Part shown: one piece after another, positions 1 through 64,000 of the stretch
How the letters are laid out: every line of letters starts with the position of its first letter
How positions within the stretch are numbered: the first letter of the stretch is position 1
NCBI RefSeq assembly: GCF_900109465.1
Contig: NZ_FOAZ01000011.1
Span: forward strand, 62,001-126,000
Source: Streptacidiphilus jiangxiensis
GTDB taxonomy: Bacteria; Actinomycetota; Actinomycetes; Streptomycetales; Streptomycetaceae
DNA length: 64,000 bases
Direction of reading: 5' to 3'
Program-made: the position numbers and the translations under genes
The notes under the pieces: model-generated
Databases searched by the model: none
What the model saw: only the letters and a program-made list of their open reading frames with translations
What the model was told of the DNA's origin: nothing

Positions 1-3000
1 GAGGATCACAGTATCCATGCGCATGATCCGGTCGTGGAAGAGATGGGTCTGCAACACGCATCCGCGGTTGACGCTGACCCCGTCGCCGAGGGTGACCAGA
101 TCCGACTCCGGCAGCCAGTAGCTCTCGCACCACACGCCCCGGCCCACGTGCACGCCGAGCGAGCGCAGCCAGGCGTTCATGAGGGGCGTGCCCGTCGTCC
201 GGCCGACCAGCCACGGCACGGCCAGCACCTCGACGAAGGTGTCCGCCAGCTCGTTGCGCCACACGAAGCCGCTCCACAGCGGGTGGTCCACGGCCTTGAA
301 GCGGCCGACCAGCAGCCACTTGGCCGCCACGGCCACCGCGCCGGCCAGCAGGCCCGCGCCGAGCAGGGCGACGCCCGCGAGCACGAGGGCGTCCGCCTGC
401 CACAGCACGCACAGCACGGCGCCGGTCAGTACCGCGAGCGCGGCCGAGCAGAAGACCGGGACGAGCCGGCACAGCTCGACCAGGCCGCGCGCCCACAGCA
501 GCCGGGCGGGCGGGTCGTAGGTGAGGCCCTCGTCGGACTTCGCCGCGGCACGCGGCAGGCGGACCGGGGGCAGGCCGAGGTAGGACGAGCCCTTCTTGGC
601 CTTCTTCGGCGTCGCCGACAGCACGCCGACCAGGCCGCCGTCGGGGACGGAGCGGCCGGCGCCGGTCATGCCGGAGTTGCCGAGGAAGGCGCGGCGGCCG
701 ATCTCGGCCTTGCCGATGCGCAGCCAGCCGCCGCCCAGCTCGTACGGGGCGGTCAGGGTGTCGTCGGCCAGGAAGGCGTCCTCGCCGACGGTGGTCAGGC
801 TGGGCAGCGCGAGGACCGTGGAGATTTCAGCGCCGCGGCCGACCTTCATGCCGAGCAGCCGCAGCCAGACGGGGGTGACCAGGCCCGCGTAGAGCGGGAA
901 GAGCACGTCGCGGGCGGCGTCCATGAGCTGGCTGACCGTCCACGCCTGCCAGCCGACGCGGCTGTGCACGGGGTGGTGGCCGGTGCGCAGGCCGATGCTG
1001 AGCAGCCGGACGCCGGCCAGCACCAGCAGCGCGTAGGCCGCGCCGTAGGCGAGCGCCGCCGGGACGACGGCGACCAGCGCACCGCGCAGCGCGGCGGCGC
1101 CGCCGTCCGTCGGGGCGACGAACTGCGCCGCGACCAGTGCCGCGGGCAGGGCTGCGAGGAAGGGCAGCAGGGTCAGGAAGGCGCCGCTGGCACCGTAGGC
1201 GGCGGACCAGCGCAGGTGACGGGCCGGGCGCCGCTTGGGCCAGGCGTGGTCGGCCTTGCCGAGCTTCTCCGCGGGCACACCGCCCCAGCGCTGACCGGTC
1301 GGGATCTGACCGGTGACGCCGGAGCCGGGCACGACCTCGGCCCGCTTGCCGACGCGGGCGCCGGGGAAGAGCACGGTGCGGGTGCCGACGACGGCCTGCG
1401 AGCCGACCTTGATCGCGCCGACCTCCAGCCGGTCCCCGTCCAGCCACCAGCCGGACAGGTCCACCTCGGACTCGACCGCGCAGCCACGGCCCAGCTTCAG
1501 CAGGCCGGTGACCGGCGGCAACGAGTGCAGGTCCACGTCCTCGGCGATGCGGGCGCCGAGCGCGCGGCCGTAGCGGATCAGCCAGGAGCCGGACAGCTCG
1601 GACGCACCGCTGAACTCCGCCAGGCGCTCCGCCGTCCACAGCCGCAGGTGGGCGGAGCCGCCGCGCGGGTAGGTGCCGGGGGCCAGACCGCGCAGCACCA
1701 GTCGGGCGCCACCCGCGGCGATCGCGATGCGTCCGGGCGGGGTGAACAGCAGCGCGGCGGCGGAGCCGACCAGCCACCACGAGGCTGTCGGTGCCCAGGT
1801 GTACGGTCCGAACCAGTGCAGGACGTTGCCGAGGGCGAGCAGAGCCGTCGCCCAACGCAGTCCGACAAGAGTGAGGAGCGGCACCAGCAGCGCCAGTTGG
1901 ATCGCCTGTGCGCGGCGCGGTGTCGGGGCGATGTCACGCTGCTCGCCGCCGCCGCGCGCCGAGCGGTCCAGCAGCTTGGCCTGCTTGCGCAGCGTGGGGT
2001 AGGCGTAGACGTCGAGGACGGCCACGGAGGGGTAGCGCTCGCGCAGCAGCGTGGCCAGGCGGGCGGCGGCCAGGCTGCCGCCGCCGATCGCGAAGAAGTC
2101 GTCCTGGTGGCTCATGACGGTCACGCCGAGGATCTCGGTCCACCGTTCGGCCAACCACGCCTCGGTGCCCTCGAAACGCTCGGCGGGCTCGTCCTGCCCG
2201 GAGTCGGGCAACGGCCAGGGCAGCGCGTTGCGGTCGACCTTGCCGGAGGTGCGCGTCGGCAGGTCGTCCACGACGGCCAGGACGGGGACGAGCGCGGCCG
2301 GCAGCTCCTTGCGCAGCCGCTCGATCGCCTCGGTGCGGTTCCATTCGGCGGTGGTGACGACGTAGCCGACGAGCAACTGGTTGCCGCCGCGCGCGGTGCG
2401 GACGGCGGCGGCGGCGCCGGCGACGCCGGGCAGGGCCTGCAGTGCGGCGTCGACCTCGCCCAGCTCGATGCGCCGGCCGCCGAGCTTGACCTGCTCGTCG
2501 GCGCGACCGAGGAAGACCAGGCCCTCCGCGTCGGCGCGGACCAGGTCGCCGCTGCGGTACGCCCGCTCCCAGCCGAGGGAGGCGAGCGGCGCGTACTTCT
2601 CGGCGTCCTTGGCCGGGTCGAGGTAGCGGGCCAGGCCCAGTCCGCCGATGACGAGCTGGCCGGAGCCGCCGATCGCGACGGGCTGCTCCTGGTCGTCGAC
2701 GACGGCCAGCTCCCAGCCCTGCAACGGCAGGCCGATGCGCACGGGCTGCTCGGCCTCCATCAGGGCGGCGCAGGCGACGACGGTGGCCTCGGTCGGGCCG
2801 TAGGTGTTCCACACCTCGCGGCCCTCGGTGACCAGGCGCGCGACCAGCTCGGGCGGGCAGGCCTCGCCGCCGAAGATCAGCAGCCGGACCTCGATCAGCG
2901 CCTCGGCAGGCCACAGCGAGGCGAGCGTCGGCACGGTGGAGACGACGGTGATCTCCTGGTCCACCAGCCATGGACCGAGGTCCGCGCCGCTGCGCACCTG

Positions 3001-3708
3001 TGAGCGCGGGACGGGGACGAGGCAGGCGCCGTGGCGCCAGGCCAGCCACATCTCCTCGCAGGAGGCGTCGAACGCGACGGAGAGCCCGGCCATCACCCGG
3101 TCGCCCGGCCCGATCGGCTCGTCCTGCAGGAACAGCGCGGCCTCGGCGTCGACGAACGCGGCGGCGCTGCGGTGGCTGACGGCCACGCCCTTGGGCTTGC
3201 CGGTCGAGCCGGAGGTGAAGATGATCCACGCGTCGTGGTCCGGCGTCGGGCGGACGGAATCCAGGCCCGCCCGCACGTCGTCCTGCGGCCGATGCACGGT
3301 CAGTTCGTGGTTCGCGCCCAGGACCGCGCGGACCTCGGCCTCACCGAAGACCAGCGCGGCGCGCTCGTCCGGGTCCTCGAAGTCGACCGGCACGTAGGCG
3401 GCTCCGGCGGCGAGCACGGCCAGGACGCCGACGTAGAGGTCGTTGGTGCCGGAGGGGACGCGGACGCCGATCCGGTCGCCGGGCCGCACACCCGCCGCGA
3501 CGAGCCGCTTGCGCTGTGTCTCCACAGCGGCGGCGAGCGCCCGGTAGCTCAGTTGGGTGTGCCCGTCGTCCAGCGCGGGTTCGTTCGGGTGAGCTCGGAC
3601 GGTGGCGTCGAGGACGTCGACGAGGGTGCGTGGCGGCGCCCCCGAACCCGCGCTGAACAGCGCCAACGGTGTGGTGCTGGCAGGCTGGGTGGTCATGGCG
3701 ATCGTCAT
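1..3708 (-). CDS. Pls/PosA-family non-ribosomal peptide synthetase, 3' end cut by window edge
   Basis: Single-module synthetase of the epsilon-poly-L-lysine synthetase (Pls) type: an adenylation domain activates an amino acid, a carrier domain holds it, and a membrane half with three tandem soluble domains polymerises it without a classical condensation domain. The A3 motif FTSGSTGKPKG is near residue 170, FDASCEEMW (A4) and NTYGPTEAT (A5) follow, and the carrier Ser is about residue 545 in FFAIGGGSL. After about residue 590 hydrophobic stretches alternate with hexapeptide-repeat-like segments. All 1236 visible codons are open; from memory Pls is about 1300 residues, so only the C-terminus should be missing. 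Aligning by eye to GrsA gives the code D-A-E-S-I-G-T-V-V-K; the acidic residue at position 239 would suit a basic amino acid (inference). The ATG at 3708 follows GGACGAGG. Confidence 0.9.
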   Translation of the reverse strand, partial: MTIAMTTQPASTTPLALFSAGSGAPPRTLVDVLDATVRAHPNEPALDDGHTQLSYRALAAAVETQRKRLVAAGVRPGDRIGVRVPSGTNDLYVGVLAVLAAGAAYVPVDFEDPDERAALVFGEAEVRAVLGANHELTVHRPQDDVRAGLDSVRPTPDHDAWIIFTSGSTGKPKGVAVSHRSAAAFVDAEAALFLQDEPIGPGDRVMAGLSVAFDASCEEMWLAWRHGACLVPVPRSQVRSGADLGPWLVDQEITVVSTVPTLASLWPAEALIEVRLLIFGGEACPPELVARLVTEGREVWNTYGPTEATVVACAALMEAEQPVRIGLPLQGWELAVVDDQEQPVAIGGSGQLVIGGLGLARYLDPAKDAEKYAPLASLGWERAYRSGDLVRADAEGLVFLGRADEQVKLGGRRIELGEVDAALQALPGVAGAAAAVRTARGGNQLLVGYVVTTAEWNRTEAIERLRKELPAALVPVLAVVDDLPTRTSGKVDRNALPWPLPDSGQDEPAERFEGTEAWLAERWTEILGVTVMSHQDDFFAIGGGSLAAARLATLLRERYPSVAVLDVYAYPTLRKQAKLLDRSARGGGEQRDIAPTPRRAQAIQLALLVPLLTLVGLRWATALLALGNVLHWFGPYTWAPTASWWLVGSAAALLFTPPGRIAIAAGGARLVLRGLAPGTYPRGGSAHLRLWTAERLAEFSGASELSGSWLIRYGRALGARIAEDVDLHSLPPVTGLLKLGRGCAVESEVDLSGWWLDGDRLEVGAIKVGSQAVVGTRTVLFPGARVGKRAEVVPGSGVTGQIPTGQRWGGVPAEKLGKADHAWPKRRPARHLRWSAAYGASGAFLTLLPFLAALPAALVAAQFVAPTDGGAAALRGALVAVVPAALAYGAAYALLVLAGVRLLSIGLRTGHHPVHSRVGWQAWTVSQLMDAARDVLFPLYAGLVTPVWLRLLGMKVGRGAEISTVLALPSLTTVGEDAFLADDTLTAPYELGGGWLRIGKAEIGRRAFLGNSGMTGAGRSVPDGGLVGVLSATPKKAKKGSSYLGLPPVRLPRAAAKSDEGLTYDPPARLLWARGLVELCRLVPVFCSAALAVLTGAVLCVLWQADALVLAGVALLGAGLLAGAVAVAAKWLLVGRFKAVDHPLWSGFVWRNELADTFVEVLAVPWLVGRTTGTPLMNAWLRSLGVHVGRGVWCESYWLPESDLVTLGDGVSVNRGCVLQTHLFHDRIMRMDTVIL

Positions 3709-3718
3709 CGGCCCTCGT

Positions 3719-3734
3719 CCCTTGTTGACAAGGG
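3719..3734. promoter_or_regulatory. Palindrome ahead of the Pls-type gene
   Basis: CCCTTGT-TG-ACAAGGG is a perfect 7-bp inverted repeat ending 10 bases upstream of the chosen ATG of the synthetase. It lies in the 110-bp gap after hrpA. It could be a repressor operator, or an mRNA hairpin next to the ribosome binding site. No regulator gene sits beside it, so the binding partner is unknown. Confidence 0.4.
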
Positions 3735-3818
3735 GGTCAAGTTTACCGAACGAAGGTCCCGAAACCGGGCAAGTGTGACCCGTGCCCGCTTCCGGGACCC
3801 CGGTGGCTCAAGGGACGA

Positions 3819-6800
3819 TCAGTCCCACAGGGCGTCGATCGCCTTCAGGATCCGCTGCTCGGAGATCGAGTACGGGGTCCCCAGCGGCTGCGCCCACAGG
3901 CTCACCCGCAGCTCCTCGATCATCCAGCGGATCTGCAGCACACCCTCCTCGTCGCGCCGCTCCGGCGGCAGCTCCTCCAGCAGCTCGGCATAGGCGTCCT
4001 GCATCCGCAGGACGGCGCTGGTGCGGTCCCGGTCGCGGACCGGGTCCTCGGTCAGCTTCACCAGCCGACGTTCGACCGCCTTGAGATAGCGCAGCAGGTC
4101 CGGCAGGCGGCGCAGGCCCGTCTCGGCGACGAAGCCGGGGTGGATCAGCTCCTTCAGCTGCGCCCGGACGTCCGTCAGGCCGGTCAGCAGCGCGAGGCTG
4201 TTGCCGATGCCCTTGAGCCGCTCCTGCACCCGGTGGTGCACGGCCAGGATGTTCGCGGTCTTCACCACCGCGTCCGCCGTGGCCTCGTTCAGCTCGCCGC
4301 GCACGTGGTCGCGGAGCTTGGCGTAGTCCTCGCCGTCCCAGGCGGGGCCGCCCGCGTCGGCGATCAGCTTGTCCGCCGCCGCCGTCAGGCAGTCGGCGAA
4401 CAGCGCCTCGGTGCTGCCGTGCGGGTTGGCGGCCAGCGCCAGCTTGGCGCCGTTGCCCAGCCGTGCCTGGATCGAGTTGATCGGCGAGTTGACCCCCAGC
4501 AGGATCAGCCGTCGCGTGCCCGCCGCCATCGCGTTGCGCTGCTCGTGCGGGGTGTCCAACAACTGCACGGAGACCGAGTCGCCGTCGTCGACCAGAGCCG
4601 GGTAGCCCTTGACCGTGGCGTTGCCGCGCTTGGTCTCGAAGGTGTGCGGCAGCTCGCCGATCGTCCACTTGGTCAGGCCGCGCTTCTCCAGACCGCCTGC
4701 GGCCTTGGCGATGGCCTGCTGGGTGCGGGACTTCAGTTCCAGCTTGAGCCGGTCCAGGTCCTTGGCCTCGGCCAGTTTGCGGCCGCGCTCGTCCTCGACC
4801 CGGAAGGTGATCCGCAGGTGGTCCGGGACCGCGTCCAGGTTCCAGCTGTCGCGCGGCACGGGCAGCCCGCGCAGGCGGTGCAGCTCCCACTCCAGGATCT
4901 CCACCAGCGGCTTCTGCTCCGCTTCGTCCAGGTGGGCGTCGAGCGCCTGGATCAGGCGCCGGGCGTAGTCGGGGGCGGGCACGAAGTTGCGGCGCAGCGC
5001 CTTGGGGAGCGACCGGATCAGGGCCGTGACCAGTTCCTCGCGCAGGCCCGGGATCTGCCAGTCGAAGCCGGCCGGCTTGACCTGGTTGAGCAGCGTGAGC
5101 GGGATGTGGACGGTGACGCCGTCCTGCTCGGTGCCCGGCTCGAACTGGTAGGTGAGCGGCAGCTCCAGCTCGCCCTGGTGCCACACCGACGGGTAGTCCC
5201 GCTCGGTGACGGCCTCCGCGCTGTCGTTGACCAGCAGCTCGGGCGTGAACGTCAGCAGGTCCGGCTTGGCCCGGTGCGCCTTCTTCCACCAGCTGTCGAA
5301 GTGGGCCCCCGAGACGACCTCCTGGCCGACGCGCTGGTCGTAGAAGTCGAACAGGGTCTCCTCGTCGACGAGGATGTCGCGGCGCCGGGCCCGGTTCTCC
5401 AGCTCCTCGACCTCGTCGAGCAGCTTGCGGTTGTCGTGGAAGAACCGGTGGTGGGTGCGCCAGTCGCCCTCGACGAGCGCGCGGCGGATGAACAGCTCGC
5501 GTGAAAGCTCCGGGTCGATGCTGCCGTAGCCGACCTTGCGGCCCGCGACGAGGGTGAGCCCGTAGAGGGTGACCCGCTCGAAGGCGACAACCTGGCCGCG
5601 GTCCTTCTCCCAGTGCGGCTCGCTGTAGTTGCGCTTGATCAGGTGCGCGGCGAGGTCCTCGATCCACTGCGGCTCGACCTTGGCGGCGATCCGCGCCCAG
5701 AGGCGGGAGGTCTCGACGAGCTCGGCCGCCATCACCCAGGCGGGGGTCTTCTTGAACAGGGCGGAGCCCGGGAAGACGGCGAACTTGGCGCCGCGGGCGC
5801 CGAAGTACTCCTGCTTCTCGGCGTCCTTGGAGCCCACGTGGGAGAGCAGGCCGGAGAGGAGGGAGCGGTGGACGGCGTCCCCGTCGACCTCCTCGGGCAT
5901 GTGTGCCGCGCCGAGGTCCACGTCGAGGGACTTGGCCACCTGGCGCAGCTGCGCGTCGATGTCCTGCCACTCGCGGATGCGCAGGTAGTTGAGGAACTCG
6001 GCCTTGCACATCCGCCGGAACTGGCTGCTGCTGAGCGCCTTCTGCTGCTGTTTCAGATAGCGCCAGAGGTCCAGGTAGGTGAGGAAGTCCGAGGTCGGGT
6101 CGGTGAATCGGGCGTGCAGCTGGTCCGCGTGGGTGCGCTTCTCGACGGGCCGCTCGCGCGGGTCCTGGATGGAGAGTGCCGCCGCGATCACCATGACCTC
6201 GCGGATCACGCCGTTCTTCTCCGCCTCCAGCACCATGCGCGCCAGGCGCGGGTCGACCGGGAGCTGGGCCAGCTTGCGGCCTATGGGCGTCAGCCGCATG
6301 GCCTTGCCCTGCTGGGCGGCGGCGTCGCTCTCCAGGGCGTGCAGCTCCTGGAGCAGGTCGACGCCGTCCTTGATGTTGCGGCGGTCCGGCGGCTCGATGA
6401 ACGGGAACGCCGAGATGTCGCCCAGGCCCGCCGCCGTCATCTGCAGGATGACGGAGGCCAGGTTGGTGCGCAGGATCTCCGGGTCGGTGAACTCCGGGCG
6501 GGAGAGGAAGTCCTCCTCGGAGTAGAGCCGGATGCAGATGCCGTCGCTGGTGCGGCCGCAGCGGCCCTTGCGCTGGTTGGCGCTGGCCTGCGAGACCGCC
6601 TCGATCGGCAGCCGCTGCACCTTGGTGCGGTGGCTGTAGCGGGAGATGCGGGCCGTGCCCGGGTCGATCACGTAGCGGATGCCCGGGACGGTGAGGGAGG
6701 TCTCCGCGACGTTGGTGGCCAGCACGATCCGGCGGCCGGTGTGCGCCTGGAAGACGCGGTGCTGCTCGGCGGAGGAGAGCCGGGCGTAGAGCGGGACGAC

Positions 6801-7886
6801 CTCGGTGTTGCGGAGCTTGGCCTTCTCCAGTGCCTCGGCGGTGTCGCGGATCTCCCGCTCGCCGGAGAGGAAGACGAGGATGTCGCCCTGGCCCTCGAAG
6901 CCCAGCTCGTCGACGGCCTCGACGATCGCCTGGACCTGGTCGCGGTCCCGGTCGATTCCGCTGTTGCCGTCGTTCTCGTCGTCGTCCGCGTCGACGCTGT
7001 CGTCGATGATCGGGCGGTAGCGGACCTCGACCGGATAGGTGCGGCCGGAGACCTCGATGATCGGGGCTTCCTTGCCGGTGCGCGGGTCCGCGAAGTGGCG
7101 GGCGAAGCGCTCCGGGTCGATGGTCGCCGAGGTGATGATCACCTTGAGGTCCGGGCGCTTCGGCAGCAGCTGCTTGAGATAGCCCAGGATGAAGTCGATG
7201 TTGAGGCTGCGCTCGTGCGCCTCGTCGATGATCAGGGTGTCGTACTGGCGCAGCATCCGGTCGTTCTGGATCTCGGCCAGCAGGATGCCGTCCGTCATCA
7301 CCTTGATCGCGGTGTGCTCGCCCACCTGGTCGGTGAAGCGGACCTTCCAGCCGACGGTCTCGCCGATCTCGGTGCGCAGCTCCTCGGCGACGCGTTCGGC
7401 GACGGTGCGGGCGGCGATGCGGCGTGGCTGCGTGTGCCCGATGAGGCCGCGGACGCCACGGCCCAGCTCCAGGCACATCTTGGGGATCTGGGTCGTCTTA
7501 CCGGAGCCCGTCTCACCCGCGATGATCACCACCTGGTGGTCGCGGATGGCCTCCAGGATGTCCTCCCGGCGGCCGCTGACCGGCAGCTCCTCCGGGTAGG
7601 CCGGGGTCGGCACGGACTCCCGCCGGCTCTCCAGCCGCAGCTCCGCGGCGTCGACCTCGGCGGTGATGGACGCGAGGACGCGCTCGCGCTTCTCGGGCTC
7701 GCGTACCTTCCGCAGGCCTTCGAGTCTGCGCCCGAGCCGTTCCTCGTCGCGGAGCGACAAGCCCGTCAGGCGGGTGACCAGTGCGCCGAGCTCCCCGCTC
7801 GGCGCGGGCGCGGCGGCCTGCGCGGACCCACGAGTGGGCCGACGGCGGGGGCGGGGGGAGGCGGTGTTCTGCTGCTGGGTTCCCAT
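3819..7886 (-). CDS. hrpA: ATP-dependent RNA helicase HrpA (DEAH box)
   Basis: Large cytoplasmic 3'-5' RNA helicase of the DEAH family; E. coli HrpA rescues stalled ribosomes. From the ATG, Walker A GETGSGKT is at 124-131, DEAH at 221-224, SAT at 253-255, and the arginine-finger motif QRKGRCGR comes later. A winged-helix/HA2 region and the long C-terminal extension typical of HrpA (about 1300 residues) follow. The length here is 1355. The first 30 residues are low-complexity Arg/Pro/Ala. An in-frame TTG 21 bases upstream (7907) would add seven residues; I prefer the ATG. Neither start has a strong Shine-Dalgarno sequence. The Pls-type gene lies 110 bp downstream on the same strand. Confidence 0.95.
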   Translation of the reverse strand: MGTQQQNTASPRPRRRPTRGSAQAAAPAPSGELGALVTRLTGLSLRDEERLGRRLEGLRKVREPEKRERVLASITAEVDAAELRLESRRESVPTPAYPEELPVSGRREDILEAIRDHQVVIIAGETGSGKTTQIPKMCLELGRGVRGLIGHTQPRRIAARTVAERVAEELRTEIGETVGWKVRFTDQVGEHTAIKVMTDGILLAEIQNDRMLRQYDTLIIDEAHERSLNIDFILGYLKQLLPKRPDLKVIITSATIDPERFARHFADPRTGKEAPIIEVSGRTYPVEVRYRPIIDDSVDADDDENDGNSGIDRDRDQVQAIVEAVDELGFEGQGDILVFLSGEREIRDTAEALEKAKLRNTEVVPLYARLSSAEQHRVFQAHTGRRIVLATNVAETSLTVPGIRYVIDPGTARISRYSHRTKVQRLPIEAVSQASANQRKGRCGRTSDGICIRLYSEEDFLSRPEFTDPEILRTNLASVILQMTAAGLGDISAFPFIEPPDRRNIKDGVDLLQELHALESDAAAQQGKAMRLTPIGRKLAQLPVDPRLARMVLEAEKNGVIREVMVIAAALSIQDPRERPVEKRTHADQLHARFTDPTSDFLTYLDLWRYLKQQQKALSSSQFRRMCKAEFLNYLRIREWQDIDAQLRQVAKSLDVDLGAAHMPEEVDGDAVHRSLLSGLLSHVGSKDAEKQEYFGARGAKFAVFPGSALFKKTPAWVMAAELVETSRLWARIAAKVEPQWIEDLAAHLIKRNYSEPHWEKDRGQVVAFERVTLYGLTLVAGRKVGYGSIDPELSRELFIRRALVEGDWRTHHRFFHDNRKLLDEVEELENRARRRDILVDEETLFDFYDQRVGQEVVSGAHFDSWWKKAHRAKPDLLTFTPELLVNDSAEAVTERDYPSVWHQGELELPLTYQFEPGTEQDGVTVHIPLTLLNQVKPAGFDWQIPGLREELVTALIRSLPKALRRNFVPAPDYARRLIQALDAHLDEAEQKPLVEILEWELHRLRGLPVPRDSWNLDAVPDHLRITFRVEDERGRKLAEAKDLDRLKLELKSRTQQAIAKAAGGLEKRGLTKWTIGELPHTFETKRGNATVKGYPALVDDGDSVSVQLLDTPHEQRNAMAAGTRRLILLGVNSPINSIQARLGNGAKLALAANPHGSTEALFADCLTAAADKLIADAGGPAWDGEDYAKLRDHVRGELNEATADAVVKTANILAVHHRVQERLKGIGNSLALLTGLTDVRAQLKELIHPGFVAETGLRRLPDLLRYLKAVERRLVKLTEDPVRDRDRTSAVLRMQDAYAELLEELPPERRDEEGVLQIRWMIEELRVSLWAQPLGTPYSISEQRILKAIDALWD

Positions 7887-7962
7887 TGCACGGACAAGCG
7901 TACGCAAGGCGGTACGGCGGTTGTCGACCAGTTATCCGTGGAGCGGGTCAAAACGGCTCGGC

Positions 7963-8011
7963 TCGGCGGATCGGGTCGGCGGATCGGTTGACGGATCGGT
8001 CGACGGACCGG
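7963..8011. repeat. 12-bp tandem repeat upstream of hrpA
   Basis: Four degenerate copies of TCGGCGGATCGG (variants TTGACGGATCGG and TCGACGGACCGG) lie in the gap between hrpA and the acetyltransferase. No gene crosses them. They may act as a spacer or protein-binding array, or may simply reflect GC-rich slippage. Confidence 0.5.
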
Positions 8012-8061
8012 GGCGAGGGCTGGGCTCGGAGACCGGCTCGGCGGACCGGGTGACGCCGGGT

Positions 8062-8532
8062 CTACGCCGTCCGTCGGAAGTGCACCATGCCGTCCGCGGG
8101 CGGGACGGGGACGCGGGTGAACCCCGCGCGGATCAGGACCGCCTGGGAGGCCTCGTTCGCCGGTGCGGTGCGGGCCGTCACGGCACGCACCTCCGGATCC
8201 TCCAGCGCCAGCGCGGCCAGTGCGGTGACCGCCTCGGTCGCGTACCCCGCGCCCCGCGCGGCGGGCGCGAGCTCGTAGCCGAGCTCGACCTCGCCGGTCA
8301 CGGTGGGGGGCCCGTGGAACCCGATCCCGCCGAGCGCGCGGTCGTCGCCACTGCGGACGATCACGTACATCCCCCACGGCGGGACGTACCACCCGACCTC
8401 CGCCGCGCGAGCCGCGATGCCCGCCAACTCCCACACTCCGGCACCGGGCGCCTCGGGGACCCAGTCGAACCCACTGGGATCGAACGGCGGAGGTGCGAGA
8501 CAGAGCCGCAGGCGAGGGGTGGTGAGGAGCAC
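8062..8532 (-). CDS. GNAT-family N-acetyltransferase
   Basis: A 156-residue single-domain acetyltransferase that would move an acetyl group from acetyl-CoA to an amine. The RimJ/RimL-type core is readable: ALGGIGFHG (strand 4), VELGYELAPAARGAGYATEA (acetyl-CoA pyrophosphate loop, R-x-x-G-x-A variant) and ANEASQAVLIRAGF (motif B). The substrate is not predictable. It stands alone, with 125 bp to the next gene and a repeat-containing gap towards hrpA, so it is probably monocistronic. Confidence 0.85.
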   Translation of the reverse strand: MLLTTPRLRLCLAPPPFDPSGFDWVPEAPGAGVWELAGIAARAAEVGWYVPPWGMYVIVRSGDDRALGGIGFHGPPTVTGEVELGYELAPAARGAGYATEAVTALAALALEDPEVRAVTARTAPANEASQAVLIRAGFTRVPVPPADGMVHFRRTA

Positions 8533-8657
8533 TCCGTGACTATGTCACTTTTTGCGCGCGGACTCCGTGGCAGCTGCCTGCGCCCCGGCGGCCCCCGGCG
8601 GCTGCCCCGGGAGGCTGCCCGTGGAGGTGGTGCCGCCGAAGGCGCTGCGACCGACCG

Positions 8658-9632
8658 TCAGCGCAGCTTGAGCAGGAGCTTGCCCGTGCTGGTGCGGCTC
8701 TCCAGCAGGGTCTGGGCCTCGCCCGCCCGCTCCAACGGGAACTCGCCGGTCACCGGGATCGTGATCCCGGCCCGCTCCGCCTCGCGGAACGCGGTCTCGG
8801 TGAGGACCCGCAGGCGCGCGGGATCGGTGGCCGCCAGGCCGAGGATGCTGAAGCCGGAGACGGAGAGCCCGCGCACGGCCAGATCGGCCATGCCGATGCT
8901 CCACGCGTCCGCATCGCTCGCGTTCCCGAAGCAGATCGCGCGGCCGAAGCGGGCCAGCGCAGCGACGCTGCGGCGCCAGCTCTCGCCGCCGACGGGGTCG
9001 AGCGCGAGGTCGACCCCGCGGCCGTCCGTCGCACGCAGCGCCTGCTCGTCGAAGTCCTCGCCGACGAGGATCTCGTCGTAGCCGAACTCCTTCGCATACG
9101 CGGCCTTCTCGGGGCGCGAGACGACGCCGAGGACGCGGCCCGCCCCGGCGGCGCGGGCGAGCTGGCCGGTGACGGTGCCGACACCGCCGGCCGCACCCTG
9201 GATCAGCACGGTGTCGCCCTCACGCACGCGTCCCACGTCGTGGAGCATGCCGTAACCCGTCGCCAGGACGGTGCCGAGGGCGGCGGCGTCGCGCAGGTCG
9301 AGGGCCTCCGGGACGGCGAAGGTGGTGGCGGCGCGGGCGACGACGGTCTCGGCGTAGCCCTTGCCGTTCAGCATGGCGAAGACGTGCTGGCCGACGCTCA
9401 GGCCGGTGACGCCCTCGCCGAGGGCGCGGACCGTGCCGGAGACCTCCAGGCCCGGGTGGAAGGGAAAGGCGTCGACCCGGTAGCCGACCGAGCGTGCCTT
9501 GGCGTCGGCGAAGTTGACGCCGGCCCAGCTCACCTCGATCGCGACCTCGCCGGGACCTGGCTGCGGCTCGGGCAGGTCGACGACCTGAAGCACCTCGGGA
9601 CCACCCAGTTCCTCGAACGTGACAGCACGCAT
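8658..9632 (-). CDS. NADPH:quinone oxidoreductase-like zinc-binding dehydrogenase family protein
   Basis: A 324-residue medium-chain dehydrogenase/reductase of the quinone-oxidoreductase branch. The N-terminal GroES-like domain starts MRAVTFEELGGPEVL. The Rossmann loop reads IQGAAGGVGTVTGQLARAAGA. No structural-zinc cysteine cluster is visible, as expected for this NADPH-using branch, which reduces quinones or enoyl compounds. The ATG at 9632 follows GGGGGAG at normal spacing; a longer reading to 9929 would run through the operators and the divergent gene, so I rejected it. It is divergent from an ArsR-type gene across paired operators, which suggests repression relieved by an electrophile or quinone (inference). 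Confidence 0.9.
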   Translation of the reverse strand: MRAVTFEELGGPEVLQVVDLPEPQPGPGEVAIEVSWAGVNFADAKARSVGYRVDAFPFHPGLEVSGTVRALGEGVTGLSVGQHVFAMLNGKGYAETVVARAATTFAVPEALDLRDAAALGTVLATGYGMLHDVGRVREGDTVLIQGAAGGVGTVTGQLARAAGAGRVLGVVSRPEKAAYAKEFGYDEILVGEDFDEQALRATDGRGVDLALDPVGGESWRRSVAALARFGRAICFGNASDADAWSIGMADLAVRGLSVSGFSILGLAATDPARLRVLTETAFREAERAGITIPVTGEFPLERAGEAQTLLESRTSTGKLLLKLR

Positions 9633-9656
9633 GACGTTCTCCCCCTGCGGAGTTAG

Positions 9657-9715
9657 AGTGTTCGGCGAACGTCGAACACCTTGGTGGTCCGAGTGTACGA
9701 CTTTCGTCGAACACT
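9657..9715. promoter_or_regulatory. Two related inverted-repeat operators between divergent genes
   Basis: Two 24-bp sites, starting at 9657 and 9692, share AGTGT at the left and CGTCGAACAC at the right. The first contains GTGTTCG (9658-9664) opposed to CGAACAC (9673-9679). The second contains AGTGT (9692-9696) opposed to ACACT (9711-9715). They fill the intergenic region between the oxidoreductase and the ArsR-like regulator. The layout fits an autoregulated repressor controlling both directions. Confidence 0.65.
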
Positions 9716-9743
9716 TCAAGGGGATTCGGAAAGAGGTCATCAG

Positions 9744-10061
9744 ATGGCCGGACACCGCAGCGCGCCGCAGCACCGCGACCCGAAGGACGTGCCTGTCGAG
9801 ACGGTCTTCGCCGCGCTCGCCGAACCGGTACGGCTGGAGATCGTGCGTCAGCTGTGGGCAAGCGAGGACTGGGCGCGCGCCTGCGGCTCGTTCGACGTCG
9901 CGGTCGGCAAGGCCGGACTGAGTCACCACTTCGGCGTGCTGCGCGACGCGGGGCTCGTCGAGCAGCGCGACGAGGGTGCGCGCCGGGTGAACCGCCTCCG
10001 ACGCGAGGAGGTCGAGGCCGCGTTCCCGGGCTTGTGGGAGCTGGTCAACCGGCGCCGGTAG
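9744..10061 (+). CDS. ArsR-type winged-helix transcriptional regulator
   Basis: A 105-residue regulator with a single winged-helix domain: VFAALAEPVRLEIVRQLW, then recognition-helix sequence KAGLSHHFGVLRDAGLVEQRDEGARRVNRL, matching ArsR/SmtB proteins in which a Ser/His-rich helix contacts DNA. The classical CxC metal site is absent, so metal sensing is unlikely. The ATG at 9744 has AAGAGG just upstream. It is transcribed away from the quinone oxidoreductase gene and the two operators between them are the obvious target. The inducer is unknown. Confidence 0.85.
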   Translation: MAGHRSAPQHRDPKDVPVETVFAALAEPVRLEIVRQLWASEDWARACGSFDVAVGKAGLSHHFGVLRDAGLVEQRDEGARRVNRLRREEVEAAFPGLWELVNRRR

Positions 10062-10170
10062 GCCTCCCGCCGGATCGCGGCCCCCGGGCGGTTCTCGGGC
10101 GGCGGACCCTCGGGGCGGTTCCCGGGCAGCGGACCCTCGGGCAGGGGGCGCGGGCGCGCTGCTCGGGCTT

Positions 10171-10440
10171 GGGCCTCCGAGTCGCCCCGAGCTGCTCCGA
10201 ACTGAGCTGGGCCGCTCCGAGCCGCCCCGAGCCGCTCCGAACCGGGCTGGGCTGCTCCGACCTGGGCTGGGCCGCTCCGAGCCGCTCCGAACTGAGCTGA
10301 GCTGCTCCGAGCCGAGCTGGGCTGCTCCGACCTGGGCTGGGCCGCTCCGAGCCGCTCCGAACTGAGCTGGGCCGCTCCGAACCGGGCTGGGCCGCTCCGA
10401 ACCGGGCTGGGCCGCTCCGAGCCGAGCTGGGCCGCTCCGA
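10171..10440. repeat. Decamer tandem array, 27 units
   Basis: About 270 bp built entirely from 10-bp units of two types: GCCGCTCCGA-like (A) and ACCGGGCTGG, CCTGGGCTGG, ACTGAGCTGG or GCCGAGCTGG (B), mostly alternating. A 50-bp block (10251-10300) recurs with one change at 10321-10370, showing 70-bp higher-order duplication. With its edges it fills the roughly 400-bp gap between the ArsR-like gene and the polymerase gene. The array stays open in some frames but resembles no protein, so I treat it as non-coding. Confidence 0.8.
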
Positions 10441-10469
10441 CCCGCTGGGGGGCGTGACGCCCGCAGGAG

Positions 10470-12278
10470 TCAGAACTCCGTGCCCTCCTCGTCGCCGAGG
10501 TCGGCTTCGGTCGGCTCGCCGCCCTTCGCGTCGGCGTAGCGGTCGACGATGTGGGTGTCCATCGGGAAGTGGACCGGCGTGTCGCCGAAGACCAGCCGAC
10601 GGGCCTCCTCCGCCGAGGCGGTGACGGTGGCGGCGACCGCCTCCGCCAGGGGGGCGGGGCTGTGCACCACGATCTCGTCGTGCTGGAAGAAGACCAGGCG
10701 CGGCCGCTCACCGGCGGGGCCGGGCGGGAGCTCGGCCAGTCGGCGGCGCAGGGCGGCGATCAGGGCCAGGGCCCAGTCCGCCGCGCTGGCCTGGATGACG
10801 AAGTTGCGCGTGAAGCGGCCGCGGGAGCGCGCCGCCGAGCCGGCGCGGCCGCCGCCCTCCTCCGCCAGCGCGTCCACGTCGCCGCCGTAGGCCGCCGCCG
10901 TCGCGTCCTGCCAGGCGGCGGACGGCGGCGGGCAGACCCGGCCGAGGCGGGAGCGGACCGTGCCGCCTGCCTCGCCCGTCCGTGCGGCGGACTCCACCAG
11001 GCCCATCGCCTGCGGGAACCGCCGCCGCAGGACGGCCAGGAGCGGCCCGACCTCGCCGCTGGTCTGTCCGTACATCGCGCCGAGCAGGCCGAGTTTGGCC
11101 CGTGCCCGGTCCCCGCCGAAGGCGTCCGCGGCCAGCCGGGCGTACAGGTCGCCCGCCGCGCCGGCCCGGATCAGGCCCGGATCGCCGGACAGGGCGGCCA
11201 GGACCCGCGGCTCCAGCTGGCCGGCGTCGGCGACGACCAGGCGCCAGCCCGGATCGGCGACGACCGCGCCGCGCAGGATGCGCGGGATCTGCAGCGCGCC
11301 GCCGCCGCGGCTCGCCCAGCGGCCGGAGACGACGCCGCCCACCACGTACTCCGGCCGGAAACGGCCGCCGCGCACCCAGGCGTCGCGCCAGGCCCAGCCG
11401 TGGGCCGCATAGATGCGGGAGAGCTCCTTGTAGCGCAACAGCAGCGGCGCGGCCGGGTGGTCGATCTGGCGCAGCAGCCAGTTCTTGGTCGAGGGCAGGT
11501 TGACGCCCTGTTTGGCGAAGGCCTGCAGCACCTGGCCGGGGGAGTCGGGGTTCAGTTGGCGGGCGTGCAGGGCCTCCTGGAGCTCCACGCCCAGCGCCGC
11601 CAGTTTGGGCGGGCGCGCGCCGCTGGCCGCCTGGGCGGCCGTCGGGCGGGGGCCGAGCAGCTCCTCCAACAGGGCGTCGTGCACCGCCGTGCTCCAGGGC
11701 AGCCCGTCGTACGCCATCTCCGCGGCCACCAGCCCGCCCGCGGACTCCGCCGCGACGAGCAGCCGCATCCCGTGCCGGTCCGCCTCGGGCACGGCCGCGA
11801 GGCGGCGCAGCTGCGCGGCGTGGACGGCGACGAGTGCCGCCAGCGGATCGACACCCGGTTCGAGCCGGCTTCGGTCCGGGGCGAAGAGGGCGTCCTGCGC
11901 GTCGGCCTCGGCGCCGGCCAGCCCCAGTGGCAGATCCTCCGGCACCGGCAGGCCGTGCAGGCGCGCCCAGGCGGCGCCCAGCGAGCGGGGCTCTCCGTAG
12001 AGCCCCTCCTGGGCGAGGAGCAGGGGTTCGACGAGCTTCACGTCGTGGCAGCGGGCCAGGCGACTCTCGGGCAGTCGCGGCAGCAGTCGCGGGTAGACCT
12101 CGTCGGTGGCCGACCAGACCCAGCGCGGGTGCTCCGACCTCTCGCGGGCGGCCATCGTCCCGGCGAGATCCGCGACCCGCTGGGCCGGCCCGGCCGGCTC
12201 CCCGCGCTCGTCCAGCGGCTGGAGCCGTCCGCCCGGACCGTCCTGGTCCGCGTCGACCGCGATCCGCAGCTCCGCCAC
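10470..12278 (-). CDS. Short family-A DNA polymerase (PolI-like, exonuclease/polymerase)
   Basis: A 602-residue protein with a family-A polymerase palm. Motif A reads VVADAGQLEPR (Asp plus Q-x-E of DYSQIELR), motif B is a divergent R-x-K-x-GLLGAMYGQ, and motif C is FFQHDEIVVHSP. The N-terminal 270 residues occupy the 3'-5' exonuclease-like position, but I cannot identify its acidic catalytic residues. There is no 5' nuclease domain, so this is not the housekeeping PolA (about 900 residues). The GTG start at 12278 follows GGGGA. Actinomycetes carry such proteins, annotated as bifunctional 3'-5' exonuclease/DNA polymerase; their role is not established. The acidic tail EADLGDEEGTEF is unusual. 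Confidence 0.85.
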   Translation of the reverse strand: MAELRIAVDADQDGPGGRLQPLDERGEPAGPAQRVADLAGTMAARERSEHPRWVWSATDEVYPRLLPRLPESRLARCHDVKLVEPLLLAQEGLYGEPRSLGAAWARLHGLPVPEDLPLGLAGAEADAQDALFAPDRSRLEPGVDPLAALVAVHAAQLRRLAAVPEADRHGMRLLVAAESAGGLVAAEMAYDGLPWSTAVHDALLEELLGPRPTAAQAASGARPPKLAALGVELQEALHARQLNPDSPGQVLQAFAKQGVNLPSTKNWLLRQIDHPAAPLLLRYKELSRIYAAHGWAWRDAWVRGGRFRPEYVVGGVVSGRWASRGGGALQIPRILRGAVVADPGWRLVVADAGQLEPRVLAALSGDPGLIRAGAAGDLYARLAADAFGGDRARAKLGLLGAMYGQTSGEVGPLLAVLRRRFPQAMGLVESAARTGEAGGTVRSRLGRVCPPPSAAWQDATAAAYGGDVDALAEEGGGRAGSAARSRGRFTRNFVIQASAADWALALIAALRRRLAELPPGPAGERPRLVFFQHDEIVVHSPAPLAEAVAATVTASAEEARRLVFGDTPVHFPMDTHIVDRYADAKGGEPTEADLGDEEGTEF

Positions 12279-12456
12279 CGTTCGTCGTCCCCGTCGTCTC
12301 GTGCGTTTCTTCCTCGGCCTTCGCTGCGAACGTAGCACCGAGCAGTGACAAACAGCGGCACTCGCCCGACTCGCTCAACCGGGTCACTAATCGGACAAAA
12401 GGGTCATCTCTTGCTTATTGTTCGATCAAGAGACGAACCAGAGAGGGGTCGTGCCG

Positions 12457-14157
12457 GTGCACTGGCTCACCGACCACATCTTCAAGCCCTATCCAGAGCT
12501 GTTGATCTTCCTCACCGTGGCCATCGGCTTCCTCATCGGCAAGCTGCACTACAAGGCCATCGGACTGGGTGCGGTGACGGGCTGTCTCATCGCCGGTCTG
12601 TTCACCGGTTGGGCGACCGGGGTCTCGATCAACGGCACGGTCAAGTCCGTGTTCTTCATCATGTTCCTCTTCGCCCTCGGCTACAAAGTCGGCCCGCAGT
12701 TCTTCCGGGGGCTCAAGAAGGACGGCCTGCCGCAGGTGGGCGTGACCGTCGTGGTCTGCCTCACCGGCCTCGGCGTCTGCTACGGCTTCGCCCAGATGCT
12801 CGGCTACGGCCCCGGCCTCGGTGCGGGCCTGCTCGGCGGCGCGCTGACGCAGTCCGCCGTCATCGGGGTCGCGCAGGACGCCATCGGCGGCCTGCACGGC
12901 ATGACCCACGACCAGATCACCGCCGAACAGAACCTGGTGCCCATCGGTTACGCCGTCACCTATCCGCTCGGCACCATCCTCTGCGCGATCCTGCTGGCCA
13001 ACATCGCCCCGCGCCTCCTCAAGAGCGACCTGAAGAAGGACTCCGCACAACTGGCCAAGGAGCTCGACGCGCCCGCCTCCAACCCCGACCTCGGCGAGGG
13101 GTACTACGAGGTGGTGCTGCGGGCCTACAGCGTCGACGGGACGCCCATCTCCGGCATGACCATCGACGCGTTCGAGGCGCAGCAGAAGGAGCTGGGCCGT
13201 CGGGTGTACGTCACCCGGGTCCGCCGCGAGGGCAGGATCCTCGCGCACTCGCAGCAGACCGTGATCGAGCACGGCGACACCGTCGCCGTCAGCGCCCTGC
13301 GGCACGACCTCGTCGACCTGCGGCCCGTGCAGACCATCGGCGCCGAGACCGACGACGTGGAGCTGCTCGGCTACCAGACCGAGAGTCTGCACGTCGTCGC
13401 CTCGGAGAAGGCGCAGCTCGGCAAGACCGTGGCGGAGCTTCGGGCCGAGCCGTTCATGGTCGGCGTCTACATCGACAAGATCTACCGTGCGGGCTCCGAG
13501 TTCCCGTACCGTCTCTCCACGCAGATCGAGCGCGGTGACACCGTGGTCCTGACCGGCCCCAAGCGGCTGGTCGACCCGGCCGGCGCGGCCATCGGCAAGC
13601 CGGTGCCCACCAGCTTCGCCACCGACATGGTCTGGGTGGGCCTCGGCATCTTCCTCGGCGGCTGCATCGGCATCCCCTCGCTGACCGCGGGCGGCGTCCC
13701 GATCAGCCTCTCCACCTCCGGTGGCGCGCTGATCATGGGCCTGGTTTTCGGCTGGATCCGCGGCAAGTACCCGACCTACGGCAACGTCCCGCCGGGCGCG
13801 CAGTGGTTCATGGACACGCTGGGCCTGTGCCTCTTCATCGCCGTCGTCGGCATCAACGCCGGGCCCGGCTTCACCAGCGGGCTGAGCCAGGCCGGGTGGG
13901 GCCTGCTGGTCTGGGGCGCCGTCGCCACCGTGGTCCCGCTGATCGTGGGCCTCCTGGTCGGCCACTACGTCTTCAAGATCAGAACACCGATCCTGATGGG
14001 CGTCGTCGCCGGGGCACAGACCACGACGGCCGCCATCGGCGCGATCAACGAGGCCGCCGACTCCCAGGTGCCGACGCTCGGCTACACCATCCCCTACGCG
14101 GTGGGCAACGTGCTGCTGACCATCTGGGGCGCCGTCATCGTCGCGCTCCTCGCCTGA
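12457..14157 (+). CDS. aspT: Aspartate:alanine antiporter AspT
   Basis: Inner-membrane exchanger of the AAEX family that swaps extracellular aspartate for intracellular alanine. Five hydrophobic segments come first (LLIFLTVAIGFLIG onward), then a cytoplasmic stretch of about 180 residues containing two TrkA_C-like (RCK) domains, then a second half of membrane segments with GGVPISLSTSGGALIMGL and ILMGVVAGAQTTTAAIGAINE. The predicted length is 566; Tetragenococcus AspT has 543. GAGAGGGG lies 8 bases before the GTG at 12457; GTG 12451 and TTG 12418 are alternatives. The decarboxylase gene follows 69 bp later. Together they consume a cytoplasmic proton per aspartate and generate membrane potential. 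Confidence 0.93.
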   Translation: MHWLTDHIFKPYPELLIFLTVAIGFLIGKLHYKAIGLGAVTGCLIAGLFTGWATGVSINGTVKSVFFIMFLFALGYKVGPQFFRGLKKDGLPQVGVTVVVCLTGLGVCYGFAQMLGYGPGLGAGLLGGALTQSAVIGVAQDAIGGLHGMTHDQITAEQNLVPIGYAVTYPLGTILCAILLANIAPRLLKSDLKKDSAQLAKELDAPASNPDLGEGYYEVVLRAYSVDGTPISGMTIDAFEAQQKELGRRVYVTRVRREGRILAHSQQTVIEHGDTVAVSALRHDLVDLRPVQTIGAETDDVELLGYQTESLHVVASEKAQLGKTVAELRAEPFMVGVYIDKIYRAGSEFPYRLSTQIERGDTVVLTGPKRLVDPAGAAIGKPVPTSFATDMVWVGLGIFLGGCIGIPSLTAGGVPISLSTSGGALIMGLVFGWIRGKYPTYGNVPPGAQWFMDTLGLCLFIAVVGINAGPGFTSGLSQAGWGLLVWGAVATVVPLIVGLLVGHYVFKIRTPILMGVVAGAQTTTAAIGAINEAADSQVPTLGYTIPYAVGNVLLTIWGAVIVALLA

Positions 14158-14226
14158 CTGCGATCCTCCGTCCCTCCTCTCCGTTCCTCTTCCCGCTCCG
14201 AGCTGGAAAGTCCCGAAAGGCACGTC

Positions 14227-15867
14227 ATGGCCAAGCCGTCCGTGAGCCGCGAGGAGATGCAGCGGCTCTCCTCGCTCAGCCCCTTCGAGCTGAAGGGAGC
14301 CTTCATCGCCCTGGCCGAGAAGTACGCGGAGGGGCAGAAGGGGAAGTCCACCGCACACATGCTCAACGCCGGCCGCGGCAACCCGAACTGGATCGCCACG
14401 ACCCCGCGCGAGGCCTTCTACGCCCTCGGCTACTACGCGCTGACGGAGAGCCGCCGGGTGTGGACCGCGGACAACCTCGGCGGCATGCCCGAGCGTGAGG
14501 GCATCAGCGGCCGCTTCGACGCGTGGGTCCGCAGCCACCCCGAGCTGCCCGGCGTCGAGATGCTGAAGGACTGCGTCGACCTCGCCGTCCAGCGCTTCGG
14601 GTTCGACCGCGACGCCTGGCTGCACGAGCTGACCGACTCCGTCATCGGCGACAACTACCCCGTGCCGGACCGCATCCTCACCCACACCGAGCAGGTGATC
14701 CGCGGCTACCTGCACGACGAGCTGATGCAGGGCAAGCCGCCGGCCGGCAACCAGCTCGACCTCTTCGCGACCGAGGGCGGCACCGCCGCCATGTGCTACA
14801 TCTTCGACTCGCTGATGAAGAACGGACTCCTGCACAAGGGCGACAAGATCGCCCTGATGACGCCGGTGTTCACCCCCTACATCGAGATCCCCGAGCTCGA
14901 GGACTACGAGTTCGACGTCGTCACCGTCTCGGCCAACAAGTTCGCCGAGACCGGCGTGCGCGAGTGGCGCTACCCGACGGAAGAGGTCGCCAAGCTGGAG
15001 GACCCGGCGGTCAAGCTGCTCTGCCTGGTCAACCCGAGCAACCCGCCCTCGCTGGCGCTCTCGCAGCGGGTGGCCGACCAGATCAAGCAGATCGTCGCGA
15101 CGAAGAACCCCAACCTGATCGTCGTCACCGACGACGTCTACGCGACCTTCGTCAACGGCTTCCGCACCATCGCCACCGACCTGCCGCGCAACACCCTCCT
15201 CGTCTACTCCTACTCCAAGCACTACGGCGCGACCGGCCACCGCCTGGGAGTGATCGGCCTGCACCGGGACAACGTGATCGACGACGCGATCGCGGCCCTC
15301 GGTCCGGACGAGAAGGCGCGGCTCGACAAGCGCTACGGCACGCTGACGCTGGAGCCGGAGAAGATCCGGTTCATCGACCGGCTCGTCGCCGACTCGCGGC
15401 AGGTGGCGCTCAACCACACCGCGGGCCTGAGCCTGCCGCAGCAGGTGCAGATGGTGCTCTTCTCCCTCTTCGACCTGCTGCCCGAGGGTCAGGACTACAA
15501 GGACAAGCTGCAGGAGATCGTCCGTCGCCGCCTCGACCTGCTCCTCGAAGGCTCCGACATGAAGATCGCCGAGGACAGCGCCCGGGCCGGCTACTACATC
15601 GAGCTCGACCTGCTGGCCGAGGCCGAGCGCGTCGGCGGGCAGTCCTTCGCCGACTACCTCCGGTCGAACTACGTTCCGACGGAGCCGCTCTTCCGGCTGG
15701 CCGAGCAGACGGGCGTGGTGCTGCTCAACGGCGGCGGGTTCGACGGGCCGGAGTGGTCGGTGCGCGTCTCGCTCGCCAACCTCGACGACCTGGACTACCT
15801 GAAGATCGGCCACCATCTGAAGGAGATCTTCGCCGACTACCGCCGGGAGTGGGAGCAGTCCAAGTAG
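14227..15867 (+). CDS. aspD: Aspartate 4-decarboxylase (bifunctional aspartate aminotransferase)
   Basis: PLP enzyme that converts L-aspartate to L-alanine plus CO2, with side transaminase activity; known members form large oligomers. It has 546 residues, the usual length. The PLP lysine is about K331 in YSYSKHYGATGHRLG, and the substrate-binding core reads CLVNPSNPPS and TDDVYATFVNGF. The ATG follows GAAAGG. Paired with aspT it completes the aspartate-alanine cycle: aspartate in, decarboxylation with proton uptake, alanine out. It is followed by a strong hairpin and a convergent gene. Confidence 0.95.
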   Translation: MAKPSVSREEMQRLSSLSPFELKGAFIALAEKYAEGQKGKSTAHMLNAGRGNPNWIATTPREAFYALGYYALTESRRVWTADNLGGMPEREGISGRFDAWVRSHPELPGVEMLKDCVDLAVQRFGFDRDAWLHELTDSVIGDNYPVPDRILTHTEQVIRGYLHDELMQGKPPAGNQLDLFATEGGTAAMCYIFDSLMKNGLLHKGDKIALMTPVFTPYIEIPELEDYEFDVVTVSANKFAETGVREWRYPTEEVAKLEDPAVKLLCLVNPSNPPSLALSQRVADQIKQIVATKNPNLIVVTDDVYATFVNGFRTIATDLPRNTLLVYSYSKHYGATGHRLGVIGLHRDNVIDDAIAALGPDEKARLDKRYGTLTLEPEKIRFIDRLVADSRQVALNHTAGLSLPQQVQMVLFSLFDLLPEGQDYKDKLQEIVRRRLDLLLEGSDMKIAEDSARAGYYIELDLLAEAERVGGQSFADYLRSNYVPTEPLFRLAEQTGVVLLNGGGFDGPEWSVRVSLANLDDLDYLKIGHHLKEIFADYRREWEQSK

Positions 15868-15885
15868 CAGAAGTGCTCCGAGGTG

Positions 15886-15922
15886 CGGGTGCGGGCGGTC
15901 GCGCGAGCGGCCGCCCACACCC
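15886..15922. terminator. Bidirectional hairpin terminator between aspD and the clamp-like gene
   Basis: GGGCGGTCGC (15893-15902), loop GCGA, GCGGCCGCCC (15907-15916) forms a 10-bp stem with one G-U pair, flanked by partly complementary GGTG and CACC. There is no T-run, as is usual in high-GC actinomycetes. It sits between two convergent stop codons 65 bp apart. Confidence 0.6.
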
Positions 15923-15931
15923 GTCGGTCCG

Positions 15932-17098
15932 TCAGGTGTGCCGGAGCGGCATGAACAGGTACCGGTAGTCCTCGCTGCCACGTGCGGTGAGGACGGCCGG
16001 GCGGGTCGGCGTCGTGAAGTGCAGCTCCGCCTCGTCGGCGGAGAGCGCCGACAGGCCGTCCACCAGGTAGCCGGCGTTGGCGGCGAGCATGATCGGCTCG
16101 GCCTCCGCGGGGAAGGACGCGTCCAGAGTCTGCCGCCCACGCGCCTCGCCGCCCGCACCCGCGTCCACGGTGACCCGACCCGCGGCGAAGGCCAACCGGA
16201 CCGGCCGGTGCCGGTCCGTGACGAGCGCGATCCGCTTCACCGCGTCCAGCAGCGGCTGACGTTCGATCACGACGCTGCCCGCGTAGGCGCTCGGGAAGAT
16301 GGAGCGGTAGGTGATGAAATCCGCCCCCAGCAGCCGCGTCGTCGCCTCCCGTCCGCCGGCCGCGAATCCGATCAGCCCGCTGTTGGCCGCGGTGTCGTCC
16401 GTGGCGGCCGCGACGGTGATCCGCTCGCCCTTGGTGAGGGAACGCGCGATCTCGTGCAGGCTGCGGGCCGGAACCAGGGCGACGACCGGCTCCTCGGTCA
16501 GCGGCGCCGCCGCGTCGGGCTCCCAGGCGATGTCGCGGACCGCGAGGCGGTAGCGGTCAGTGGCCACCAGCCGGACCGCCCCTGCGGTGAACTCCAGCCG
16601 TATGCCGGTGAGGAACGGCAGCGACTCGTCCCGCCCCGCCACGACGGCGACCTGCGCCACCGCCTCCGCGAACTGCGCGCCGTCCACGGAACCCAGCACC
16701 GGCGGCAGCGCGGGCAGCCGCGGGTAGTCCTCCACGGGCACGAGCGGGAGCTCGAACTGCGCGGGGCCGCAACGCAGCGTCAGATCCGCGCCGATGGTGG
16801 CGAGCTCGACGTCGTGGCCACCGCCGGGCAGGGCCCGGGACAGGTCCGCGAGCAGTCGACCCGGCACCAGGGCCGCCCCCGGCTCGGAGATCTCCGCGGC
16901 GACCCGGAAGCGGGCGGAGACCTCGTAGTCGAACCCGGCCACGGCGAGCATGCCGTCGCCCGTGCCGCCGCTCATGCCGTCCTGATCGGCCGTCAGCAGC
17001 AACCCCGCGAGAGCGGGCACCGTCGACCGGGCGGGGAGCGCGTGCGCGGCCCAGGAGACGGCCTCGGCGAGGGCTTCGCGGGGGAGTCGCAGTTTCAC
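15932..17098 (-). CDS. DNA polymerase III beta-subunit (sliding clamp) homologue
   Basis: A 388-residue protein with the three-domain DnaN fold. The start reads V/MKLRLPREALAEAVSWAAHALPARSTVPALAGLLL and the end has EDYRYLFMPLRH, typical of the C-terminal clamp motif. The GTG at 17098 is chosen because it aligns with the DnaN N-terminus; the upstream in-frame extension is Arg-rich junk. Neither dnaA nor recF nor gyrB is nearby, so this is probably a second clamp rather than the oriC-linked one (inference). An EDG-like loop present in typical DnaN is replaced by a Gly/Met-rich insertion near residues 38-45. Confidence 0.88.
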   Translation of the reverse strand: MKLRLPREALAEAVSWAAHALPARSTVPALAGLLLTADQDGMSGGTGDGMLAVAGFDYEVSARFRVAAEISEPGAALVPGRLLADLSRALPGGGHDVELATIGADLTLRCGPAQFELPLVPVEDYPRLPALPPVLGSVDGAQFAEAVAQVAVVAGRDESLPFLTGIRLEFTAGAVRLVATDRYRLAVRDIAWEPDAAAPLTEEPVVALVPARSLHEIARSLTKGERITVAAATDDTAANSGLIGFAAGGREATTRLLGADFITYRSIFPSAYAGSVVIERQPLLDAVKRIALVTDRHRPVRLAFAAGRVTVDAGAGGEARGRQTLDASFPAEAEPIMLAANAGYLVDGLSALSADEAELHFTTPTRPAVLTARGSEDYRYLFMPLRHT

Positions 17099-17245
17099 GT
17101 GGATGCCGGCCTTCGTGCGAGGGAGGACGCGAGCTCTCCTGCTCGCATCCCTGTTCTCGCATCCTGCACCCCGGCACTGACATCGCCGGCCGGGCCGTGG
17201 GAGCGCACGCCGGCGCGGCACAGCGCCGCGCGGGGGCGGGGCCCG

Positions 17246-17959
17246 TCAGGGGCGGGTCGGTGTGACGCTCAGGCCGAGACCGGGCGTGCTGCGGCGGACG
17301 GCGACCGCGCCGCGCGGGGCGGTCAGGCGCAGCCACGCCGGGTGGCGGTGGAGGGCGACCTGCGGCGACTGCCGCAGCAGGCCGGTGAGGTGGGCCGCGT
17401 GGAGGGCGCGCACCGTCAGGCCGGAGGGGTGGACCCGGCGCGACCAGATCGCCTCCGCGAGTGCGTCGCCGCCCTGCACGTCACCGCTCCGGGCAGCCTC
17501 GGCCGCGGTGCGGAACTCGCCGATCGCGGCGGCGACGGCCGCCGCCAGTGGGGCCGTCGGCAGGTCCTCGACGTGCTCCCAGCCCGAGCGCGGCGGAAGC
17601 AGCCCGGCCCAGGACGGACCGGTGACGGACGGCGGGAGTGCGACCGCCGTGTCGACGCCCGAAGCGTCTGCGACGGAGTCGGTGCCGGAATCGTGGGCGG
17701 CGCGGTCCAGCTCCTCCAGCCACTGGCCGGCGGAGACGGTCACGTCCAGCGCGTACGGCCGGGCCAGCAGCGCGGTGCGGACCACCAGCGGCCCGGACTG
17801 GCCCAGCGGGATGCGGGCGAAGACGGCCAGTGTCGTCCCGGCCGTCTGCAGTCGCACGGCCGCCGCGCGGTCGTAGCGCAGCAGCCGTTCCAGGAAGTCG
17901 GCGAGCGGTGCGGCCTCCTGCGGTGCGGCGAGCCGCAGCGGTTCGACGGCGGTGCTCAT
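17246..17959 (-). CDS. Conserved hypothetical protein coupled to a thioesterase
   Basis: A 237-residue soluble protein that I do not recognise. It begins MSTAVEPLRLAAPQEAAPLADFLERLLRYD and contains regular Ala/Leu helices, a QWLEELDRAAHDSG segment and no catalytic motif or membrane span. Its ATG overlaps the thioesterase stop codon (ATGA, 17956-17959), so translation should be coupled and the two products may share a task. A longer in-frame start at 18058 would extend into the thioesterase gene and is rejected. Confidence 0.75.
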   Translation of the reverse strand: MSTAVEPLRLAAPQEAAPLADFLERLLRYDRAAAVRLQTAGTTLAVFARIPLGQSGPLVVRTALLARPYALDVTVSAGQWLEELDRAAHDSGTDSVADASGVDTAVALPPSVTGPSWAGLLPPRSGWEHVEDLPTAPLAAAVAAAIGEFRTAAEAARSGDVQGGDALAEAIWSRRVHPSGLTVRALHAAHLTGLLRQSPQVALHRHPAWLRLTAPRGAVAVRRSTPGLGLSVTPTRP

Positions 17960-18399
17960 GCCGCGACCGTGCTCGGTTCCAGGTACTCGGCGAGGAACGC
18001 GCGCTCGCCCTCGGACAGCCGACGCGGGCGGGCGGCGGCCAGGTCGTACGGCACGCATACGGTCTTGGCCCGGGCGTAGACCTTGTCCCTGCCGTCGGGG
18101 CCGGCGCCGACGTCCTTGACCTCGTAGGTGACGGTGAAGGACGCGCGACCCAGCTTCGTGATCCAGGTCTCGATGATGATCGGCTCCGGCCGGTACACCA
18201 GCGGGATCAGGTAGTCGATCTCGTGACGGGCCACGACCGAGCCCTCGGCCATCGCCTTCTCGCCGACCTCGCCGGCCGTGGTGAAGGTGAAGTCGATCCG
18301 GGCCTCCTCCAGGTAGCGGAGGAAGTTCACATTGTTGACGTGCCCGAAGACGTCCATGTCGGACCAGCGCATCGGGCAGGCGTATATGTGGCGGGCCAC
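17956..18399 (-). CDS. Hot-dog acyl-CoA thioesterase (YbgC/FcbC type)
   Basis: A 147-residue hot-dog fold enzyme that would hydrolyse acyl-CoA thioesters in the cytoplasm. The signature RWSDMDVFGHVNNVNFLRYLEEAR contains the catalytic Asp and the H-V-N-N motif of 4-hydroxybenzoyl-CoA thioesterases. GGAG lies five bases before the GTG at 18399. The upstream in-frame extension to 18609 is Arg/Pro-rich and overlaps the ettA end, so I exclude it. Its stop overlaps the next ATG by four bases. Confidence 0.9.
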   Translation of the reverse strand: MARHIYACPMRWSDMDVFGHVNNVNFLRYLEEARIDFTFTTAGEVGEKAMAEGSVVARHEIDYLIPLVYRPEPIIIETWITKLGRASFTVTYEVKDVGAGPDGRDKVYARAKTVCVPYDLAAARPRRLSEGERAFLAEYLEPSTVAA

Positions 18400-18494
18400 G
18401 GGATCTCCGTCGGTAGGTACTGCCCGGGGAGCGGGGCGAGGACGGCCCCGCTCCCCGGTTCCCGCGTGGTGCGGGTGTGCCGGATGCTGCTCGC

Positions 18495-20159
<1,665 letters not shown>

Positions 20160-20274
20160 GATGAACCGTCCGGCGTCGTTGTTGGGGTGTGGCTACAGCC
20201 TTCCATTGTGCCGCACCGACGGAGACCGCCCGAACGCCCGTTGTTCCCGGGCCGAGCTGCCCGAGCCGAGCTCC

Positions 20275-20883
20275 CTACGCCGAGTCGGACTGCGGGCCAC
20301 TCCCGAGGGCGAGGCCCTCGGCAGTGGCGCCGGCCTGGCCGGCCTCCCCGGACCCCTCCCTGGCTGGACGGGCCGCCGCCAGCGCGAGCACCCGACCGGG
20401 GCCGGCGGCCTCTCCTACGCCCTCACCGGCGTTCCGCTCGGCGCGGGCCGCGGCGCGGCGCTGCTCGGCGATCCGGCCCCGCTCGGCCGTGGAGGCCACC
20501 AGCTCCGGCCGACCGCGCAGCGTCTTGCGGAAGACCGTCGTGCCGCGCGCGAGGTCGTGCCCCAGGGCCGTGGCCTCGATCTCGGCCGAGACTCCCTTGC
20601 CCTGACCCTCGGGCCGCTCCCACTCGCGCACCCGCATCCGGCCGGTGACCAGGAGCGGATCCCCGCAGCCGATCGACGTCAGCGCGTTCTCGGCCAGGCT
20701 GCGCCAAGCCCATACTGTGAAGTAGCTGGTGTCGCCCTCCACCCAGACCTGCCGCGGGCGATCGAAACGCCGCTCCGTCGCCGCCAGACGGAAGTGCGCC
20801 ACCGGCACCCCGCCGACTGTCGTCGCATACCGAACCTGGCTCACCGCGACCCCGACGAGCGTGACCAACGTGCCGTTCATCAT
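20275..20883 (-). CDS. Single-stranded DNA-binding protein paralogue
   Basis: A 202-residue OB-fold SSB. The core VTLVGVAVSQVRYATTVGGVPVAHFRLAATERR to DPLLVTGRMRVREW is typical. The C-terminus is a long Ala/Gly/Glu-rich tail ending GSGPQSDSA and lacks the acidic DDDIPF tip that recruits partner proteins in SsbA. It therefore resembles the accessory SsbB class; in Streptomyces SsbB serves chromosome segregation during sporulation. GGGGG lies 8 bases upstream of the first of two consecutive ATG codons (20883, 20880). The upstream extension to 20988 looks non-coding. Confidence 0.88.
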   Translation of the reverse strand: MMNGTLVTLVGVAVSQVRYATTVGGVPVAHFRLAATERRFDRPRQVWVEGDTSYFTVWAWRSLAENALTSIGCGDPLLVTGRMRVREWERPEGQGKGVSAEIEATALGHDLARGTTVFRKTLRGRPELVASTAERGRIAEQRRAAARAERNAGEGVGEAAGPGRVLALAAARPAREGSGEAGQAGATAEGLALGSGPQSDSA

Positions 20884-21287
20884 CGTGCAGCCCCCACTGG
20901 TCGTCCTCCGGCCCCGCCGGGGCCGCCTGCGACCACACTGCCGTGCTGCGCCGTCACCCGCGCCCGGTCGCGTCCCGTCTGTGGACAACCTGGGCCTGTG
21001 GACAACCTCGCCACCCTTATGGGTGCACTTTCACCGGACCCCCACACACTTCGCCCGGCCGTGCGACTCCATAACGGCTGAGGGGCAGCGCAGTAACGAG
21101 TGAACAACAGCAGCGGTCCATTGTTCCGCGACCGCTGCGCCCGCCCCACCCCACCTGCGATTATCAGACCGCCTCGCGGCGGGATTCGCCCGAACGACCC
21201 TGCCGCACGCACCCGACGCCGAGCCCGGCGCTGCTTATCCTGTCCCACGACAGGATCCGGCCGCCCGCCAGGCTCCGCGCCTAGCAA
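20884..21287. other. Intergenic region with three hairpins between ssb and tRNA
   Basis: No gene is supported. Visible structure: GGCCCCG/CGGGGCC around 20910-20924; GCAGCGGTC (21110-21118) with GACCGCTGC (21130-21138), a 9-bp stem with an 11-base loop; and ATCCTGTC-CCAC-GACAGGAT (21237-21256), a perfect 8-bp stem ending 31 bp before the tRNA. TGTGGACAACCT occurs twice within 30 bp near 20985-21010. The last palindrome lies where the tRNA promoter should be. Confidence 0.5.
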
Positions 21288-21360
21288 GCCCCCGTAGCTC
21301 AGTGGATAGAGCAGGTGCCTTCTAAGCACTTGGCCGCAGGTTCGAGTCCTGCCGGGGGCG
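21288..21360 (+). tRNA. tRNA-Arg (anticodon TCT)
   Basis: A 73-nt cloverleaf: acceptor GCCCCCG/CGGGGGC, D arm GCTC-AGTGGATA-GAGC, anticodon arm GGTGC-CTTCTAA-GCACT with anticodon TCT, T arm GCAGG-TTCGAGT-CCTGC, discriminator G. CCA is not encoded. It reads AGA, a rare codon in such GC-rich genomes, which makes it a possible translational control point (inference). Confidence 0.96.
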
Positions 21361-21731
21361 CTCTACTGGAACCTCTGACTCCTCAGGTCTACTGCGGTGT
21401 CTCCGCAGGTCAGAGGCTTGAAGTTGTATGGCGTGTACATTACCAGGCCCCTGCTGTGTGCAACAGGGGCAGTCCGGTTGAGTCCGAGCGCGACGCCGCC
21501 CGCAGTGTCCCCGAGGTCTGATGATCCGGCTGCTTTCGGCTCCAGGACGCACCCGATCGGGTCGGCGCGCGCGGCGAGTGACTCCACGGGCCTGCGGACG
21601 GCCGACATCCGGCGTAGCGTGATCACTGAGATTCGCTGTCCGCGGTACCGCTTCACTCTTGCTGCTGTTCGAGGACGCGACCCATCCAGGGTCGGCAGCA
21701 TGCCGACCCCCGTCCCGAACGGGAGAACGTT
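21361..21731. other. Intergenic region and cspA leader
   Basis: No convincing gene. GCCCCTG (21447-21453) and CAGGGGC (21464-21470) form a hairpin that could end tRNA transcription. GGGTCGGCA-GCA-TGCCGACCC (21689-21709) is a perfect 9-bp stem in the probable 5' leader of the cold-shock gene, 13 bases before its GGGAGAA ribosome site. The minus-strand reading through the tRNA yields the familiar spurious DSNLRPSA tail and is not a gene. Confidence 0.5.
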
Positions 21732-21935
21732 ATGGCTCAGGGCACCGTGAAGTGGTTCAACGCCGAGAAGGGCTTCGGCTTCATCGAGCAGGACGGCGGC
21801 GGTCCGGACGTGTTCGCGCACTTCCGCCAGATCACCGGCAACGGCTTCAAGGAGCTGCACGAGGGTGAGCGGGTGACCTTCGACGTCGAGCAGGGCCAGA
21901 AGGGTCCGCAGGCCACGAACATCGTCCGCGGCTGA
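21732..21935 (+). CDS. Cold-shock protein (CspA family)
   Basis: A 67-residue single cold-shock domain, an RNA chaperone that binds single-stranded RNA. Both RNP motifs are present: RNP1 KGFGFIEQ and RNP2-like DVFAHF (phenylalanine replaces the usual valine/isoleucine, giving VFAHFRQI rather than VFVHYS). The start ATG follows GGGAGAACGTT. It is followed by a strong terminator and preceded by a leader hairpin. Streptomycetes carry many such genes, so the exact paralogue cannot be named. Confidence 0.95.
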
Positions 21936-21954
21936 CACCAGCGGCACAACGCAA

Positions 21955-21986
21955 GGCCCCGGCCGCCCATGTGGGCGCCCGGGGCC
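21955..21986 (+). terminator. Terminator of the cold-shock gene
   Basis: GGCCCCGGCCGCC, loop CATGT, then GGGCGCCCGGGGCC form a long GC stem beginning 20 bp after the stop codon. There is no U-tract. Confidence 0.7.
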
Positions 21987-22313
21987 GATGCGTGTTCCGG
22001 GTCGGCAGCAGGCGGCGGTGTCACCCGTATTGGGGTGCGCCACGGCCGGAACGACCGGCCGCGGGGCGCCGCTCGCGGAGGCGGCGGCTGCGAGTCCCAC
22101 CGTCAGGCCGATGCCGAGAAGGCTGCCGATGACGGTCGCGCCGATGTGGTTGCCCAGGTGATCCCCCGATCGGTGAACGTCGGCAGCGTGATGCTGCCGA
22201 TCTTGGGGGGCGGTACGTCGGGCCTGGCGGATCGCACCAGATCAAGATCGCGTCATGGCTGATTCCGGACCGCCACGCGGTCCCCGTCTGGCGTTCGGAG
22301 GGTTCGGGCGGGA
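21987..22313. other. Intergenic region, possible decayed gene
   Basis: No complete gene is supported. On the minus strand, about 22170-22060 encodes a hydrophobic signal-like stretch (ATVIGSLLGIGLTVGLAAAA then SASGAPRP). It has no ATG, GTG or TTG before the hydrophobic core (only CTG after GGGGATCAC) and no stop before it runs antisense through the cold-shock gene. It may be a remnant of a small secreted protein. Confidence 0.3.
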
Positions 22314-22541
22314 TCAGATCCCACCCCGGGAGACCGTCGGGCCGTATTTCTCGGGCTCTCTCCACAGGATCCATGCCACGCGGTCCGCCGGCAGCGACAC
22401 CCTTCGGGGGGCCCTGTCTCCGCCGAGGTGCATGCCGACCCATCCGTGCTCGAGTTCAACCGGAAGATCCATCTCGCCCTCGAAGGTCTCGCCGTCGATC
22501 TGGACTCGCCCGGTGAAGCAGATGCGCGCTTCCCGATACAT
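22314..22541 (-). CDS. Small hypothetical protein, 75 residues
   Basis: Unrecognised. From ATG 22541 it reads MYREARICFTGRVQIDGETF and continues EGEMDLPVELEHGW, a pattern of short alternating strands like a small beta barrel, ending with WILWREPEKYGPTVSRGGI. Codon bias is less extreme than in neighbours, and the ribosome site is weak (CGTGGG). It is divergent from the aminotransferase gene; the gap of 200 bp holds that gene's promoter. It could be a genuine small protein or a chance open frame; the amphipathic composition makes me favour a gene. Confidence 0.45.
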   Translation of the reverse strand: MYREARICFTGRVQIDGETFEGEMDLPVELEHGWVGMHLGGDRAPRRVSLPADRVAWILWREPEKYGPTVSRGGI

Positions 22542-22702
22542 CCCACGACCCCGATTCCGCTGATGATCACTCCTGTGTTCCAGCGTGCGCCCGACATCCG
22601 CTCCGCGCACACCGAGAGCCCGGGAGGGTGCGACGGGGCCAGGGAGGGCGCGAGAGGGTCCGAGCGGGCCCGGGAGGGCTCGTCCGAGCGCGCCCCGGTC
22701 TC

Positions 22703-22754
22703 TTGTCGACGACGGAACGGGCTGCTAATTTGAACGTTCATATGAACGTTCAAA
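22703..22754 (+). promoter_or_regulatory. Promoter with 26-bp palindromic operator over a leaderless start
   Basis: TTGTCG (22703-22708) and TAATTT (22726-22731) are -35/-10-like elements 17 bp apart. Two TGAACGTTCA decamers (22731-22740 and 22743-22752) separated by TA, with flanking TT and AA, make a perfect palindrome from 22729 to 22754. It covers the end of the -10 box, the expected transcription start and the ATG (22742). There is no Shine-Dalgarno, so the mRNA is probably leaderless. A CG-centred site of this form suits a LacI-family repressor such as the one at 26126 (inference). Confidence 0.7.
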
Positions 22755-23911
22755 GATACCTTGCGCAGTTCCAGGAGCCCGCTGGGTACCTGGACTTCGG
22801 GCGGTTCGGGCCGATCTCCGCGGTGGCCGCCGAGGCGCTCGGCGACGCCGTCGGGTTGATGGCGGGCCACGGGTGGGACGCGTTGGAGGCGCTCGACGCG
22901 GCGACGGTGCGGGCCGCGCGGAGCGCGGGGAGGTTGCTCGGGGCGCGCGAGGAGGAGGTCGCGTTCGTCGGGTCCACGTCGCACGGGATGTTCGCGGCGG
23001 CGTTCGCCCTCGTCGGACCGCAGGGGGGCGGTGCGCGGCGGGGGAGCGTGCTGGTCGGGCGGCGGGACTTCCCGGCGGCCGTCTACCCGTGGCTGCGCGC
23101 CGAGGAGCATGGGGGTTTGACGGTTCGTCTCCTGGACGGACCGGCCACGGTCGACGCGGTGCGGGAGCGCCTGGATCCGGATGTGCGCGCGGTCTGCGTG
23201 TGTGCGGTGGACGGGGTGACCGGGTTCCGGGCGCCGCTGGCGGAGCTCAAGGAGCTGATCGGTCCGGATCGGGTGCTGGTGGTGGACGCCGTGCAGGCGC
23301 TGGGCGCCGTGCCGGTGGAGGCGGAGGCGGCCGACGTGCTGGCCTGTGGTGGCCAGAAGTGGCTGCGCGCCGGTTGGGGGGCCGCGCTGCTGCTCGTCCG
23401 GGAGCGGGTCCGGGAGCGCTTGCGGCCGGGGCTCGGTGGATGGGCGGGGGTGGTCGACCCGCTGGGCGGGTTCGACCACCCCCGCCCATCCCTCCCGGGG
23501 GCGCGGGCGCACACCCTGACGAATCCCGACGGGCCTGCCGTCGCAGCGCTCGGGGCCGGACTGCGGCTGGTGCAGGAGGTCGGGGTCGAGCGGATCAACG
23601 CGTTGATCGAGGAGGTCCTCGGTGAGCTCGGCGAGACCGCACGCGCGCTCGGCCTGCGGTGGGACCGGGGCCGGATCGGTGACGGTCCCGGCAGCGGGTT
23701 CGCCCGGATCGCGATGCCGGGCGTGGACCCGGCCGCCCTGCACGTGGCACTCGGTGACGTCGGTCTGACCACCACCCTGCGCGGCGAGTGGATCCGGCTG
23801 TCGCCGCACGCGTCGTCGACCACCCGCTCGCCGGACGCGGCGGCGCGGTTGCGCGCGGCGGTCCTGGCGATCGGTCAGCGGTCGACCCGGACACCGCTGC
23901 GGACCGGCTGA
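22742..23911 (+). CDS. Class V aminotransferase-like PLP enzyme
   Basis: A 389-residue fold-type I PLP protein resembling cysteine desulfurases, kynureninases and isopenicillin N epimerase-like enzymes. It has VGSTSHGMFAAAF (cofactor phosphate region), VVDAVQALGAVPV (Asp pairing with the pyridine N) and CGGQKWLRAGWG with the Schiff-base lysine. There is no conserved active-site cysteine loop typical of SufS, so desulfurase activity is unlikely. The ATG is embedded in the 26-bp palindrome and lacks a ribosome site. The upstream in-frame extension to 22628 contains the promoter and is rejected. The substrate is unknown; the neighbouring glycosidase and LacI gene suggest a link to sugar or amino-sugar metabolism (inference). 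Confidence 0.85.
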   Translation: MNVQRYLAQFQEPAGYLDFGRFGPISAVAAEALGDAVGLMAGHGWDALEALDAATVRAARSAGRLLGAREEEVAFVGSTSHGMFAAAFALVGPQGGGARRGSVLVGRRDFPAAVYPWLRAEEHGGLTVRLLDGPATVDAVRERLDPDVRAVCVCAVDGVTGFRAPLAELKELIGPDRVLVVDAVQALGAVPVEAEAADVLACGGQKWLRAGWGAALLLVRERVRERLRPGLGGWAGVVDPLGGFDHPRPSLPGARAHTLTNPDGPAVAALGAGLRLVQEVGVERINALIEEVLGELGETARALGLRWDRGRIGDGPGSGFARIAMPGVDPAALHVALGDVGLTTTLRGEWIRLSPHASSTTRSPDAAARLRAAVLAIGQRSTRTPLRTG

Positions 23912-24097
23912 GCCGGCCGGCGGGGACCGGGCGGGGGAGCAGGTCACGGGACCGGATGGGTTCCGCAGCCGCGCCAGACAGCCTCTGTCGCATTGCCCGG
24001 AGGCAGGGGCTGTCCGGCGTGCTGCGGAACCGTTCTCCTGTCGCTTCACCCGTCGCTTCACCCGTCCGAGCGCCCGTCGCAGCCGCCGCGCCGGACG

Positions 24098-24120
24098 TTG
24101 TCGGTGGCGCGGTGTAAGCC
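24098..24120 (+). promoter_or_regulatory. Possible PafBC-type promoter ahead of the GH36 gene
   Basis: TTGTCGGTG matches the actinobacterial RecA-NDp consensus TTGTCRGTG at all nine positions. After exactly eight bases comes TAAGCC, where the consensus is TANNNT. The final T is missing. It lies 74 bp before the ATG of the glycosidase. A sugar-catabolic gene would be an unexpected member of this regulon, so chance is a real possibility. Confidence 0.35.
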
Positions 24121-24141
24121 GGACAACACACAGAGCACACG

Positions 24142-24172
24142 GAACGTCAGAACGTCGGAACGTCAGAACGCG
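24142..24172. repeat. 8-bp tandem repeat GAACGTC in the GH36 leader
   Basis: GAACGTCA, GAACGTCG, GAACGTCA and GAACGCGC follow each other with an 8-bp period just upstream of the ribosome site. GAACGT is also the half-site of the palindrome at 22729-22754, so the array might be a set of regulator half-sites, or merely slippage. Confidence 0.5.
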
Positions 24173-24193
24173 CACCAGAGGAGGACACGAACG

Positions 24194-26002
24194 ATGACGA
24201 CCGCTCAGGACGTGTGGGAGCCGTACGCCGCCACCGCGGGGGCCGGGGGCGTGCTGCCGCGGCTCGTCTTCGCGGGCGGGCTGACGCTGCTGGTCACCGG
24301 TGAGGCACGGATCGAGGAGCTCGGCGCGCAGGTGGTCGAGGTGGAGGTGCGGTCGTCGGAGCCGGCACCCGTCGCCGACGCCGACGGCCGGGGGGCCGTG
24401 CGGATCGAGTGGCGGGTGCCCTGCGTCGACGCGGTGGCCTACTGGACGCCCGGCGCCGCCGACGGGGCGGGCTGGCTGCCCGCCGCGTGGTCCGCGCCCC
24501 GCCGGGTGTCCGTGGCGAGCGACGCGCCCGTCGGAGCCCTGGTCGGCACCGGGGACGTGGGCATCTGCACCTTTGCCACCCGCCCGGCGGGCGGCGCGGC
24601 CGAGGTGCTGATCGGCGCGGGAGTCGTCGAGGAGACCGGCGAGTTCCGCGTCTGGATGCAGGCGCCGGACGTTCTGACGGTCCGGATCGACACCTCGCGC
24701 CGGCACTTCGCCGACTGCCTCGCCGAGGTCGCCGAGTGGTGGGCGGCGGGCGAGCAGGTCCGGCCCGTGCGCGTGCCCGACGCGGCGCGGCGGCCCGCGT
24801 ACTCGACCTGGTACTCCATGCACCAGCAGGTGACGCCTGAGGCGGTGGAGCGTCAGGCCGCGCTCGGCAAGGAGTTGGGCCTGGACACGATCATCGTGGA
24901 CGACGGGTGGATGACGGGCGACCGCGGGCGCGGCTACGGCCACTGCGGCGACTGGGAGCCTGTCTCGCTGCCGGACACGGCCGCGCACGTCGCGCGGGTG
25001 CACGCGCTCGGAGTGCGCTACCTGCTCTGGTACGCGCTGCCGTTCGTCGGGCGCGCGAGCTCGGTGTGGGACGAGTTCCAGCCCTACGCACTGGCCCGCC
25101 TCGACGCGTTGGACGCCATCGTGGTCGACCCGCGCTACCAGGCCGTCCGTGCGCATCTGGCGGACCGTCTGGCGCGGGCGGTCGAGGAGTGGCACATGGA
25201 CGGATTGAAGATCGACTTCATCGACCGCTTCCATGTCGCGGAGCCGCCGCCAGTCGGGCCGGGGGCCGACTGCGCGAGCGTCGGGGAGGGGGTGGAGCGG
25301 TTGCTCGCGGAGATCCGCCGCCGGATCGACGCGGTCGCGCCGCACGCCATGGTGGAGACCCGCCAGCCGTATGTCTCGCCGGGTCTGTGGCCCTACGCGA
25401 CGATGATCCGCGCGGTGGACTGCCCCCTCGGGCCGGGCGAGAACCGGCGGCACACGATCGACACCCGGCTGGTCGCCGGTCCGCTCGCGGTCCACGCGGA
25501 CATGCTGATGTGGCATCCGGGCGAGCCCGTCGAGCAGATCGCCTGCCACCTGATCAACGTGCTCTTCGCGGTGCCGCAGATCTCCGTCGACCTGGCCCTG
25601 CTGTCCGAGGAGCAGCGCGAGGTGCTGGCGTTCTGGCTCGGTGTGTTCCGCGACCGCGCCGAGCTGTTGCAGCGAGGTGCGCTGCGTCCGTCCCGCCCCG
25701 ATCTCGGCTACCCGCTGGTCCGGGCGGAGAGCCACGCGGGTACGTCCGTCGCCGTCGCCCGTTACGCCGCACTGCCGGTCGACGCCGGGGGCGCGTGGCG
25801 GGAGCTGCTGATAGCCAACGCCGACGCTGATCCGTGCGTGGTGCTGCGGGGCGGGGCCGGCCGCGCGAGCGCGGTCGTCCGGGACGCGCGCGGGCGGGTT
25901 GTGGCCCGGGAGCTGTTCGAGCTGGACGCGGCAGCGGGTGCGGGCGCGCCCGTCTGCGTGACCGTCCCGCGCGGAGGGCTCGCTACGCTGACCAGGGAGT
26001 GA
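24194..26002 (+). CDS. GH36-type alpha-galactosidase (clan GH-D)
   Basis: A 602-residue cytoplasmic enzyme without signal peptide, predicted to hydrolyse alpha-galactosides by a retaining mechanism. An N-terminal beta-sandwich runs to about residue 200. The TIM barrel follows, starting at RPAYSTWYSMHQQVTPEAV with IIVDDGWM. Then come DGLKIDFIDRF with the nucleophile Asp, and MIRAVDCPLG with the likely acid/base Asp. A small C-terminal beta domain ends GGLATLTRE. It is shorter than canonical GH36 (about 700), so specificity is uncertain. The ATG follows AGGAGG. No sugar transporter is adjacent. The next gene is a LacI regulator on the same strand. Confidence 0.85.
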   Translation: MTTAQDVWEPYAATAGAGGVLPRLVFAGGLTLLVTGEARIEELGAQVVEVEVRSSEPAPVADADGRGAVRIEWRVPCVDAVAYWTPGAADGAGWLPAAWSAPRRVSVASDAPVGALVGTGDVGICTFATRPAGGAAEVLIGAGVVEETGEFRVWMQAPDVLTVRIDTSRRHFADCLAEVAEWWAAGEQVRPVRVPDAARRPAYSTWYSMHQQVTPEAVERQAALGKELGLDTIIVDDGWMTGDRGRGYGHCGDWEPVSLPDTAAHVARVHALGVRYLLWYALPFVGRASSVWDEFQPYALARLDALDAIVVDPRYQAVRAHLADRLARAVEEWHMDGLKIDFIDRFHVAEPPPVGPGADCASVGEGVERLLAEIRRRIDAVAPHAMVETRQPYVSPGLWPYATMIRAVDCPLGPGENRRHTIDTRLVAGPLAVHADMLMWHPGEPVEQIACHLINVLFAVPQISVDLALLSEEQREVLAFWLGVFRDRAELLQRGALRPSRPDLGYPLVRAESHAGTSVAVARYAALPVDAGGAWRELLIANADADPCVVLRGGAGRASAVVRDARGRVVARELFELDAAAGAGAPVCVTVPRGGLATLTRE

Positions 26003-26035
26003 CGGGGCCGACGTGGCGCACGCGCCCAGGTGCCC

Positions 26036-26105
26036 AGGTGGGCACGCGCAGGCACGGACACGCACGCGCACGCACGGACACGTACGGGCACGGGCACGTA
26101 CGTAG
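26036..26105. repeat. CACGSRCA-type microsatellite in the LacI leader
   Basis: GCACGCGCAGGCACGGACACGCACGCG and similar hexa-/octamer repeats of CACG with A/G variation fill most of the gap between the glycosidase stop and the LacI ribosome site. It can be read as Thr-His-Ala repeats but lies upstream of the better start. Confidence 0.5.
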
Positions 26106-26125
26106 AGGACGAGGAACGGGCGAGG

Positions 26126-27202
26126 GTGAGCGGGACGGGAGCGGCGGGTGCCGGCGGGCCGGGCCGTCGGCGACGGAGCGGGGCGACGATCGAGCAGGTC
26201 GCCCGCGAGGCGGGGGTGTCGCGGCAGACGGTGTCGAACGCGCTCAACGCGCCGGAGCGGGTGCGACCGGAGACGCTGGACCGGGTCCGTGCCGCCATCG
26301 AGCGGCTCGGCTACCAGCCGGACCAGTCCGCCCGTTCCCTGCGCACGGGCGAGCGCCGCACGCTCGCCTACCTCGCGCCCGTGGACGATCCGCACGACCC
26401 CAACCCGCTGATGGGCGGCTTCCTGGAGGCCCTGGTCGACGCCGCGGGTGCGGCGGGCTACCGCGTGCTGCTGTTCCGCCCCCGCCCGGGCGCGGCCGAT
26501 CCGACGGCCGCGGTCGAGGAGCTGATCGCGGCGCGGCAGGTGGACGGTTTCGTCCTCGCCGACGTGCTGCCGGACGATCCACGGGTGCGTCATCTGGCCG
26601 CGACGGGGCTGCCGTTCGTCTGCTTCGGACGGACCGGGCGCGGACTGCCGCAGGGCTGGGTCGACATCGACAACGCGGCGGCGATGGCCGCGGTGGCCGC
26701 GCACCTCGCCGAGCGCGGGCACCGGCACGTCGGTTATCTCGGGCCGGTGGACGACGCGGACCTGCCGTGGCTGGCCGAGCGTCGTGCGGGGTTCCGGGAC
26801 GCGGCCGGGCGGCACGGATTGGAGTTGGCGGTCGAGCAGACGGAGGAAGAGACGCACGCGGGCCTCGCGGTGAGGGCGCGCGCCCTGCTGCGCCCGTCGA
26901 GCAGCGGCGGCCGACGGGTGACGGCGATCGCGGCGGCGACGGATCTGTGCGCGTTGGCGGCCTACGAGGCGGTGCGGGGCGAGCGGCTGGCCGTCGGCGC
27001 GGATGTCGCCGTGGTCGGCTTCCACGACCTGCCGCTGTGCCGGGTGCTGCAACCGCCGCTCAGCTCCGTGCGGTTGCCGCTGCGGCGGATCGCCGCGGAG
27101 CTGGTCGACGGGCTGCTGGCACAGGTGCGGGGCGGCGACGTGCCCGCCGAGGGCGTGCTGCTGCCGGCGGAGCTGGTCGTCCGCGCGAGCAGCGGCGGCT
27201 GA
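26126..27202 (+). CDS. LacI-family transcriptional regulator
   Basis: A 358-residue repressor. The helix-turn-helix is TIEQVAREAGVSRQTVSNALNAPERVRPETLDRVRAAIERLGYQPDQSARSLRTG (hinge helix included), and the sugar-binding domain ends DVAVVGFHDLPLCRVLQPPLSSV. The GTG at 26126 has GAGGAA upstream; the longer in-frame start at 26030 would translate the microsatellite. It is the last gene of the aminotransferase-glycosidase block and the best candidate to bind the TGAACGTTCA palindrome at 22729-22754. The ligand may be a galactoside or its product (inference). Confidence 0.92.
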   Translation: MSGTGAAGAGGPGRRRRSGATIEQVAREAGVSRQTVSNALNAPERVRPETLDRVRAAIERLGYQPDQSARSLRTGERRTLAYLAPVDDPHDPNPLMGGFLEALVDAAGAAGYRVLLFRPRPGAADPTAAVEELIAARQVDGFVLADVLPDDPRVRHLAATGLPFVCFGRTGRGLPQGWVDIDNAAAMAAVAAHLAERGHRHVGYLGPVDDADLPWLAERRAGFRDAAGRHGLELAVEQTEEETHAGLAVRARALLRPSSSGGRRVTAIAAATDLCALAAYEAVRGERLAVGADVAVVGFHDLPLCRVLQPPLSSVRLPLRRIAAELVDGLLAQVRGGDVPAEGVLLPAELVVRASSGG

Positions 27203-27248
27203 ACCGCCGCCGCTCGCACAGCCCTTCGGGCCGGCGGCTGAACCGCCG
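27191..27248 (+). terminator. Two tandem hairpins with identical loops
   Basis: AGCGGCGGC-TGAACC-GCCGCCGCT (27191-27214, 9-bp stem) overlaps the LacI stop codon, whose TGA lies in the loop. A second copy, GGCGGC-TGAACC-GCCGCC, follows near 27233-27250. The unit CGGCGGCTGAACCGCCGCC is a direct repeat. Being between convergent genes, they probably terminate both lacI and the egt operon. Confidence 0.65.
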
Positions 27249-27267
27249 CCCCCGTTCGGCCTTCGCG

Positions 27268-29232
27268 TCAGCGGCTCGGCACGGCCAGCAGCAGGGCGAA
27301 GCGTTCGGCGTCGTCCGTCCACCAGTGTCGGACGGTGAAGCCGCCGGTCGCCAACTCCTCGGTGAGCGAGGCACGGCGGAACTTGCAGGAGATCTCCGTC
27401 CGCAGGTGCTCGTCGGCCGCGAAGTCGACGGACAGGTCCAGCGCGGGGATCTTGACGGTCTGCTCGCGCAGCGAGCGCAGGTGCATCTCGATGCGCTCGT
27501 GCTCCTCGTTCCAGCGCGCGACGTGCGCGAAGGCGTCGACGTCGAAGTCGGCGTCCAGTTCACGGTCGAGGACGTTCAGCACGTTCTTGTTGAACTCCGC
27601 GGTCACGCCCTGGCTGTCGTCGTAGGCGCGGATCAGCACCTCGCGGTCCTTGACCAGGTCGGCGCCGAGCAGCAGAACGTCGTCGGCGCTGAGGGTGAGC
27701 CGCAGCGAGCGGTAGAAGGCCTGCCGCTGGGCCTCGTCGAGGTTGCCGATGGTGCTGCCGAGGAAGGCCACCAGGCGGGGGCCGGGGGCGTCGGGCGGCA
27801 GGGTGAGGTCGGACTCGAAGTCGGTGACGGTCGCGGCGACGCGCAGGCCGGGGTAGTCGCGGACCAGGGCGGTCCCCGCCTGCTCCAGCGCGCTCGGGCT
27901 GACGTCGAGCGGGGCGTAGCAGGAGAGCGTGCCCGCGGCGGTGAGCGCGTCGAGCAGCAGGCGGGTCTTGCGGGAGGAACCGGAGCCGAGCTCGAAGAGG
28001 GTGCCGGCGCGGGTGAGCGCGGCGATCTCCGGGGCACGCCGGGTCAGGATCTCCTGCTCGGCGCGGGTGGGGTAGTACTCGGCGAGACGCGTGATCTGCT
28101 CGAACAGCTCGCTGCCGTGGGCGTCGTAGAACCACTTGGGCGGCAGGGTCTTCGGGTCGGCGGTGAGGCCGGAGACGACGTCCTGGCGCAGGGCCTTGGC
28201 CAGGTGGTCGGCGGGGAGCCGGTCGTCCAGGGTGAAGAACGGTCGCTGCGTGATCATGGTGGATCTCTCCGGTTCTGTTCCGCGGTCGGCGGGCAGGCGG
28301 CTGCTGTCGTGCCTGCGGGAGGAACGGGGGGAAGAAGGGGAAAGCCGGGAGGAACGTCGCTGGGAAAGGGAGTCGGCCGGGTCCGTCGGCGGACGCAGGG
28401 GGACGAGGTGGACGCCCGCCCGGGTCGCCAGCAGCAGGGAGTGGTCGGGGACCTCCTGCCAGGTGCCGGTCGTGTCCGTCCCCGGTTCCTCGTCCGGTTC
28501 GGACGCGACGAGGACCCGGCCCGGCGCGTGCCGGTACCAGAGCGTGTCGCCGTACCGGGTGGCCGCGATCGTCGCGCCGTCGGTGAGCAACAGGTTGAGC
28601 CGCGCGTCGGGGCGGACCGAGGCCACCTGCCGCACCAGCGCCGCCAGCGCGCCGGCGGCCGGTTCGCCCCGGCGCAGGCGGCGGGCGAGCATCGCCCACA
28701 GCAGGGCGGAGTCGCTGCGTGCGTCGAGGGCGAGCAGCGCGGCGCTGTCCAGTGGCGCGTCGGCGCCGGGTCCCTGCGCGGCGGCGAGGGCGGCCGGGAG
28801 CCGGGTCCAGTCGGCGACGGCGCCGTTGTGGCTGAAGAGGCGGCGCCCGTCGCGGAACGGCGCGGCCGCCGACTCGTCCTGGGTCGTCCCGGCCGTGGCG
28901 GAGCGCACCGCGGCGAGGAGCGCACCGGTGCGGACGGCGCGGGCGAGCTCGGGCAGGTTCGGGTCGGCCCAGATCGGGACCGCCCGCCGGTAGCGGGCCG
29001 GCTCGGGGGCCTCCGGCTGTTCGTCGTCCCCGGCGAGGGATGCGGCGAGGGACGTGGCGGGGGACGTGACGACGGGTTCCGGGTACCAGCCCAGGCCGAA
29101 GCCGTCCGCGTTGACGGTGCCGTAGCGCTGTCGGCGCGGGGACCAGGACTGCTCGTACAGTCCCCGGGCCGGTTGCAGCACGATGTCGGCGAGCGGCCGC
29201 ACCGGTCCCAGATAGGCGAGGTGGCGGCACAT
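27268..29232 (-). CDS. egtD: EgtC-EgtD fusion: gamma-glutamyl hercynylcysteine sulfoxide amidohydrolase plus histidine N-alpha-methyltransferase
   Basis: One 654-residue open frame. Residues 1 to about 280 are EgtC, an Ntn class II amidotransferase fold starting MCRHLAYLGPVR with nucleophile Cys2, which removes glutamate from the sulfoxide intermediate. Residues 326-654 are EgtD (MITQRPFFTLDDRLP, FELGSGSSRKTRLLLDAL, LVAFLGSTIGNLDEAQ), the SAM enzyme that trimethylates histidine to hercynine. No stop codon separates them; a Ser/Arg-rich linker (SLSQRRSSRLSPSSPRSS) joins them. EgtD also has its own ATG (28257) behind GGAGAG, so a free EgtD may be made too. The ATG overlaps the egtB stop (TGATG). 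The two domains are separate proteins in characterised pathways. Confidence 0.88.
   Translation of the reverse strand: MCRHLAYLGPVRPLADIVLQPARGLYEQSWSPRRQRYGTVNADGFGLGWYPEPVVTSPATSLAASLAGDDEQPEAPEPARYRRAVPIWADPNLPELARAVRTGALLAAVRSATAGTTQDESAAAPFRDGRRLFSHNGAVADWTRLPAALAAAQGPGADAPLDSAALLALDARSDSALLWAMLARRLRRGEPAAGALAALVRQVASVRPDARLNLLLTDGATIAATRYGDTLWYRHAPGRVLVASEPDEEPGTDTTGTWQEVPDHSLLLATRAGVHLVPLRPPTDPADSLSQRRSSRLSPSSPRSSRRHDSSRLPADRGTEPERSTMITQRPFFTLDDRLPADHLAKALRQDVVSGLTADPKTLPPKWFYDAHGSELFEQITRLAEYYPTRAEQEILTRRAPEIAALTRAGTLFELGSGSSRKTRLLLDALTAAGTLSCYAPLDVSPSALEQAGTALVRDYPGLRVAATVTDFESDLTLPPDAPGPRLVAFLGSTIGNLDEAQRQAFYRSLRLTLSADDVLLLGADLVKDREVLIRAYDDSQGVTAEFNKNVLNVLDRELDADFDVDAFAHVARWNEEHERIEMHLRSLREQTVKIPALDLSVDFAADEHLRTEISCKFRRASLTEELATGGFTVRHWWTDDAERFALLLAVPSR
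28255..28270 (-). promoter_or_regulatory. Internal ribosome binding site and start for EgtD
   Basis: GGAGAG (28270-28265) is followed after seven bases by ATG (28257), in frame within the EgtC-EgtD fusion. Independent initiation here would yield a 329-residue EgtD of normal length. Confidence 0.7.
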
Positions 29233-30659
29233 CAGCGACCGGCCCCCGCAGTCTCGTCCGGGCTCGCGTCGCGGGCGGTGCGGAAGCCGGCGAAGATCTG
29301 TCGGCGGATCGGGTAGTCCCAGTTGCGGAAGGTGCCGCGGCAGGCGACCGGGTCCACGCCGAACGCGCCGCCGCGCAGCACCTTGTAGTCCGGTCCGAAG
29401 AAGACCTCCGAGTACTCCTTGTACAGGAAGGCCGTGAAGCCGGGGTGCGGCGCGAAGTCGCTGGCGGTCCACTCCCACACGTCCCCGATCAGCTGGCGCA
29501 CCCCGTGCGGGGAGGCGCCGGCCGGGTGGCTGCCGACGGGGGAGGGCTGGAGGTGGCGCTGTCCGAGGTTGGCCAGCTCGGGGGTGGGGTCGGCGTCGCC
29601 CCACGGGTAGCGGCGGGAGCGGCCGGTGGCCGGGTCGTGGCGGGCGGCCTTCTCCCACTCGGCCTCCGTCGGCAGCCGGCGTCCGGCCCAGCGGGCGTAG
29701 GCGTCGGCCTCGTACCAGCACACGTGCAGCACCGGCTCGTCCAGTGGCACCGGCTCGACCACGCCGAAGCGGCGGCGCAGCCAGCCGCCCGGGGTGGCCT
29801 CCGGGTCATCGGCGCGGCGCCAGAACAGCGGTGCGTGCAGGCCTGCCTGGACCCGGTGGGCCCAGCCGGCCGTGGTCCACCAGCGCGGGTCCTCGTAGCC
29901 GCCGTCGGCCATGAAGGCCTGGTAGGCGCGGTTGCTGACGGGCACGGTGTCGAGCCAGAAGCCGGCGACGTCGACGCGGTGGGCGGGGCGCTCGTTGTCC
30001 AGGGCCCACGGCTCGTCGTCGGTGCCCATGGTGAACGGGCCCGCGGGTATCCACGTCTCGGCGGGCAGGTCGGCGGCGTCCGCGGGGGCCGCGGCGGGGC
30101 GCGGCGCGCGCAGGACGGCCGGGCCGTGGCGCAGTTGGTGGGTGGCGAGCATGGTCTCGTCGTGCTGCTGCTCGTGCTGGGCGAGCATGCCGAAGACGAA
30201 GCCGTCGGCGAGGAGGGGGTCCGCTTCGTCGTGGTCGAGCCGCGCGGTGTCCAGCACGGCGAGGGCCCGGTCGCGCACGGCTGCGACGTAGCGACGGGCG
30301 GGCTCGGGGGGCAGCAGCGGCAGTGCGGGCCGCTCGGCCCGCGGGTGCTGGAAGGCGTCGTAGAGCGGGTCCAGGTCGGGCCGGATCGCGTCCTGGCCGC
30401 CGGCGGCGCGCACCAGCCAGATCTCCTCCTGGTTGCCGATGTGGGCCAGGTCCCAGACGAGCGGTGACATCAGTCGGGAGTGCTGCGCGCAGAGTTCCTC
30501 GTCGTCGAGGCAGTCGGTGAGCGCGAGCGTGCGCCGTCGGGCCCGCTCCAGCGCCTCCCGTGCGGCCGCGCGGACCGCGCCGGGCGTCGAGGCAGCGGGC
30601 GGGGTGGTCGAGGCGGCGGGGGTGGTCGCGGGGTCGCTCGGGTGCGCGGGCGCGGTCAT
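29232..30659 (-). CDS. egtB: Ergothioneine biosynthesis protein EgtB (hercynine oxygenase)
   Basis: A 475-residue non-haem iron enzyme that joins hercynine to gamma-glutamylcysteine with O2, forming the C-S bond and sulfoxide. The N-terminal DinB_2 domain has LAHIGNQEE and the iron motif HEQQHDE (H-x3-H-x-E). The C-terminal FGE-sulfatase domain has WIPAGPFTMGTDDEPWALDNERPAH, LPTEAEWEKAAR and the end FRNWDYPIRRQIFAGFRTAR. ATG 30659 overlaps the egtA stop (ATGA) and its own stop overlaps the egtC ATG, so A-B-C/D are translationally coupled. Confidence 0.96.
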   Translation of the reverse strand: MTAPAHPSDPATTPAASTTPPAASTPGAVRAAAREALERARRRTLALTDCLDDEELCAQHSRLMSPLVWDLAHIGNQEEIWLVRAAGGQDAIRPDLDPLYDAFQHPRAERPALPLLPPEPARRYVAAVRDRALAVLDTARLDHDEADPLLADGFVFGMLAQHEQQHDETMLATHQLRHGPAVLRAPRPAAAPADAADLPAETWIPAGPFTMGTDDEPWALDNERPAHRVDVAGFWLDTVPVSNRAYQAFMADGGYEDPRWWTTAGWAHRVQAGLHAPLFWRRADDPEATPGGWLRRRFGVVEPVPLDEPVLHVCWYEADAYARWAGRRLPTEAEWEKAARHDPATGRSRRYPWGDADPTPELANLGQRHLQPSPVGSHPAGASPHGVRQLIGDVWEWTASDFAPHPGFTAFLYKEYSEVFFGPDYKVLRGGAFGVDPVACRGTFRNWDYPIRRQIFAGFRTARDASPDETAGAGR

Positions 30660-31969
30660 CGCGGGAGTCCTTCCGGATGGGCGGGGCGACCGGTGGCGCT
30701 GAGGTCGTCCAGGAGGTCGTCGGCGGGACATCGCCCGCGTGCGGTGTACTGCTCGGCGAAGGTGGTGACGGCCGCGCGCAGCGGCGCGGGGACGTCGGCC
30801 CGGGCGAGGGCCGCGTCGGCGGCCTCGAAGCAGGCCAGGGCGGCCTTGGCGAGTTCGGGAGCGGAGGCGCCCATGCGGGCGGCGCGGGTCCAGACGGCCA
30901 GTGGCGGGAACGGCGAGGACGCGCCGCACAGCGGCTCGGTGGCCGCCCAGGCGGCCTCGGCCGCCCGCAGGTCGTCCAGCAGGACGGTGGTGACCAGCGC
31001 CGGCACGATCCAGCCGTCGCCGGGCTGCTCGTCGATCATGCGCAGTTCCAGCCAGCCGCGGGCGCGGACCGGCGGGAAGAGCGTGCTCAGGTGGTAGTCC
31101 AGGTCGCCGCGGGTGGGCGGGCGTTCGGCGACGCCACCGCGGAGCCAGGAGGCGAAGGTGTGGCCGGCCGGGGAGGTCCAGTCGGCGGTCTCGTCGCGCC
31201 GCAGGCACAGCAGGCCGGCGTCGAGCGCGAAGCGCGCCCAGGCGTCGCGTGGGTCGGCGTCGGGGGGAAGGCCCTGCGGGGGACGGGTGCGGCTGGGGTC
31301 GAGGTGCTCCCAGACGGCCTGCCGGGTGGACCGCCAGCCGGTTGGTCGGCCCTGCCACAGCGGGGAGTTGGCGAACGCCGCGACGAGGACCGGGCCGAGG
31401 CGGTGCACCAGCTGCCAGCGGGCGCGGTAGCCGTCCAGGCCGCCGTTCTCGGTGCCGGCGTCCAGGTTGAGCTGCACGGCGGCGGTGGCGCGCATCATCA
31501 TCCGGCCCCACGGGCCGATCCGGTCGAGGTAGGTCTCCATGGCTGTGTAGCGCGGGTGGTCCAGCACGCGCGGCGGATCGCGGAAGGGATCCAGGCCGTA
31601 GCCGGAGAGATGCAGGCCGTGGCCGTCCAGCGCCGTGCGGACGAGCGCGAGGTCGGCCGCGGCAGTGGTGACGCACGCGAGCGGGCCGGGCGCACAGGCG
31701 GTGCTCAGTTCCAGTTGGCCGCCCGGCTCGCGGGTGAGCACGGTCCCGCTGGGCAGTCGGCCGTCCGTCGCCGGGAGTGACGCGAGGGCCGTGTCGAGGC
31801 GTTCGGGCGGTACGGGGCGGCGCGGCTCCGTGCGGTCGAGGACCAGCCATTCGAGCTCCACGCCCGCGTTTCCCGGCGGTCCCGTCTTGAAGCACACGCC
31901 GTGGATGTGGCCTTCGGCCTGGTCGAGCGAGAGCTCGTCCTTCGCCTCGGTACCGATCTCATGTCCCAC
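30656..31969 (-). CDS. egtA: Glutamate-cysteine ligase EgtA
   Basis: First gene of the ergothioneine operon: a 437-residue ATP-dependent ligase of the GCS2-type fold that makes gamma-glutamylcysteine, the sulfur donor used by EgtB. Recognisable segments are VELEWLVLD, REPGGQLELSTA, MMMRATAAVQLNLDAG and RGWLELRMIDEQPG, all typical of EgtA. The GTG start follows AAGGAGGA at eight bases, a very strong ribosome site. Ergothioneine is a thiol antioxidant in actinomycetes. Confidence 0.94.
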   Translation of the reverse strand: MGHEIGTEAKDELSLDQAEGHIHGVCFKTGPPGNAGVELEWLVLDRTEPRRPVPPERLDTALASLPATDGRLPSGTVLTREPGGQLELSTACAPGPLACVTTAAADLALVRTALDGHGLHLSGYGLDPFRDPPRVLDHPRYTAMETYLDRIGPWGRMMMRATAAVQLNLDAGTENGGLDGYRARWQLVHRLGPVLVAAFANSPLWQGRPTGWRSTRQAVWEHLDPSRTRPPQGLPPDADPRDAWARFALDAGLLCLRRDETADWTSPAGHTFASWLRGGVAERPPTRGDLDYHLSTLFPPVRARGWLELRMIDEQPGDGWIVPALVTTVLLDDLRAAEAAWAATEPLCGASSPFPPLAVWTRAARMGASAPELAKAALACFEAADAALARADVPAPLRAAVTTFAEQYTARGRCPADDLLDDLSATGRPAHPEGLPR

Positions 31970-32282
31970 GGTTCACTCCTCCTTCCATGCCCACCTAACC
32001 CCTCGACGGCCGGGGCGGCACGCCGAGCGCGTCCATCCTCCGTGCCGTTCCGAGGCTGCGACAGCGGCCTCTGAGCCGTTCCCGGCCCGGTGCGAGGGCG
32101 GCGGGGTACCACCCGAACGGCTCTCGAACATCGGTCCGACGGGGGTGCATCGTATGCGGAGCACCTGGGTGACCTTGGCCGGAAATCACCCGCGTGCGAC
32201 GGCGCATTTCGGGCAGTCGGGATCTTCCCCTGCGGACTACCCGTCGGTAGAGTGCGGCGGTCCGTCGGAGCGCGAAGAAGCA
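31970..32282. other. Intergenic region between the divergent egt operon and Pr6Pr gene
   Basis: This must hold the promoter of the egt operon. I see no gene and no convincing -10/-35 pair. CTACC-CGTC-GGTAG (near 32238-32251) is a small hairpin about 30 bp before the membrane-protein start. The remainder is GC-rich and unstructured to the eye. Confidence 0.4.
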
Positions 32283-33068
32283 GTGGTACAGAGCGTGGAA
32301 CAGAGTGTCGCAAGCGTGGGGGCCGCGGTGGCCGGTGACGTCGCCGACGGTGTCCCTGGTGGGGCGGCCGCCCCGATGTCGGCCCGGTCGGTGTGGACCC
32401 GGCCCGCCCTGTGGTGGCGTGTCGGCATCGTCCTCTCGGCCGGCCTGGGGTTGATCACCGGCGAGGGCTCGTTGGTGTACTTCACGGTCGAGAGCAACGT
32501 GATCGTGCTGGGTTACTTCCTGGCGTCCCTGCATCACATGGTCGCCCGCGGCACCGTCGACGCTCCGGCGCCCCGGCTCCGAGGCGCTGCCACGCTCTAC
32601 ATCCTGATCACCGGCCTCGTCGCGCACGTCGTGCTCAACCATGGCGCGAGCCCGCTGCCGGGGCTGACCCACGGCAGCGGCGCGGACCGGCTGCAGAGCT
32701 GGTCGCTGTTGCTCCTGCACTACACGACGCCGATCATGGTGCTGCTCGACTGGCTCTGCCTGCGCCCGCGCAACGCCTCGCGCTGGCGCGACCTGCCGAT
32801 CTGGCTGGCCTTCCCGCTCGGCTACGCCGCATTGACGGAGCTGCGTGCGGCGCTCTTCCCCTTCTTCCCGAACCGCTACCCGTACTTCTTCCTGGATCCC
32901 GCCGGGCACGGATACGGCTGGGTCGGACTCCAGATCGTTCAGCTGACGGTCGAGTTCGTGGTGCTCGCCGCCGTGGTGGTGGGCCTGGACCGGCTCGGCA
33001 CACGGGTGCGCGCGGCCTTCCGGGCGGACGCGGGGGCGGGCGAGTCGACGGCGATCGGCGGCAGGTAG
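32283..33068 (+). CDS. Pr6Pr-family integral membrane protein
   Basis: A 261-residue protein with six hydrophobic segments: WWRVGIVLSAGLGLITG, VIVLGYFLASLHHMVA, ATLYILITGLVAHVVLNHG, LLLLHYTTPIMVLLDWL, LPIWLAFPLGYAAL and IVQLTVEFVVLAAVVVGL. This arrangement and the LHYTTPIMVLLDWL core match bacterial Pr6Pr/FAR-17a-AIG1-like proteins; relatives in eukaryotes are lipid hydrolases but no bacterial function is known. Two starts are possible: GTG 32283 (used here) or ATG 32376, which lacks the polar N-terminal 31 residues; neither has a strong ribosome site. Confidence 0.8.
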   Translation: MVQSVEQSVASVGAAVAGDVADGVPGGAAAPMSARSVWTRPALWWRVGIVLSAGLGLITGEGSLVYFTVESNVIVLGYFLASLHHMVARGTVDAPAPRLRGAATLYILITGLVAHVVLNHGASPLPGLTHGSGADRLQSWSLLLLHYTTPIMVLLDWLCLRPRNASRWRDLPIWLAFPLGYAALTELRAALFPFFPNRYPYFFLDPAGHGYGWVGLQIVQLTVEFVVLAAVVVGLDRLGTRVRAAFRADAGAGESTAIGGR

Positions 33069-33109
33069 ATGTTCTGTCCGGTTTTGGTGTAGTTCCCCCC
33101 GGTGCGTCA

Positions 33110-33132
33110 TTGTCAGACCCTCGTACTACTGT
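33110..33132 (+). promoter_or_regulatory. PafBC/RecA-NDp-type promoter
   Basis: TTGTCAGAC, eight bases, then TACTGT. The known actinobacterial DNA-damage promoter is TTGTCRGTG-N8-TANNNT. All of TTGTCAG, the spacing and both T and A of the -10 match; only bases 8 and 9 of the first block differ. It lies 57 bp before the ATG of the next gene. Just after it, GTTCG-GTG-CGAAC (33131-33143) is a small palindrome at the predicted transcription start. Confidence 0.6.
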
Positions 33133-33188
33133 TCGGTGCGAACGGTCGGCAGTCGTCGGCGCGAGGGTCTCGGCACGGGGGAAGGTCG

Positions 33189-33527
33189 ATGTATCGCCAA
33201 GGAGACGTCCTGCTGGTGCGGGTCGCGGCGCCCGCCGTGCCCGCTTCGGTCACGGCGCTGCCGCCGCAGCCCCGTGACGGGCGGGGGCGGCTGGTGCTCG
33301 CCCCCGGTGGGGCCGGCGGTCACGCGCACACGGTGGACGGTCCGGGGCGCCTGCTGCGCGCGCCCGAGCGGCGCTCCGACCCGGAGCAGGCCTGGCTGGA
33401 ACTGACCGGGTCCGGGCGGCTGGAGCACGAGCGGCATGCGCCGCTGGCACTGCCGGCGGGCTGGTACCGGGTGGTGTGCCGCCGTGTCTACGAACCTCCC
33501 GCGCTCGGGGACGTCGCGGAGTTCTGA
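33189..33527 (+). CDS. Conserved hypothetical protein paired with a DUF6745-type gene
   Basis: A 112-residue protein starting MYRQGDVLLVRVAAP. The visible pattern is alternating strands with GGHAHTVDGPGRLLRA and HERHAPLALPAGWYRVVCRRVYEP, a small beta-rich domain with several His residues. No enzyme motif is known to me. From memory, proteins of this start are found in actinomycetes beside DUF6745 proteins, as here (57 bp gap, same strand). The promoter suggests DNA-damage induction. Confidence 0.8.
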   Translation: MYRQGDVLLVRVAAPAVPASVTALPPQPRDGRGRLVLAPGGAGGHAHTVDGPGRLLRAPERRSDPEQAWLELTGSGRLEHERHAPLALPAGWYRVVCRRVYEPPALGDVAEF

Positions 33528-33540
33528 CGGTGCGCCGAAG

Positions 33541-33575
33541 GGCGAGGCGAGGCGAGGCTCGGCGAGGCGAGGAGG
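33541..33575. repeat. GGCGA pentamer repeat between paired genes
   Basis: Six GGCGA units, one altered to GGCTC, run up to the GGAGGGAGA ribosome site of the next gene. Length variation here would alter spacing between the two cistrons but not the ribosome site itself. Confidence 0.6.
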
Positions 33576-33584
33576 GAGACGGGG

Positions 33585-34928
33585 ATGACGACGGAACAGC
33601 ACGTGTGGGCCCGGATCAGCGCACGCATCGGGACGGCCGACCGACCCGCCGCGGAGGCGGGCGTGCGCGCGGCGTACCGGCAGGCGGGGCTGCCGGAGCC
33701 GCGCGCGGTGGTGTGGTGCGGCTCGCCGCTGGTCGGCGCCGCAGCGGCGCTGCTGCTCACCACCGGCGTCGAGGGGCTCGCCGGCCCGGAGGCCGGTTGG
33801 GCCGTCGCGGAGGCGCGGCGCCGGCTCGCGGCCCACGGCCTCGCCGGCGTCGCGAGTGCGGCCGGTGAGCAGCCGCGCCGCCCCGCGCCGAGCGTCAAGG
33901 AGGCCGTGCGGGCGAGGCCCTGGCGGGAGGCCAGGGAGCGTCTGGTCGCCCGGCAGGGGCGGGCGGCCTGGTCGGAGCGGTGGACGGAGACCTCGGGGGA
34001 GACCTGGCCGCGCCTCGACCGGCTGGCCCGCCACATCCGGGTCGCCGTCGCCGACGGACTGGCCGGTCGCATCGCCGCGAGCGAGGGCGCGGACGGCTCC
34101 GCGAACGGCTTCGCCGACGGTGCCGTGAACGGCTTCGCCGACGCTGCCGCGGGCAGCTCCGCCGACGGCTTCGCGCACGCCTCCGCCGACGGTGCCGTGA
34201 ACGGCTCTGCCGACGGTGCCGTGAACGGCTCCGCGAACGGCTTCGTCGACGGTGCCGCGAACGGCCTCGCCGACGCTGCCGCGAACGGCTTCGCCGAGGG
34301 CGCGCGGACGGCTGTGCGTCTTGCGCTGTACGACGCGGTTCCCGGGCAGCAGGACGCGATCCGGCTGGCCGGGCTCGCGGACGATCCGGGGCTCGCCGGA
34401 CAGGTGGCGCTGGCCCGGTCCGCCGGCTGGTGGTGGCCCTATGCGGACGTGGTCGTGCTGGCGGAGGTCCCGGCCGCGCTCGAGTTGGACGCGTCCGGCC
34501 GCCTGCACCGGGCGGACGGCCCGGCCCTCGCCTACGCCGACGGCTTCGCGCTGCACGCCTGGCACGGCACGCCCCTGTCCCGCGCGCTGTTCGAGCGCCT
34601 CGATGCCCTGACCGTGGACGAGATCCGCGCCGAGCGGAGCCCGTCGCTGCGCCGGGTCATGCTGGAGCACTTCGGCTGCGCGCGCTACCTCGCCGCGGCG
34701 GACGCCGAGGAGGTCCACCGCGACGAGGCGGGTGTGCTGTGGCGCGTCGAACTGCCGGATGACGAGCCGCTGGTGATGGTCGAGGTGGCCGAGGCCACGC
34801 CGGAGCCGGACGGTACGCCCCGGGTCCAGTGGTTCCGCGTGCCGCCGACCACCCGCACCGCCCTGGAGGGGGTGGCCTGGACGTTCGGGATGCCCGTCGA
34901 GGCCTACCGGCCGAAGAGTCAGAGTTGA
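33585..34928 (+). CDS. DUF6745-like protein with internal repeat expansion
   Basis: A 447-residue protein. The recognisable parts are an N-terminal segment (residues 1-165, ending ARHIRVAVADGLAGR) and a C-terminal segment from about residue 240 (RTAVRLALYDAVPGQQDAIRLAG, WWWPYADVVVLAEVP, DASGRLHRADGPALAYADGFALHAWHGTPL, RVMLEHFGCARYL). The motif of a phrase like HRADGPALAYADG plus HAWHG is what I recall for DUF6745 proteins. Between them, about 165-240 is a run of Ala/Asn/Asp/Gly repeats. GGAGGGAGA precedes the ATG. It is the second gene of a putative DNA-damage-inducible pair; function unknown. Confidence 0.8.
   Translation: MTTEQHVWARISARIGTADRPAAEAGVRAAYRQAGLPEPRAVVWCGSPLVGAAAALLLTTGVEGLAGPEAGWAVAEARRRLAAHGLAGVASAAGEQPRRPAPSVKEAVRARPWREARERLVARQGRAAWSERWTETSGETWPRLDRLARHIRVAVADGLAGRIAASEGADGSANGFADGAVNGFADAAAGSSADGFAHASADGAVNGSADGAVNGSANGFVDGAANGLADAAANGFAEGARTAVRLALYDAVPGQQDAIRLAGLADDPGLAGQVALARSAGWWWPYADVVVLAEVPAALELDASGRLHRADGPALAYADGFALHAWHGTPLSRALFERLDALTVDEIRAERSPSLRRVMLEHFGCARYLAAADAEEVHRDEAGVLWRVELPDDEPLVMVEVAEATPEPDGTPRVQWFRVPPTTRTALEGVAWTFGMPVEAYRPKSQS
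34080..34310. repeat. Intragenic repeat encoding (S/F)A(D/N)G(A/F)
   Basis: About 230 bp of related 12-24 bp units such as GCCGACGGTGCCGTGAACGG and GCGAACGGCTTCGTCGAC, in frame, encoding FADGAVN, GFADAAAG and SADGAVNG variants. Composition and period differ from the flanking gene, as expected for slippage-driven expansion. Confidence 0.8.
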
Positions 34929-34979
34929 CCCCCTCGACCGGCCGGCCCGTGGTGGTCAGCACGTCAGCACGTCAGCGCG

Positions 34980-37100
34980 TCACGAGAGCAGCGTCCAGGA
35001 CTGGCCCGGTGCCGCCGCGTCGTCCGCGTTCGTCACCACCGTGCTGCCCGCGCCCGCCGTGCCGGAGGTGTCGAGGGCGAGACCGGTGGCGACGTTCGTG
35101 ACGGTCAAGGCCCCCGTCGCGGTGTTCTGCAGTACCCGCCACTCCTGCCAGGGATTGCCCGCCGAGTAGTTGAGCAGGTAGGCGCTGTCGCCCGGTTGCG
35201 TGTTGGCCGCGAGCACGGTGTGGACCTGGGTGCCCGTGTCGCAGTTGTCGCTGATCCGAACCGTCCCGTCCGGGTTGCTGGTGAAGGTCCACATCTCCGA
35301 GGTGTGTGTCTGCCACCAGGTGTTGACGTCGGCGACGGAGGCGAGGGGCGAACTGCAGGTGCCGGAGACCTCGAGGACCAGGCCGCCCGTGCCGCCCGCG
35401 CTCAGGGCGTGGTACTTGCCGTCGTCGACGACGCTCGCGGTCACGGTGGTCGGCAGCGCGGTGAGCCGGTAGAGGGCGGTGCCGTGCGGGGGCAGGGCGG
35501 CGCTGAGGGTGCCGCCGGCGGCGCCGGTGACCTGGCCGGTGGCGCCCGTCCACAGCTCCTTGGACGAGTAGCCCGCGCCGGTGAGGCCGAGCGCGCTCAG
35601 GCTGGTGCTCACCGTCCGGGAGTTGGTCGGGTCCTGGTTGACCAGCGCCACGACGGTGTCGCCGTTCGCCAGTTGCCGCTGGAGCACGACGGGCGCGGTG
35701 GCGGAGTCCGGGGCCGCACCGACGAGCGTGGCCGGCTTGGCCAGACTGTCCTGGTCGATCGCGATCACGTCGCGGTTCTTGTAGAGCGCGAGGGCGGAGG
35801 CCGAGATACCGGTGGACCAGGTCGCGCCGTCGTAGCTCTGCACCGAGTCGGCGGCGGTGCGGAAGTCGGTGCCGGAGATGAGCGGCGCCGCCATCATCGA
35901 CAGGATCGAGATCTCCGTCGCCGACTCGGTGTCGGTGAAGGGCTTGTGACAGGTGCAGGTGTCGGTGGTGCCCCACAGGCCGTAGGGGTCCTGCCAGCCC
36001 GCGAACATCATGTCCATGTCGTTCCAGCTGCCCGGTCGGACGCCCGCCCGGTACTGCAGTGCCGTCTGCAACTGCCCTTGGTAGAGCACGCCGTCGAGCT
36101 CGCTGTCACGGTCCCCGCCGATCCGGCAGAGGTTGGCGACCTGCCCGCACCAGACGCCGGTCGGCGCGTAACCGGGCGCCTGGTAGGCGGGCGTGCCCGC
36201 GGCCTCGACGACCGGGTCGGTGCGGGCCGGGTCGTTCGGGTCCTGGAGGTAGGGGACGCCGGTGTGGACGGGCTGGGCCGAGACGCTGAGGGTGATCCGG
36301 CTGCTCCTCCCCTGAGCGGTGGTGGCGGCGTCGAGCGCCTTCTGGAACGTCTGGACGCGCGCGTAGACGGACTCGGTGAGCTCCTTGCCCTCGCCCTGCG
36401 TGCCGTAGTTGTGCCCGTCCGGCCCGGTGATCGGCGGCCCGTAGGGGCAGTCGTCGTACTTGACGAAGTCGACGCCCCAGGAGACGAAGTCGGCCGCGTC
36501 GGTGGCCTCGTGGCCGAGGCTGCCAGGGTGGCCCTGACAGGTGGTGTACGTGTCGGTCGCGTACAGGCCGAACTTCATGCCCTTGCTGTGTGCGTACCAG
36601 GCCAGGTACTGGATGCCGTTGACGGTCTGTCCGTTCACCGTCTGCGAGGGAAAGTTGTCCGGGTCGGGGATCAGGTGGCCGGAGGTCGGGTCGACACCCG
36701 TGCCGTCGGTGCCGCTGACGGGGTTGCCCGCCGCGTCGTACAGCTGCAGTGAGCCGTAGGCGTCCTTGACGATGTCGGTGGTCTGGCCGCTGCGATGCAT
36801 GAGCGACCAGCCGTCGTCGATGGTCACGGTGGTGTAGCCGGCGGCGACCAGACCGTTGGCCGACATGTAGTCGATGGTCTGCTGGACCTCCTGCTCGTTG
36901 ATCCCCGGTCCGAAGGTGTTCCAGGAGTTCCACCCCATGGGCGGGGTGAGCGCGGTGCCGTTGTCGAGCGCGGCGGCGGGTGCGGCGGTGGCGAGGCCCA
37001 GCCCGGCGCTCGCGACCGAGCCGGCACCGAGGAGGGCGACGGCGAGCAGGGTTCCGGCGAGCCGGTGTCGGCGACTGTGACGGGCGTGTGGTGCACGCAT
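34980..37100 (-). CDS. Secreted GH27 alpha-galactosidase with C-terminal ricin-like domain
   Basis: A 706-residue exported enzyme. The signal peptide has an RR-rich n-region and a hydrophobic core (LAGTLLAVALLGAGSVASA), with probable cleavage near AAPAAA-LDNG. The GH27 barrel begins LTPPMGWNSWNTFGPGINE; the nucleophile is in VDFVKYDDCPYG and the acid/base Asp is near GSWNDMDMMFAG. A beta-sandwich follows, then about 140 residues with QEWRVLQN and GQSWTLLS, a ricin-type beta-trefoil (CBM13-like). It would cleave galactosides of plant polysaccharides outside the cell. The ATG at 37100 follows CCTGGAG. Confidence 0.93.
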   Translation of the reverse strand: MRAPHARHSRRHRLAGTLLAVALLGAGSVASAGLGLATAAPAAALDNGTALTPPMGWNSWNTFGPGINEQEVQQTIDYMSANGLVAAGYTTVTIDDGWSLMHRSGQTTDIVKDAYGSLQLYDAAGNPVSGTDGTGVDPTSGHLIPDPDNFPSQTVNGQTVNGIQYLAWYAHSKGMKFGLYATDTYTTCQGHPGSLGHEATDAADFVSWGVDFVKYDDCPYGPPITGPDGHNYGTQGEGKELTESVYARVQTFQKALDAATTAQGRSSRITLSVSAQPVHTGVPYLQDPNDPARTDPVVEAAGTPAYQAPGYAPTGVWCGQVANLCRIGGDRDSELDGVLYQGQLQTALQYRAGVRPGSWNDMDMMFAGWQDPYGLWGTTDTCTCHKPFTDTESATEISILSMMAAPLISGTDFRTAADSVQSYDGATWSTGISASALALYKNRDVIAIDQDSLAKPATLVGAAPDSATAPVVLQRQLANGDTVVALVNQDPTNSRTVSTSLSALGLTGAGYSSKELWTGATGQVTGAAGGTLSAALPPHGTALYRLTALPTTVTASVVDDGKYHALSAGGTGGLVLEVSGTCSSPLASVADVNTWWQTHTSEMWTFTSNPDGTVRISDNCDTGTQVHTVLAANTQPGDSAYLLNYSAGNPWQEWRVLQNTATGALTVTNVATGLALDTSGTAGAGSTVVTNADDAAAPGQSWTLLS

Positions 37101-37285
37101 GGACGTGACTCCAGGGAGGCGCGAGGGGCGGGTGGATGGTGCGCCGTGCGGTGGTGTTCGTTTCTGTGGTTCCGTGTTTCGGCGCGAGTGTAATTGCACA
37201 TGCCACATGACACTAGGGTTACGGCGGAACCGCCTGAGGACGGCGTGCGTCCCACCGGCACACGACGAGGGAACGGAGCGGGGGC

Positions 37286-38017
37286 ATGGGACGTCGAGGC
37301 GTCAGGAACGGTGTCGGCACGGCCGGTTGGTTGGCCGTCGGCCTGCTGGTCACGGGGTGTGCGGCGGGGACGTCCGGGGGCACGCAGGTCGTCACGGGTG
37401 GTGGCGGCCTGACCCCGACACCCACGCCGAAGGCGACCACTCGCGTCGCCTCACCCGTGGTGCCGGGGGCAGCCGCCCCGGCGGGCGCGGCGACCCCGGG
37501 CGGGCCCTGCCCGACGCCGGCGCAGTGGCAGACCGGCGTCGTCCCCACCTACATCGACCACACTCCGGCCTCGACGCCTCAGGCGGAGGCGCTCTCGCAG
37601 GCCGTCGGCACGGCGGGGCGCGAGTCCGCGTTCGCTGACGTCTACGGCACCCAGATCACCGACTACCCCGTGGGCCGGGTCGCCCTGTGCGTCACCGATC
37701 TGGCGGGCGGCCGACGGCTGGCCGAGGCGGCGAAGCGGATCGATCCGCGGATCGACGTCGGCCGGCTGGACCTCTACCTCGCCCGTTACTCCGCTGCGCG
37801 GCTGAGTGCGGCGGCGCAGCGCCTGGTCCCGTTGGCGGGCAAGGGCGCGCTGGGCTTCCCGATCAACGGCGTCGGCGCCGGCGCCGACGCGTCCTCGCTC
37901 GAGGTCGACACGAACGCCGCAGGCGTCGCCTCGGCGGCGTTCCGGCGCCACCTGGAGCAACTGACCGGGGGTGTCCCGGTCACCCTCGTCAACCAGGGCC
38001 CGGCCGTGGCCGCGTGA
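37286..38017 (+). CDS. Hypothetical lipoprotein
   Basis: A 243-residue protein with a lipobox LLVTGC at residues 20-25, so it should be lipidated and anchored outside the membrane. A Thr/Pro/Ala-rich spacer follows, then a compact domain (PTPAQWQTGVVPTYIDHTPASTPQ to LTGGVPVTLVNQGPAVAA) with a Cys pair. The domain contains TYIDHTPA, DVYGTQITDYPVGRVALCVTD and LYLARYSAARL; I do not recognise it. It is monocistronic and divergent from the GH27 gene. Confidence 0.85.
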   Translation: MGRRGVRNGVGTAGWLAVGLLVTGCAAGTSGGTQVVTGGGGLTPTPTPKATTRVASPVVPGAAAPAGAATPGGPCPTPAQWQTGVVPTYIDHTPASTPQAEALSQAVGTAGRESAFADVYGTQITDYPVGRVALCVTDLAGGRRLAEAAKRIDPRIDVGRLDLYLARYSAARLSAAAQRLVPLAGKGALGFPINGVGAGADASSLEVDTNAAGVASAAFRRHLEQLTGGVPVTLVNQGPAVAA

Positions 38018-38028
38018 GCGGTCGTGCC

Positions 38029-38150
38029 GCGCCGGTTCGCGTGTCGCGCCCGGTTCCCGCGTCGCGCCCGTTTCCGCATCGCGCCGGTTCCCGTGTCGGC
38101 CCGGTTTCCCGCATTGCGCCGGTTCCTGTGTCGGCCCGGTTTCCCGCATC
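38029..38150. repeat. 35-bp tandem repeat after the lipoprotein gene
   Basis: Three units of 35 bp (38029-38063, 38081-38115, 38116-38150) begin GCGCCGGTTC, and a 17-bp partial unit (38064-38080) sits between the first two. The last two differ at two positions. The array lies between the convergent lipoprotein and phosphopantetheinyl-transferase genes and has no U-tract or long hairpin. Confidence 0.75.
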
Positions 38151-38231
38151 GCCCGGCCTGCGCGTCGCCTGGTCGGTGCCAAGGCCTGCGCCGGGGCGGG
38201 GGCGGTCCCGCACCGGGGTGGAAGCGGGTGA

Positions 38232-38948
38232 CTAGGTGAAGCTCTCGCGCAGGGTGAAAGTGGCGCCCGGGGTCGCCAGGGCGAAGGCGGCGGCGTGGGA
38301 GGGGCCGACCTGGACGGTGGTGACGGTCCAGCCCGGGGGGAGGGCGGCGGGGTCGTCGCCGAGGTAGTCGGCGGCCAGGTTGCGGCCGAGGCCGGTGCCC
38401 AGGGCCTTGAGGTAGGCCTCCTTGCGGGTCCAGATCCTGGCGAAGGCCGCGGGTGCCGCGCCGTCGGGGTGGAGGGCGAACTCCGCCTGTTCCGCTGGGT
38501 GGAGGGAGACGGCGGTCTCCCGCGCGGTCTCCGCCGAGGGGAGGGCCTCCACGTCGACGCCGATCGGTGTCGTGTCCGGCGCGACGCCGATCAGCACCAG
38601 GCCGCCGCCGTGCGAGAGGGAGAACGCCGGGAGCGGCGTCGGCACGGCTCCGGCGGCGAGCCGGGGTCGGCCGTGGAGCTCGCCGCAGCACGGGCACGGC
38701 TCGCGCTCGAAGCGCAGACCTGCCGCGGGCAGGCCGGTGCGGGCGGCCAGGACGGTGCGCAGGGCGGCGTGCGCCACCTCGTACATGACCCGGTCGCTCT
38801 CGTGCAGGAACCGCGCGGCACGCTCGCGCTCGGCCGCGTCGAGGAGCTCCAGGTCCAGCGCGGGCTGCGGGACCCGGGCGTCGACGAGCCAGAGTTCGAC
38901 CTCCGCCCCGGCCCCGGCCCCGCCTCCGATCTTGGCTTCGACGGTCAC
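38232..38948 (-). CDS. 4'-phosphopantetheinyl transferase (Sfp type)
   Basis: A 238-residue Sfp/HetI-type transferase that moves phosphopantetheine from CoA to a carrier-protein serine. Motifs are IGVDVEALPS (Mg-binding G-V-D-V-E) and WTRKEAYLKALGTGL (W-x-x-KEAxxK). The GTG start overlaps the stop of the ATP-grasp gene (GTGA), so expression is coupled. It could activate the carrier domain of the synthetase at 1-3708, but nothing in the sequence links them directly; a housekeeping role with secondary-metabolite synthases is equally possible. Confidence 0.93.
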   Translation of the reverse strand: MTVEAKIGGGAGAGAEVELWLVDARVPQPALDLELLDAAERERAARFLHESDRVMYEVAHAALRTVLAARTGLPAAGLRFEREPCPCCGELHGRPRLAAGAVPTPLPAFSLSHGGGLVLIGVAPDTTPIGVDVEALPSAETARETAVSLHPAEQAEFALHPDGAAPAAFARIWTRKEAYLKALGTGLGRNLAADYLGDDPAALPPGWTVTTVQVGPSHAAAFALATPGATFTLRESFT

Positions 38949-39814
38949 GGCAGCAGTCCGGCCAGGTGGTGGGCATAGCGGGCGGTCGCGCCCGGAGCGA
39001 AGGGGAGGAAGAGCTCGGGCTCGATCAGCTCCAGCTCCATGACGGCGGGGCCGTCGGCGAGCTCCACCAGGTCGACGCGGCCGTAGGCGACGGGCGCGGG
39101 GGCGCCCTTCAACGCGGCCCGTGCGACGGCCAACTCGGCCTCGCTGGGGAGGTGTTCCTGCACCGTGCCGCCGTGGTGCTCGTGGATCCGGTACTCGCCG
39201 GAGGCGGGCACCTTGCGCACGGCGTGGCTGAACTCGGTGCCGAAGAAGACCAGCGAGGTCTCGCCGCGGCTGAGCACCGACTCCACCAGCGGCTGGAGCA
39301 GCGCGTCACCGTGTCGGGTGAGCTCCCGCAGGTGCGCGGCGGTCTCCGGCGCATCCACGGGGGAGCGCAACGCTCCACGCGCCCCCGCCGAGACGGCGGG
39401 CTTGGCGACGGTCTCGACGGTGCCGTGTCGCTCGCGGAACTCCGCGAGGGCCGCGTCGATCGCGGCCTGGTCCGCGCCGCGCGGCAGCAGCGTGGTGGGT
39501 ATGACGGCCGTGCCCTGTTCGCCGAGGGCCGGGAGGTAGCCCTTGTGGTGGTTCCAGGTGATGACCTCGGCGGGGTTGCGCAGGGTGGTGGCACGGTCGG
39601 TGCGCTCGGCCCAGGTGAGGAACTCCTCCAGGCGGTCCCAGTAGTCCCAGGTGGTGCGCACGAGCGCCATGCCGTGCGCGTCCCAGTCCAGCGGCTCGTC
39701 CCACGGCTGGATCTCGGCGGTGACGCCGAGGCTTCGCAGCTCGGTGACGAGCAGGTCGTTCTCGGTGACCTCGCGCGGCATGGTGCGGCCGGTGAGCAGG
39801 ACGATGTCGGACAC
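38945..39814 (-). CDS. ATP-grasp family ligase-like protein
   Basis: A 289-residue ATP-grasp protein. The central segment TVETVAKPAVSAGARGA is the ATP-binding lysine loop, and VAYGRVDLVELADGPAVMELELIEPELFL contains the Mg-binding D and E-x-x (normally E-x-N; here MELELIEPELF). Family members form amide or peptide bonds, with acyl phosphate intermediates. The GTG start follows GAGAGG. It shares a coupled two-gene operon with the phosphopantetheinyl transferase. Substrate unknown. Confidence 0.85.
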   Translation of the reverse strand: MSDIVLLTGRTMPREVTENDLLVTELRSLGVTAEIQPWDEPLDWDAHGMALVRTTWDYWDRLEEFLTWAERTDRATTLRNPAEVITWNHHKGYLPALGEQGTAVIPTTLLPRGADQAAIDAALAEFRERHGTVETVAKPAVSAGARGALRSPVDAPETAAHLRELTRHGDALLQPLVESVLSRGETSLVFFGTEFSHAVRKVPASGEYRIHEHHGGTVQEHLPSEAELAVARAALKGAPAPVAYGRVDLVELADGPAVMELELIEPELFLPFAPGATARYAHHLAGLLP

Positions 39815-39967
39815 GGGTTGCGCCTCTCGGTAGGTGGCCCGGTGGCGAGCCTATCCGGTGACCGGGCCGGATGGATCTTGGATCTTGTCCTGCTGCCGAC
39901 AGTCGACGCTGCCCGCGGTATTGACGCCCCGCCAGGTGGGCGGAAGACTCCCACCATCCGGAACCTG

Positions 39968-39986
39968 GTTAGGAAGGTTTCCTAAC
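39968..39986. promoter_or_regulatory. Palindromic operator GTTAGGAA-N3-TTCCTAAC
   Basis: Perfect 8-bp arms (39968-39975, 39979-39986) with spacer GGT, ending 15 bp before the ATG of the GH8 gene. Its form resembles the palindromes recognised by the ROK-family repressor CsnR ahead of streptomycete chitosanase genes, recalled from memory. A second in-frame ATG directly abuts the palindrome. Confidence 0.7.
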
Positions 39987-40001
39987 ATGCGAAGGAGTGT
40001 C

Positions 40002-41294
40002 ATGTCCCGTACTCCGCAACGCCTCGTCGCCGCGCTCGCGGCCTCCGCCGCCCTCGCCGGGGGTGCCCTCGCCGTCGGCGGCAACGCGGACGCCGCCGCG
40101 ACCGCCGCCCGCGCCGCGACGGCCGGTCGGGCCGCGACGGCCACGCCCAAGCTGGCCTTCCCGCTGCACCAGACCTACCGGACCGGCGTGATGCCGTCCG
40201 CCTCCCAGTCGTCGCGCGACGCCGCCGTCGAGAAGCAGTACGACTCGTGGAAGTCCACCTACCTCCACCACGGCTGCGCGAGCAACGAGTACTACGTCTC
40301 CACCAAGGGCGACGGCGACGCCACCAACAACGGTCCGGTCTCCGAGGGCCAGGGCTACGGCATGAACATCGTGCCGCTGATGGCCGGTTACGACGCCAAC
40401 GCACAGACCGAGTTCAACGGCCTGTGGCAGCTGGTCAAGGACCACAAGGACCAGTGGGGCCTGATGCAGTGGCAGTTGGACGGCAAGACCTGCAAGTACT
40501 ACAGCTCCGGCACGCCCGACGCGGCCACCGACGGCGACCTGGACATCGGCTACGGCCTGATCCTCGCGGACAAGCAGTGGGGCGGTTACACGGCCGACGC
40601 GAAGGCCTGGCTGGCGAGCGTCTACGCCCACGACGTGACCTCGGACGGCCACCTGAAGTGCGAGGACGACGGTCCCTCCACCGACACCCGGCCGTCCGAC
40701 AACATGCTGGACCACCTGCGCGCCTTCGCCGCCTACGACACTGCCCACGACTGGGGCAAGGTCGTGAACCGGATGCAGGCGGTGGTCAGCGAGTTCACTG
40801 CGGCGTACTCGTCGAGCGCGGGCCTGATGTCGGACTTCGTCATCCACGCCAACACCACCGCGCCCGCCCCGGCGCCCGCCAACTACCAGGAGGACCAGCC
40901 CGACAACATCGTCGGCTACAACTCCATCCGTGTCCCCTGGCACCTCGGCACCGACGCGCTGCTCTACGGCCCGACCACGGCGGCCGTCTCGCTCGCGGAC
41001 GCCAAGAAGTGGTCCGCCTGCACCAAGAAGCTCGCCGGCGGCAACCCCGCCAAGGTGCAGCCGCACATCAAGCTGAACTGCGCCAACGGCAACGTCTCCG
41101 GTGACACCCAGGCGGAGGAGGCCGGCGACTCGATCGGCCCGGCGGCGATGGCCTCCGGCGACCAGGCCTGGACGGACGGGATCTGGAAGCAGCTGCAGAC
41201 CAACCCGTTCGGCGACGGCTACTACGGCGAGACCATCAAGACGCTGGTGCTGATCGTGATGGCGGGCGACTACTGGAACCCCGCCCAGCACTGA
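40002..41294 (+). CDS. Secreted GH8 glycoside hydrolase (endoglucanase/chitosanase)
   Basis: A 430-residue exported enzyme with a signal peptide (MSRTPQRLVAALAASAALAGGALA). The GH8 (alpha/alpha)6 barrel is marked by NNGPVSEGQGYGMNIVPLMAGYD, with the catalytic Glu acid, and ATDGDLDIGYGLILADKQWGG, the family signature. GH8 contains endoglucanases, licheninases and chitosanases. The chitosanase-type operator just upstream makes chitosan a plausible substrate (inference). The ATG at 40002 follows GAAGGAG; ATG 39987 would add five residues. Confidence 0.9.
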   Translation: MSRTPQRLVAALAASAALAGGALAVGGNADAAATAARAATAGRAATATPKLAFPLHQTYRTGVMPSASQSSRDAAVEKQYDSWKSTYLHHGCASNEYYVSTKGDGDATNNGPVSEGQGYGMNIVPLMAGYDANAQTEFNGLWQLVKDHKDQWGLMQWQLDGKTCKYYSSGTPDAATDGDLDIGYGLILADKQWGGYTADAKAWLASVYAHDVTSDGHLKCEDDGPSTDTRPSDNMLDHLRAFAAYDTAHDWGKVVNRMQAVVSEFTAAYSSSAGLMSDFVIHANTTAPAPAPANYQEDQPDNIVGYNSIRVPWHLGTDALLYGPTTAAVSLADAKKWSACTKKLAGGNPAKVQPHIKLNCANGNVSGDTQAEEAGDSIGPAAMASGDQAWTDGIWKQLQTNPFGDGYYGETIKTLVLIVMAGDYWNPAQH

Positions 41295-41354
41295 ACCGGC
41301 CGCTCCCCGGACCGGCCTGACCCGCTCGGACCCGCCCGGCCCGCCCGGACCCGC

Positions 41355-41939
41355 TCAGACCCGTTCGAGCGGGACGTGCGGCCCGTCGGGCAGTTCCACC
41401 GTGATCGGGTCGCCGGGGCGGATCTCGCCGCCGCGCAGCACGACGCCCATGATCCCGGCCTTGCGCACCACGTTGCCGTCGGCGTCCTTGCCGACGCACT
41501 CCTTCAGCAGACCCACGCGGTAGGCGTTGATCTGCGGGCAGGGGTTGCGCAGGCCGGTGATCTCCACCTCGGCCTCGGCGCCGAGGCGCAGGCGCGCGCC
41601 GCGCGGCAGGCCGAGCAGGTCCAGACCGCGCGTGGTGACGTTCTCGCCCAGTGCCCCGGCCGCGACGTCGAACCCGGCGTCGCGCAGCTCGTCGTGGAAC
41701 TCCGCATGCATCAGGTGGACCTGGCGCAGGTTCGGCTGGGTCGGGTCGGCGGCGACGCGGGAGCGGTGCTGGACGGTGACGCCCAGGTGCGTGTCGCCCT
41801 CCACGCCGAGCCCGGCGAGGAGGCGGATCGCGGGCACGTTGTCCTTGCTGAAGCGGTGCTCGGCGTCGCGGCTCACGGCGGTCACGACGGCGGCGGTCAC
41901 GGGAGCGGCGGCGCTGGCGGCTGCGGCGTGGTCGGTCAC
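41355..41939 (-). CDS. MOSC-domain protein
   Basis: A 194-residue protein with the MOSC fold, normally involved in moving sulfur or using molybdenum cofactor. It includes GVEGDTHLGVTVQHRSRV and FDVAAGALGENVTTRGLDLLGLPRGARLRLG. Then come VEITGLRNPCPQIN, with the conserved NPC cysteine, and GIMGVVLRGGEIRPGD. The GTG at 41939 follows GAAGGG; the upstream extension to 42017 is rejected because it overlaps the next gene. It precedes nothing obvious but lies 14 bp downstream of the molybdo-oxidoreductase pair on the same strand, suggesting one operon. Confidence 0.9.
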   Translation of the reverse strand: MTDHAAAASAAAPVTAAVVTAVSRDAEHRFSKDNVPAIRLLAGLGVEGDTHLGVTVQHRSRVAADPTQPNLRQVHLMHAEFHDELRDAGFDVAAGALGENVTTRGLDLLGLPRGARLRLGAEAEVEITGLRNPCPQINAYRVGLLKECVGKDADGNVVRKAGIMGVVLRGGEIRPGDPITVELPDGPHVPLERV

Positions 41940-41953
41940 ACAGGGCCCTTCTG

Positions 41954-42439
41954 TCAGTCCCGCCGGGTGGGGCGGGGAGGCGCGGGCTTGCGCCTCATTC
42001 TCGCAGGCGGGAGCCACCGACGTACACGTCGTTCTGTGGCGCGCACCGCGCCCGGCACGCGCGGCGCCACCGCGAGCAGCGCGACGACGACCGCGACCGC
42101 CGCGAGCAGCAGCAGCCAGTTGCGCAGGTACGGCAGCGGCAGCAGGCTCGGGTTGCCGTGGTCCACACCCGCGCGCAGCACCGCCGGCAGCCCGACCGCG
42201 GTCAGCGCGGCCGCCACCACCAGCCCGCCGCGCAGCAGCGGCCGCCTGACCAGGGCGGTACCCACCAGTAGCACCAACGGCAGCCAGAACCCGTCGTGCA
42301 GCACCACCCCGCCGACGCCCCAGACCAGGACGTCCGCCGGGTCGCGGATGTACGGGTCGTGCAGCAGCCCGTAGAGGCCGTAGCCGATCACGCCGATCCC
42401 GAGCAGGGCCAGCGCGGTGCGCAGGACTCGTACCGTCAT
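41954..42439 (-). CDS. Small membrane protein coupled to a molybdo-oxidoreductase
   Basis: A 161-residue protein with four predicted membrane segments: VLRTALALLGIGVIGYGLYGLL, GVVLHDGFWLPLVLLVGTALV, GGLVVAAALTAVGLPAVLRAG and WLLLLAAVAVVVALLAVAP. A basic tail PRVPGAVRATERRVRRWLPPAR ends the protein. It starts two bases after the stop of the upstream oxidoreductase. It may be a subunit or anchor for the haem/Moco enzyme; I recognise no family. Confidence 0.8.
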   Translation of the reverse strand: MTVRVLRTALALLGIGVIGYGLYGLLHDPYIRDPADVLVWGVGGVVLHDGFWLPLVLLVGTALVRRPLLRGGLVVAAALTAVGLPAVLRAGVDHGNPSLLPLPYLRNWLLLLAAVAVVVALLAVAPRVPGAVRATERRVRRWLPPARMRRKPAPPRPTRRD

Positions 42440-42441
42440 GC

Positions 42442-43611
42442 TCAGAGCACCTCCAGCCGGGAGACCCACTTGGTCTGCAGCACGCCCGGACGGTTCGGTG
42501 CCACGATCCGCGCCGGATAGCCGTGGTCGGGGTGCAGCACCTGGCCGTTGATCCGGAGCGCGAGCACGGTGAGGGGGTCGCGCGCGTAGGTGTGCGGCAT
42601 CGTCATGACCGCGTAGGGGCCGCCCTGCTCGAGCGAGGTGACCCGGACCAGTGCGCCCGGCGCGGCCCCCGCCCGGTCGAGCAGGTCCCGCAGCCGCACG
42701 CCGCCCCAGCGGGCGGAGGCGCTCCACCCCTCCACGCAGGCGATCGGCAGGTCGACGTCCGTCTGGGGCAGAGCGAGCAGCTCGGCCATGGTGAGGGTGT
42801 ACGGACGCGGGCCGTCGACACGGAGCCGCCAGTCGGTGGGCGCGTGCACCGTTCCCGCCTGCGCGGCCGTCCGGTTGACGGGGATGCCCTGTGGTCCGAG
42901 GTCCGGCCGACGCGGCCCGAGCAGGTCCAAGGACCGCAGCCACGGCACGGTCTGACCTGCGGTCACCAACGTGACCGCGCCGACGGCGGCCGCCACCGAC
43001 CCCAGCAGCGCCCGCCGTCCCGGGAGTGGCGGCTTGGAGCGCCGCCAGTGCTCCGCGATCTCCGGTCCCTTGGCGGCGATGTGGAGCAGCAGACCGCCGA
43101 CGGCGATCCAGGCCAGCCAGAAGTGCGTCTGCCGGAACGGGAACGGCCACGGGTACCACTGCAGGGTGTTGAGCAGTCCCGTGAACAGCTCCAGCAGCAG
43201 GGCGCCGAGGAGCAGGGCGATCCCGAGGCGCTCCAGCGCGTGCCGCACGGTGCGGGCCGGCGGCCACGCGAACAGCCGCGGGTAGACGACCCACAGTTTC
43301 GCTCCCAGCAGCGGGATGGCGGCGATACCGCTGATCACGTGCAGGCCCTGGGTGATCCGGTAGCCCTGCACGGGCCGGCTCGGCAGGTGATCGCGCAGCC
43401 AGCCCGGCGGTTGCTGCAGGACGTGGCTGATCAGCCCGGTCGCGAAGCAGAGGAGTACGGCTGCGCCGAGCCACCGCCCCAGTACGACCGCGGTCCGCGG
43501 TTCGTGCAGTCGGGAGCGGAACGCGCCCTCCCGCAGCGGCCCGCGCCGAAGCGCTGCCGGCGGCGCGGGGAGGGGCACGTCGAGTGGGTTCCGCGGGCGG
43601 AGACGTCTCAT
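42442..43611 (-). CDS. Molybdopterin-dependent oxidoreductase with N-terminal membrane domain
   Basis: A 389-residue protein. Residues about 25-210 hold four or five membrane helices with histidines in cytochrome b-like positions (FATGLISHVL, GYRITQGLHVISGIAAIPLL, GGLLLHIAAKGPEIAEHW). Residues about 240-389 form a sulfite-oxidase/YedY-like Moco domain: WRLRVDGPRPYTLTMAELLALPQ, IACVEGWSASARWGGVRLRDLL with the Mo-ligand Cys, and YPARIVAPNRPGVLQTKWVSRLEV. It would pass electrons between a periplasmic substrate and the membrane, substrate unknown. ATG 43611 is used; a longer start at 43896 would translate the repeat element. Confidence 0.88.
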   Translation of the reverse strand: MRRLRPRNPLDVPLPAPPAALRRGPLREGAFRSRLHEPRTAVVLGRWLGAAVLLCFATGLISHVLQQPPGWLRDHLPSRPVQGYRITQGLHVISGIAAIPLLGAKLWVVYPRLFAWPPARTVRHALERLGIALLLGALLLELFTGLLNTLQWYPWPFPFRQTHFWLAWIAVGGLLLHIAAKGPEIAEHWRRSKPPLPGRRALLGSVAAAVGAVTLVTAGQTVPWLRSLDLLGPRRPDLGPQGIPVNRTAAQAGTVHAPTDWRLRVDGPRPYTLTMAELLALPQTDVDLPIACVEGWSASARWGGVRLRDLLDRAGAAPGALVRVTSLEQGGPYAVMTMPHTYARDPLTVLALRINGQVLHPDHGYPARIVAPNRPGVLQTKWVSRLEVL

Positions 43612-43680
43612 GTCTCCATGAGACCGCTGACCAGCGGTGTCGAGGCCTATCGGCCCGGCTACGGAAGTCTTACGGACCTC

Positions 43681-43784
43681 AGGGGCGCGGGGAACTGCGC
43701 GAGAAGCCACGGGCGTGCGGATGGCCCTGCGCGTTGATGGCCAACCGCATGTGGGTGGCTTGTCGCGCCGTTCCCCGCGCCCCT
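43681..43784. repeat. Long inverted repeat element, copy 1
   Basis: 30-bp arms starting AGGGGCGCGGGGAACTGCGC (43681 onward) and ending GTTCCCCGCGCCCCT (to 43784) match with two mismatches around a 44-bp centre. The element lies in the 300-bp gap between the oxidoreductase and AIM24 genes. It is the same family as 47988-48102 and 55443-55520. Such elements occur widely in Streptomyces genomes and can form hairpins in RNA. Confidence 0.9.
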
Positions 43785-43870
43785 GGAGGGTGCAACGGCC
43801 TGCGGGAGCGCGTACTGGCCCTCTCGCGCCCACGCGGCGGAGTCGCAAATCAGCGGAGCCTCGCGCCCCT

Positions 43871-43900
43871 GGGTAGTGCAACTGCGGGTAGTGCAACTGC
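43871..43900. repeat. 15-bp tandem duplication
   Basis: GGGTAGTGCAACTGC occurs twice in direct contact, just downstream of the AIM24 stop codon (convergent side). It probably arose by slippage. Confidence 0.7.
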
Positions 43901-43911
43901 CCGCCTGCGCG

Positions 43912-44667
43912 TCAGCGCAGCATGCCGCCGATGAGGCCGCCGACGCCGGCGGCTTCCACGTTCTCGCCGCCCTGGGCCGGGAGGTAGGGGGCGAGGGAGT
44001 GGGCGAGGTTGGGCAGGGGCATGCTCTGCAGCCAGATCTGGCCCGGCCCGGTCAGGGCCACCAGCAGGAAGCCGTCCTGGCCGAAGATCTTGTTCGCGAT
44101 GCCGGGAATCCGGGTCATCGAGAACTGGACGGACTGGTCGAACATGCCCACGTGGCCGGGGTGCGCCAGCATCGTCTGGCCGGGGGCGAGCGTGTACGTG
44201 GTGAGCTCGCCGGAGAGCTCGATCCAGGCGCGGCCCTGGCCCTCCAGCTTCTGCAGCAGGAAGCCGTCGCCGCCCCACAGGCCGCCACGGATGCTCTGCT
44301 GGAAACCCACGGACGGGGTGATGCCGGGCGTTCCGGCGAGCCAGCCGTGGCGGTGGACCATGACGCTGCGGCCGGGGGCGAGGTCCACCGGAACGATGTG
44401 GCCGGGCACCTTGGAGGCGAAGGCGACCAGGCCCGCGCTGCCCTGGGCCTGGTACTGCGTCAGGAAGAGGCTGCCGCCACCCATGACGCGCTTGATCGCG
44501 CCCATGAAGCCGCCACCGTTGCCGGGTCCGCCGCCGGACATGGTCTGCGACATCTGGATGTTTCCGGACATCCACGACAGTTCGCCGTGGGGTGTCACCA
44601 CGTACTCACCGGGACCGAGCTGTACCTCCAGCACCGGCATGGTGCTGCCCTTGATCTCAGCCTGCAT
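43912..44667 (-). CDS. AIM24-family protein
   Basis: A 251-residue protein of the AIM24/TIGR00266 family: MPVLEVQLGPGEYVVTPHGELSWMSGNIQM, GGSLFLTQYQAQGSAGLVAFAS, HRHGWLAGTPGITPSVGFQQS. Repeated small beta-sheet (double-stranded beta-helix) units and many Gly residues follow. No enzymatic motif is known; the yeast member assists mitochondrial inner-membrane organisation, but bacterial roles are unclear. The ATG at 44667 has GGGGG upstream. It is preceded by a short intergenic region that also serves the divergent cupin gene. Confidence 0.9.
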   Translation of the reverse strand: MQAEIKGSTMPVLEVQLGPGEYVVTPHGELSWMSGNIQMSQTMSGGGPGNGGGFMGAIKRVMGGGSLFLTQYQAQGSAGLVAFASKVPGHIVPVDLAPGRSVMVHRHGWLAGTPGITPSVGFQQSIRGGLWGGDGFLLQKLEGQGRAWIELSGELTTYTLAPGQTMLAHPGHVGMFDQSVQFSMTRIPGIANKIFGQDGFLLVALTGPGQIWLQSMPLPNLAHSLAPYLPAQGGENVEAAGVGGLIGGMLR

Positions 44668-44916
44668 GGCGGCTGCCCCCTCCAGATCGCGTTGCTTCTG
44701 CCCGCACCGTAGCGCTCGGCGCGGGGGCGGAAAAGCCAGGTCGGCAGGACTGTTGCCGGACCGGGACGGGACGCGGACGCACGGTCGGCGCTCGATGGGC
44801 GCGCGGGTGGTTCGCGACCTGTCGGTGCGGACCGCTGCGGCCTTACAGCTTGGCGGTGGCCCTGCGGAGGCGGGTTTGGCAGCGTGGTGACCCACCGACC
44901 AGAAGGAGCCGCCACG

Positions 44917-45282
44917 ATGGCCATCGTCCTGCACCGCGCCGACCGGGCCGAGCTCGGCGCGTTCGCGCCCAAGCCGACCAGCACCACCGAGGGGCAGCAG
45001 GAGGCGCTGCGTACGGTGTGGACGTCGCCGGAGGGCGCGGAAGCCGGTGTGTGGGAGGCGACGCCGGGCCGGTTCGCGGCGACCCGGGAGGGCTACCACG
45101 AGGTGTGCCAGATCCTCTCCGGGCGCGCCACGGTCACCCCGACGGGCGGCGAGCCGGTCGAGATCGGGCCCGGTGACACGCTGGTGACGCCCGCCGGATG
45201 GACGGGCGTGTGGGAGGTCCACGAGACGCTCCGCAAGACCTACCTCACGATCGACCTTCCGTCGGCGCCGTCCGGGTCCTGA
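44917..45282 (+). CDS. Small cupin (DUF861-like)
   Basis: A 121-residue single-domain cupin. The core GVWEATPGRFAATREGYHEVCQILSGRATVTPTGGEPVEIGPGDTLVTPAGWTGVWEVHE holds the two cupin motifs, but only one clear metal-binding His remains. It belongs with (S)-ureidoglycine aminohydrolase-type small cupins; the substrate is unknown. AAGGAG precedes the ATG. Its 3' end overlaps that of the convergent YjbR gene by 38 bp. Confidence 0.88.
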   Translation: MAIVLHRADRAELGAFAPKPTSTTEGQQEALRTVWTSPEGAEAGVWEATPGRFAATREGYHEVCQILSGRATVTPTGGEPVEIGPGDTLVTPAGWTGVWEVHETLRKTYLTIDLPSAPSGS

Positions 45283-45655
45283 GCCCGGGCCAGTCGAGCA
45301 GCAGTTGTTGCTTGCGCGGCAGCGAGGAGACCACCAGGTCGTAGGAGTCCTCGACCATCTCCCGGACCAGCCGGTCCGGGAGCGAGCCGTCCAGCAGGGC
45401 CGTGTTCCAGTGGCGCTTGTTGAGGTGCCAGCCGCCCGTGATCGCCGGATGCTCCGCGCGCAGCCGCACCGCGAGTTCCGGATCGCATTTCAGGCTGACC
45501 TGCAGCGGCTGCGCGTCCAGCGCCGAGATGGCGAAGATCTTGCCGCCGACCTTGAAGACGGACGTCTCCGGGTTGAACGGGAACGTCTCCTCCGAGCCGT
45601 TGAAGTCCAGGCAGAAGGCTCGGAGTTGACCTGACGTGAACGATCCGTGATGCAT
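45245..45655 (-). CDS. MmcQ/YjbR family protein
   Basis: A 136-residue CyaY-like-fold protein. It has RAFCLDFNGSEETFPFNPETSVFKVGGKIFAI, LKCDPELAVRLRAEHPAITGGWHLNKRHWNTALLDGSLPDRLVREMVEDSYDLV, the usual signatures of MmcQ/YjbR, some of which bind DNA. The ATG at 45655 is taken; there is an upstream ATG (45685) with a less family-like N-terminus. It converges with the cupin gene. Confidence 0.9.
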   Translation of the reverse strand: MHHGSFTSGQLRAFCLDFNGSEETFPFNPETSVFKVGGKIFAISALDAQPLQVSLKCDPELAVRLRAEHPAITGGWHLNKRHWNTALLDGSLPDRLVREMVEDSYDLVVSSLPRKQQLLLDWPGLRTRTAPTEGRS

Positions 45656-45749
45656 GGCACCAGTCTGCCGTCCCGCCGTTAACATGAGGTGGATCTCCGG
45701 GATGACGGAATGTCACCCCGGATCGGGGTTGCTGCCTGGGGAGGGGCCT

Positions 45750-46664
45750 GTGTCAGAGAACGCGGACGTCAACGACGTCAACGACGTCAATGCGGAGCCG
45801 GGTTGGGACTGGGCCGAGGCGGAGGAGGCCGACGCGGAGCCGCGCGCCGAACTGCGCACGGACGTCCCGCACCCGGCCCGGATGTACGACTACTACCTCG
45901 GCGGCAAGGACAACTTCCCGGCGGACCGGGCCGCGGCCGAGCAGGTGGTCAAGCTCGTCCCCACCGTCCCGGACGCCGCCCGCGCCAACCGCCGCTTCCT
46001 CGGCCGTGCCGTGCGTCACGCCGGCCGCCTGGGCATCCGTCAGTTCCTCGACATCGGTACCGGCATCCCGACCGCCGAGAACACCCACGAGGTGGCCCAG
46101 CGGCTGGCTCCGGAGTCCCGGATCGTCTACGTCGACAACGACCCGATGGTCCTCACCCACGCCCGGGCGCTGCTCAGCAGCACTCCCGAGGGGCGCACCG
46201 CGTACGTCGACGCGGACTTCCACGACCCGGACGCCATCCTGAACGCCCCGGTGGTCAAGGAGCTGATCGACTTCAGCAAGCCGGTCGCCCTCCAGGTCGT
46301 CGCACTGCTGCACTTCCTGTCGGACGCCGACCAGCCCTACGCCTTGCTGGACCGGTACAAGCAGGCGCTGGCGCCGGGCAGCGTGCTGATCCTCTCCCAC
46401 GGCACGGCCGACCACTCCGACGACGAGGAGACCAAGAGCGCCGTCACGGGCATCTACCAGGCGGCCGGCATCACCGTTGCCACCCGCAGCCACGACGAGG
46501 TCCAGCGCTTCGCCCTCGGCAGCGGCGGCTGGGAGCTGCTCGGGCCCGGCGTCGCATCCGTCCACGAGTGGGCGGCCGGGGACGAGGCGGCTTCCGACGA
46601 CGACCGGCGCCTTACCGCCGCACAGGTCGGCGGTTACGGCTTGATGGCCGTCAAGAAGGGCTGA
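45750..46664 (+). CDS. SAM-dependent methyltransferase (DUF574 / Methyltransf_19)
   Basis: A 304-residue enzyme of the actinomycete DUF574 family. Signature DVPHPARMYDYYLGGKDNFPADRAAAEQV opens the domain; FLDIGTGIPTAENTHEVAQ is the SAM loop, VYVDNDPMVLTHARALL follows, and HGTADHSDDEE and GGYGLMAVKKG are near the end. The substrate is unknown; many paralogues exist in each Streptomyces. The GTG at 45750 follows a strong GGGGAGGGG. The N-terminus contains a triplicated 9-bp GACGTCAAC repeat (DVNDVN). It is followed 11 bp later by a phosphotransferase gene. Confidence 0.92.
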   Translation: MSENADVNDVNDVNAEPGWDWAEAEEADAEPRAELRTDVPHPARMYDYYLGGKDNFPADRAAAEQVVKLVPTVPDAARANRRFLGRAVRHAGRLGIRQFLDIGTGIPTAENTHEVAQRLAPESRIVYVDNDPMVLTHARALLSSTPEGRTAYVDADFHDPDAILNAPVVKELIDFSKPVALQVVALLHFLSDADQPYALLDRYKQALAPGSVLILSHGTADHSDDEETKSAVTGIYQAAGITVATRSHDEVQRFALGSGGWELLGPGVASVHEWAAGDEAASDDDRRLTAAQVGGYGLMAVKKG

Positions 46665-46675
46665 CCAGAGCGTTG

Positions 46676-47539
46676 GTGGCCACGGATCGGCTGTCGGAGG
46701 AGCTGCGCGCGGTGGTCGAGGCCGCGCTGCCCGGGGAGCGGCTCGACGGTGCGCGGGTCGAGCGCTCCGGCGGCTCCCACGACGTGGTGCTGCTGCCCGG
46801 CGTCGCCGCCGTCCGCGTGGCCAGGACCGCGACGGCGCGCGCCGAGCTCCCTCGCACCGTCGAACTGCACGGCCGCCTGGCGGCGTTGGACCTGCCCTTC
46901 GCCGTGCCGCGCCCGCTCTCCGCGCTCGTCGAGGCCGAGGGCCGGGCGGGCGTGGCCCTCACCTGGCTGGACGGCGCGCCCACCACCCGCGGCGAGGGCG
47001 GCGAGCCGGCGCAGCTCGCGGCCCTGCTGGACGCGTTGCGCGGCGTGGACCTGCGCGACCTCGACGGCCTGCTGGGTGCTCCGCACCAGTACGCGGGCGG
47101 CGAGCGCTGGTCCGAGCTGCTGCTGGAGGAGGTCGTGCCGCGCCTGCCCCAGGCCTGGCAGGTCGAGGCGCGACGCCGGGTCGTGGCGGCGCTGGAGCTG
47201 GAGCCGGTCGATCCGTCCCTGGTCCACGGCGACCTGGCCGGGGCCAACGTCCACTGGGGCCCCGACGGCCGGCTGCTCGGCGTCCTCGACTGGGACCTGG
47301 CCCAGCCGTTCGACCCCGCGCTCGACGCAGCCTGCCTGAGCTGGCACGGCTGGGACAAGGTCCGCGCGGCCGTCGACGGCGCGACGCTGCGGCGCGCCTG
47401 GACCTGGTACCGGACCTTCGCCCTCGAGGTCCTCGCCCACGCGCTGGTCAACGGTGAGTCGGGCGAGGCCCTGGACCGCCGGACGGCGACGACTGTGGCG
47501 GCGCTGGAACGCTCCGCGGCGCGGCCCCGGCCGTTCTGA
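46676..47539 (+). CDS. Aminoglycoside phosphotransferase-like kinase
   Basis: A 287-residue APH-fold kinase. The catalytic loop VHGDLAGANVHW (H-G-D-x4-N) and LGVLDWDLAQPFDPALDAACL (metal-binding D-x-D region) are intact. Target unknown; could phosphorylate a sugar or an antibiotic. The GTG at 46676 lies in a short gap 11 bp after the methyltransferase stop and the two are probably co-transcribed. A TTG one codon upstream is an alternative. Confidence 0.9.
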   Translation: MATDRLSEELRAVVEAALPGERLDGARVERSGGSHDVVLLPGVAAVRVARTATARAELPRTVELHGRLAALDLPFAVPRPLSALVEAEGRAGVALTWLDGAPTTRGEGGEPAQLAALLDALRGVDLRDLDGLLGAPHQYAGGERWSELLLEEVVPRLPQAWQVEARRRVVAALELEPVDPSLVHGDLAGANVHWGPDGRLLGVLDWDLAQPFDPALDAACLSWHGWDKVRAAVDGATLRRAWTWYRTFALEVLAHALVNGESGEALDRRTATTVAALERSAARPRPF

Positions 47540-47581
47540 CCACGTCCCTTCTGAGAGCAGCAGTCAGAATGAGAGCGGCAG

Positions 47582-47962
47582 TCAGAACCCCCGGAGGCGG
47601 TCGATGTCGCGACGCTCCCGCTTGGTCGGTCGCCCCGCGCCGCGGTCGCGGACCGGGACGGCGGGAGCGAGCTCGCGGGGCGGCGGCGGGGGGCTCTTGT
47701 CGATCAGGCACTCCGCGGCGACGGGCGCGCCGACGCGCTTGGCGATGGTGCGCTGGACGATGACGATGCGCTCGCGCCCCTCCTGGCGTAGCCGCACCTC
47801 GTCTCCGACCCGCACGGGCTGCGCGGGCTTCGCACGCTCGCCGTTCACCCGCACATGGCCTGCCCGGCAGGCCGCGCCCGCAGCGGACCGCGTCTTCGCG
47901 AGCCGCACGGACCAGATCCACGCATCGACCCGCACCGGCGCGGTGGGCAGTTCCTGAGCCAT
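47582..47962 (-). CDS. S4-domain RNA-binding protein (Hsp15-like)
   Basis: A 126-residue basic protein. The S4 domain VRVDAWIWSVRLAKTRSAAGAACRAGHVRVNGERAKPAQPVRVGDEVRLRQ resembles Hsp15, which recognises dissociated 50S subunits carrying peptidyl-tRNA. The tail GRPTKRERRDIDRLRGF is typical of the family. It is flanked by direct GAGAGC-GCAGTCAGAA repeats downstream (47548-47585). Confidence 0.92.
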   Translation of the reverse strand: MAQELPTAPVRVDAWIWSVRLAKTRSAAGAACRAGHVRVNGERAKPAQPVRVGDEVRLRQEGRERIVIVQRTIAKRVGAPVAAECLIDKSPPPPPRELAPAVPVRDRGAGRPTKRERRDIDRLRGF

Positions 47963-47987
47963 ACGGCCAACCTTACGTTGCGCCCCC

Positions 47988-48102
47988 AGGGGCGCGAGGA
48001 ACTGCGCGACAAGCCACTGATGAGCAGATGGTCCTCAACGCGCAGGACCATCCGCACGGGGTGGTTCCTCGCGCAGTTCCTCGCGCAGTTCCTCGCGCCC
48101 CT
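47988..48102. repeat. Long inverted repeat element, copy 2
   Basis: Left arm AGGGGCGCGAGGAACTGCGC and following bases (47988-48017); right arm 48061-48102. The right arm carries an extra CCTCGCGCAGTT duplicate, giving an asymmetric hairpin. The right end coincides with the stop codon of the convergent Cys-rich gene (48102). Confidence 0.85.
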
Positions 48103-48815
48103 TACGGGGCCTCGCCCTGGCCCGTCAGTCGGCCCAGCTGGAGCTGGAACCAGTCCAGCCGTGCCTGCAGCAGGGCGGCCTCCGCGGCGAGTTGGGGCAC
48201 GAGGGTGTCCGGGTCGCCCGTCGGGGGGTTGGGGTCCGGAGGGGCCGGCGTGCGGGGGGACGGGGGAGCGAGGCGGTCGTCGCAGGTGGCGACGGTGCCG
48301 GGGCCGGCGAGTGCGGCGTAGGCCGAAAAGCGCAGGAGCGCGCGGTGGCCCGCGCACACCGCACACGATCCGGTGATCGCACGCCAGCCGAGCACGCCCT
48401 CGCCGGTGTCGAGGACTCCCTCGGACGCGCGGCCGCAGGCGCACCGCGGGAAGCCGATCCGCCGGACCCGCTGGCGTTCGAACCGCATGCCGCGTTCGTG
48501 GCGGAGGTAGACGCCCAGGACGGCGACGTCCAACAGCACGGTGTCCCGGTACTCCGTCGCGCAGCCGAGCTCGATCGCCGTGCCCGCCTCGTGGAGGCAG
48601 TAGAAACCGCACGCGCACCAGCGCGACGGCGGGCGGTGGCGCCGCTCGTACCCGCAACGGGCGTCGTCGAGCGGGCCGTAGACGATGTCCCCGCCGAGGG
48701 ACACGCCTCGGAAGCCGAGGCGGGTGCCGTCGGCGGAGAGCATCGGCCGGGCGATCTTGTACCCGACCGGCGGACGGTCCGGACGCTCCTTGGGAGCGCG
48801 CCGGAAGCCGCTCAC
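48102..48815 (-). CDS. Cys-rich hypothetical protein (zinc-ribbon-like)
   Basis: A 237-residue protein that I do not recognise. It has CGY, WCACGFYCLHEAG, CATEY, PRCACGRASEGV and SCAVCAGHRALL, four Cys groups in a spacing that suits structural zinc. Arg/Pro-rich residues lie near the start and the C-terminus has a helical segment EAALLQARLDWFQLQLGRL. The GTG start is overlapped by the stop of the 48-residue gene (GTGA). The stop codon lies at the edge of repeat copy 2. No nucleic-acid or enzyme activity can be assigned. Confidence 0.7.
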   Translation of the reverse strand: MSGFRRAPKERPDRPPVGYKIARPMLSADGTRLGFRGVSLGGDIVYGPLDDARCGYERRHRPPSRWCACGFYCLHEAGTAIELGCATEYRDTVLLDVAVLGVYLRHERGMRFERQRVRRIGFPRCACGRASEGVLDTGEGVLGWRAITGSCAVCAGHRALLRFSAYAALAGPGTVATCDDRLAPPSPRTPAPPDPNPPTGDPDTLVPQLAAEAALLQARLDWFQLQLGRLTGQGEAP

Positions 48816-48958
48816 CGCTGTGCGCTCGACCCCGCGGTCACCGGCTGTGCCGTCGTCGGCAGTGCGGTGTCCGCCTCTGTGGTCGTGTCCTGCTCCTCCG
48901 CGGCGACGTCGAGCACGTCCTCCGCGACGCCCTTGGCGACGAGCTTGCCCAACTTCAT
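48812..48958 (-). CDS. 48-residue small protein
   Basis: A small gene with MKLGKLVAKGVAEDVLDVAA, then EEQDTTTEADTALPTTAQPV and a short end. It has an excellent AGGAGGGGG ribosome site six bases upstream and ends with a TGA that overlaps the next GTG by four bases. The N-terminal half can form an amphipathic helix and the rest is disordered and Thr-rich. Position, ribosome site and coupling make it a credible gene; its function is unknown. Confidence 0.7.
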   Translation of the reverse strand: MKLGKLVAKGVAEDVLDVAAEEQDTTTEADTALPTTAQPVTAGSSAQR

Positions 48959-49002
48959 GACGACCCCCTCCTGTCGGTGACGGTTCGCGTTTCCATGGTG
49001 AC

Positions 49003-50964
49003 TCAGCGACGGCTTCGGCGGAAGAGGCTCCAGCGCTTCGGTACCTCGGACTCCCGCGGAACAGGCGCCTCCGATGCCTCCGGCTCCTCCGGCTCCTCCG
49101 GCTCCTCCGGGTTCGCCGGGTTCGCCGACGACTCCGGCTGCTCCTCGCTGCGGCGGACCGCGTCAGCGACCGTGGCGGCGAGGTCCAGGAACGTCGTGTC
49201 GAGCCAGGGGCAGGCGGCGACCAGCGCGCACAGGGTCGGCAGGACCTCCACCGGGCGGGTCTCGAAGGCCTTCGCCGCGCCGAGCAGGCGTTCCACCAGG
49301 AGGTGTCCGACGTCCTCGCGGGTGGCGGGGTCGCTCCAGGCGACGGCCACCAGCGCGAGACCGGCCGCCTCGGTGACCCAGTCCTCGGGGCCCATCAGCA
49401 GGTCGGTGAGGATCTGGCGGCGTTCCGACTCCGGCCACGGACCGTCGGTGCCGTGGTGGGCGATGCCCAGGCAGGCGAAGGTCTGCACCGCGCGCACCCA
49501 CAGGTCCGGCGCGTTCGCGGCGAGAACGCGCCCCTGGTCGTCCTCGCGCGGCAGCGGCGGGTGCGCCAGCACGCCGAGCAGGTCGGCCGGTGGGACCGTC
49601 GCCAGGCGGACGGCGTGGTCGTAGGCGGCGGGCAGCGACGGCCAGGCGTACTCGGCCACCGCCCGGACCGCCTCCTGTGCCTGCGCCGAAGGCGCGGGCA
49701 CCGCGGGCTCGGCGACGGAGCCGCGGTACCGCCAGATCCGCGTGGTGACGGGGGAGAGCGGCTGTCTCGGATCGGGCCGGGGTATGGAGCGGAACTCGAG
49801 CTCGGCGTTCGGAAAGGCCTGAAGCAGCGTCAGTGCCGAGCTGGGGGCCTCGACGGCGGAGGTGACGACGGAGAGCCGGTGGTCCGGCCCGATGTCGGGG
49901 CTGCGCAGGAACTGCCGCAGCGCGTTGGTCGTGGCCTCACGCGCGGGGCTGACCCCGGCCAGCCACGGGCGGCCGCTGCTGTGCTGGGCCAGGACCGTCG
50001 AGGCGTAGCCGTGGTCGGGGTGCTCGCGCAGGTGGTCGGCGAGGGCGAGGAGGTGGGCCGGGTCCTGGTCGACGGAGAAGCGGATGCCGAACAGGGCGGG
50101 GACGACCAGCGGGTCCGAGGCGTCCGCGGCGACGGCCTTCTCCGCCCAGGGCAACCCCAGCTCGGGCCGGCCGGTGGCGGCGTACAGCTCGGCGACGTCC
50201 ACGTGCAGGCTGAGGTCGGCCGGGTCGCGGGACAGCTCGTCCGTCCACACGGCGATCGCCTCGTCGGGGCGTCCGGCCGCGCGCAGCGCGTAGCCGAGCA
50301 TGACGGCGCCCATGTGCGAGGGCTCGACCGCGACGGCGGCGCGGGCCCAGGCGATGGACTCCTCGTGGTCGCCGTAGCGGCGCGCCAGGCCGGACGCCAT
50401 CGACAGCAGCATCGCCTGCCGCGGGTGGGCCGCGGTGACGGAGCGGACCGCCGCGTAGAACGGCCGCAGCGAGGTGCACAGCACCTCCGGGAACGGGTCG
50501 GGCAGTCCGGAGCCGACGATCCGGCCGACGGCCTGGGCGAGGACCTTCGGGTCGACCAGCTCGGCCAGGTCGGCCCGGCTCAGCCAGGCCACCTCGGACC
50601 AGGGCCGGCCGGGCTCGGTCGCGACGACCTCGGCGAGCAGGCGCACCGCCTGGTCCCACCGCCCGCAGGCGGCGAGCAGGTTGGCCCGTGCGGCGACGGC
50701 GCCGATGTAGGGGCGCTCCATCGGGAAAAGGGCCAGCGCCTCATCGGCGCCTCCGGCGCGGGCGGCGAGCTCGCCCAGGGCCTCGTGCGCCTCGGGCAGG
50801 GTGGGCAGGGTGGCGATGGCGTTGGCGAGGTGGGCGGCGGCGTGCGCCAGCTCCCCGCTGTCCATGGCGAGGCGGGCCACGGCGATCTCGCCCTCGGCGT
50901 CGAGCCGGTCCGCCCCGCCGACGGAACACGAGTGCAGCCCGTCGATGTCTCCGGAATCAGCCAT
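49003..50964 (-). CDS. Large TPR-like protein
   Basis: A 653-residue protein rich in helix pairs. Repeating patterns such as AHAAAHLANAIATLPTLPEAHEALGELAARAGGADEALALF, SMASGLARRYGDHEESIAWARAAVAVEPSHMGAVMLGYALRAAGRPDEAIAVW and LSLHVDVAELYAATGRPELGLPWAEKAVAADASDP are tetratricopeptide repeats over about residues 25-300. The second half is a different helical domain, and the tail has EEPEEPEEPEASE repeats before a basic end. It is 44 bp upstream of the 48-residue gene and probably co-transcribed. Role unknown; a scaffold for complexes is likely. Confidence 0.85.
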   Translation of the reverse strand: MADSGDIDGLHSCSVGGADRLDAEGEIAVARLAMDSGELAHAAAHLANAIATLPTLPEAHEALGELAARAGGADEALALFPMERPYIGAVAARANLLAACGRWDQAVRLLAEVVATEPGRPWSEVAWLSRADLAELVDPKVLAQAVGRIVGSGLPDPFPEVLCTSLRPFYAAVRSVTAAHPRQAMLLSMASGLARRYGDHEESIAWARAAVAVEPSHMGAVMLGYALRAAGRPDEAIAVWTDELSRDPADLSLHVDVAELYAATGRPELGLPWAEKAVAADASDPLVVPALFGIRFSVDQDPAHLLALADHLREHPDHGYASTVLAQHSSGRPWLAGVSPAREATTNALRQFLRSPDIGPDHRLSVVTSAVEAPSSALTLLQAFPNAELEFRSIPRPDPRQPLSPVTTRIWRYRGSVAEPAVPAPSAQAQEAVRAVAEYAWPSLPAAYDHAVRLATVPPADLLGVLAHPPLPREDDQGRVLAANAPDLWVRAVQTFACLGIAHHGTDGPWPESERRQILTDLLMGPEDWVTEAAGLALVAVAWSDPATREDVGHLLVERLLGAAKAFETRPVEVLPTLCALVAACPWLDTTFLDLAATVADAVRRSEEQPESSANPANPEEPEEPEEPEASEAPVPRESEVPKRWSLFRRSRR

Positions 50965-51039
50965 GGCCGAACCCTAGCCCCGTGTACGGACAGTCGGCTG
51001 CCCCATTCCGGTGACGGGGAAGTTGTCGCTGGATAGGGC

Positions 51040-51663
51040 ATGCTTGCTCGCGTGTCCACTCCGCAGAAGAGCAGCCCGAACGCCTCGCCCGCCCGGCGCC
51101 AGGAGATCCTGCAGACCGCCGCGCGGGTCTTCGCCGAGCAGGGGTACAACGCCACGACCGTGCGGAAGATCGCGGACGAGGCCGGGCTGCTGGCCGGGAG
51201 CCTCTACTACCACTTCGACTCCAAGGAGTCGATGCTCGAGGAGATCCTCTCCGGTTTCCTGGACGAGCTGTGGGAGGGCTACGACGAGGTCGTCGCCGCG
51301 GGTCTGAGCCCCAAGGAGACGCTGGAGGCACTCGTCACGGAGTCGTTCCGGGAGATCGACCGGCACCGGGACGCCGTGGCGATCTACCAGAAGGAGGCCC
51401 GCCAGCTCGCCGCGCAGCCGCGGTTCGAGTTCCTGGCGGAGTCGCAGCGGCGCTTCGAGCAGGTGTGGTTGGAGACCCTGGAGCGCGGGGTCTCCGCGCA
51501 GGACTTCCGTGCGGATCTGGATCTGCGCCTGGCCTACCGGTTCCTGCGTGACACCGTGTGGGTGGCCGCGTCGTGGTACCGGCCGGGAGGCGGACACAGC
51601 CCGGAGCAGATCGCCCGCCAGTACCTGTCGATGGTCCTGGAGGGCATCGCCGTTCCGGGCTGA
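51040..51663 (+). CDS. TetR-family regulator, KstR2-like
   Basis: A 207-residue TetR repressor. The N-terminal HTH reads RRQEILQTAARVFAEQGYNATTVRKIADEAGLLAGSLYYHFDSKESML. The C-terminal half, IYQKEARQLAAQPRFEFL and LAYRFLRDTVWVAASWYRPGGGHSPEQIARQYLSMVLEGI, resembles mycobacterial KstR2, which controls late cholesterol catabolism in response to a CoA ester. No steroid genes are visible here, so the ligand is open. ATG 51040 is used; GTG 51052 is an alternative. Its stop converges with that of the RND operon 22 bp away. Confidence 0.9.
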   Translation: MLARVSTPQKSSPNASPARRQEILQTAARVFAEQGYNATTVRKIADEAGLLAGSLYYHFDSKESMLEEILSGFLDELWEGYDEVVAAGLSPKETLEALVTESFREIDRHRDAVAIYQKEARQLAAQPRFEFLAESQRRFEQVWLETLERGVSAQDFRADLDLRLAYRFLRDTVWVAASWYRPGGGHSPEQIARQYLSMVLEGIAVPG

Positions 51664-51685
51664 GCGCCGCGTGCCGGGCTGAGCG

Positions 51686-54600
51686 TCATTCAGCCACTGT
51701 CACCGCGCCGTCGTCGGAGCCCCGCCGCTTGGGGCGGCTGAACCGCAGGTACAGCGACGGCACCACGAACAGCGTGAGCAGCGTCGAGCTGACCAGGCCG
51801 CCGAGGATCACCACGGCGAGCGGGTACTCGATCTCCCGGCCGGGCTGGTTGCCGGCGATGACCAGCGGCACCAGGGCGAGGCCGGTCGCGAGCGAGGTCA
51901 TCAGGATCGGGGCGAGACGTTCGCTCGCACCGCGGACGACCAGGTCCGGGCCGAACTCCATGTCCTCCTCGTTCTCCAGATGCTGGCAGTGATTGATCAT
52001 CAGGATGCCGTTTCTCGCGGCGATCCCGAAGACCGTGAAGAAGCCCACCAGCGCTCCGATGGTGACCTCCGCCCCGCCGAACCAGACCGCGATCAGGCCG
52101 CCGACCAGCGCCATCGGCAGGGTGACGAAGAGCAGCGTCGCCAGGCGCCAGGAGCCGAAGGCCAGCTGGAGCAGCAGGAAGATCGCCACCCCCGCCAGCG
52201 CCGCGGTGGTGAGCAGGCTCTGCTGGGCCTGCTGGCGCTCCTCGTACTCGCCGAGCAGCGCGTAGTGCGAGCCCTGCGGGACGTGGACGTTGGCGGCCAG
52301 CCTGGCCTGGATCTGGGAGACCACGCCCGACAGGTCGGCGTCGCCCGCGACGTTCGCGCCGACGTCGATGTAGCGGGAGTTGTCCTCACGGGTGATCAGG
52401 TACGGGTCGGGGCCGAGCGTCACGCTCGCCACGTCGCTCAGCTTGATGTGGCCGCCGGTCGGGGTGTCCAGCGGCAGCGAGGCGATCGCGCCGGCGTTGG
52501 CCCGCACGGCCGGGATGCTCCACACGTAGACGCCGTAGACCTGGTTGTTCTCGAAGACGTTGCCCATCTCCTGGCCGGCCACCAGCGTCGCCGCCTGCCG
52601 CCGCACGTCGCCGGGCTTCAGCCCGTACTTGGCGGCCTCGGCGAGGTTCACCTCGACGTTGATCTGCGGGGTGTCGACGGAGAGGTCCATGTGCGGGTCG
52701 ACCACGCCCTTGACGCTCGCGACCTGCCCGAGCACCGACTGGGCGGTGGAGCGCATCTGCGCCAGGTCCTGGCCGTAGACGCGGACGGTGACCGCCTCCT
52801 TGGAGCCGCTGAGCACCTCCTCGATGCGTTCGTTGAGGTAGGTCTCCACGTCCCGGTACAGGCCGGGGTGGCTGTCGACGACCGCGCGGACCTTGGCGAC
52901 GGTCTTGTCGTAGTCGACGTTGGCGGCGATGTGGATCCACACCTCCGCCGCGTTGATGCCGACGATCTCCTCGCCCTGCGGGGCGCGCCCGATGTGCGCG
53001 CCGAAGTCCTCGACGCCCGGGATCGCCCGCAGTTCGGCGTCGAGCTGGGTGGTGGTGCGCAGCACCTCCTGGTCGGAGGTCCCCGGGATGGCGTCCCAGT
53101 GGATCAGCAGGTCGCGCTGCTGGAACGTCGGGAACAGCGACTGCCCCAGCTGAGGCGCGATCAGTGCCCCGCACAGCACGACGGCGGCGAAGACGGAGTA
53201 GGCGGCCGTCGGCCGGGCCACGATCCGGTTCAGGAACCGGTCGTACCAGCGGCGCAGCACCCGCACCAGGGGCGACTGGAAGCGCTTGAGCGGTGCCCGG
53301 CGCAGCAGGATCAGGGTCAGCGCCGGGGTGACCGTGAGCGCCACCGCCATCGAGGCGATGATCGCCAGCGTGTAGGCGAAGGCCAGCGGCCGGAAGAAGG
53401 CCGCCGTCAGGCCGTGCAGCATGAAGACCGGCACGGCCGCCGCGACGATGATCAGCGTCGCGTAGACGATCGGGCTGCGGACCTCCAGCGAGGCGCCGAG
53501 GATGATCCTGGCCGTGGACTGCGTCGACTTACCGCCGTCCTTGCCGGTGCGGCGGGCGATTCTCAGACGCCGCAGGATGTTCTCCACGTCGATGATCGCG
53601 TCGTCGACGACCGCGCCCAGTGCGATGATCAGGCCGGCCAGCACCATGGTGTTGACCGTCGCGCCGACCGTGCGCAGGACGAGGACCGCCGCCGTCAGCG
53701 AGAGCGGGATGCTGACCAGGCTGATCAGCGCCACCCGCCACTCGAAGAGGAACAGCACCAGGATCACCACGACCAGCAGGAAGCCGAGCAGCAGCGAGTC
53801 CAGCAGGTTGTGGATGGAGTCGTCGATGAAGTCGGCGGGTCGGAAGATGTGGCTGTCGAAGGCGACGCCCGTCAGGCCCGGCTGCATCGCCTTGAGCGCG
53901 TCGTCGACCTGAGAGGTGATCTTGAGCGTGTTGCCCCAGGGCAGCTTCTCGACGACCAGCAGGATGCCCGGCTTGCCGTTGATGATCGCGTCGCCGATGA
54001 GCGGCTGGTAACCCTGGGTCACCTCGCCGATCTGGCCGAGCGTCACCTTCTTGCCCTGCGCGGCCTGGTCCTCCAGCGGGATCTTCGCCAGGTCGGCGGG
54101 TGTCTGCACCGACAGTTGGTGGGCGACGGACAGGCGCTGGTTGTCCAGCCCCGGCACGCCGCCGTTGCCGTCCAGGAAGCCGCCCGCGCCGACGACCGCG
54201 CCCGTGGAGAACTGCAGCGCGCCCGAGTCCAGCGCGTCGGCGGTGGTCCGCTCCACGTTGTCGAGGGTCACCTGCTGGGTGGCCATCTTCTTCGGGTCCA
54301 CCTGGACCTGGAAGGCCTCGGGCCGCTGGTCCCAGATCGACACGTCCGCGACGCCGTCGACGTGCAGCAGCCGCGGCTTGATGGTCCAGTAGGCCAGCTG
54401 CGACAGCTCCATCGGCGTCAGCGGCTTGCCGTTCGGGCCGTTGCCGCTGGCGGTCATGCCGATCTGCAGCACGCGCGCCGTTGCGGAGACCGGCGCCAGC
54501 ATGACCGGCGGGCTCGCCCAGCGCGGCAGCGTGGGCCGGACGGTGGCCAGCCGCTCCTGCACCAGCTGGCGGGCGTGGAGCAGGTCCGTGCTGGGCGAGA

Positions 54601-54919
54601 ACACCATGACGATCGAGGAGAGCTGTGGCACGGAGGTCGACCGCATCTGCGTCAGCCCCGGCATGCCGTTCATCGCCAGCTCGAGCGGCACGGTGACGAG
54701 CTGCTCCACGTCCGAGGTGGACAGCCCCAGGCTCTCGGTCTGGATCTCCACCTGCGGGGGAGCGAACTCCGGGAAGACGTCCACCGGCGTACTGCGGACG
54801 GTCGAGATGCCGATCGTCATCATCGCGACGGCCGCGGCCACCACGAGGAACCTGAAGTTGAGGCTCCAGGAGACGATCGCCCGCATCACCCCGCCGCGCG
54901 GGTGTCCTTGAGCCCGCAT
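51686..54919 (-). CDS. Heavy-metal-type RND efflux transporter (CusA/CzcA-like), pump 1
   Basis: A 1077-residue inner-membrane proton antiporter of the HME-RND class. MRAIVSWSLNFRFLVVAAAVAMMTIG is the first helix, then TPVDVFPEFAPPQVEIQTE, the porter loops, and the central helices with VLAGLIIALGAVVDDAIIDVENILRRLR, the proton-relay segment. The second large loop starts at about residue 560 (FPTFQQRDLLIHWDAIPGTS), and helices 7-12 contain TIGALVGFFTVFGIAARNGILMINH. Its ATG overlaps the lipoprotein stop (TGATG). In Gram-negatives such pumps need an adaptor and outer-membrane channel; here only the lipoprotein is present. Confidence 0.92.
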   Translation of the reverse strand: MRAQGHPRGGVMRAIVSWSLNFRFLVVAAAVAMMTIGISTVRSTPVDVFPEFAPPQVEIQTESLGLSTSDVEQLVTVPLELAMNGMPGLTQMRSTSVPQLSSIVMVFSPSTDLLHARQLVQERLATVRPTLPRWASPPVMLAPVSATARVLQIGMTASGNGPNGKPLTPMELSQLAYWTIKPRLLHVDGVADVSIWDQRPEAFQVQVDPKKMATQQVTLDNVERTTADALDSGALQFSTGAVVGAGGFLDGNGGVPGLDNQRLSVAHQLSVQTPADLAKIPLEDQAAQGKKVTLGQIGEVTQGYQPLIGDAIINGKPGILLVVEKLPWGNTLKITSQVDDALKAMQPGLTGVAFDSHIFRPADFIDDSIHNLLDSLLLGFLLVVVILVLFLFEWRVALISLVSIPLSLTAAVLVLRTVGATVNTMVLAGLIIALGAVVDDAIIDVENILRRLRIARRTGKDGGKSTQSTARIILGASLEVRSPIVYATLIIVAAAVPVFMLHGLTAAFFRPLAFAYTLAIIASMAVALTVTPALTLILLRRAPLKRFQSPLVRVLRRWYDRFLNRIVARPTAAYSVFAAVVLCGALIAPQLGQSLFPTFQQRDLLIHWDAIPGTSDQEVLRTTTQLDAELRAIPGVEDFGAHIGRAPQGEEIVGINAAEVWIHIAANVDYDKTVAKVRAVVDSHPGLYRDVETYLNERIEEVLSGSKEAVTVRVYGQDLAQMRSTAQSVLGQVASVKGVVDPHMDLSVDTPQINVEVNLAEAAKYGLKPGDVRRQAATLVAGQEMGNVFENNQVYGVYVWSIPAVRANAGAIASLPLDTPTGGHIKLSDVASVTLGPDPYLITREDNSRYIDVGANVAGDADLSGVVSQIQARLAANVHVPQGSHYALLGEYEERQQAQQSLLTTAALAGVAIFLLLQLAFGSWRLATLLFVTLPMALVGGLIAVWFGGAEVTIGALVGFFTVFGIAARNGILMINHCQHLENEEDMEFGPDLVVRGASERLAPILMTSLATGLALVPLVIAGNQPGREIEYPLAVVILGGLVSSTLLTLFVVPSLYLRFSRPKRRGSDDGAVTVAE

Positions 54920-55383
54920 CACTCTTCCCCCACTCCGTACTCGACGCCGAGGAGCTCGGCCGCGCCGACCACGACCACGGGCGTGCCCGCGGTCGGCCCC
55001 GCGCCGAGGGCGACGGTGTCGCCGTCGTACCGCGCGATGGTGATCGCATGCCGGGTGTAGGCGTGCCCACCGTCCGGGACGTACACCCAGGGCACTCCGT
55101 CCGGGTCGTAGATGATCGCGGTGATCGGCACGTCCGTCTCCCCGCGGCCGCCCGGCACGGACGTCACCGTCTGCAGGCGCACGCGCCGTTCGGCGAGGGG
55201 AGTGAGCACGACCTTGCGGACGTGCGCGTACCCCGGGAGGGTCGCCGTGGCGCTGGGCAGCGGCTCCAGCGTCGCGGGCGTGTAGGCGGCGGGGGTGTCG
55301 TTCTTCGGCCCGCAGGCGGAGAGGGCGGCGGTGGCCACGAGGGCAGCGACCAGTACGGCAAGGGCGCGCGGCGCGCCGGTCAT
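54919..55383 (-). CDS. Lipoprotein resembling the C-terminal part of an RND adaptor
   Basis: A 154-residue lipoprotein with signal LVATAALSAC (lipobox LSAC). The mature part (AERRVRLQTVTSVPGGRGETDVPITAIIYDPDGVPWVYVPDGGHAYTRHAITIARYDGDTVALGAGPTAGTPVVVVGAAELLGVEYGV) matches the membrane-proximal beta-barrel and tail of HlyD/CusB-type adaptors. The long coiled-coil hairpin and lipoyl domain are absent. It overlaps both RND genes (TGATG at each junction), so the stoichiometry of all three is probably controlled by coupling. Confidence 0.85.
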   Translation of the reverse strand: MTGAPRALAVLVAALVATAALSACGPKNDTPAAYTPATLEPLPSATATLPGYAHVRKVVLTPLAERRVRLQTVTSVPGGRGETDVPITAIIYDPDGVPWVYVPDGGHAYTRHAITIARYDGDTVALGAGPTAGTPVVVVGAAELLGVEYGVGEE

Positions 55384-58300
55384 CAGGCCGCGCCCTCTGC
55401 GGGGTCGGACGCCGACGCAGGCGAGGAACCATGCAGCTCCTCAGGGGCGCGAGAACCACCCGCGTCGGGACGGCCCCGCTCGTTCGGCGCGCCACCCGGC
55501 TGGGTGGCTGGTCGCGCCCCGGGGCGGAGCCCCTCGTCCACGGAGCCGCGCGCCCCCGGCTGTGCGACCTGCTCGCCGCCCTCCCCGCCGCCCGTCGGGA
55601 ACGGCACGGCCTCGTCCTCGTCCGAGGGAGCCCGGCCCGCGAACGCCGGGAGGAGGAGCAGGGTGACCACCGTGGCCGTCACCGCGCCGCCCATCAGGAC
55701 GAAGGACAGCGGGCGGACCAGTTCCAGGCCCGCGATGTCGCCGCGCAGGGTGAACGGTGCCACCAGCAGGATCAGTCCGATCGCCGAGGCGACGACCGGG
55801 AAGGACGCCTCCCGCGCGGCCACCGCGGACGCGCCGCCGTGGCCCGCGAGCTCCAGTTCGCGCGTGCGCCGCAGCACCCGGAGGCCGCCGCGGACCGCGA
55901 GGGCGAGGACACCGAGGAAGCCGATCAGCTCCCCGGCGCTGATCGCGCTGCCCGCCGCGTACGCGGTGAGCGCGCCGCCGGCGAGCGAGAGCGGAAGGGA
56001 GGCCAGCAGCAGGCCGGCCCGCGGCCAGCTGCGCAGTGCCGCCTGGAACAGCAGCAGCGTGCCGAGCGCGCAGCCGATCGCGACCAGGATGATCTGGAGG
56101 GCCGCGCCCTGCTGCTCGGCGATGCCGCTGGAGACCTCCGCGTGGTAGCCCTCCGGGAGGGTGACCTTCCGGACGGCCGTCTGGACCTGCGAGACCGCCG
56201 TGTCGGCGTCCACGCCGTGCAGCGTGGCGGTGATGTCGAGGTAGCGGGAGGCCTGGTCGTGGTCGATCTCCGTCGGCGCGGGCGCGATGGCGACGGTGGC
56301 GACGTCCTTCAGCGGGACCTGGCCGCCGCTCGGGGTGTCCAGCAGGAGGTTCTGGATGTCGCCGAGGTTCGCGCGGACCGTGGGCACGCTCCAGACCGCG
56401 ACGTCGAAGATCTGCTGCTGCTGGTAGTAGCTGCCGACGGGGATGCCCGAGATGAGCACGGCGGTGTCGCGTCGCACGTCACCGGGCTTCAGGCCGTAGT
56501 TCGCGGCCTTCGCGACATCGGTGTCGATGAGGATGGAGGGTTCCTGCGTCGGCTCGTGGACGGTGGCGCCGCTGACGCCGTGGATGCCGTCGACCACGGA
56601 GGCCAGCTGGTTCGCCTCCGTCGTCAGCGCCGCCCAGTTGGTGCCGTAGAGACGGACCGTCAGGGGGGCGTTGCCGTCGGGGCCGATGCTGTTGGTGGGC
56701 GCGCCTGCGAGGGCGGTCTGCGCGTAGGTCAGGAGCTGGTGGGAGAGGGCCGGATAGTGGCTGAGCACCTCGGTGATCCTGGCCTTGGTCCGGCCGAGGT
56801 CCGCGTTGCCTGCGACGGTGAGCCAGGTCTGCGCGGAGTCGACGTTGACGATCTGGTCGCCCAGCAGGGCCTGACCGATGTCGCTGGCCACGCCCGTCAC
56901 ACCGGGGACGCCGCGCAGCTCCGCGCCGGCGGCCTCGGTGGTCTGCCGCATGGCCGGCAGCGAGGTGCCGGGTGCGGCGCTCCACTGGACGACGAGGTTG
57001 CGGTCCTGCGGAGCGGGGACCAGTCCGCCGCCGCCGAACTGCGGGATGATCGCGAGCGCGGCCACGCCCAGCACGCCCGCGAGGGTGACCGCCGCGACCC
57101 GGCGCCGGGCGAAGACGCGGGCGGCGCGGTCGTGGACGGACTCGATCCAGCGGGCGACCGGCGGCACGGCGCGTCCCTCGGGGGCGCGGCGCAGCAGCAG
57201 GAGCGAGAGGGCCGGGGTGACGGTCAGGGCGACGGCGGCCGCGGCGACCATGGTGAGCACGTAGGTGAAGAGCATCGGTCTGGTCAGCTCGCCGTTGCTG
57301 CCCGGGACCATCAGCAGTGGCACCGCGGCGAGCAGCAGCACGGCCAGCGCCCAGCCGAGCGGGCGGCGCACGCCGAGCAGCGCCTCGGTGATCGCGGCGG
57401 CGCGGCCCTCCCGACCGCGGTCCGGCGAGTCCGGGGAGCCCGGGGGCGCCTGGTCGAGCCCCCGTTGCACGGCGGCGACCGCCGAGACCGCGTCGTCGAC
57501 GACGACGGCCAGGGCGACGGCGAGGCCGGCCAGGGTGAACCAGCTGAAGGTGGCGTCGCGCAGGTCCAGCACCCAGGCGGCGGTGATCAGCGGCAGTGCT
57601 GTCGCGACGAGGCCGATCAGGGCGACCCGCCAGGAGCGCCAGGCCAGGCCGAACCAGGCGACCAGCAGCACCAGCCCGGCGAGGGCCGCCCAGCCGAGGT
57701 TGGCGAGCGCGGAGTCGAGATAGGTGGCGGGCCGGTAGACGTCGGTGTCGACCTTGACGCCCTGCAGGCCGGGGGCGAGCTCGGCCATGGCCTGCCGCAC
57801 GCCCCGGTCCACGGCGAGTGCGTCGGCGCCGGGGAACTTCTCGACGACCAGCAGGAAGCCGGTGCCGTCGGCGGACTGCGAGGTCAGCACCGCGTCGCCG
57901 CGCAGCGCCGGGTGGTCCTCGACGACGGTGGCGACGTCGCCGAGCTTCAGCTTGCTGACGCCGGTGTCGACCTCGACGGGGACCTTGGCCAGGTCCTGCG
58001 GGGTGGAGATGGGCAGCAGGTGCTGGACGGAGAGGCGCTGGTTGGGTGTGTCGATGAACCCGTCCGCGCCGGGGGTGGAGGCCTCGACGAAGGTGAGCGG
58101 CGAGGTCCACATGGCGTCACCGGTGGTGTTGATCACCTGGGAGAGCGTCACGCCCTTGGCGCGCAGCTTGGCCGGGTCGATCAGGACCTGCAACTGCTGG
58201 TCGCGCTGGCCCCAGATGGTGACGTTGGCGACGCCGGGCACGGCCAGCAGCCGTGGGCGGATCCGCCAGCGGGCCAGCGTGGACAGGTCGATCGGGCTGA

Positions 58301-58742
58301 CCGTCGAGGAGGAGATGCCGACCATCAGCCCGCGCGTCTCGGCGGAGAGCGGCTGGACCATGACCGGCGGGGTGCCGACGTTGACCACGGCCGGGCCCTG
58401 GTTGACGCGTTCCTGCACCAGCTGGCGGGCGTGGTAGATGTCCGTGCCCGGCTTGAAGGTCAGCTCGATGTCCGACAGGCCCGGCAGCGAGCGCGAGCGC
58501 AGATGGTCGAGGTAGGCGACGCCGTTGAGCTCGTCCTCCATCGGGACGGTGATCAGCTGCTCCACTTCGTTGGCGGAGAGCCCCAGGGCCTCGGTCTGTA
58601 CCTGCACCTGCGGTGGCAGGAACTCGGGCAGTGTGTCCACGGCCGCGTTGCGCAGCGACCAGATGCCGAGCCCTGCGACCACCAGTGCCGCCACGACGAC
58701 GACGGCGGCGAGTCGCAGGCATGACGCAATGAGCCAACGCAC
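55383..58742 (-). CDS. Heavy-metal-type RND efflux transporter, pump 2
   Basis: A 1119-residue HME-RND paralogue and first gene of the operon. It begins MRWLIASCLRLAAVVVVAALVVAGLG and keeps TLPEFLPPQVQVQTEALGLSANEVEQLITVPMEDELNG. Helix 4 has FTLAGLAVALAVVVDDAVSAVAAVQRG. The C-terminal half ends ATVVTLLLLPAFAG, after which about 80 residues are Pro/Gly/Glu-rich; part of that tail is encoded by repeat copy 3. The GTG start has GGGGGAA upstream. Sequence differs enough from pump 1 to suggest a hetero-oligomeric or separate-substrate pump. Substrate unknown. Confidence 0.9.
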   Translation of the reverse strand: MRWLIASCLRLAAVVVVAALVVAGLGIWSLRNAAVDTLPEFLPPQVQVQTEALGLSANEVEQLITVPMEDELNGVAYLDHLRSRSLPGLSDIELTFKPGTDIYHARQLVQERVNQGPAVVNVGTPPVMVQPLSAETRGLMVGISSSTVSPIDLSTLARWRIRPRLLAVPGVANVTIWGQRDQQLQVLIDPAKLRAKGVTLSQVINTTGDAMWTSPLTFVEASTPGADGFIDTPNQRLSVQHLLPISTPQDLAKVPVEVDTGVSKLKLGDVATVVEDHPALRGDAVLTSQSADGTGFLLVVEKFPGADALAVDRGVRQAMAELAPGLQGVKVDTDVYRPATYLDSALANLGWAALAGLVLLVAWFGLAWRSWRVALIGLVATALPLITAAWVLDLRDATFSWFTLAGLAVALAVVVDDAVSAVAAVQRGLDQAPPGSPDSPDRGREGRAAAITEALLGVRRPLGWALAVLLLAAVPLLMVPGSNGELTRPMLFTYVLTMVAAAAVALTVTPALSLLLLRRAPEGRAVPPVARWIESVHDRAARVFARRRVAAVTLAGVLGVAALAIIPQFGGGGLVPAPQDRNLVVQWSAAPGTSLPAMRQTTEAAGAELRGVPGVTGVASDIGQALLGDQIVNVDSAQTWLTVAGNADLGRTKARITEVLSHYPALSHQLLTYAQTALAGAPTNSIGPDGNAPLTVRLYGTNWAALTTEANQLASVVDGIHGVSGATVHEPTQEPSILIDTDVAKAANYGLKPGDVRRDTAVLISGIPVGSYYQQQQIFDVAVWSVPTVRANLGDIQNLLLDTPSGGQVPLKDVATVAIAPAPTEIDHDQASRYLDITATLHGVDADTAVSQVQTAVRKVTLPEGYHAEVSSGIAEQQGAALQIILVAIGCALGTLLLFQAALRSWPRAGLLLASLPLSLAGGALTAYAAGSAISAGELIGFLGVLALAVRGGLRVLRRTRELELAGHGGASAVAAREASFPVVASAIGLILLVAPFTLRGDIAGLELVRPLSFVLMGGAVTATVVTLLLLPAFAGRAPSDEDEAVPFPTGGGEGGEQVAQPGARGSVDEGLRPGARPATQPGGAPNERGRPDAGGSRAPEELHGSSPASASDPAEGAA
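55443..55520. repeat. Long inverted repeat element, copy 3, inside the pump 2 coding region
   Basis: Left arm AGGGGCGCGAGAACCACCC (55443-55461) and right arm GGGTGGCTGGTCGCGCCCC (55503-55521) are related to copies 1 and 2. The element lies within the last 45 codons of the RND gene, and its DNA encodes the tail segment ATQPGGAPNERGRPDAGGSRAPEE. It has evidently been inserted near the end of the gene and captured as coding sequence. Confidence 0.75.
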
Positions 58743-58784
58743 GAGACGTTCCCCCGTTCTTCGGTCCCCCCACGGCAGCAACCA

Positions 58785-58799
58785 CTGACGGAACGTCAG
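58785..58799. promoter_or_regulatory. Palindrome CTGACG-GAA-CGTCAG upstream of the RND operon
   Basis: Perfect 6-bp arms with a 3-bp spacer, 43 bp before the GTG of pump 2, in the 267-bp divergent gap with the reductase-deaminase gene. The remaining gap shows no other clear structure. A metal- or ligand-responsive regulator may bind here; the KstR2-like TetR gene downstream of the operon is one candidate. Confidence 0.5.
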
Positions 58800-59009
58800 A
58801 AAGTTGGGTGGATGCCGTGTTCTCTCCCCCGGTACGAAAGTCGTCTAACGCAACTACCCACGTTCGGTCGAATGCAAGCGGTGCCCGCTTGTAAGCGGAG
58901 CGTGGTCCCCTGAGTGCGTGAAGATGACGTGAAGTAAGTGTGTCACTACGTTGAGTGGGCTGCCAAGGCACAGGGCATATCGGGACGGCAACAATGGTTG
59001 GACCAGTTC

Positions 59010-60179
59010 ATGAGCCTCGAACCGCACCCCGCCCGCCCGTCTGTGCTGATCAGCGCGGCGATGTCCGTCGACGGGCACATCGACGACGCCGCTCCTGAGC
59101 GGCTGCTGCTCTCCTCCCCGGAGGACTTCGACCGGGTCGACGCGTTGCGGGCCGCGTACGACGCGATCCTGGTCGGCGCGGGCACGCTGCGCGCCGACGA
59201 CCCCCGGCTCGAGGTGCGTGACGAGGCCCGCCGCGCCGCGCGGGTGGCCCGCGGCCTCCCGGAGCACCCGCTCAAGGTGGCCCTGGTCGGCCACGGCGGC
59301 CTCGCCGCCGACCTGCGCCTGTGGCAGAGCGGCGGCGCGAAGCTGGTCCTGGCGCCGGACGCGGCGGTGGCGGGGTTGCGGGCTGAACTGGGTGAGCGCG
59401 CGGAGGTCGTGGGCACCGGCGCGGGGCTGGATCCCGCGCGCGTCCTGGATGCGCTGGCCGCACGGGGCGTGCGCCGGCTCATGGTGGAGGGCGGTGGCGC
59501 GATCCAGTCGCTCTTCCTGACGGCGGGTCTGGTCGACGAGATCCAGCTCGCCCTGGCCCCGTTCTTCGTCGGCGACGCCGCCGCGCCCCGCTTCGCCCCG
59601 CCGGTGGCGGGCGCGGTCTTCCCGCAGGACGCGGCGCACCGGATGACGCTGCTGGGCGCCCAGTCCCTGGGCGACCTCGTGGTCCTGCGCTACGCCGCGC
59701 GCCGCGCGGACGCCTCCCGGGTGACGACGGCCGACGTCGACCGCATGCGTCTGGCGATCGAACTCTCGCGCGAGTGCCCGGCGTCGGAGACGGCGTACTC
59801 GGTCGGCGCGGTGATCGTCGCCGCGGACGGCACGGAGATCGCCTGCGGCTTCAGCCGCGAGGGCGGCGACGACAAGGTGCACGCGGAGGAGTCCGCGCTC
59901 GGGAAGATCGACCTCACCGACCCGCGGCTGCGGACGGCGACGATCTACTCGACGCTGGAGCCCTGCTCGGTCCGCGCCTCACGGCCGCACCCGTGCGCGG
60001 AGCTGATCCGCGCCGCGGGCATCGGCCGCGTCGTCCTGGCCTGGCGGGAGCCGGCGCTGTTCGTGGCGGACTGCCAGGGCGTCGAGCTGCTGGAGCAGGC
60101 GGGCGCGACGGTCGTGGAGATCCCGGCCCTCGCCGAGGAGGCGCGGGCCGTCAACGCGCACCTGGTCAGTCGGAGTTGA
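59010..60179 (+). CDS. RibD-like fusion in reversed order: reductase then deaminase
   Basis: A 389-residue protein. Residues 1-230 are the RibD C-terminal-type reductase ([75 protein letters not shown]). Residues about 240-389 form a cytidine/deoxycytidylate-type deaminase ([53 protein letters not shown]) with intact zinc ligands. In canonical RibD the deaminase comes first, so this is not simply RibD. It may act on another pteridine or pyrimidine. ATG 59010 follows TTGGA; an upstream GTG (58938) is less likely. Confidence 0.9.
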
Positions 60180-60567
60180 TCATGCTCTGGGCCGCGTACA
60201 CGAGGTAGTTCCACAGCTCTTCCTCGTGCTCCGGGTCCAGCTCCAGCGAGGCCACCGCGTCCCGCATGTGCGTGAGCCAGGCGTCGTGCGCGGCGCGGTC
60301 CACCTTGAACGGCGCGTGGCGCATCCGCAGCCGCGGGTGGCCGCGCTCGTCGCTGTAGGTGCGCGGGCCACCCCAGTACTGCATCAGGAAGAGCGTCAGA
60401 CGCTCCTCCGCCGGGCCGAGGTCCTCCTCGGGGTACATCGGGCGCAGCAGCGGGTCCGCGGCCACGCCTTCGTAGAAGCGGTGAACCAGGCGACGGAAGG
60501 TCGGCTCGCCGCCGACCCGGTCGTAGAAGGTCTCGGTCTGCAGGGTTCCTCGCTTGATCTGGTCCAC
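60166..60567 (-). CDS. Truncated haemoglobin, group II (GlbO type)
   Basis: A 133-residue haem protein. [88 protein letters not shown] contains the GG/G motifs, the proximal His (RHAPF) and the conserved Trp/Tyr of group II. It binds O2 and detoxifies NO or peroxide. Its 3' end overlaps the reductase-deaminase gene by 14 bp (convergent). The GTG at 60567 is 24 bp from the permease stop. Confidence 0.95.
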
Positions 60568-60593
60568 GCGTCCATCCTCTCAGACCGCGGAAG

Positions 60594-61661
60594 TCACGCG
60601 TCGTCCCACCGGAAAAGCCGGAGCGAGACCGCGCACAGCACCACCGCCAGCGCCAACAGCCCGCCGATGGTCGGCAGCGCCGCGTCCACCCCCTTGCCCC
60701 GGCTCAGCACGTCCTGCATCGCCGCCGAGAGGTGGTGCAGCGGCATCACCTGGGCGACCGACTGCACCCAGCCGGGGGCGAAGTCGAGCGGGAAGAAGGA
60801 GCCGGAGAGGAACGCCATCGGCAGCACGATCAGCTGCGCCACGCTCTGCGCCGCGTTCTCGGTCTTCGCGAAGGAACCCGCGAGCAGGCCGATGGACATG
60901 AAGCAGACCGAACCGCTGAGCACCAGCGGCACCGCCAGCCACCAGTCGCCGGTCAGCCGCAGACCGTAGTAGGGCAGCGTCGCGACGCCGAGGAAGACCG
61001 CGGTCTGCACCAGTGCCACCACCAACGTCACCGCCGTCGGAGCCGCGACGACCGCGGTCAGGCTGACGGGGGCCAGCCGCAGCCGCCGCAGGATGCGCTT
61101 GCGGCGCCAGGCCACCAGGGTCAGCGCGGCCGAGAAGGTGCCGGAGGTGGCGATCGCCCAGCCCAGCAGGCCCGGGGTGAGGTACTGGATCGGCTTGGTG
61201 GACTGGTCCTCGACCTGAGCCGTGGTCAGCGTCCAGGCGGGTGGGCGGCCGGTGGCGTCCTGGTTGGCCTGCTGGACGACGGCGTCGACCAGACCCTGGA
61301 CGGTCGCCGCGCGGGTGGCGTCGCCGGCGGAGAAGTGCAGCAACAGCTGCCCGGAGGCGGTCTGCTGCAGCGCGCCGTCGTCCGTGCCGTCGCGGACCTG
61401 CTTCAGCGCGTCGGAGAGGTTGTCGTCGCGCTTGATCGTCAGGCTCCTGCCGAGCTCCGCCCGCTGGGCCGGCGTCATCCGGTCCAGCACGCTCACCGGG
61501 CCCACCTGCAGCACCGTCGAGTGGGCGGCCGAGCCGCCCTTGAACAGGACGCCGAAGAGCAGCAGGAACATCAGCGGGAACAGCACGGTGAAGAAGAGCC
61601 AGGTGCGATCGCGCGCGTTGCTGACCAGCAGCGAACGGGAGAGCGAGAGGAAGGCCTTCAT
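60594..61661 (-). CDS. ABC-2 type transporter permease
   Basis: A 355-residue ABC-2 exporter subunit with an N-terminal helix (TWLFFTVLFPLMFLLLFGVLF), an extracytoplasmic loop of about 130 residues (HSTVLQVGPVSVLDRMTPAQRAELGRSL), then five helices including SFFPLDFAPGWVQSVAQVMPLHHLS, the family signature. The ATG overlaps the ATPase stop (ATGA). Together they form a typical drug/lipid exporter of unknown substrate. Confidence 0.92.
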   Translation of the reverse strand: MKAFLSLSRSLLVSNARDRTWLFFTVLFPLMFLLLFGVLFKGGSAAHSTVLQVGPVSVLDRMTPAQRAELGRSLTIKRDDNLSDALKQVRDGTDDGALQQTASGQLLLHFSAGDATRAATVQGLVDAVVQQANQDATGRPPAWTLTTAQVEDQSTKPIQYLTPGLLGWAIATSGTFSAALTLVAWRRKRILRRLRLAPVSLTAVVAAPTAVTLVVALVQTAVFLGVATLPYYGLRLTGDWWLAVPLVLSGSVCFMSIGLLAGSFAKTENAAQSVAQLIVLPMAFLSGSFFPLDFAPGWVQSVAQVMPLHHLSAAMQDVLSRGKGVDAALPTIGGLLALAVVLCAVSLRLFRWDDA

Positions 61662-62584
61662 TCTCTGAACTCCCGTCCGGTCAGGTGCAGGAAGACGTCC
61701 TCCAGGGTGCCGCCGCGCACCTGGAGCCCGTGCAGCTCGCCGCGCGCGCCGAGCAGGGCCAGGACGGGCGCGGGCTCGCGGGTGGCGAGCACCAGGGAGA
61801 CGCCGTCGTCGACGACCTCCACGTCGTCGCCGAGGGCGGCGCGGGCCTCCGCCGCGCTGAGCGCGCCGGAGGGGACGCTGATCCGGGTGGGCGCGTCCAG
61901 CTCGCGGATCAGCGCAGCGGGCGGGCCGGTGCGCAGCACCTTCCCGTGGTCCATCACCGCGACGCGGTCGCAGAGGATCTCGGCCTCGTCGAGGTAGTGG
62001 GTGGTGAGGACGACCGTCCGGCCGTCGGCGTTGATCTCGCGCAGCAGGTCCCACAGATTGCGCCGGGCCTGCGGGTCCAGGCCCGTCGTCGGCTCGTCGA
62101 GGAAGACCAGTTCCGGCTCGTGGACCAGTGCGCAGGCGATGGACAGCCGCTGGGCCTGGCCGCCGGAGAGCTTCTCGGCCTGGGTGCCGGCGAACTCGGT
62201 GAGGCCCACGCGGGCCAGCATCTCCTCGGCCCGCCGCGCGCCGACGCCGTAGAGGGAGGCGAAGGCGGCCAGTTGTTCATGGGCCGTCAGCCGCTCGAAG
62301 AAGGCGGAGGCCTGGAGCTGCACGCCGATCCGCGGCAGCAGCCGCGGGTTGCGCGGCCAGGGGCGCTCGCCGAACAGCGTGGCGGCACCCTCGTCGGGCT
62401 CGCGCAGGCCCTCCAGGATCTCCAGGGTGGTGGTCTTGCCGGCTCCGTTCGGGCCGAGCAGACCGAAGAACTCGCCGCGCCGGACGGTGAGCGAGACCCC
62501 GTCGACGGCCTGCACCGCGCCGTAGCGCTTGCGCAGGCCGTCGGCGGTGATCGCCGCGTCCTCGTCCCCTGTCGTCACCGTCAC
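61658..62584 (-). CDS. ABC transporter ATP-binding protein
   Basis: A 308-residue ATPase: GLLGPNGAGKTTTLEILEGL (Walker A), LSGGQAQRLSIACALVHEPELVFLDEPTTGLDP (signature, Walker B), VVLTTHYLDEAE (H-loop), followed by a C-terminal domain about 80 residues long. Drug-export (DrrA-like) class. GTG 62584 is used, three bases after a GGGGGG tract; GTG 62578 has better spacing and may be the true start. Confidence 0.93.
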   Translation of the reverse strand: MTVTTGDEDAAITADGLRKRYGAVQAVDGVSLTVRRGEFFGLLGPNGAGKTTTLEILEGLREPDEGAATLFGERPWPRNPRLLPRIGVQLQASAFFERLTAHEQLAAFASLYGVGARRAEEMLARVGLTEFAGTQAEKLSGGQAQRLSIACALVHEPELVFLDEPTTGLDPQARRNLWDLLREINADGRTVVLTTHYLDEAEILCDRVAVMDHGKVLRTGPPAALIRELDAPTRISVPSGALSAAEARAALGDDVEVVDDGVSLVLATREPAPVLALLGARGELHGLQVRGGTLEDVFLHLTGREFRE

Positions 62585-62621
62585 GTTCCCCCCGTTCGGT
62601 GGTCGGGCCCTCAGGCCCGGG

Positions 62622-63743
62622 TCAGGCGCAGTGCACCGTGATGGTGGTCCACGCGCCGACGTGGATCCGGTCGCCGTTCTTCAGCTCGACCGGGGTGTAC
62701 TTCGGCAGCGGCTCCGCGGCGCCGTTCAGCGTGGTGCCGTTGGTGGAGTTCTGGTCGATGACGACCCAGCCGCCGTTCGGCTGCTCCTGGAGCAGCGCGT
62801 GCTCGTGCGAGGCGCCCGGGTCCTCCGGGGCGATGGACAGGTCGATCTCCGGGACGGTACCGCGCTGGCTGCTGCGGCGACCGATCCGGAGCTGCCCCTG
62901 GCCGGTCATCGGGATCCGGCGCTCGGGGGAGTAGGGCGGGAAGTAGAGACCGGCGGCGTCGGGGCCGCTGCGGGACATCATGTCCTGGAAGTAGTCGCGG
63001 TCGGCGGTGACCACGGCGATCCAGGTGCCCTGGTAGGCGGGCGCGCCGCCCTGCGGTGCCTGCCCGACGGAGGCGGAGGACGGACCGAACGGGTCCTGGC
63101 CGCCGCCGGGGCTGCTGCTGCCGGGGAAGGCGCCGCCGGCCGGGGTGGGCGGCGCGAGCACGTACTCGGTGTTGCCGCCGTTGGTGTCACCGGTGATGTA
63201 CGAGTCGTAGCCGCCACCGCCCGTGACCGGGCCGGAGACCGGCGGTGCGACCGGCGCCGGAGCGGGCTCGCCGAGCACCGGCCCGCCGACCGGGAACGGC
63301 TGCGGAGCCGGCTGCGGCTGCTCCGGGTACGGCTGCCCGGGGTAGGGCTGGCCCGGGAACGGCTGCGGCGCGGGCTGCGGCTGACCCGGGTAGGACTGAC
63401 CGGGGTAGGGCTGGCCGGGGTAGGGCTGGCCGGGCCCCGGGAAGGACCCGGCGCCCGGAACCGGGCCGGGGACCGGAGCGGGGGCCGGCACCGGAGCCCC
63501 CTGCGGTGCCAGGTCCCAGTTGTAGCCGCACTCCTCGCAGTACTGGCCGGTGCGCGGCGTGGCGCAGATCGGGCAGACCGGTAGACCGGCCGTCATCCCG
63601 GCGGGGGCCGGTGCGGTCGGCTGCCACGGCTGGCCCGCGCCCGCCGGCTGCGGCTGCGGGGCCGGCTGCCCGGTCATGGGCGTCCCGCAGTAGTCGCAGT
63701 AGTCGGTGGTCTGCGAGGTGTGGCCGTTCTGGCAGATCGGCAT
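62622..63743 (-). CDS. FHA-domain protein with N-terminal zinc ribbons and proline-rich linker
   Basis: A 373-residue protein. N-terminal zinc ribbons (MPICQNGHTSQTTDYCDYCGTPM, LPVCPICATPRTGQYCEECGY) precede about 120 residues of Pro/Gly/Gln repeats (PGQPYPGQPYPGQ). The FHA domain begins about residue 275 (LRIGRRSSQRGTVPEIDLSIAPEDPGASHEHALLQEQPNGGWVVIDQNSTNGTTLNG) and would bind phosphothreonine. It points to Ser/Thr-kinase signalling. The next upstream gene is the probable VWA protein. Confidence 0.93.
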   Translation of the reverse strand: MPICQNGHTSQTTDYCDYCGTPMTGQPAPQPQPAGAGQPWQPTAPAPAGMTAGLPVCPICATPRTGQYCEECGYNWDLAPQGAPVPAPAPVPGPVPGAGSFPGPGQPYPGQPYPGQSYPGQPQPAPQPFPGQPYPGQPYPEQPQPAPQPFPVGGPVLGEPAPAPVAPPVSGPVTGGGGYDSYITGDTNGGNTEYVLAPPTPAGGAFPGSSSPGGGQDPFGPSSASVGQAPQGGAPAYQGTWIAVVTADRDYFQDMMSRSGPDAAGLYFPPYSPERRIPMTGQGQLRIGRRSSQRGTVPEIDLSIAPEDPGASHEHALLQEQPNGGWVVIDQNSTNGTTLNGAAEPLPKYTPVELKNGDRIHVGAWTTITVHCA

Positions 63744-63807
63744 CGTGCAAGCCCCCCTCGGGCTGGCTAGGCGGTCGGCAGCGCGTCGAAGCAGCGGGCG
63801 GACCCCG

Positions 63808-64000
63808 CTACTTCTTCACCCTGACTGTCTTCGTCGAGCGGGTTTCGAGCGTCATCGAATCCTCCGCGCTCACGTCCTTACGGAAGCGAACGGTACCTTC
63901 CTTCGCGTCGACCACGTCCACCACCTTCGACAGCAGCTTGAAGGTGTCCTCGTTGCCCGAGTCGGCGGCGAGCTGAACGGCCTTGCCCAGCTTGGCCGTC
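63808..64000 (-). CDS. C-terminal end of a gene next to the FHA protein (probably VWA-domain), truncated
   Basis: Only the last 63 residues are visible, reading TAKLGKAVQLAADSGNEDTF and ending TLETRSTKTVRVKK before TAG (63808-63810). No whole domain can be seen. The segment and the adjacency to an FHA/zinc-ribbon gene match actinomycete VWA-domain proteins as I recall them; the start lies beyond the window. The gap to the FHA start is 64 bp, so both are likely co-transcribed. Confidence 0.6.
   Translation of the reverse strand, partial: TAKLGKAVQLAADSGNEDTFKLLSKVVDVVDAKEGTVRFRKDVSAEDSMTLETRSTKTVRVKK

Follow-up and report, generated by a model that had tools for sequence, protein, structure and literature searches.

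A perfect 26-bp palindrome over an aminotransferase start codon in Streptacidiphilus jiangxiensis: a putative double operator for the LacI-family repressor of the same transcription unit

The window analysed here is the whole stretch of 64,000 nucleotides of Streptacidiphilus jiangxiensis DNA. Three successive genes on the same strand form the unit of interest:

22742..23911, + strand: class V aminotransferase gene, 389 aa (PF00266, E 1.2e-20)
24194..26002, + strand: GH36/melibiase-like glycosidase gene, 602 aa (Melibiase PF02065 with 24 bits, below the cut-off of 27)
26126..27202, + strand: gene of a LacI-family regulator, 358 aa from the GTG at 26126, recognition helix SRQTVSNAL, with orthologues in 26/27 related loci

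The orthologue of the glycosidase in the related locus L022 passes the PF02065 cut-off with 33.7 bits. The regulator has an N-terminal helix-turn-helix and a periplasmic-binding-like domain, the composition of the LacI family. Its reading frame is open from the GTG at 26030, and a profile search of 26030-27199 found PF00356 with 56.7 bits (2.1e-15, cut-off 27) and PF13377 with 117 bits (1.2e-33, cut-off 26.5). Elsewhere in the window, an ergothioneine biosynthesis cluster occupies 27268-31969 on the minus strand, where EgtA, EgtB and EgtD score above the NCBIfam cut-offs and an EgtC-like frame was recognised by eye between the genes. An EttA-type ABC-F protein, also above its NCBIfam cut-off, is encoded on the minus strand at 18495-20159.

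The region around the start of the aminotransferase gene contains the following elements:

22703..22708, + strand: -35-like hexamer TTGTCG; in 24/29 loci, the -10 register is preceded at exactly 17 bp by a -35 starting with TT (23 TTG, 1 TTC)
22726..22731, + strand: -10-like hexamer TAATTT of the TANNNT type; TANNNT stands at the same exact register in 22/29 loci
22729..22742, + strand: putative operator O1, TTTGAACGTTCATA, centre 22735.5, with one mismatch to the motif TTTGAACGTTCAAA
22741..22754, + strand: putative operator O2, TATGAACGTTCAAA, centre 22747.5, holding the ATG and the codons Met-Asn-Val-Gln

A 26-bp palindrome over the start codon had been claimed in a first-pass annotation and assigned to the span 22703-22754. 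This span contains the palindrome but includes the promoter; the palindrome proper, TTTGAACGTTCATATGAACGTTCAAA, begins at 22729 and runs to 22754 with no mismatch, and the ATG at 22742-22744 lies inside it. Together, O1 and O2 begin within the -10 box and reach the first codons of the aminotransferase gene. Their centres are 12 bp apart, compared with about 13 bp for the overlapping LacI sites described in the survey of Ravcheev et al. 2014 (PMC4052901), and both are CG-centred even palindromes, as the rule for LacI-type operators in that survey asks. Nothing else in the window came within three mismatches of TTTGAACGTTCATATGAACGTTCAAA, and 0 of 100 shuffles yielded one. The decamer TGAACGTTCA was present twice in the window (22731-22740 and 22743-22752), compared with 0.01 expected. 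A search of the 9.54-Mb genome, which the first-pass annotation had proposed as a check, found this decamer at four places. Two of these form the window pair; as read by eye, one of the further copies lies at another sugar operon and one in an intergenic hairpin. Allowing up to two mismatches from TTTGAACGTTCAAA added a single genomic site to the window pair, a copy of TGTGAACGTTCACA, and a different LacI gene lies 3.4 kb from it. The regulon of the window's LacI protein looks small, in keeping with the small self-contained regulon that had been suggested.

The TGTGAACGTTCACA site (L003, at 9557 of L145) in the same genome is accompanied by a degenerate TGTGAACGTGCACA at 9733, 176 bp apart, and the two appear to belong to a second small LacI-type system. 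By our own reading of the raw sequence, the genes on either side of them are likely to encode a beta-galactosidase and a sugar-binding lipoprotein. The LacI gene at 13096 has the helix GISRGTVSRV and is presumably the own regulator of the TGTGAACGTTCACA site.

The -35 and -10 hexamers of the window are 17 bp apart and no Shine-Dalgarno match was found ahead of the ATG, both as the first-pass annotation had it. A gap of 10 nt separates the -10 hexamer from the ATG, and the final T of TAATTT doubles as the T of TGAACG. A generic promoter scan of 22200-24300 returned 0 promoters, the -35/-10 pair being too weak to score, yet the same register is common to most relatives. In S. coelicolor, 21% of the primary starts are reported to give leaderless mRNAs, with TANNNT as the general -10 motif (PMC4895711), and leaderless genes are therefore a common feature in such bacteria. 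With a TANNNT box shortly before the start and no Shine-Dalgarno match, the aminotransferase gene of the window is probably leaderless, the grade that it had been given before. In the same-genus genome G012, a correct promoter assignment would leave hardly any alternative to a leaderless start, because a stop in the upstream frame restricts the possible starts to two, the ATG or a TTG overlapping the -10.

The LacI gene 3.4 kb downstream had been named as a candidate regulator. Contigs were scanned for relatives of the aminotransferase, and the best 80 of 231 loci were taken. These split into 27 operon loci at 46-61% identity, from the five genera Kitasatospora, Arthrobacter, Nonomuraea, Sphaerisporangium and Streptomyces, and 53 paralogue loci at 38-43% that were used as controls. 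A motif match was defined as at most 3 mismatches of 14, within -300 to +60 of the start of the aminotransferase match. The motif was observed at the gene start in all 27 operon loci and in none of the 53 paralogue loci; in the remaining parts of these sequences, it was met three times in 332 kb of the operon loci and once in 654 kb of the paralogue loci. An orthologous LacI gene was present in 26/27 operon loci, the exception being L036, where the contig ends early. The glycosidase was found in 25/27, but not in L024 and in L036, which is cut by the contig end. Among the 53 paralogue loci there was no glycosidase, and 51 had no LacI match, although L073, L076 and L080 break off less than 1.7 kb downstream and the absence of LacI there says little; L097 and L098 had a weak LacI match of 107 and 89 bits. 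Because the motif is present in 27/27 versus 0/53 loci and a LacI orthologue in 26/27, the downstream gene (26126-27202) is very probably the regulator acting on the palindrome. A further gene cluster was common to 22 of the 27 loci; it is a solute-binding protein in both members tested (L021 and L022), in each of which one permease was examined as well. The window, G012 (L147) and the Arthrobacter locus L020 have no solute-binding or permease genes between the aminotransferase and the glycosidase.

The recognition helix supports this assignment. RQT(V/I)SN was found in 28/28 LacI rows. In the LacI code as given by Camas et al. (PMC2978694), residues 15 and 16 pair with bases 5 and 4, and Arg-20 with a G at base 6. 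Among 104 half-sites, which were picked by similarity to the motif and are biased toward agreement at bases 1-5, G4 was present in 104, T5 in 102 and a base other than G at position 6 in 89. Opposite Asn-20, base 6 was T in 73, A in 15, G in 15 and C in 1 half-site. Gln-16 meets T5 G4, agreeing with the LacI pattern, and the Asn replacing Arg goes with the loss of G6, although 15/104 half-sites keep it; all 15 sit in upstream operators, despite the Asn in the helix. The helix and the half-site bases fit the published code and thus support the reading of the sites as LacI operators.

Two operators in the O1/O2 layout, 53-91 bp apart, were observed in 23 of the 27 operon loci. Two motif matches were present in 24, but the second match of L020 was a far-upstream TTCGAACGTTCAAA in another layout, which was excluded from this count, from the promoter table and from the half-site counts. 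In most two-operator loci O1 overlaps the -10, the T of TGAAC being also the final base of that hexamer, and O2 follows 53-56, 65, 85-86 or 91 bp downstream of O1. The promoter comparison covered 29 loci (the window, G012 and the 27 operon loci), of which L019, L023, L025, L026 and L027 are without the 17-bp -35 register.

The reading frame was checked in 29 two-operator loci, namely the 23 plus L121 and L127-L131, extra Streptomycetaceae pair loci that partly repeat strains of the first set. In 29/29, the ATG or TTG of O2 shares the frame of the gene, and no stop intervenes. The distance from O2 to the conserved GYLD motif took 12 different values, every one of them 1 modulo 3, the pattern that translation through O2 would produce. 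In L034, L037, L038, L039 and L048, the TTG of O2 is the sole ATG, GTG or TTG between the upstream stop and GYLD. In 27/29 loci, the O2 start follows a ribosome-site match of 3-4 bases, counted without a shuffle control. The remaining two, L022 and L028, have no such match for the O2 start; an in-frame start 18 nt upstream matches better, and the start of their aminotransferase may lie there, outside O2. In the two-operator loci, the ATG or TTG inside O2 is most likely the start of the gene. Since in-frame, stop-free O2 starts and modulo-3 distances are found across the relatives, the placing of an operator over an in-frame start codon recurs as a trait of the operon and is not a peculiarity of the window.

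The promoter/operator layout is not universal among the compared sequences, since the one perfect operator of L019, L026 and L027 (Kitasatospora type) lies off the window-type promoter register, and L023 and L025 are without the 17-bp register. In the Kitasatospora-type loci L019, L026, L027, L120 and L122-L126, a single perfect operator is kept, and an in-frame ATG with a 4-5-base ribosome-site match lies 28-43 bp beyond the first base of this operator. At 10.5 bp per turn, the operator distances of 12, 53-56, 65 and 85-86 bp exceed a whole number of turns by 0.05-0.33 turn. The 91-bp distance of two loci breaks this pattern, and a helical phasing of the operators is suggestive only.

The fused arrangement was then sought in larger sets of genomes. 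The exact double decamer was found in 1 of 61 genomes searched, namely the window's own. Pairs of TGARCGYTCA occurred in 12/394 genomes of the class, and only the window's own had the 12-bp spacing; a generic 12-bp spacing rule was rejected on this count. The pattern TGAACGNTCA-N0-30-TGAACGNTCA was present in 18/394 family genomes, with 12-bp spacing in four (G000, G111, G135, G319), and of these four pairs only the window's belongs to an aminotransferase/LacI operon. Many 15-bp cases in this search were non-palindromic TGAACGGTCA repeats. The 12-bp layout is thus rare in the class and family searches, and for the aminotransferase/LacI operon the fused double operator rests on one genome of the survey. 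The tandem fusion had been called unusual, which holds, but tandem overlap was already described: at 110 operons, Ravcheev et al. found LacI sites that overlap with a spacing of about 13 bp and were not able to reconcile them with the known structures (PMC4052901).

Abutting LacI-type operators were also met outside this operon. L099 and L100, from two genomes of one genus, have three abutting 12-bp operators GTGARCGYTCAC at 1488-1523, downstream of a LacI gene, and a likely sugar-binding-protein gene was read downstream of the triple in L099. Two abutting GTGARCGTTCAC operators lie at 1500-1523 of L112, with a LacI gene on one side and, on the other, a divergent gene resembling a sugar-binding protein. 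In L099, L100, L112 and L145, LacI proteins with TVSR or TVTR stand beside GTGA-type sites.

The closest relative of the window locus points to a possible origin of the fused form. In a tree of 37 aminotransferase rows, the window and the same-genus G012 are sisters (100/98); this pair adjoins the single-operator Kitasatospora-type group, with the two-operator L121 just outside. G012 has a three-gene unit, and its LacI protein is 71% identical to that of the window. Its site TAATTTGAACGTTCAAATG is a single operator abutting the ATG, 10 nt from the -10 as in the window, and the window departs from it by a second operator 12 bp further on. By eye, a 12-bp duplication of the G012 site gives the 26-bp sequence of the window with one base difference and keeps the frame. 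The two sites of the window look like a collapsed form of the recurrent two-operator layout. In an older promoter, O1 would have covered the -10 and O2, 53-91 bp further on, the start codon; the layout of the window's genus would have followed when the intervening leader was lost. The 12-bp pair could have arisen when both ancestral operators were brought together, or when one merged operator was duplicated by 12 bp. Merger followed by duplication is slightly favoured because the window and G012 share the distance to the ATG.

Taken together, we consider it likely that the palindrome is a double operator for the LacI repressor encoded in its own unit, that its two registers are occupied alternately and that it arose by loss of a leader. 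For the binding and repression we infer the following course. A LacI-family dimer on either register would cover the -10 box and the transcription start and exclude RNA polymerase. Release by a sugar-type ligand would permit synthesis of the aminotransferase, the glycosidase and the repressor itself from a leaderless mRNA. The 26-mer most likely accommodates a single dimer at a time, and the second register would add an opportunity for binding, not a second bound dimer. Alternate occupancy is favoured because the registers overlap in the bases read by the inner LacI heads. The first-pass annotation had also expected a block of leaderless translation. This is not expected, because the repressor binds DNA and not mRNA, and the fold of the RNA is ordinary (z -0.46); the DNA-bound repressor should block transcription, not translation.

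Two other explanations keep this LacI core and concern only the role of the second register. Two dimers might occupy the overlapping registers together in a mode that solved LacI complexes do not show, involving for instance local unwinding, and repression would then be tighter and cooperative. All four half-sites of the window pair are intact, abutting 12-bp operators recur at LacI-linked regions (three copies in L099/L100, two in L112), and the overlapping sites at the 110 operons are conserved in GntR regulons; the survey proposes that such overlapping sites are bound in a special mode in which the DNA is partly unwound (PMC4052901). Joint occupancy nevertheless seems unlikely to us, as both inner reading heads would claim the same bases at a centre distance of 12 bp, dimers at such distances cannot interact according to the same survey, and G012 has one operator only. 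This single operator also speaks for a second register that is a by-product, left by a recent 12-bp in-frame tandem duplication of a G012-type operator with no regulatory consequence. Such a duplication yields the 26-mer but for one base, by eye, and 12 bp preserves the frame. We regard a mere by-product as possible but doubtful: both copies are intact to their outer bases and the whole palindrome is perfect, unlike a decaying copy, although a recent origin would explain that too.

The remaining two explanations abandon the LacI repressor. The motif is palindromic and lies over an in-frame start codon in many relatives, so that it could work in RNA, as a start-codon hairpin limiting translation. 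In the 23 two-operator loci, however, there is an upstream copy too, mostly on the -10 and hence outside the mRNA, and a leaderless mRNA of the window would be without the left arm. Three start-region folds were no better than shuffles (z -0.46, -0.32 and -0.52), and on these ordinary folds the hairpin was rejected as extremely improbable. Fused palindromes of about 26 bp are also bound by pairs of TetR-family dimers, and a different regulator, for example of this family, could bind the palindrome with the LacI gene as a bystander. That is very improbable in our view, as the half-site fits the LacI code and the motif and LacI co-occur against the 53 controls. Moreover, the gene clusters in at least 20 of the 29 sequences are the aminotransferase, the solute-binding protein, the glycosidase and LacI, the smaller clusters being partly identified.

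The putative double operator of the window would be a perfect symmetric example of the overlapping LacI operators that are recurrent but structurally unexplained in the survey (PMC4052901). The locus is part of a natural series, with a fused pair in the window, one copy in the same-genus G012 and separated copies in the relatives, in which one dimer can be set against two. Were two dimers bound together, the operator pairs and triples that recur at 12-13 bp would have an explanation, and the 26-mer would be the cleanest natural substrate of this mode. An operator that recurs over the start codon across genera would constrain the protein to a set beginning, mostly Met-Asn-Val/Asp/Ala-Gln, and explain the TTG starts, and the locus suggests a route from a leadered to a leaderless gene. 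A literature search found no paper combining TGAACGTTCA with LacI and none combining the LacI family, overlapping operators and Streptomyces; TTGAACGTTCAA was found only in one unrelated C. elegans paper, and a search on the gene names of the operon gave nothing close. The main text of the LacI survey PMC4052901 has 0 occurrences of "Streptomyces". The novelty would lie in a local LacI regulation with a recurrent start-codon operator, fused here into a 26-bp double operator, overlapping LacI sites as such being already known.

Among known systems, CytR (PMC3454398), a LacI relative with flexible spacing, was set aside as the window-type sites keep a fixed centre. Like the leaderless genes described for Streptomyces (PMC4895711), the aminotransferase gene has a TANNNT box just before the ATG and no Shine-Dalgarno match; unlike them, its leaderless form appears to be derived from a leadered gene by operators brought together. 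The unit resembles the local LacI repressors of sugar operons in the survey PMC4052901 in that the LacI gene lies inside the operon that it probably controls, the palindrome is CG-centred, there is more than one operator, and genes for an ABC sugar transporter and a glycosidase are present in most relatives. It differs from the sites of that survey, less than 1% of which are reported to fall in coding regions, by one operator that holds an in-frame start codon across genera. A further parallel is GntR at gntKU of E. coli, as described in PMC4052901, where two overlapping operators about 13 bp apart serve one LacI-family regulator at a promoter. In contrast to gntKU, the window has a spacing of 12 bp, a perfect 26-bp palindrome and a start codon inside it, and the gene is probably leaderless.
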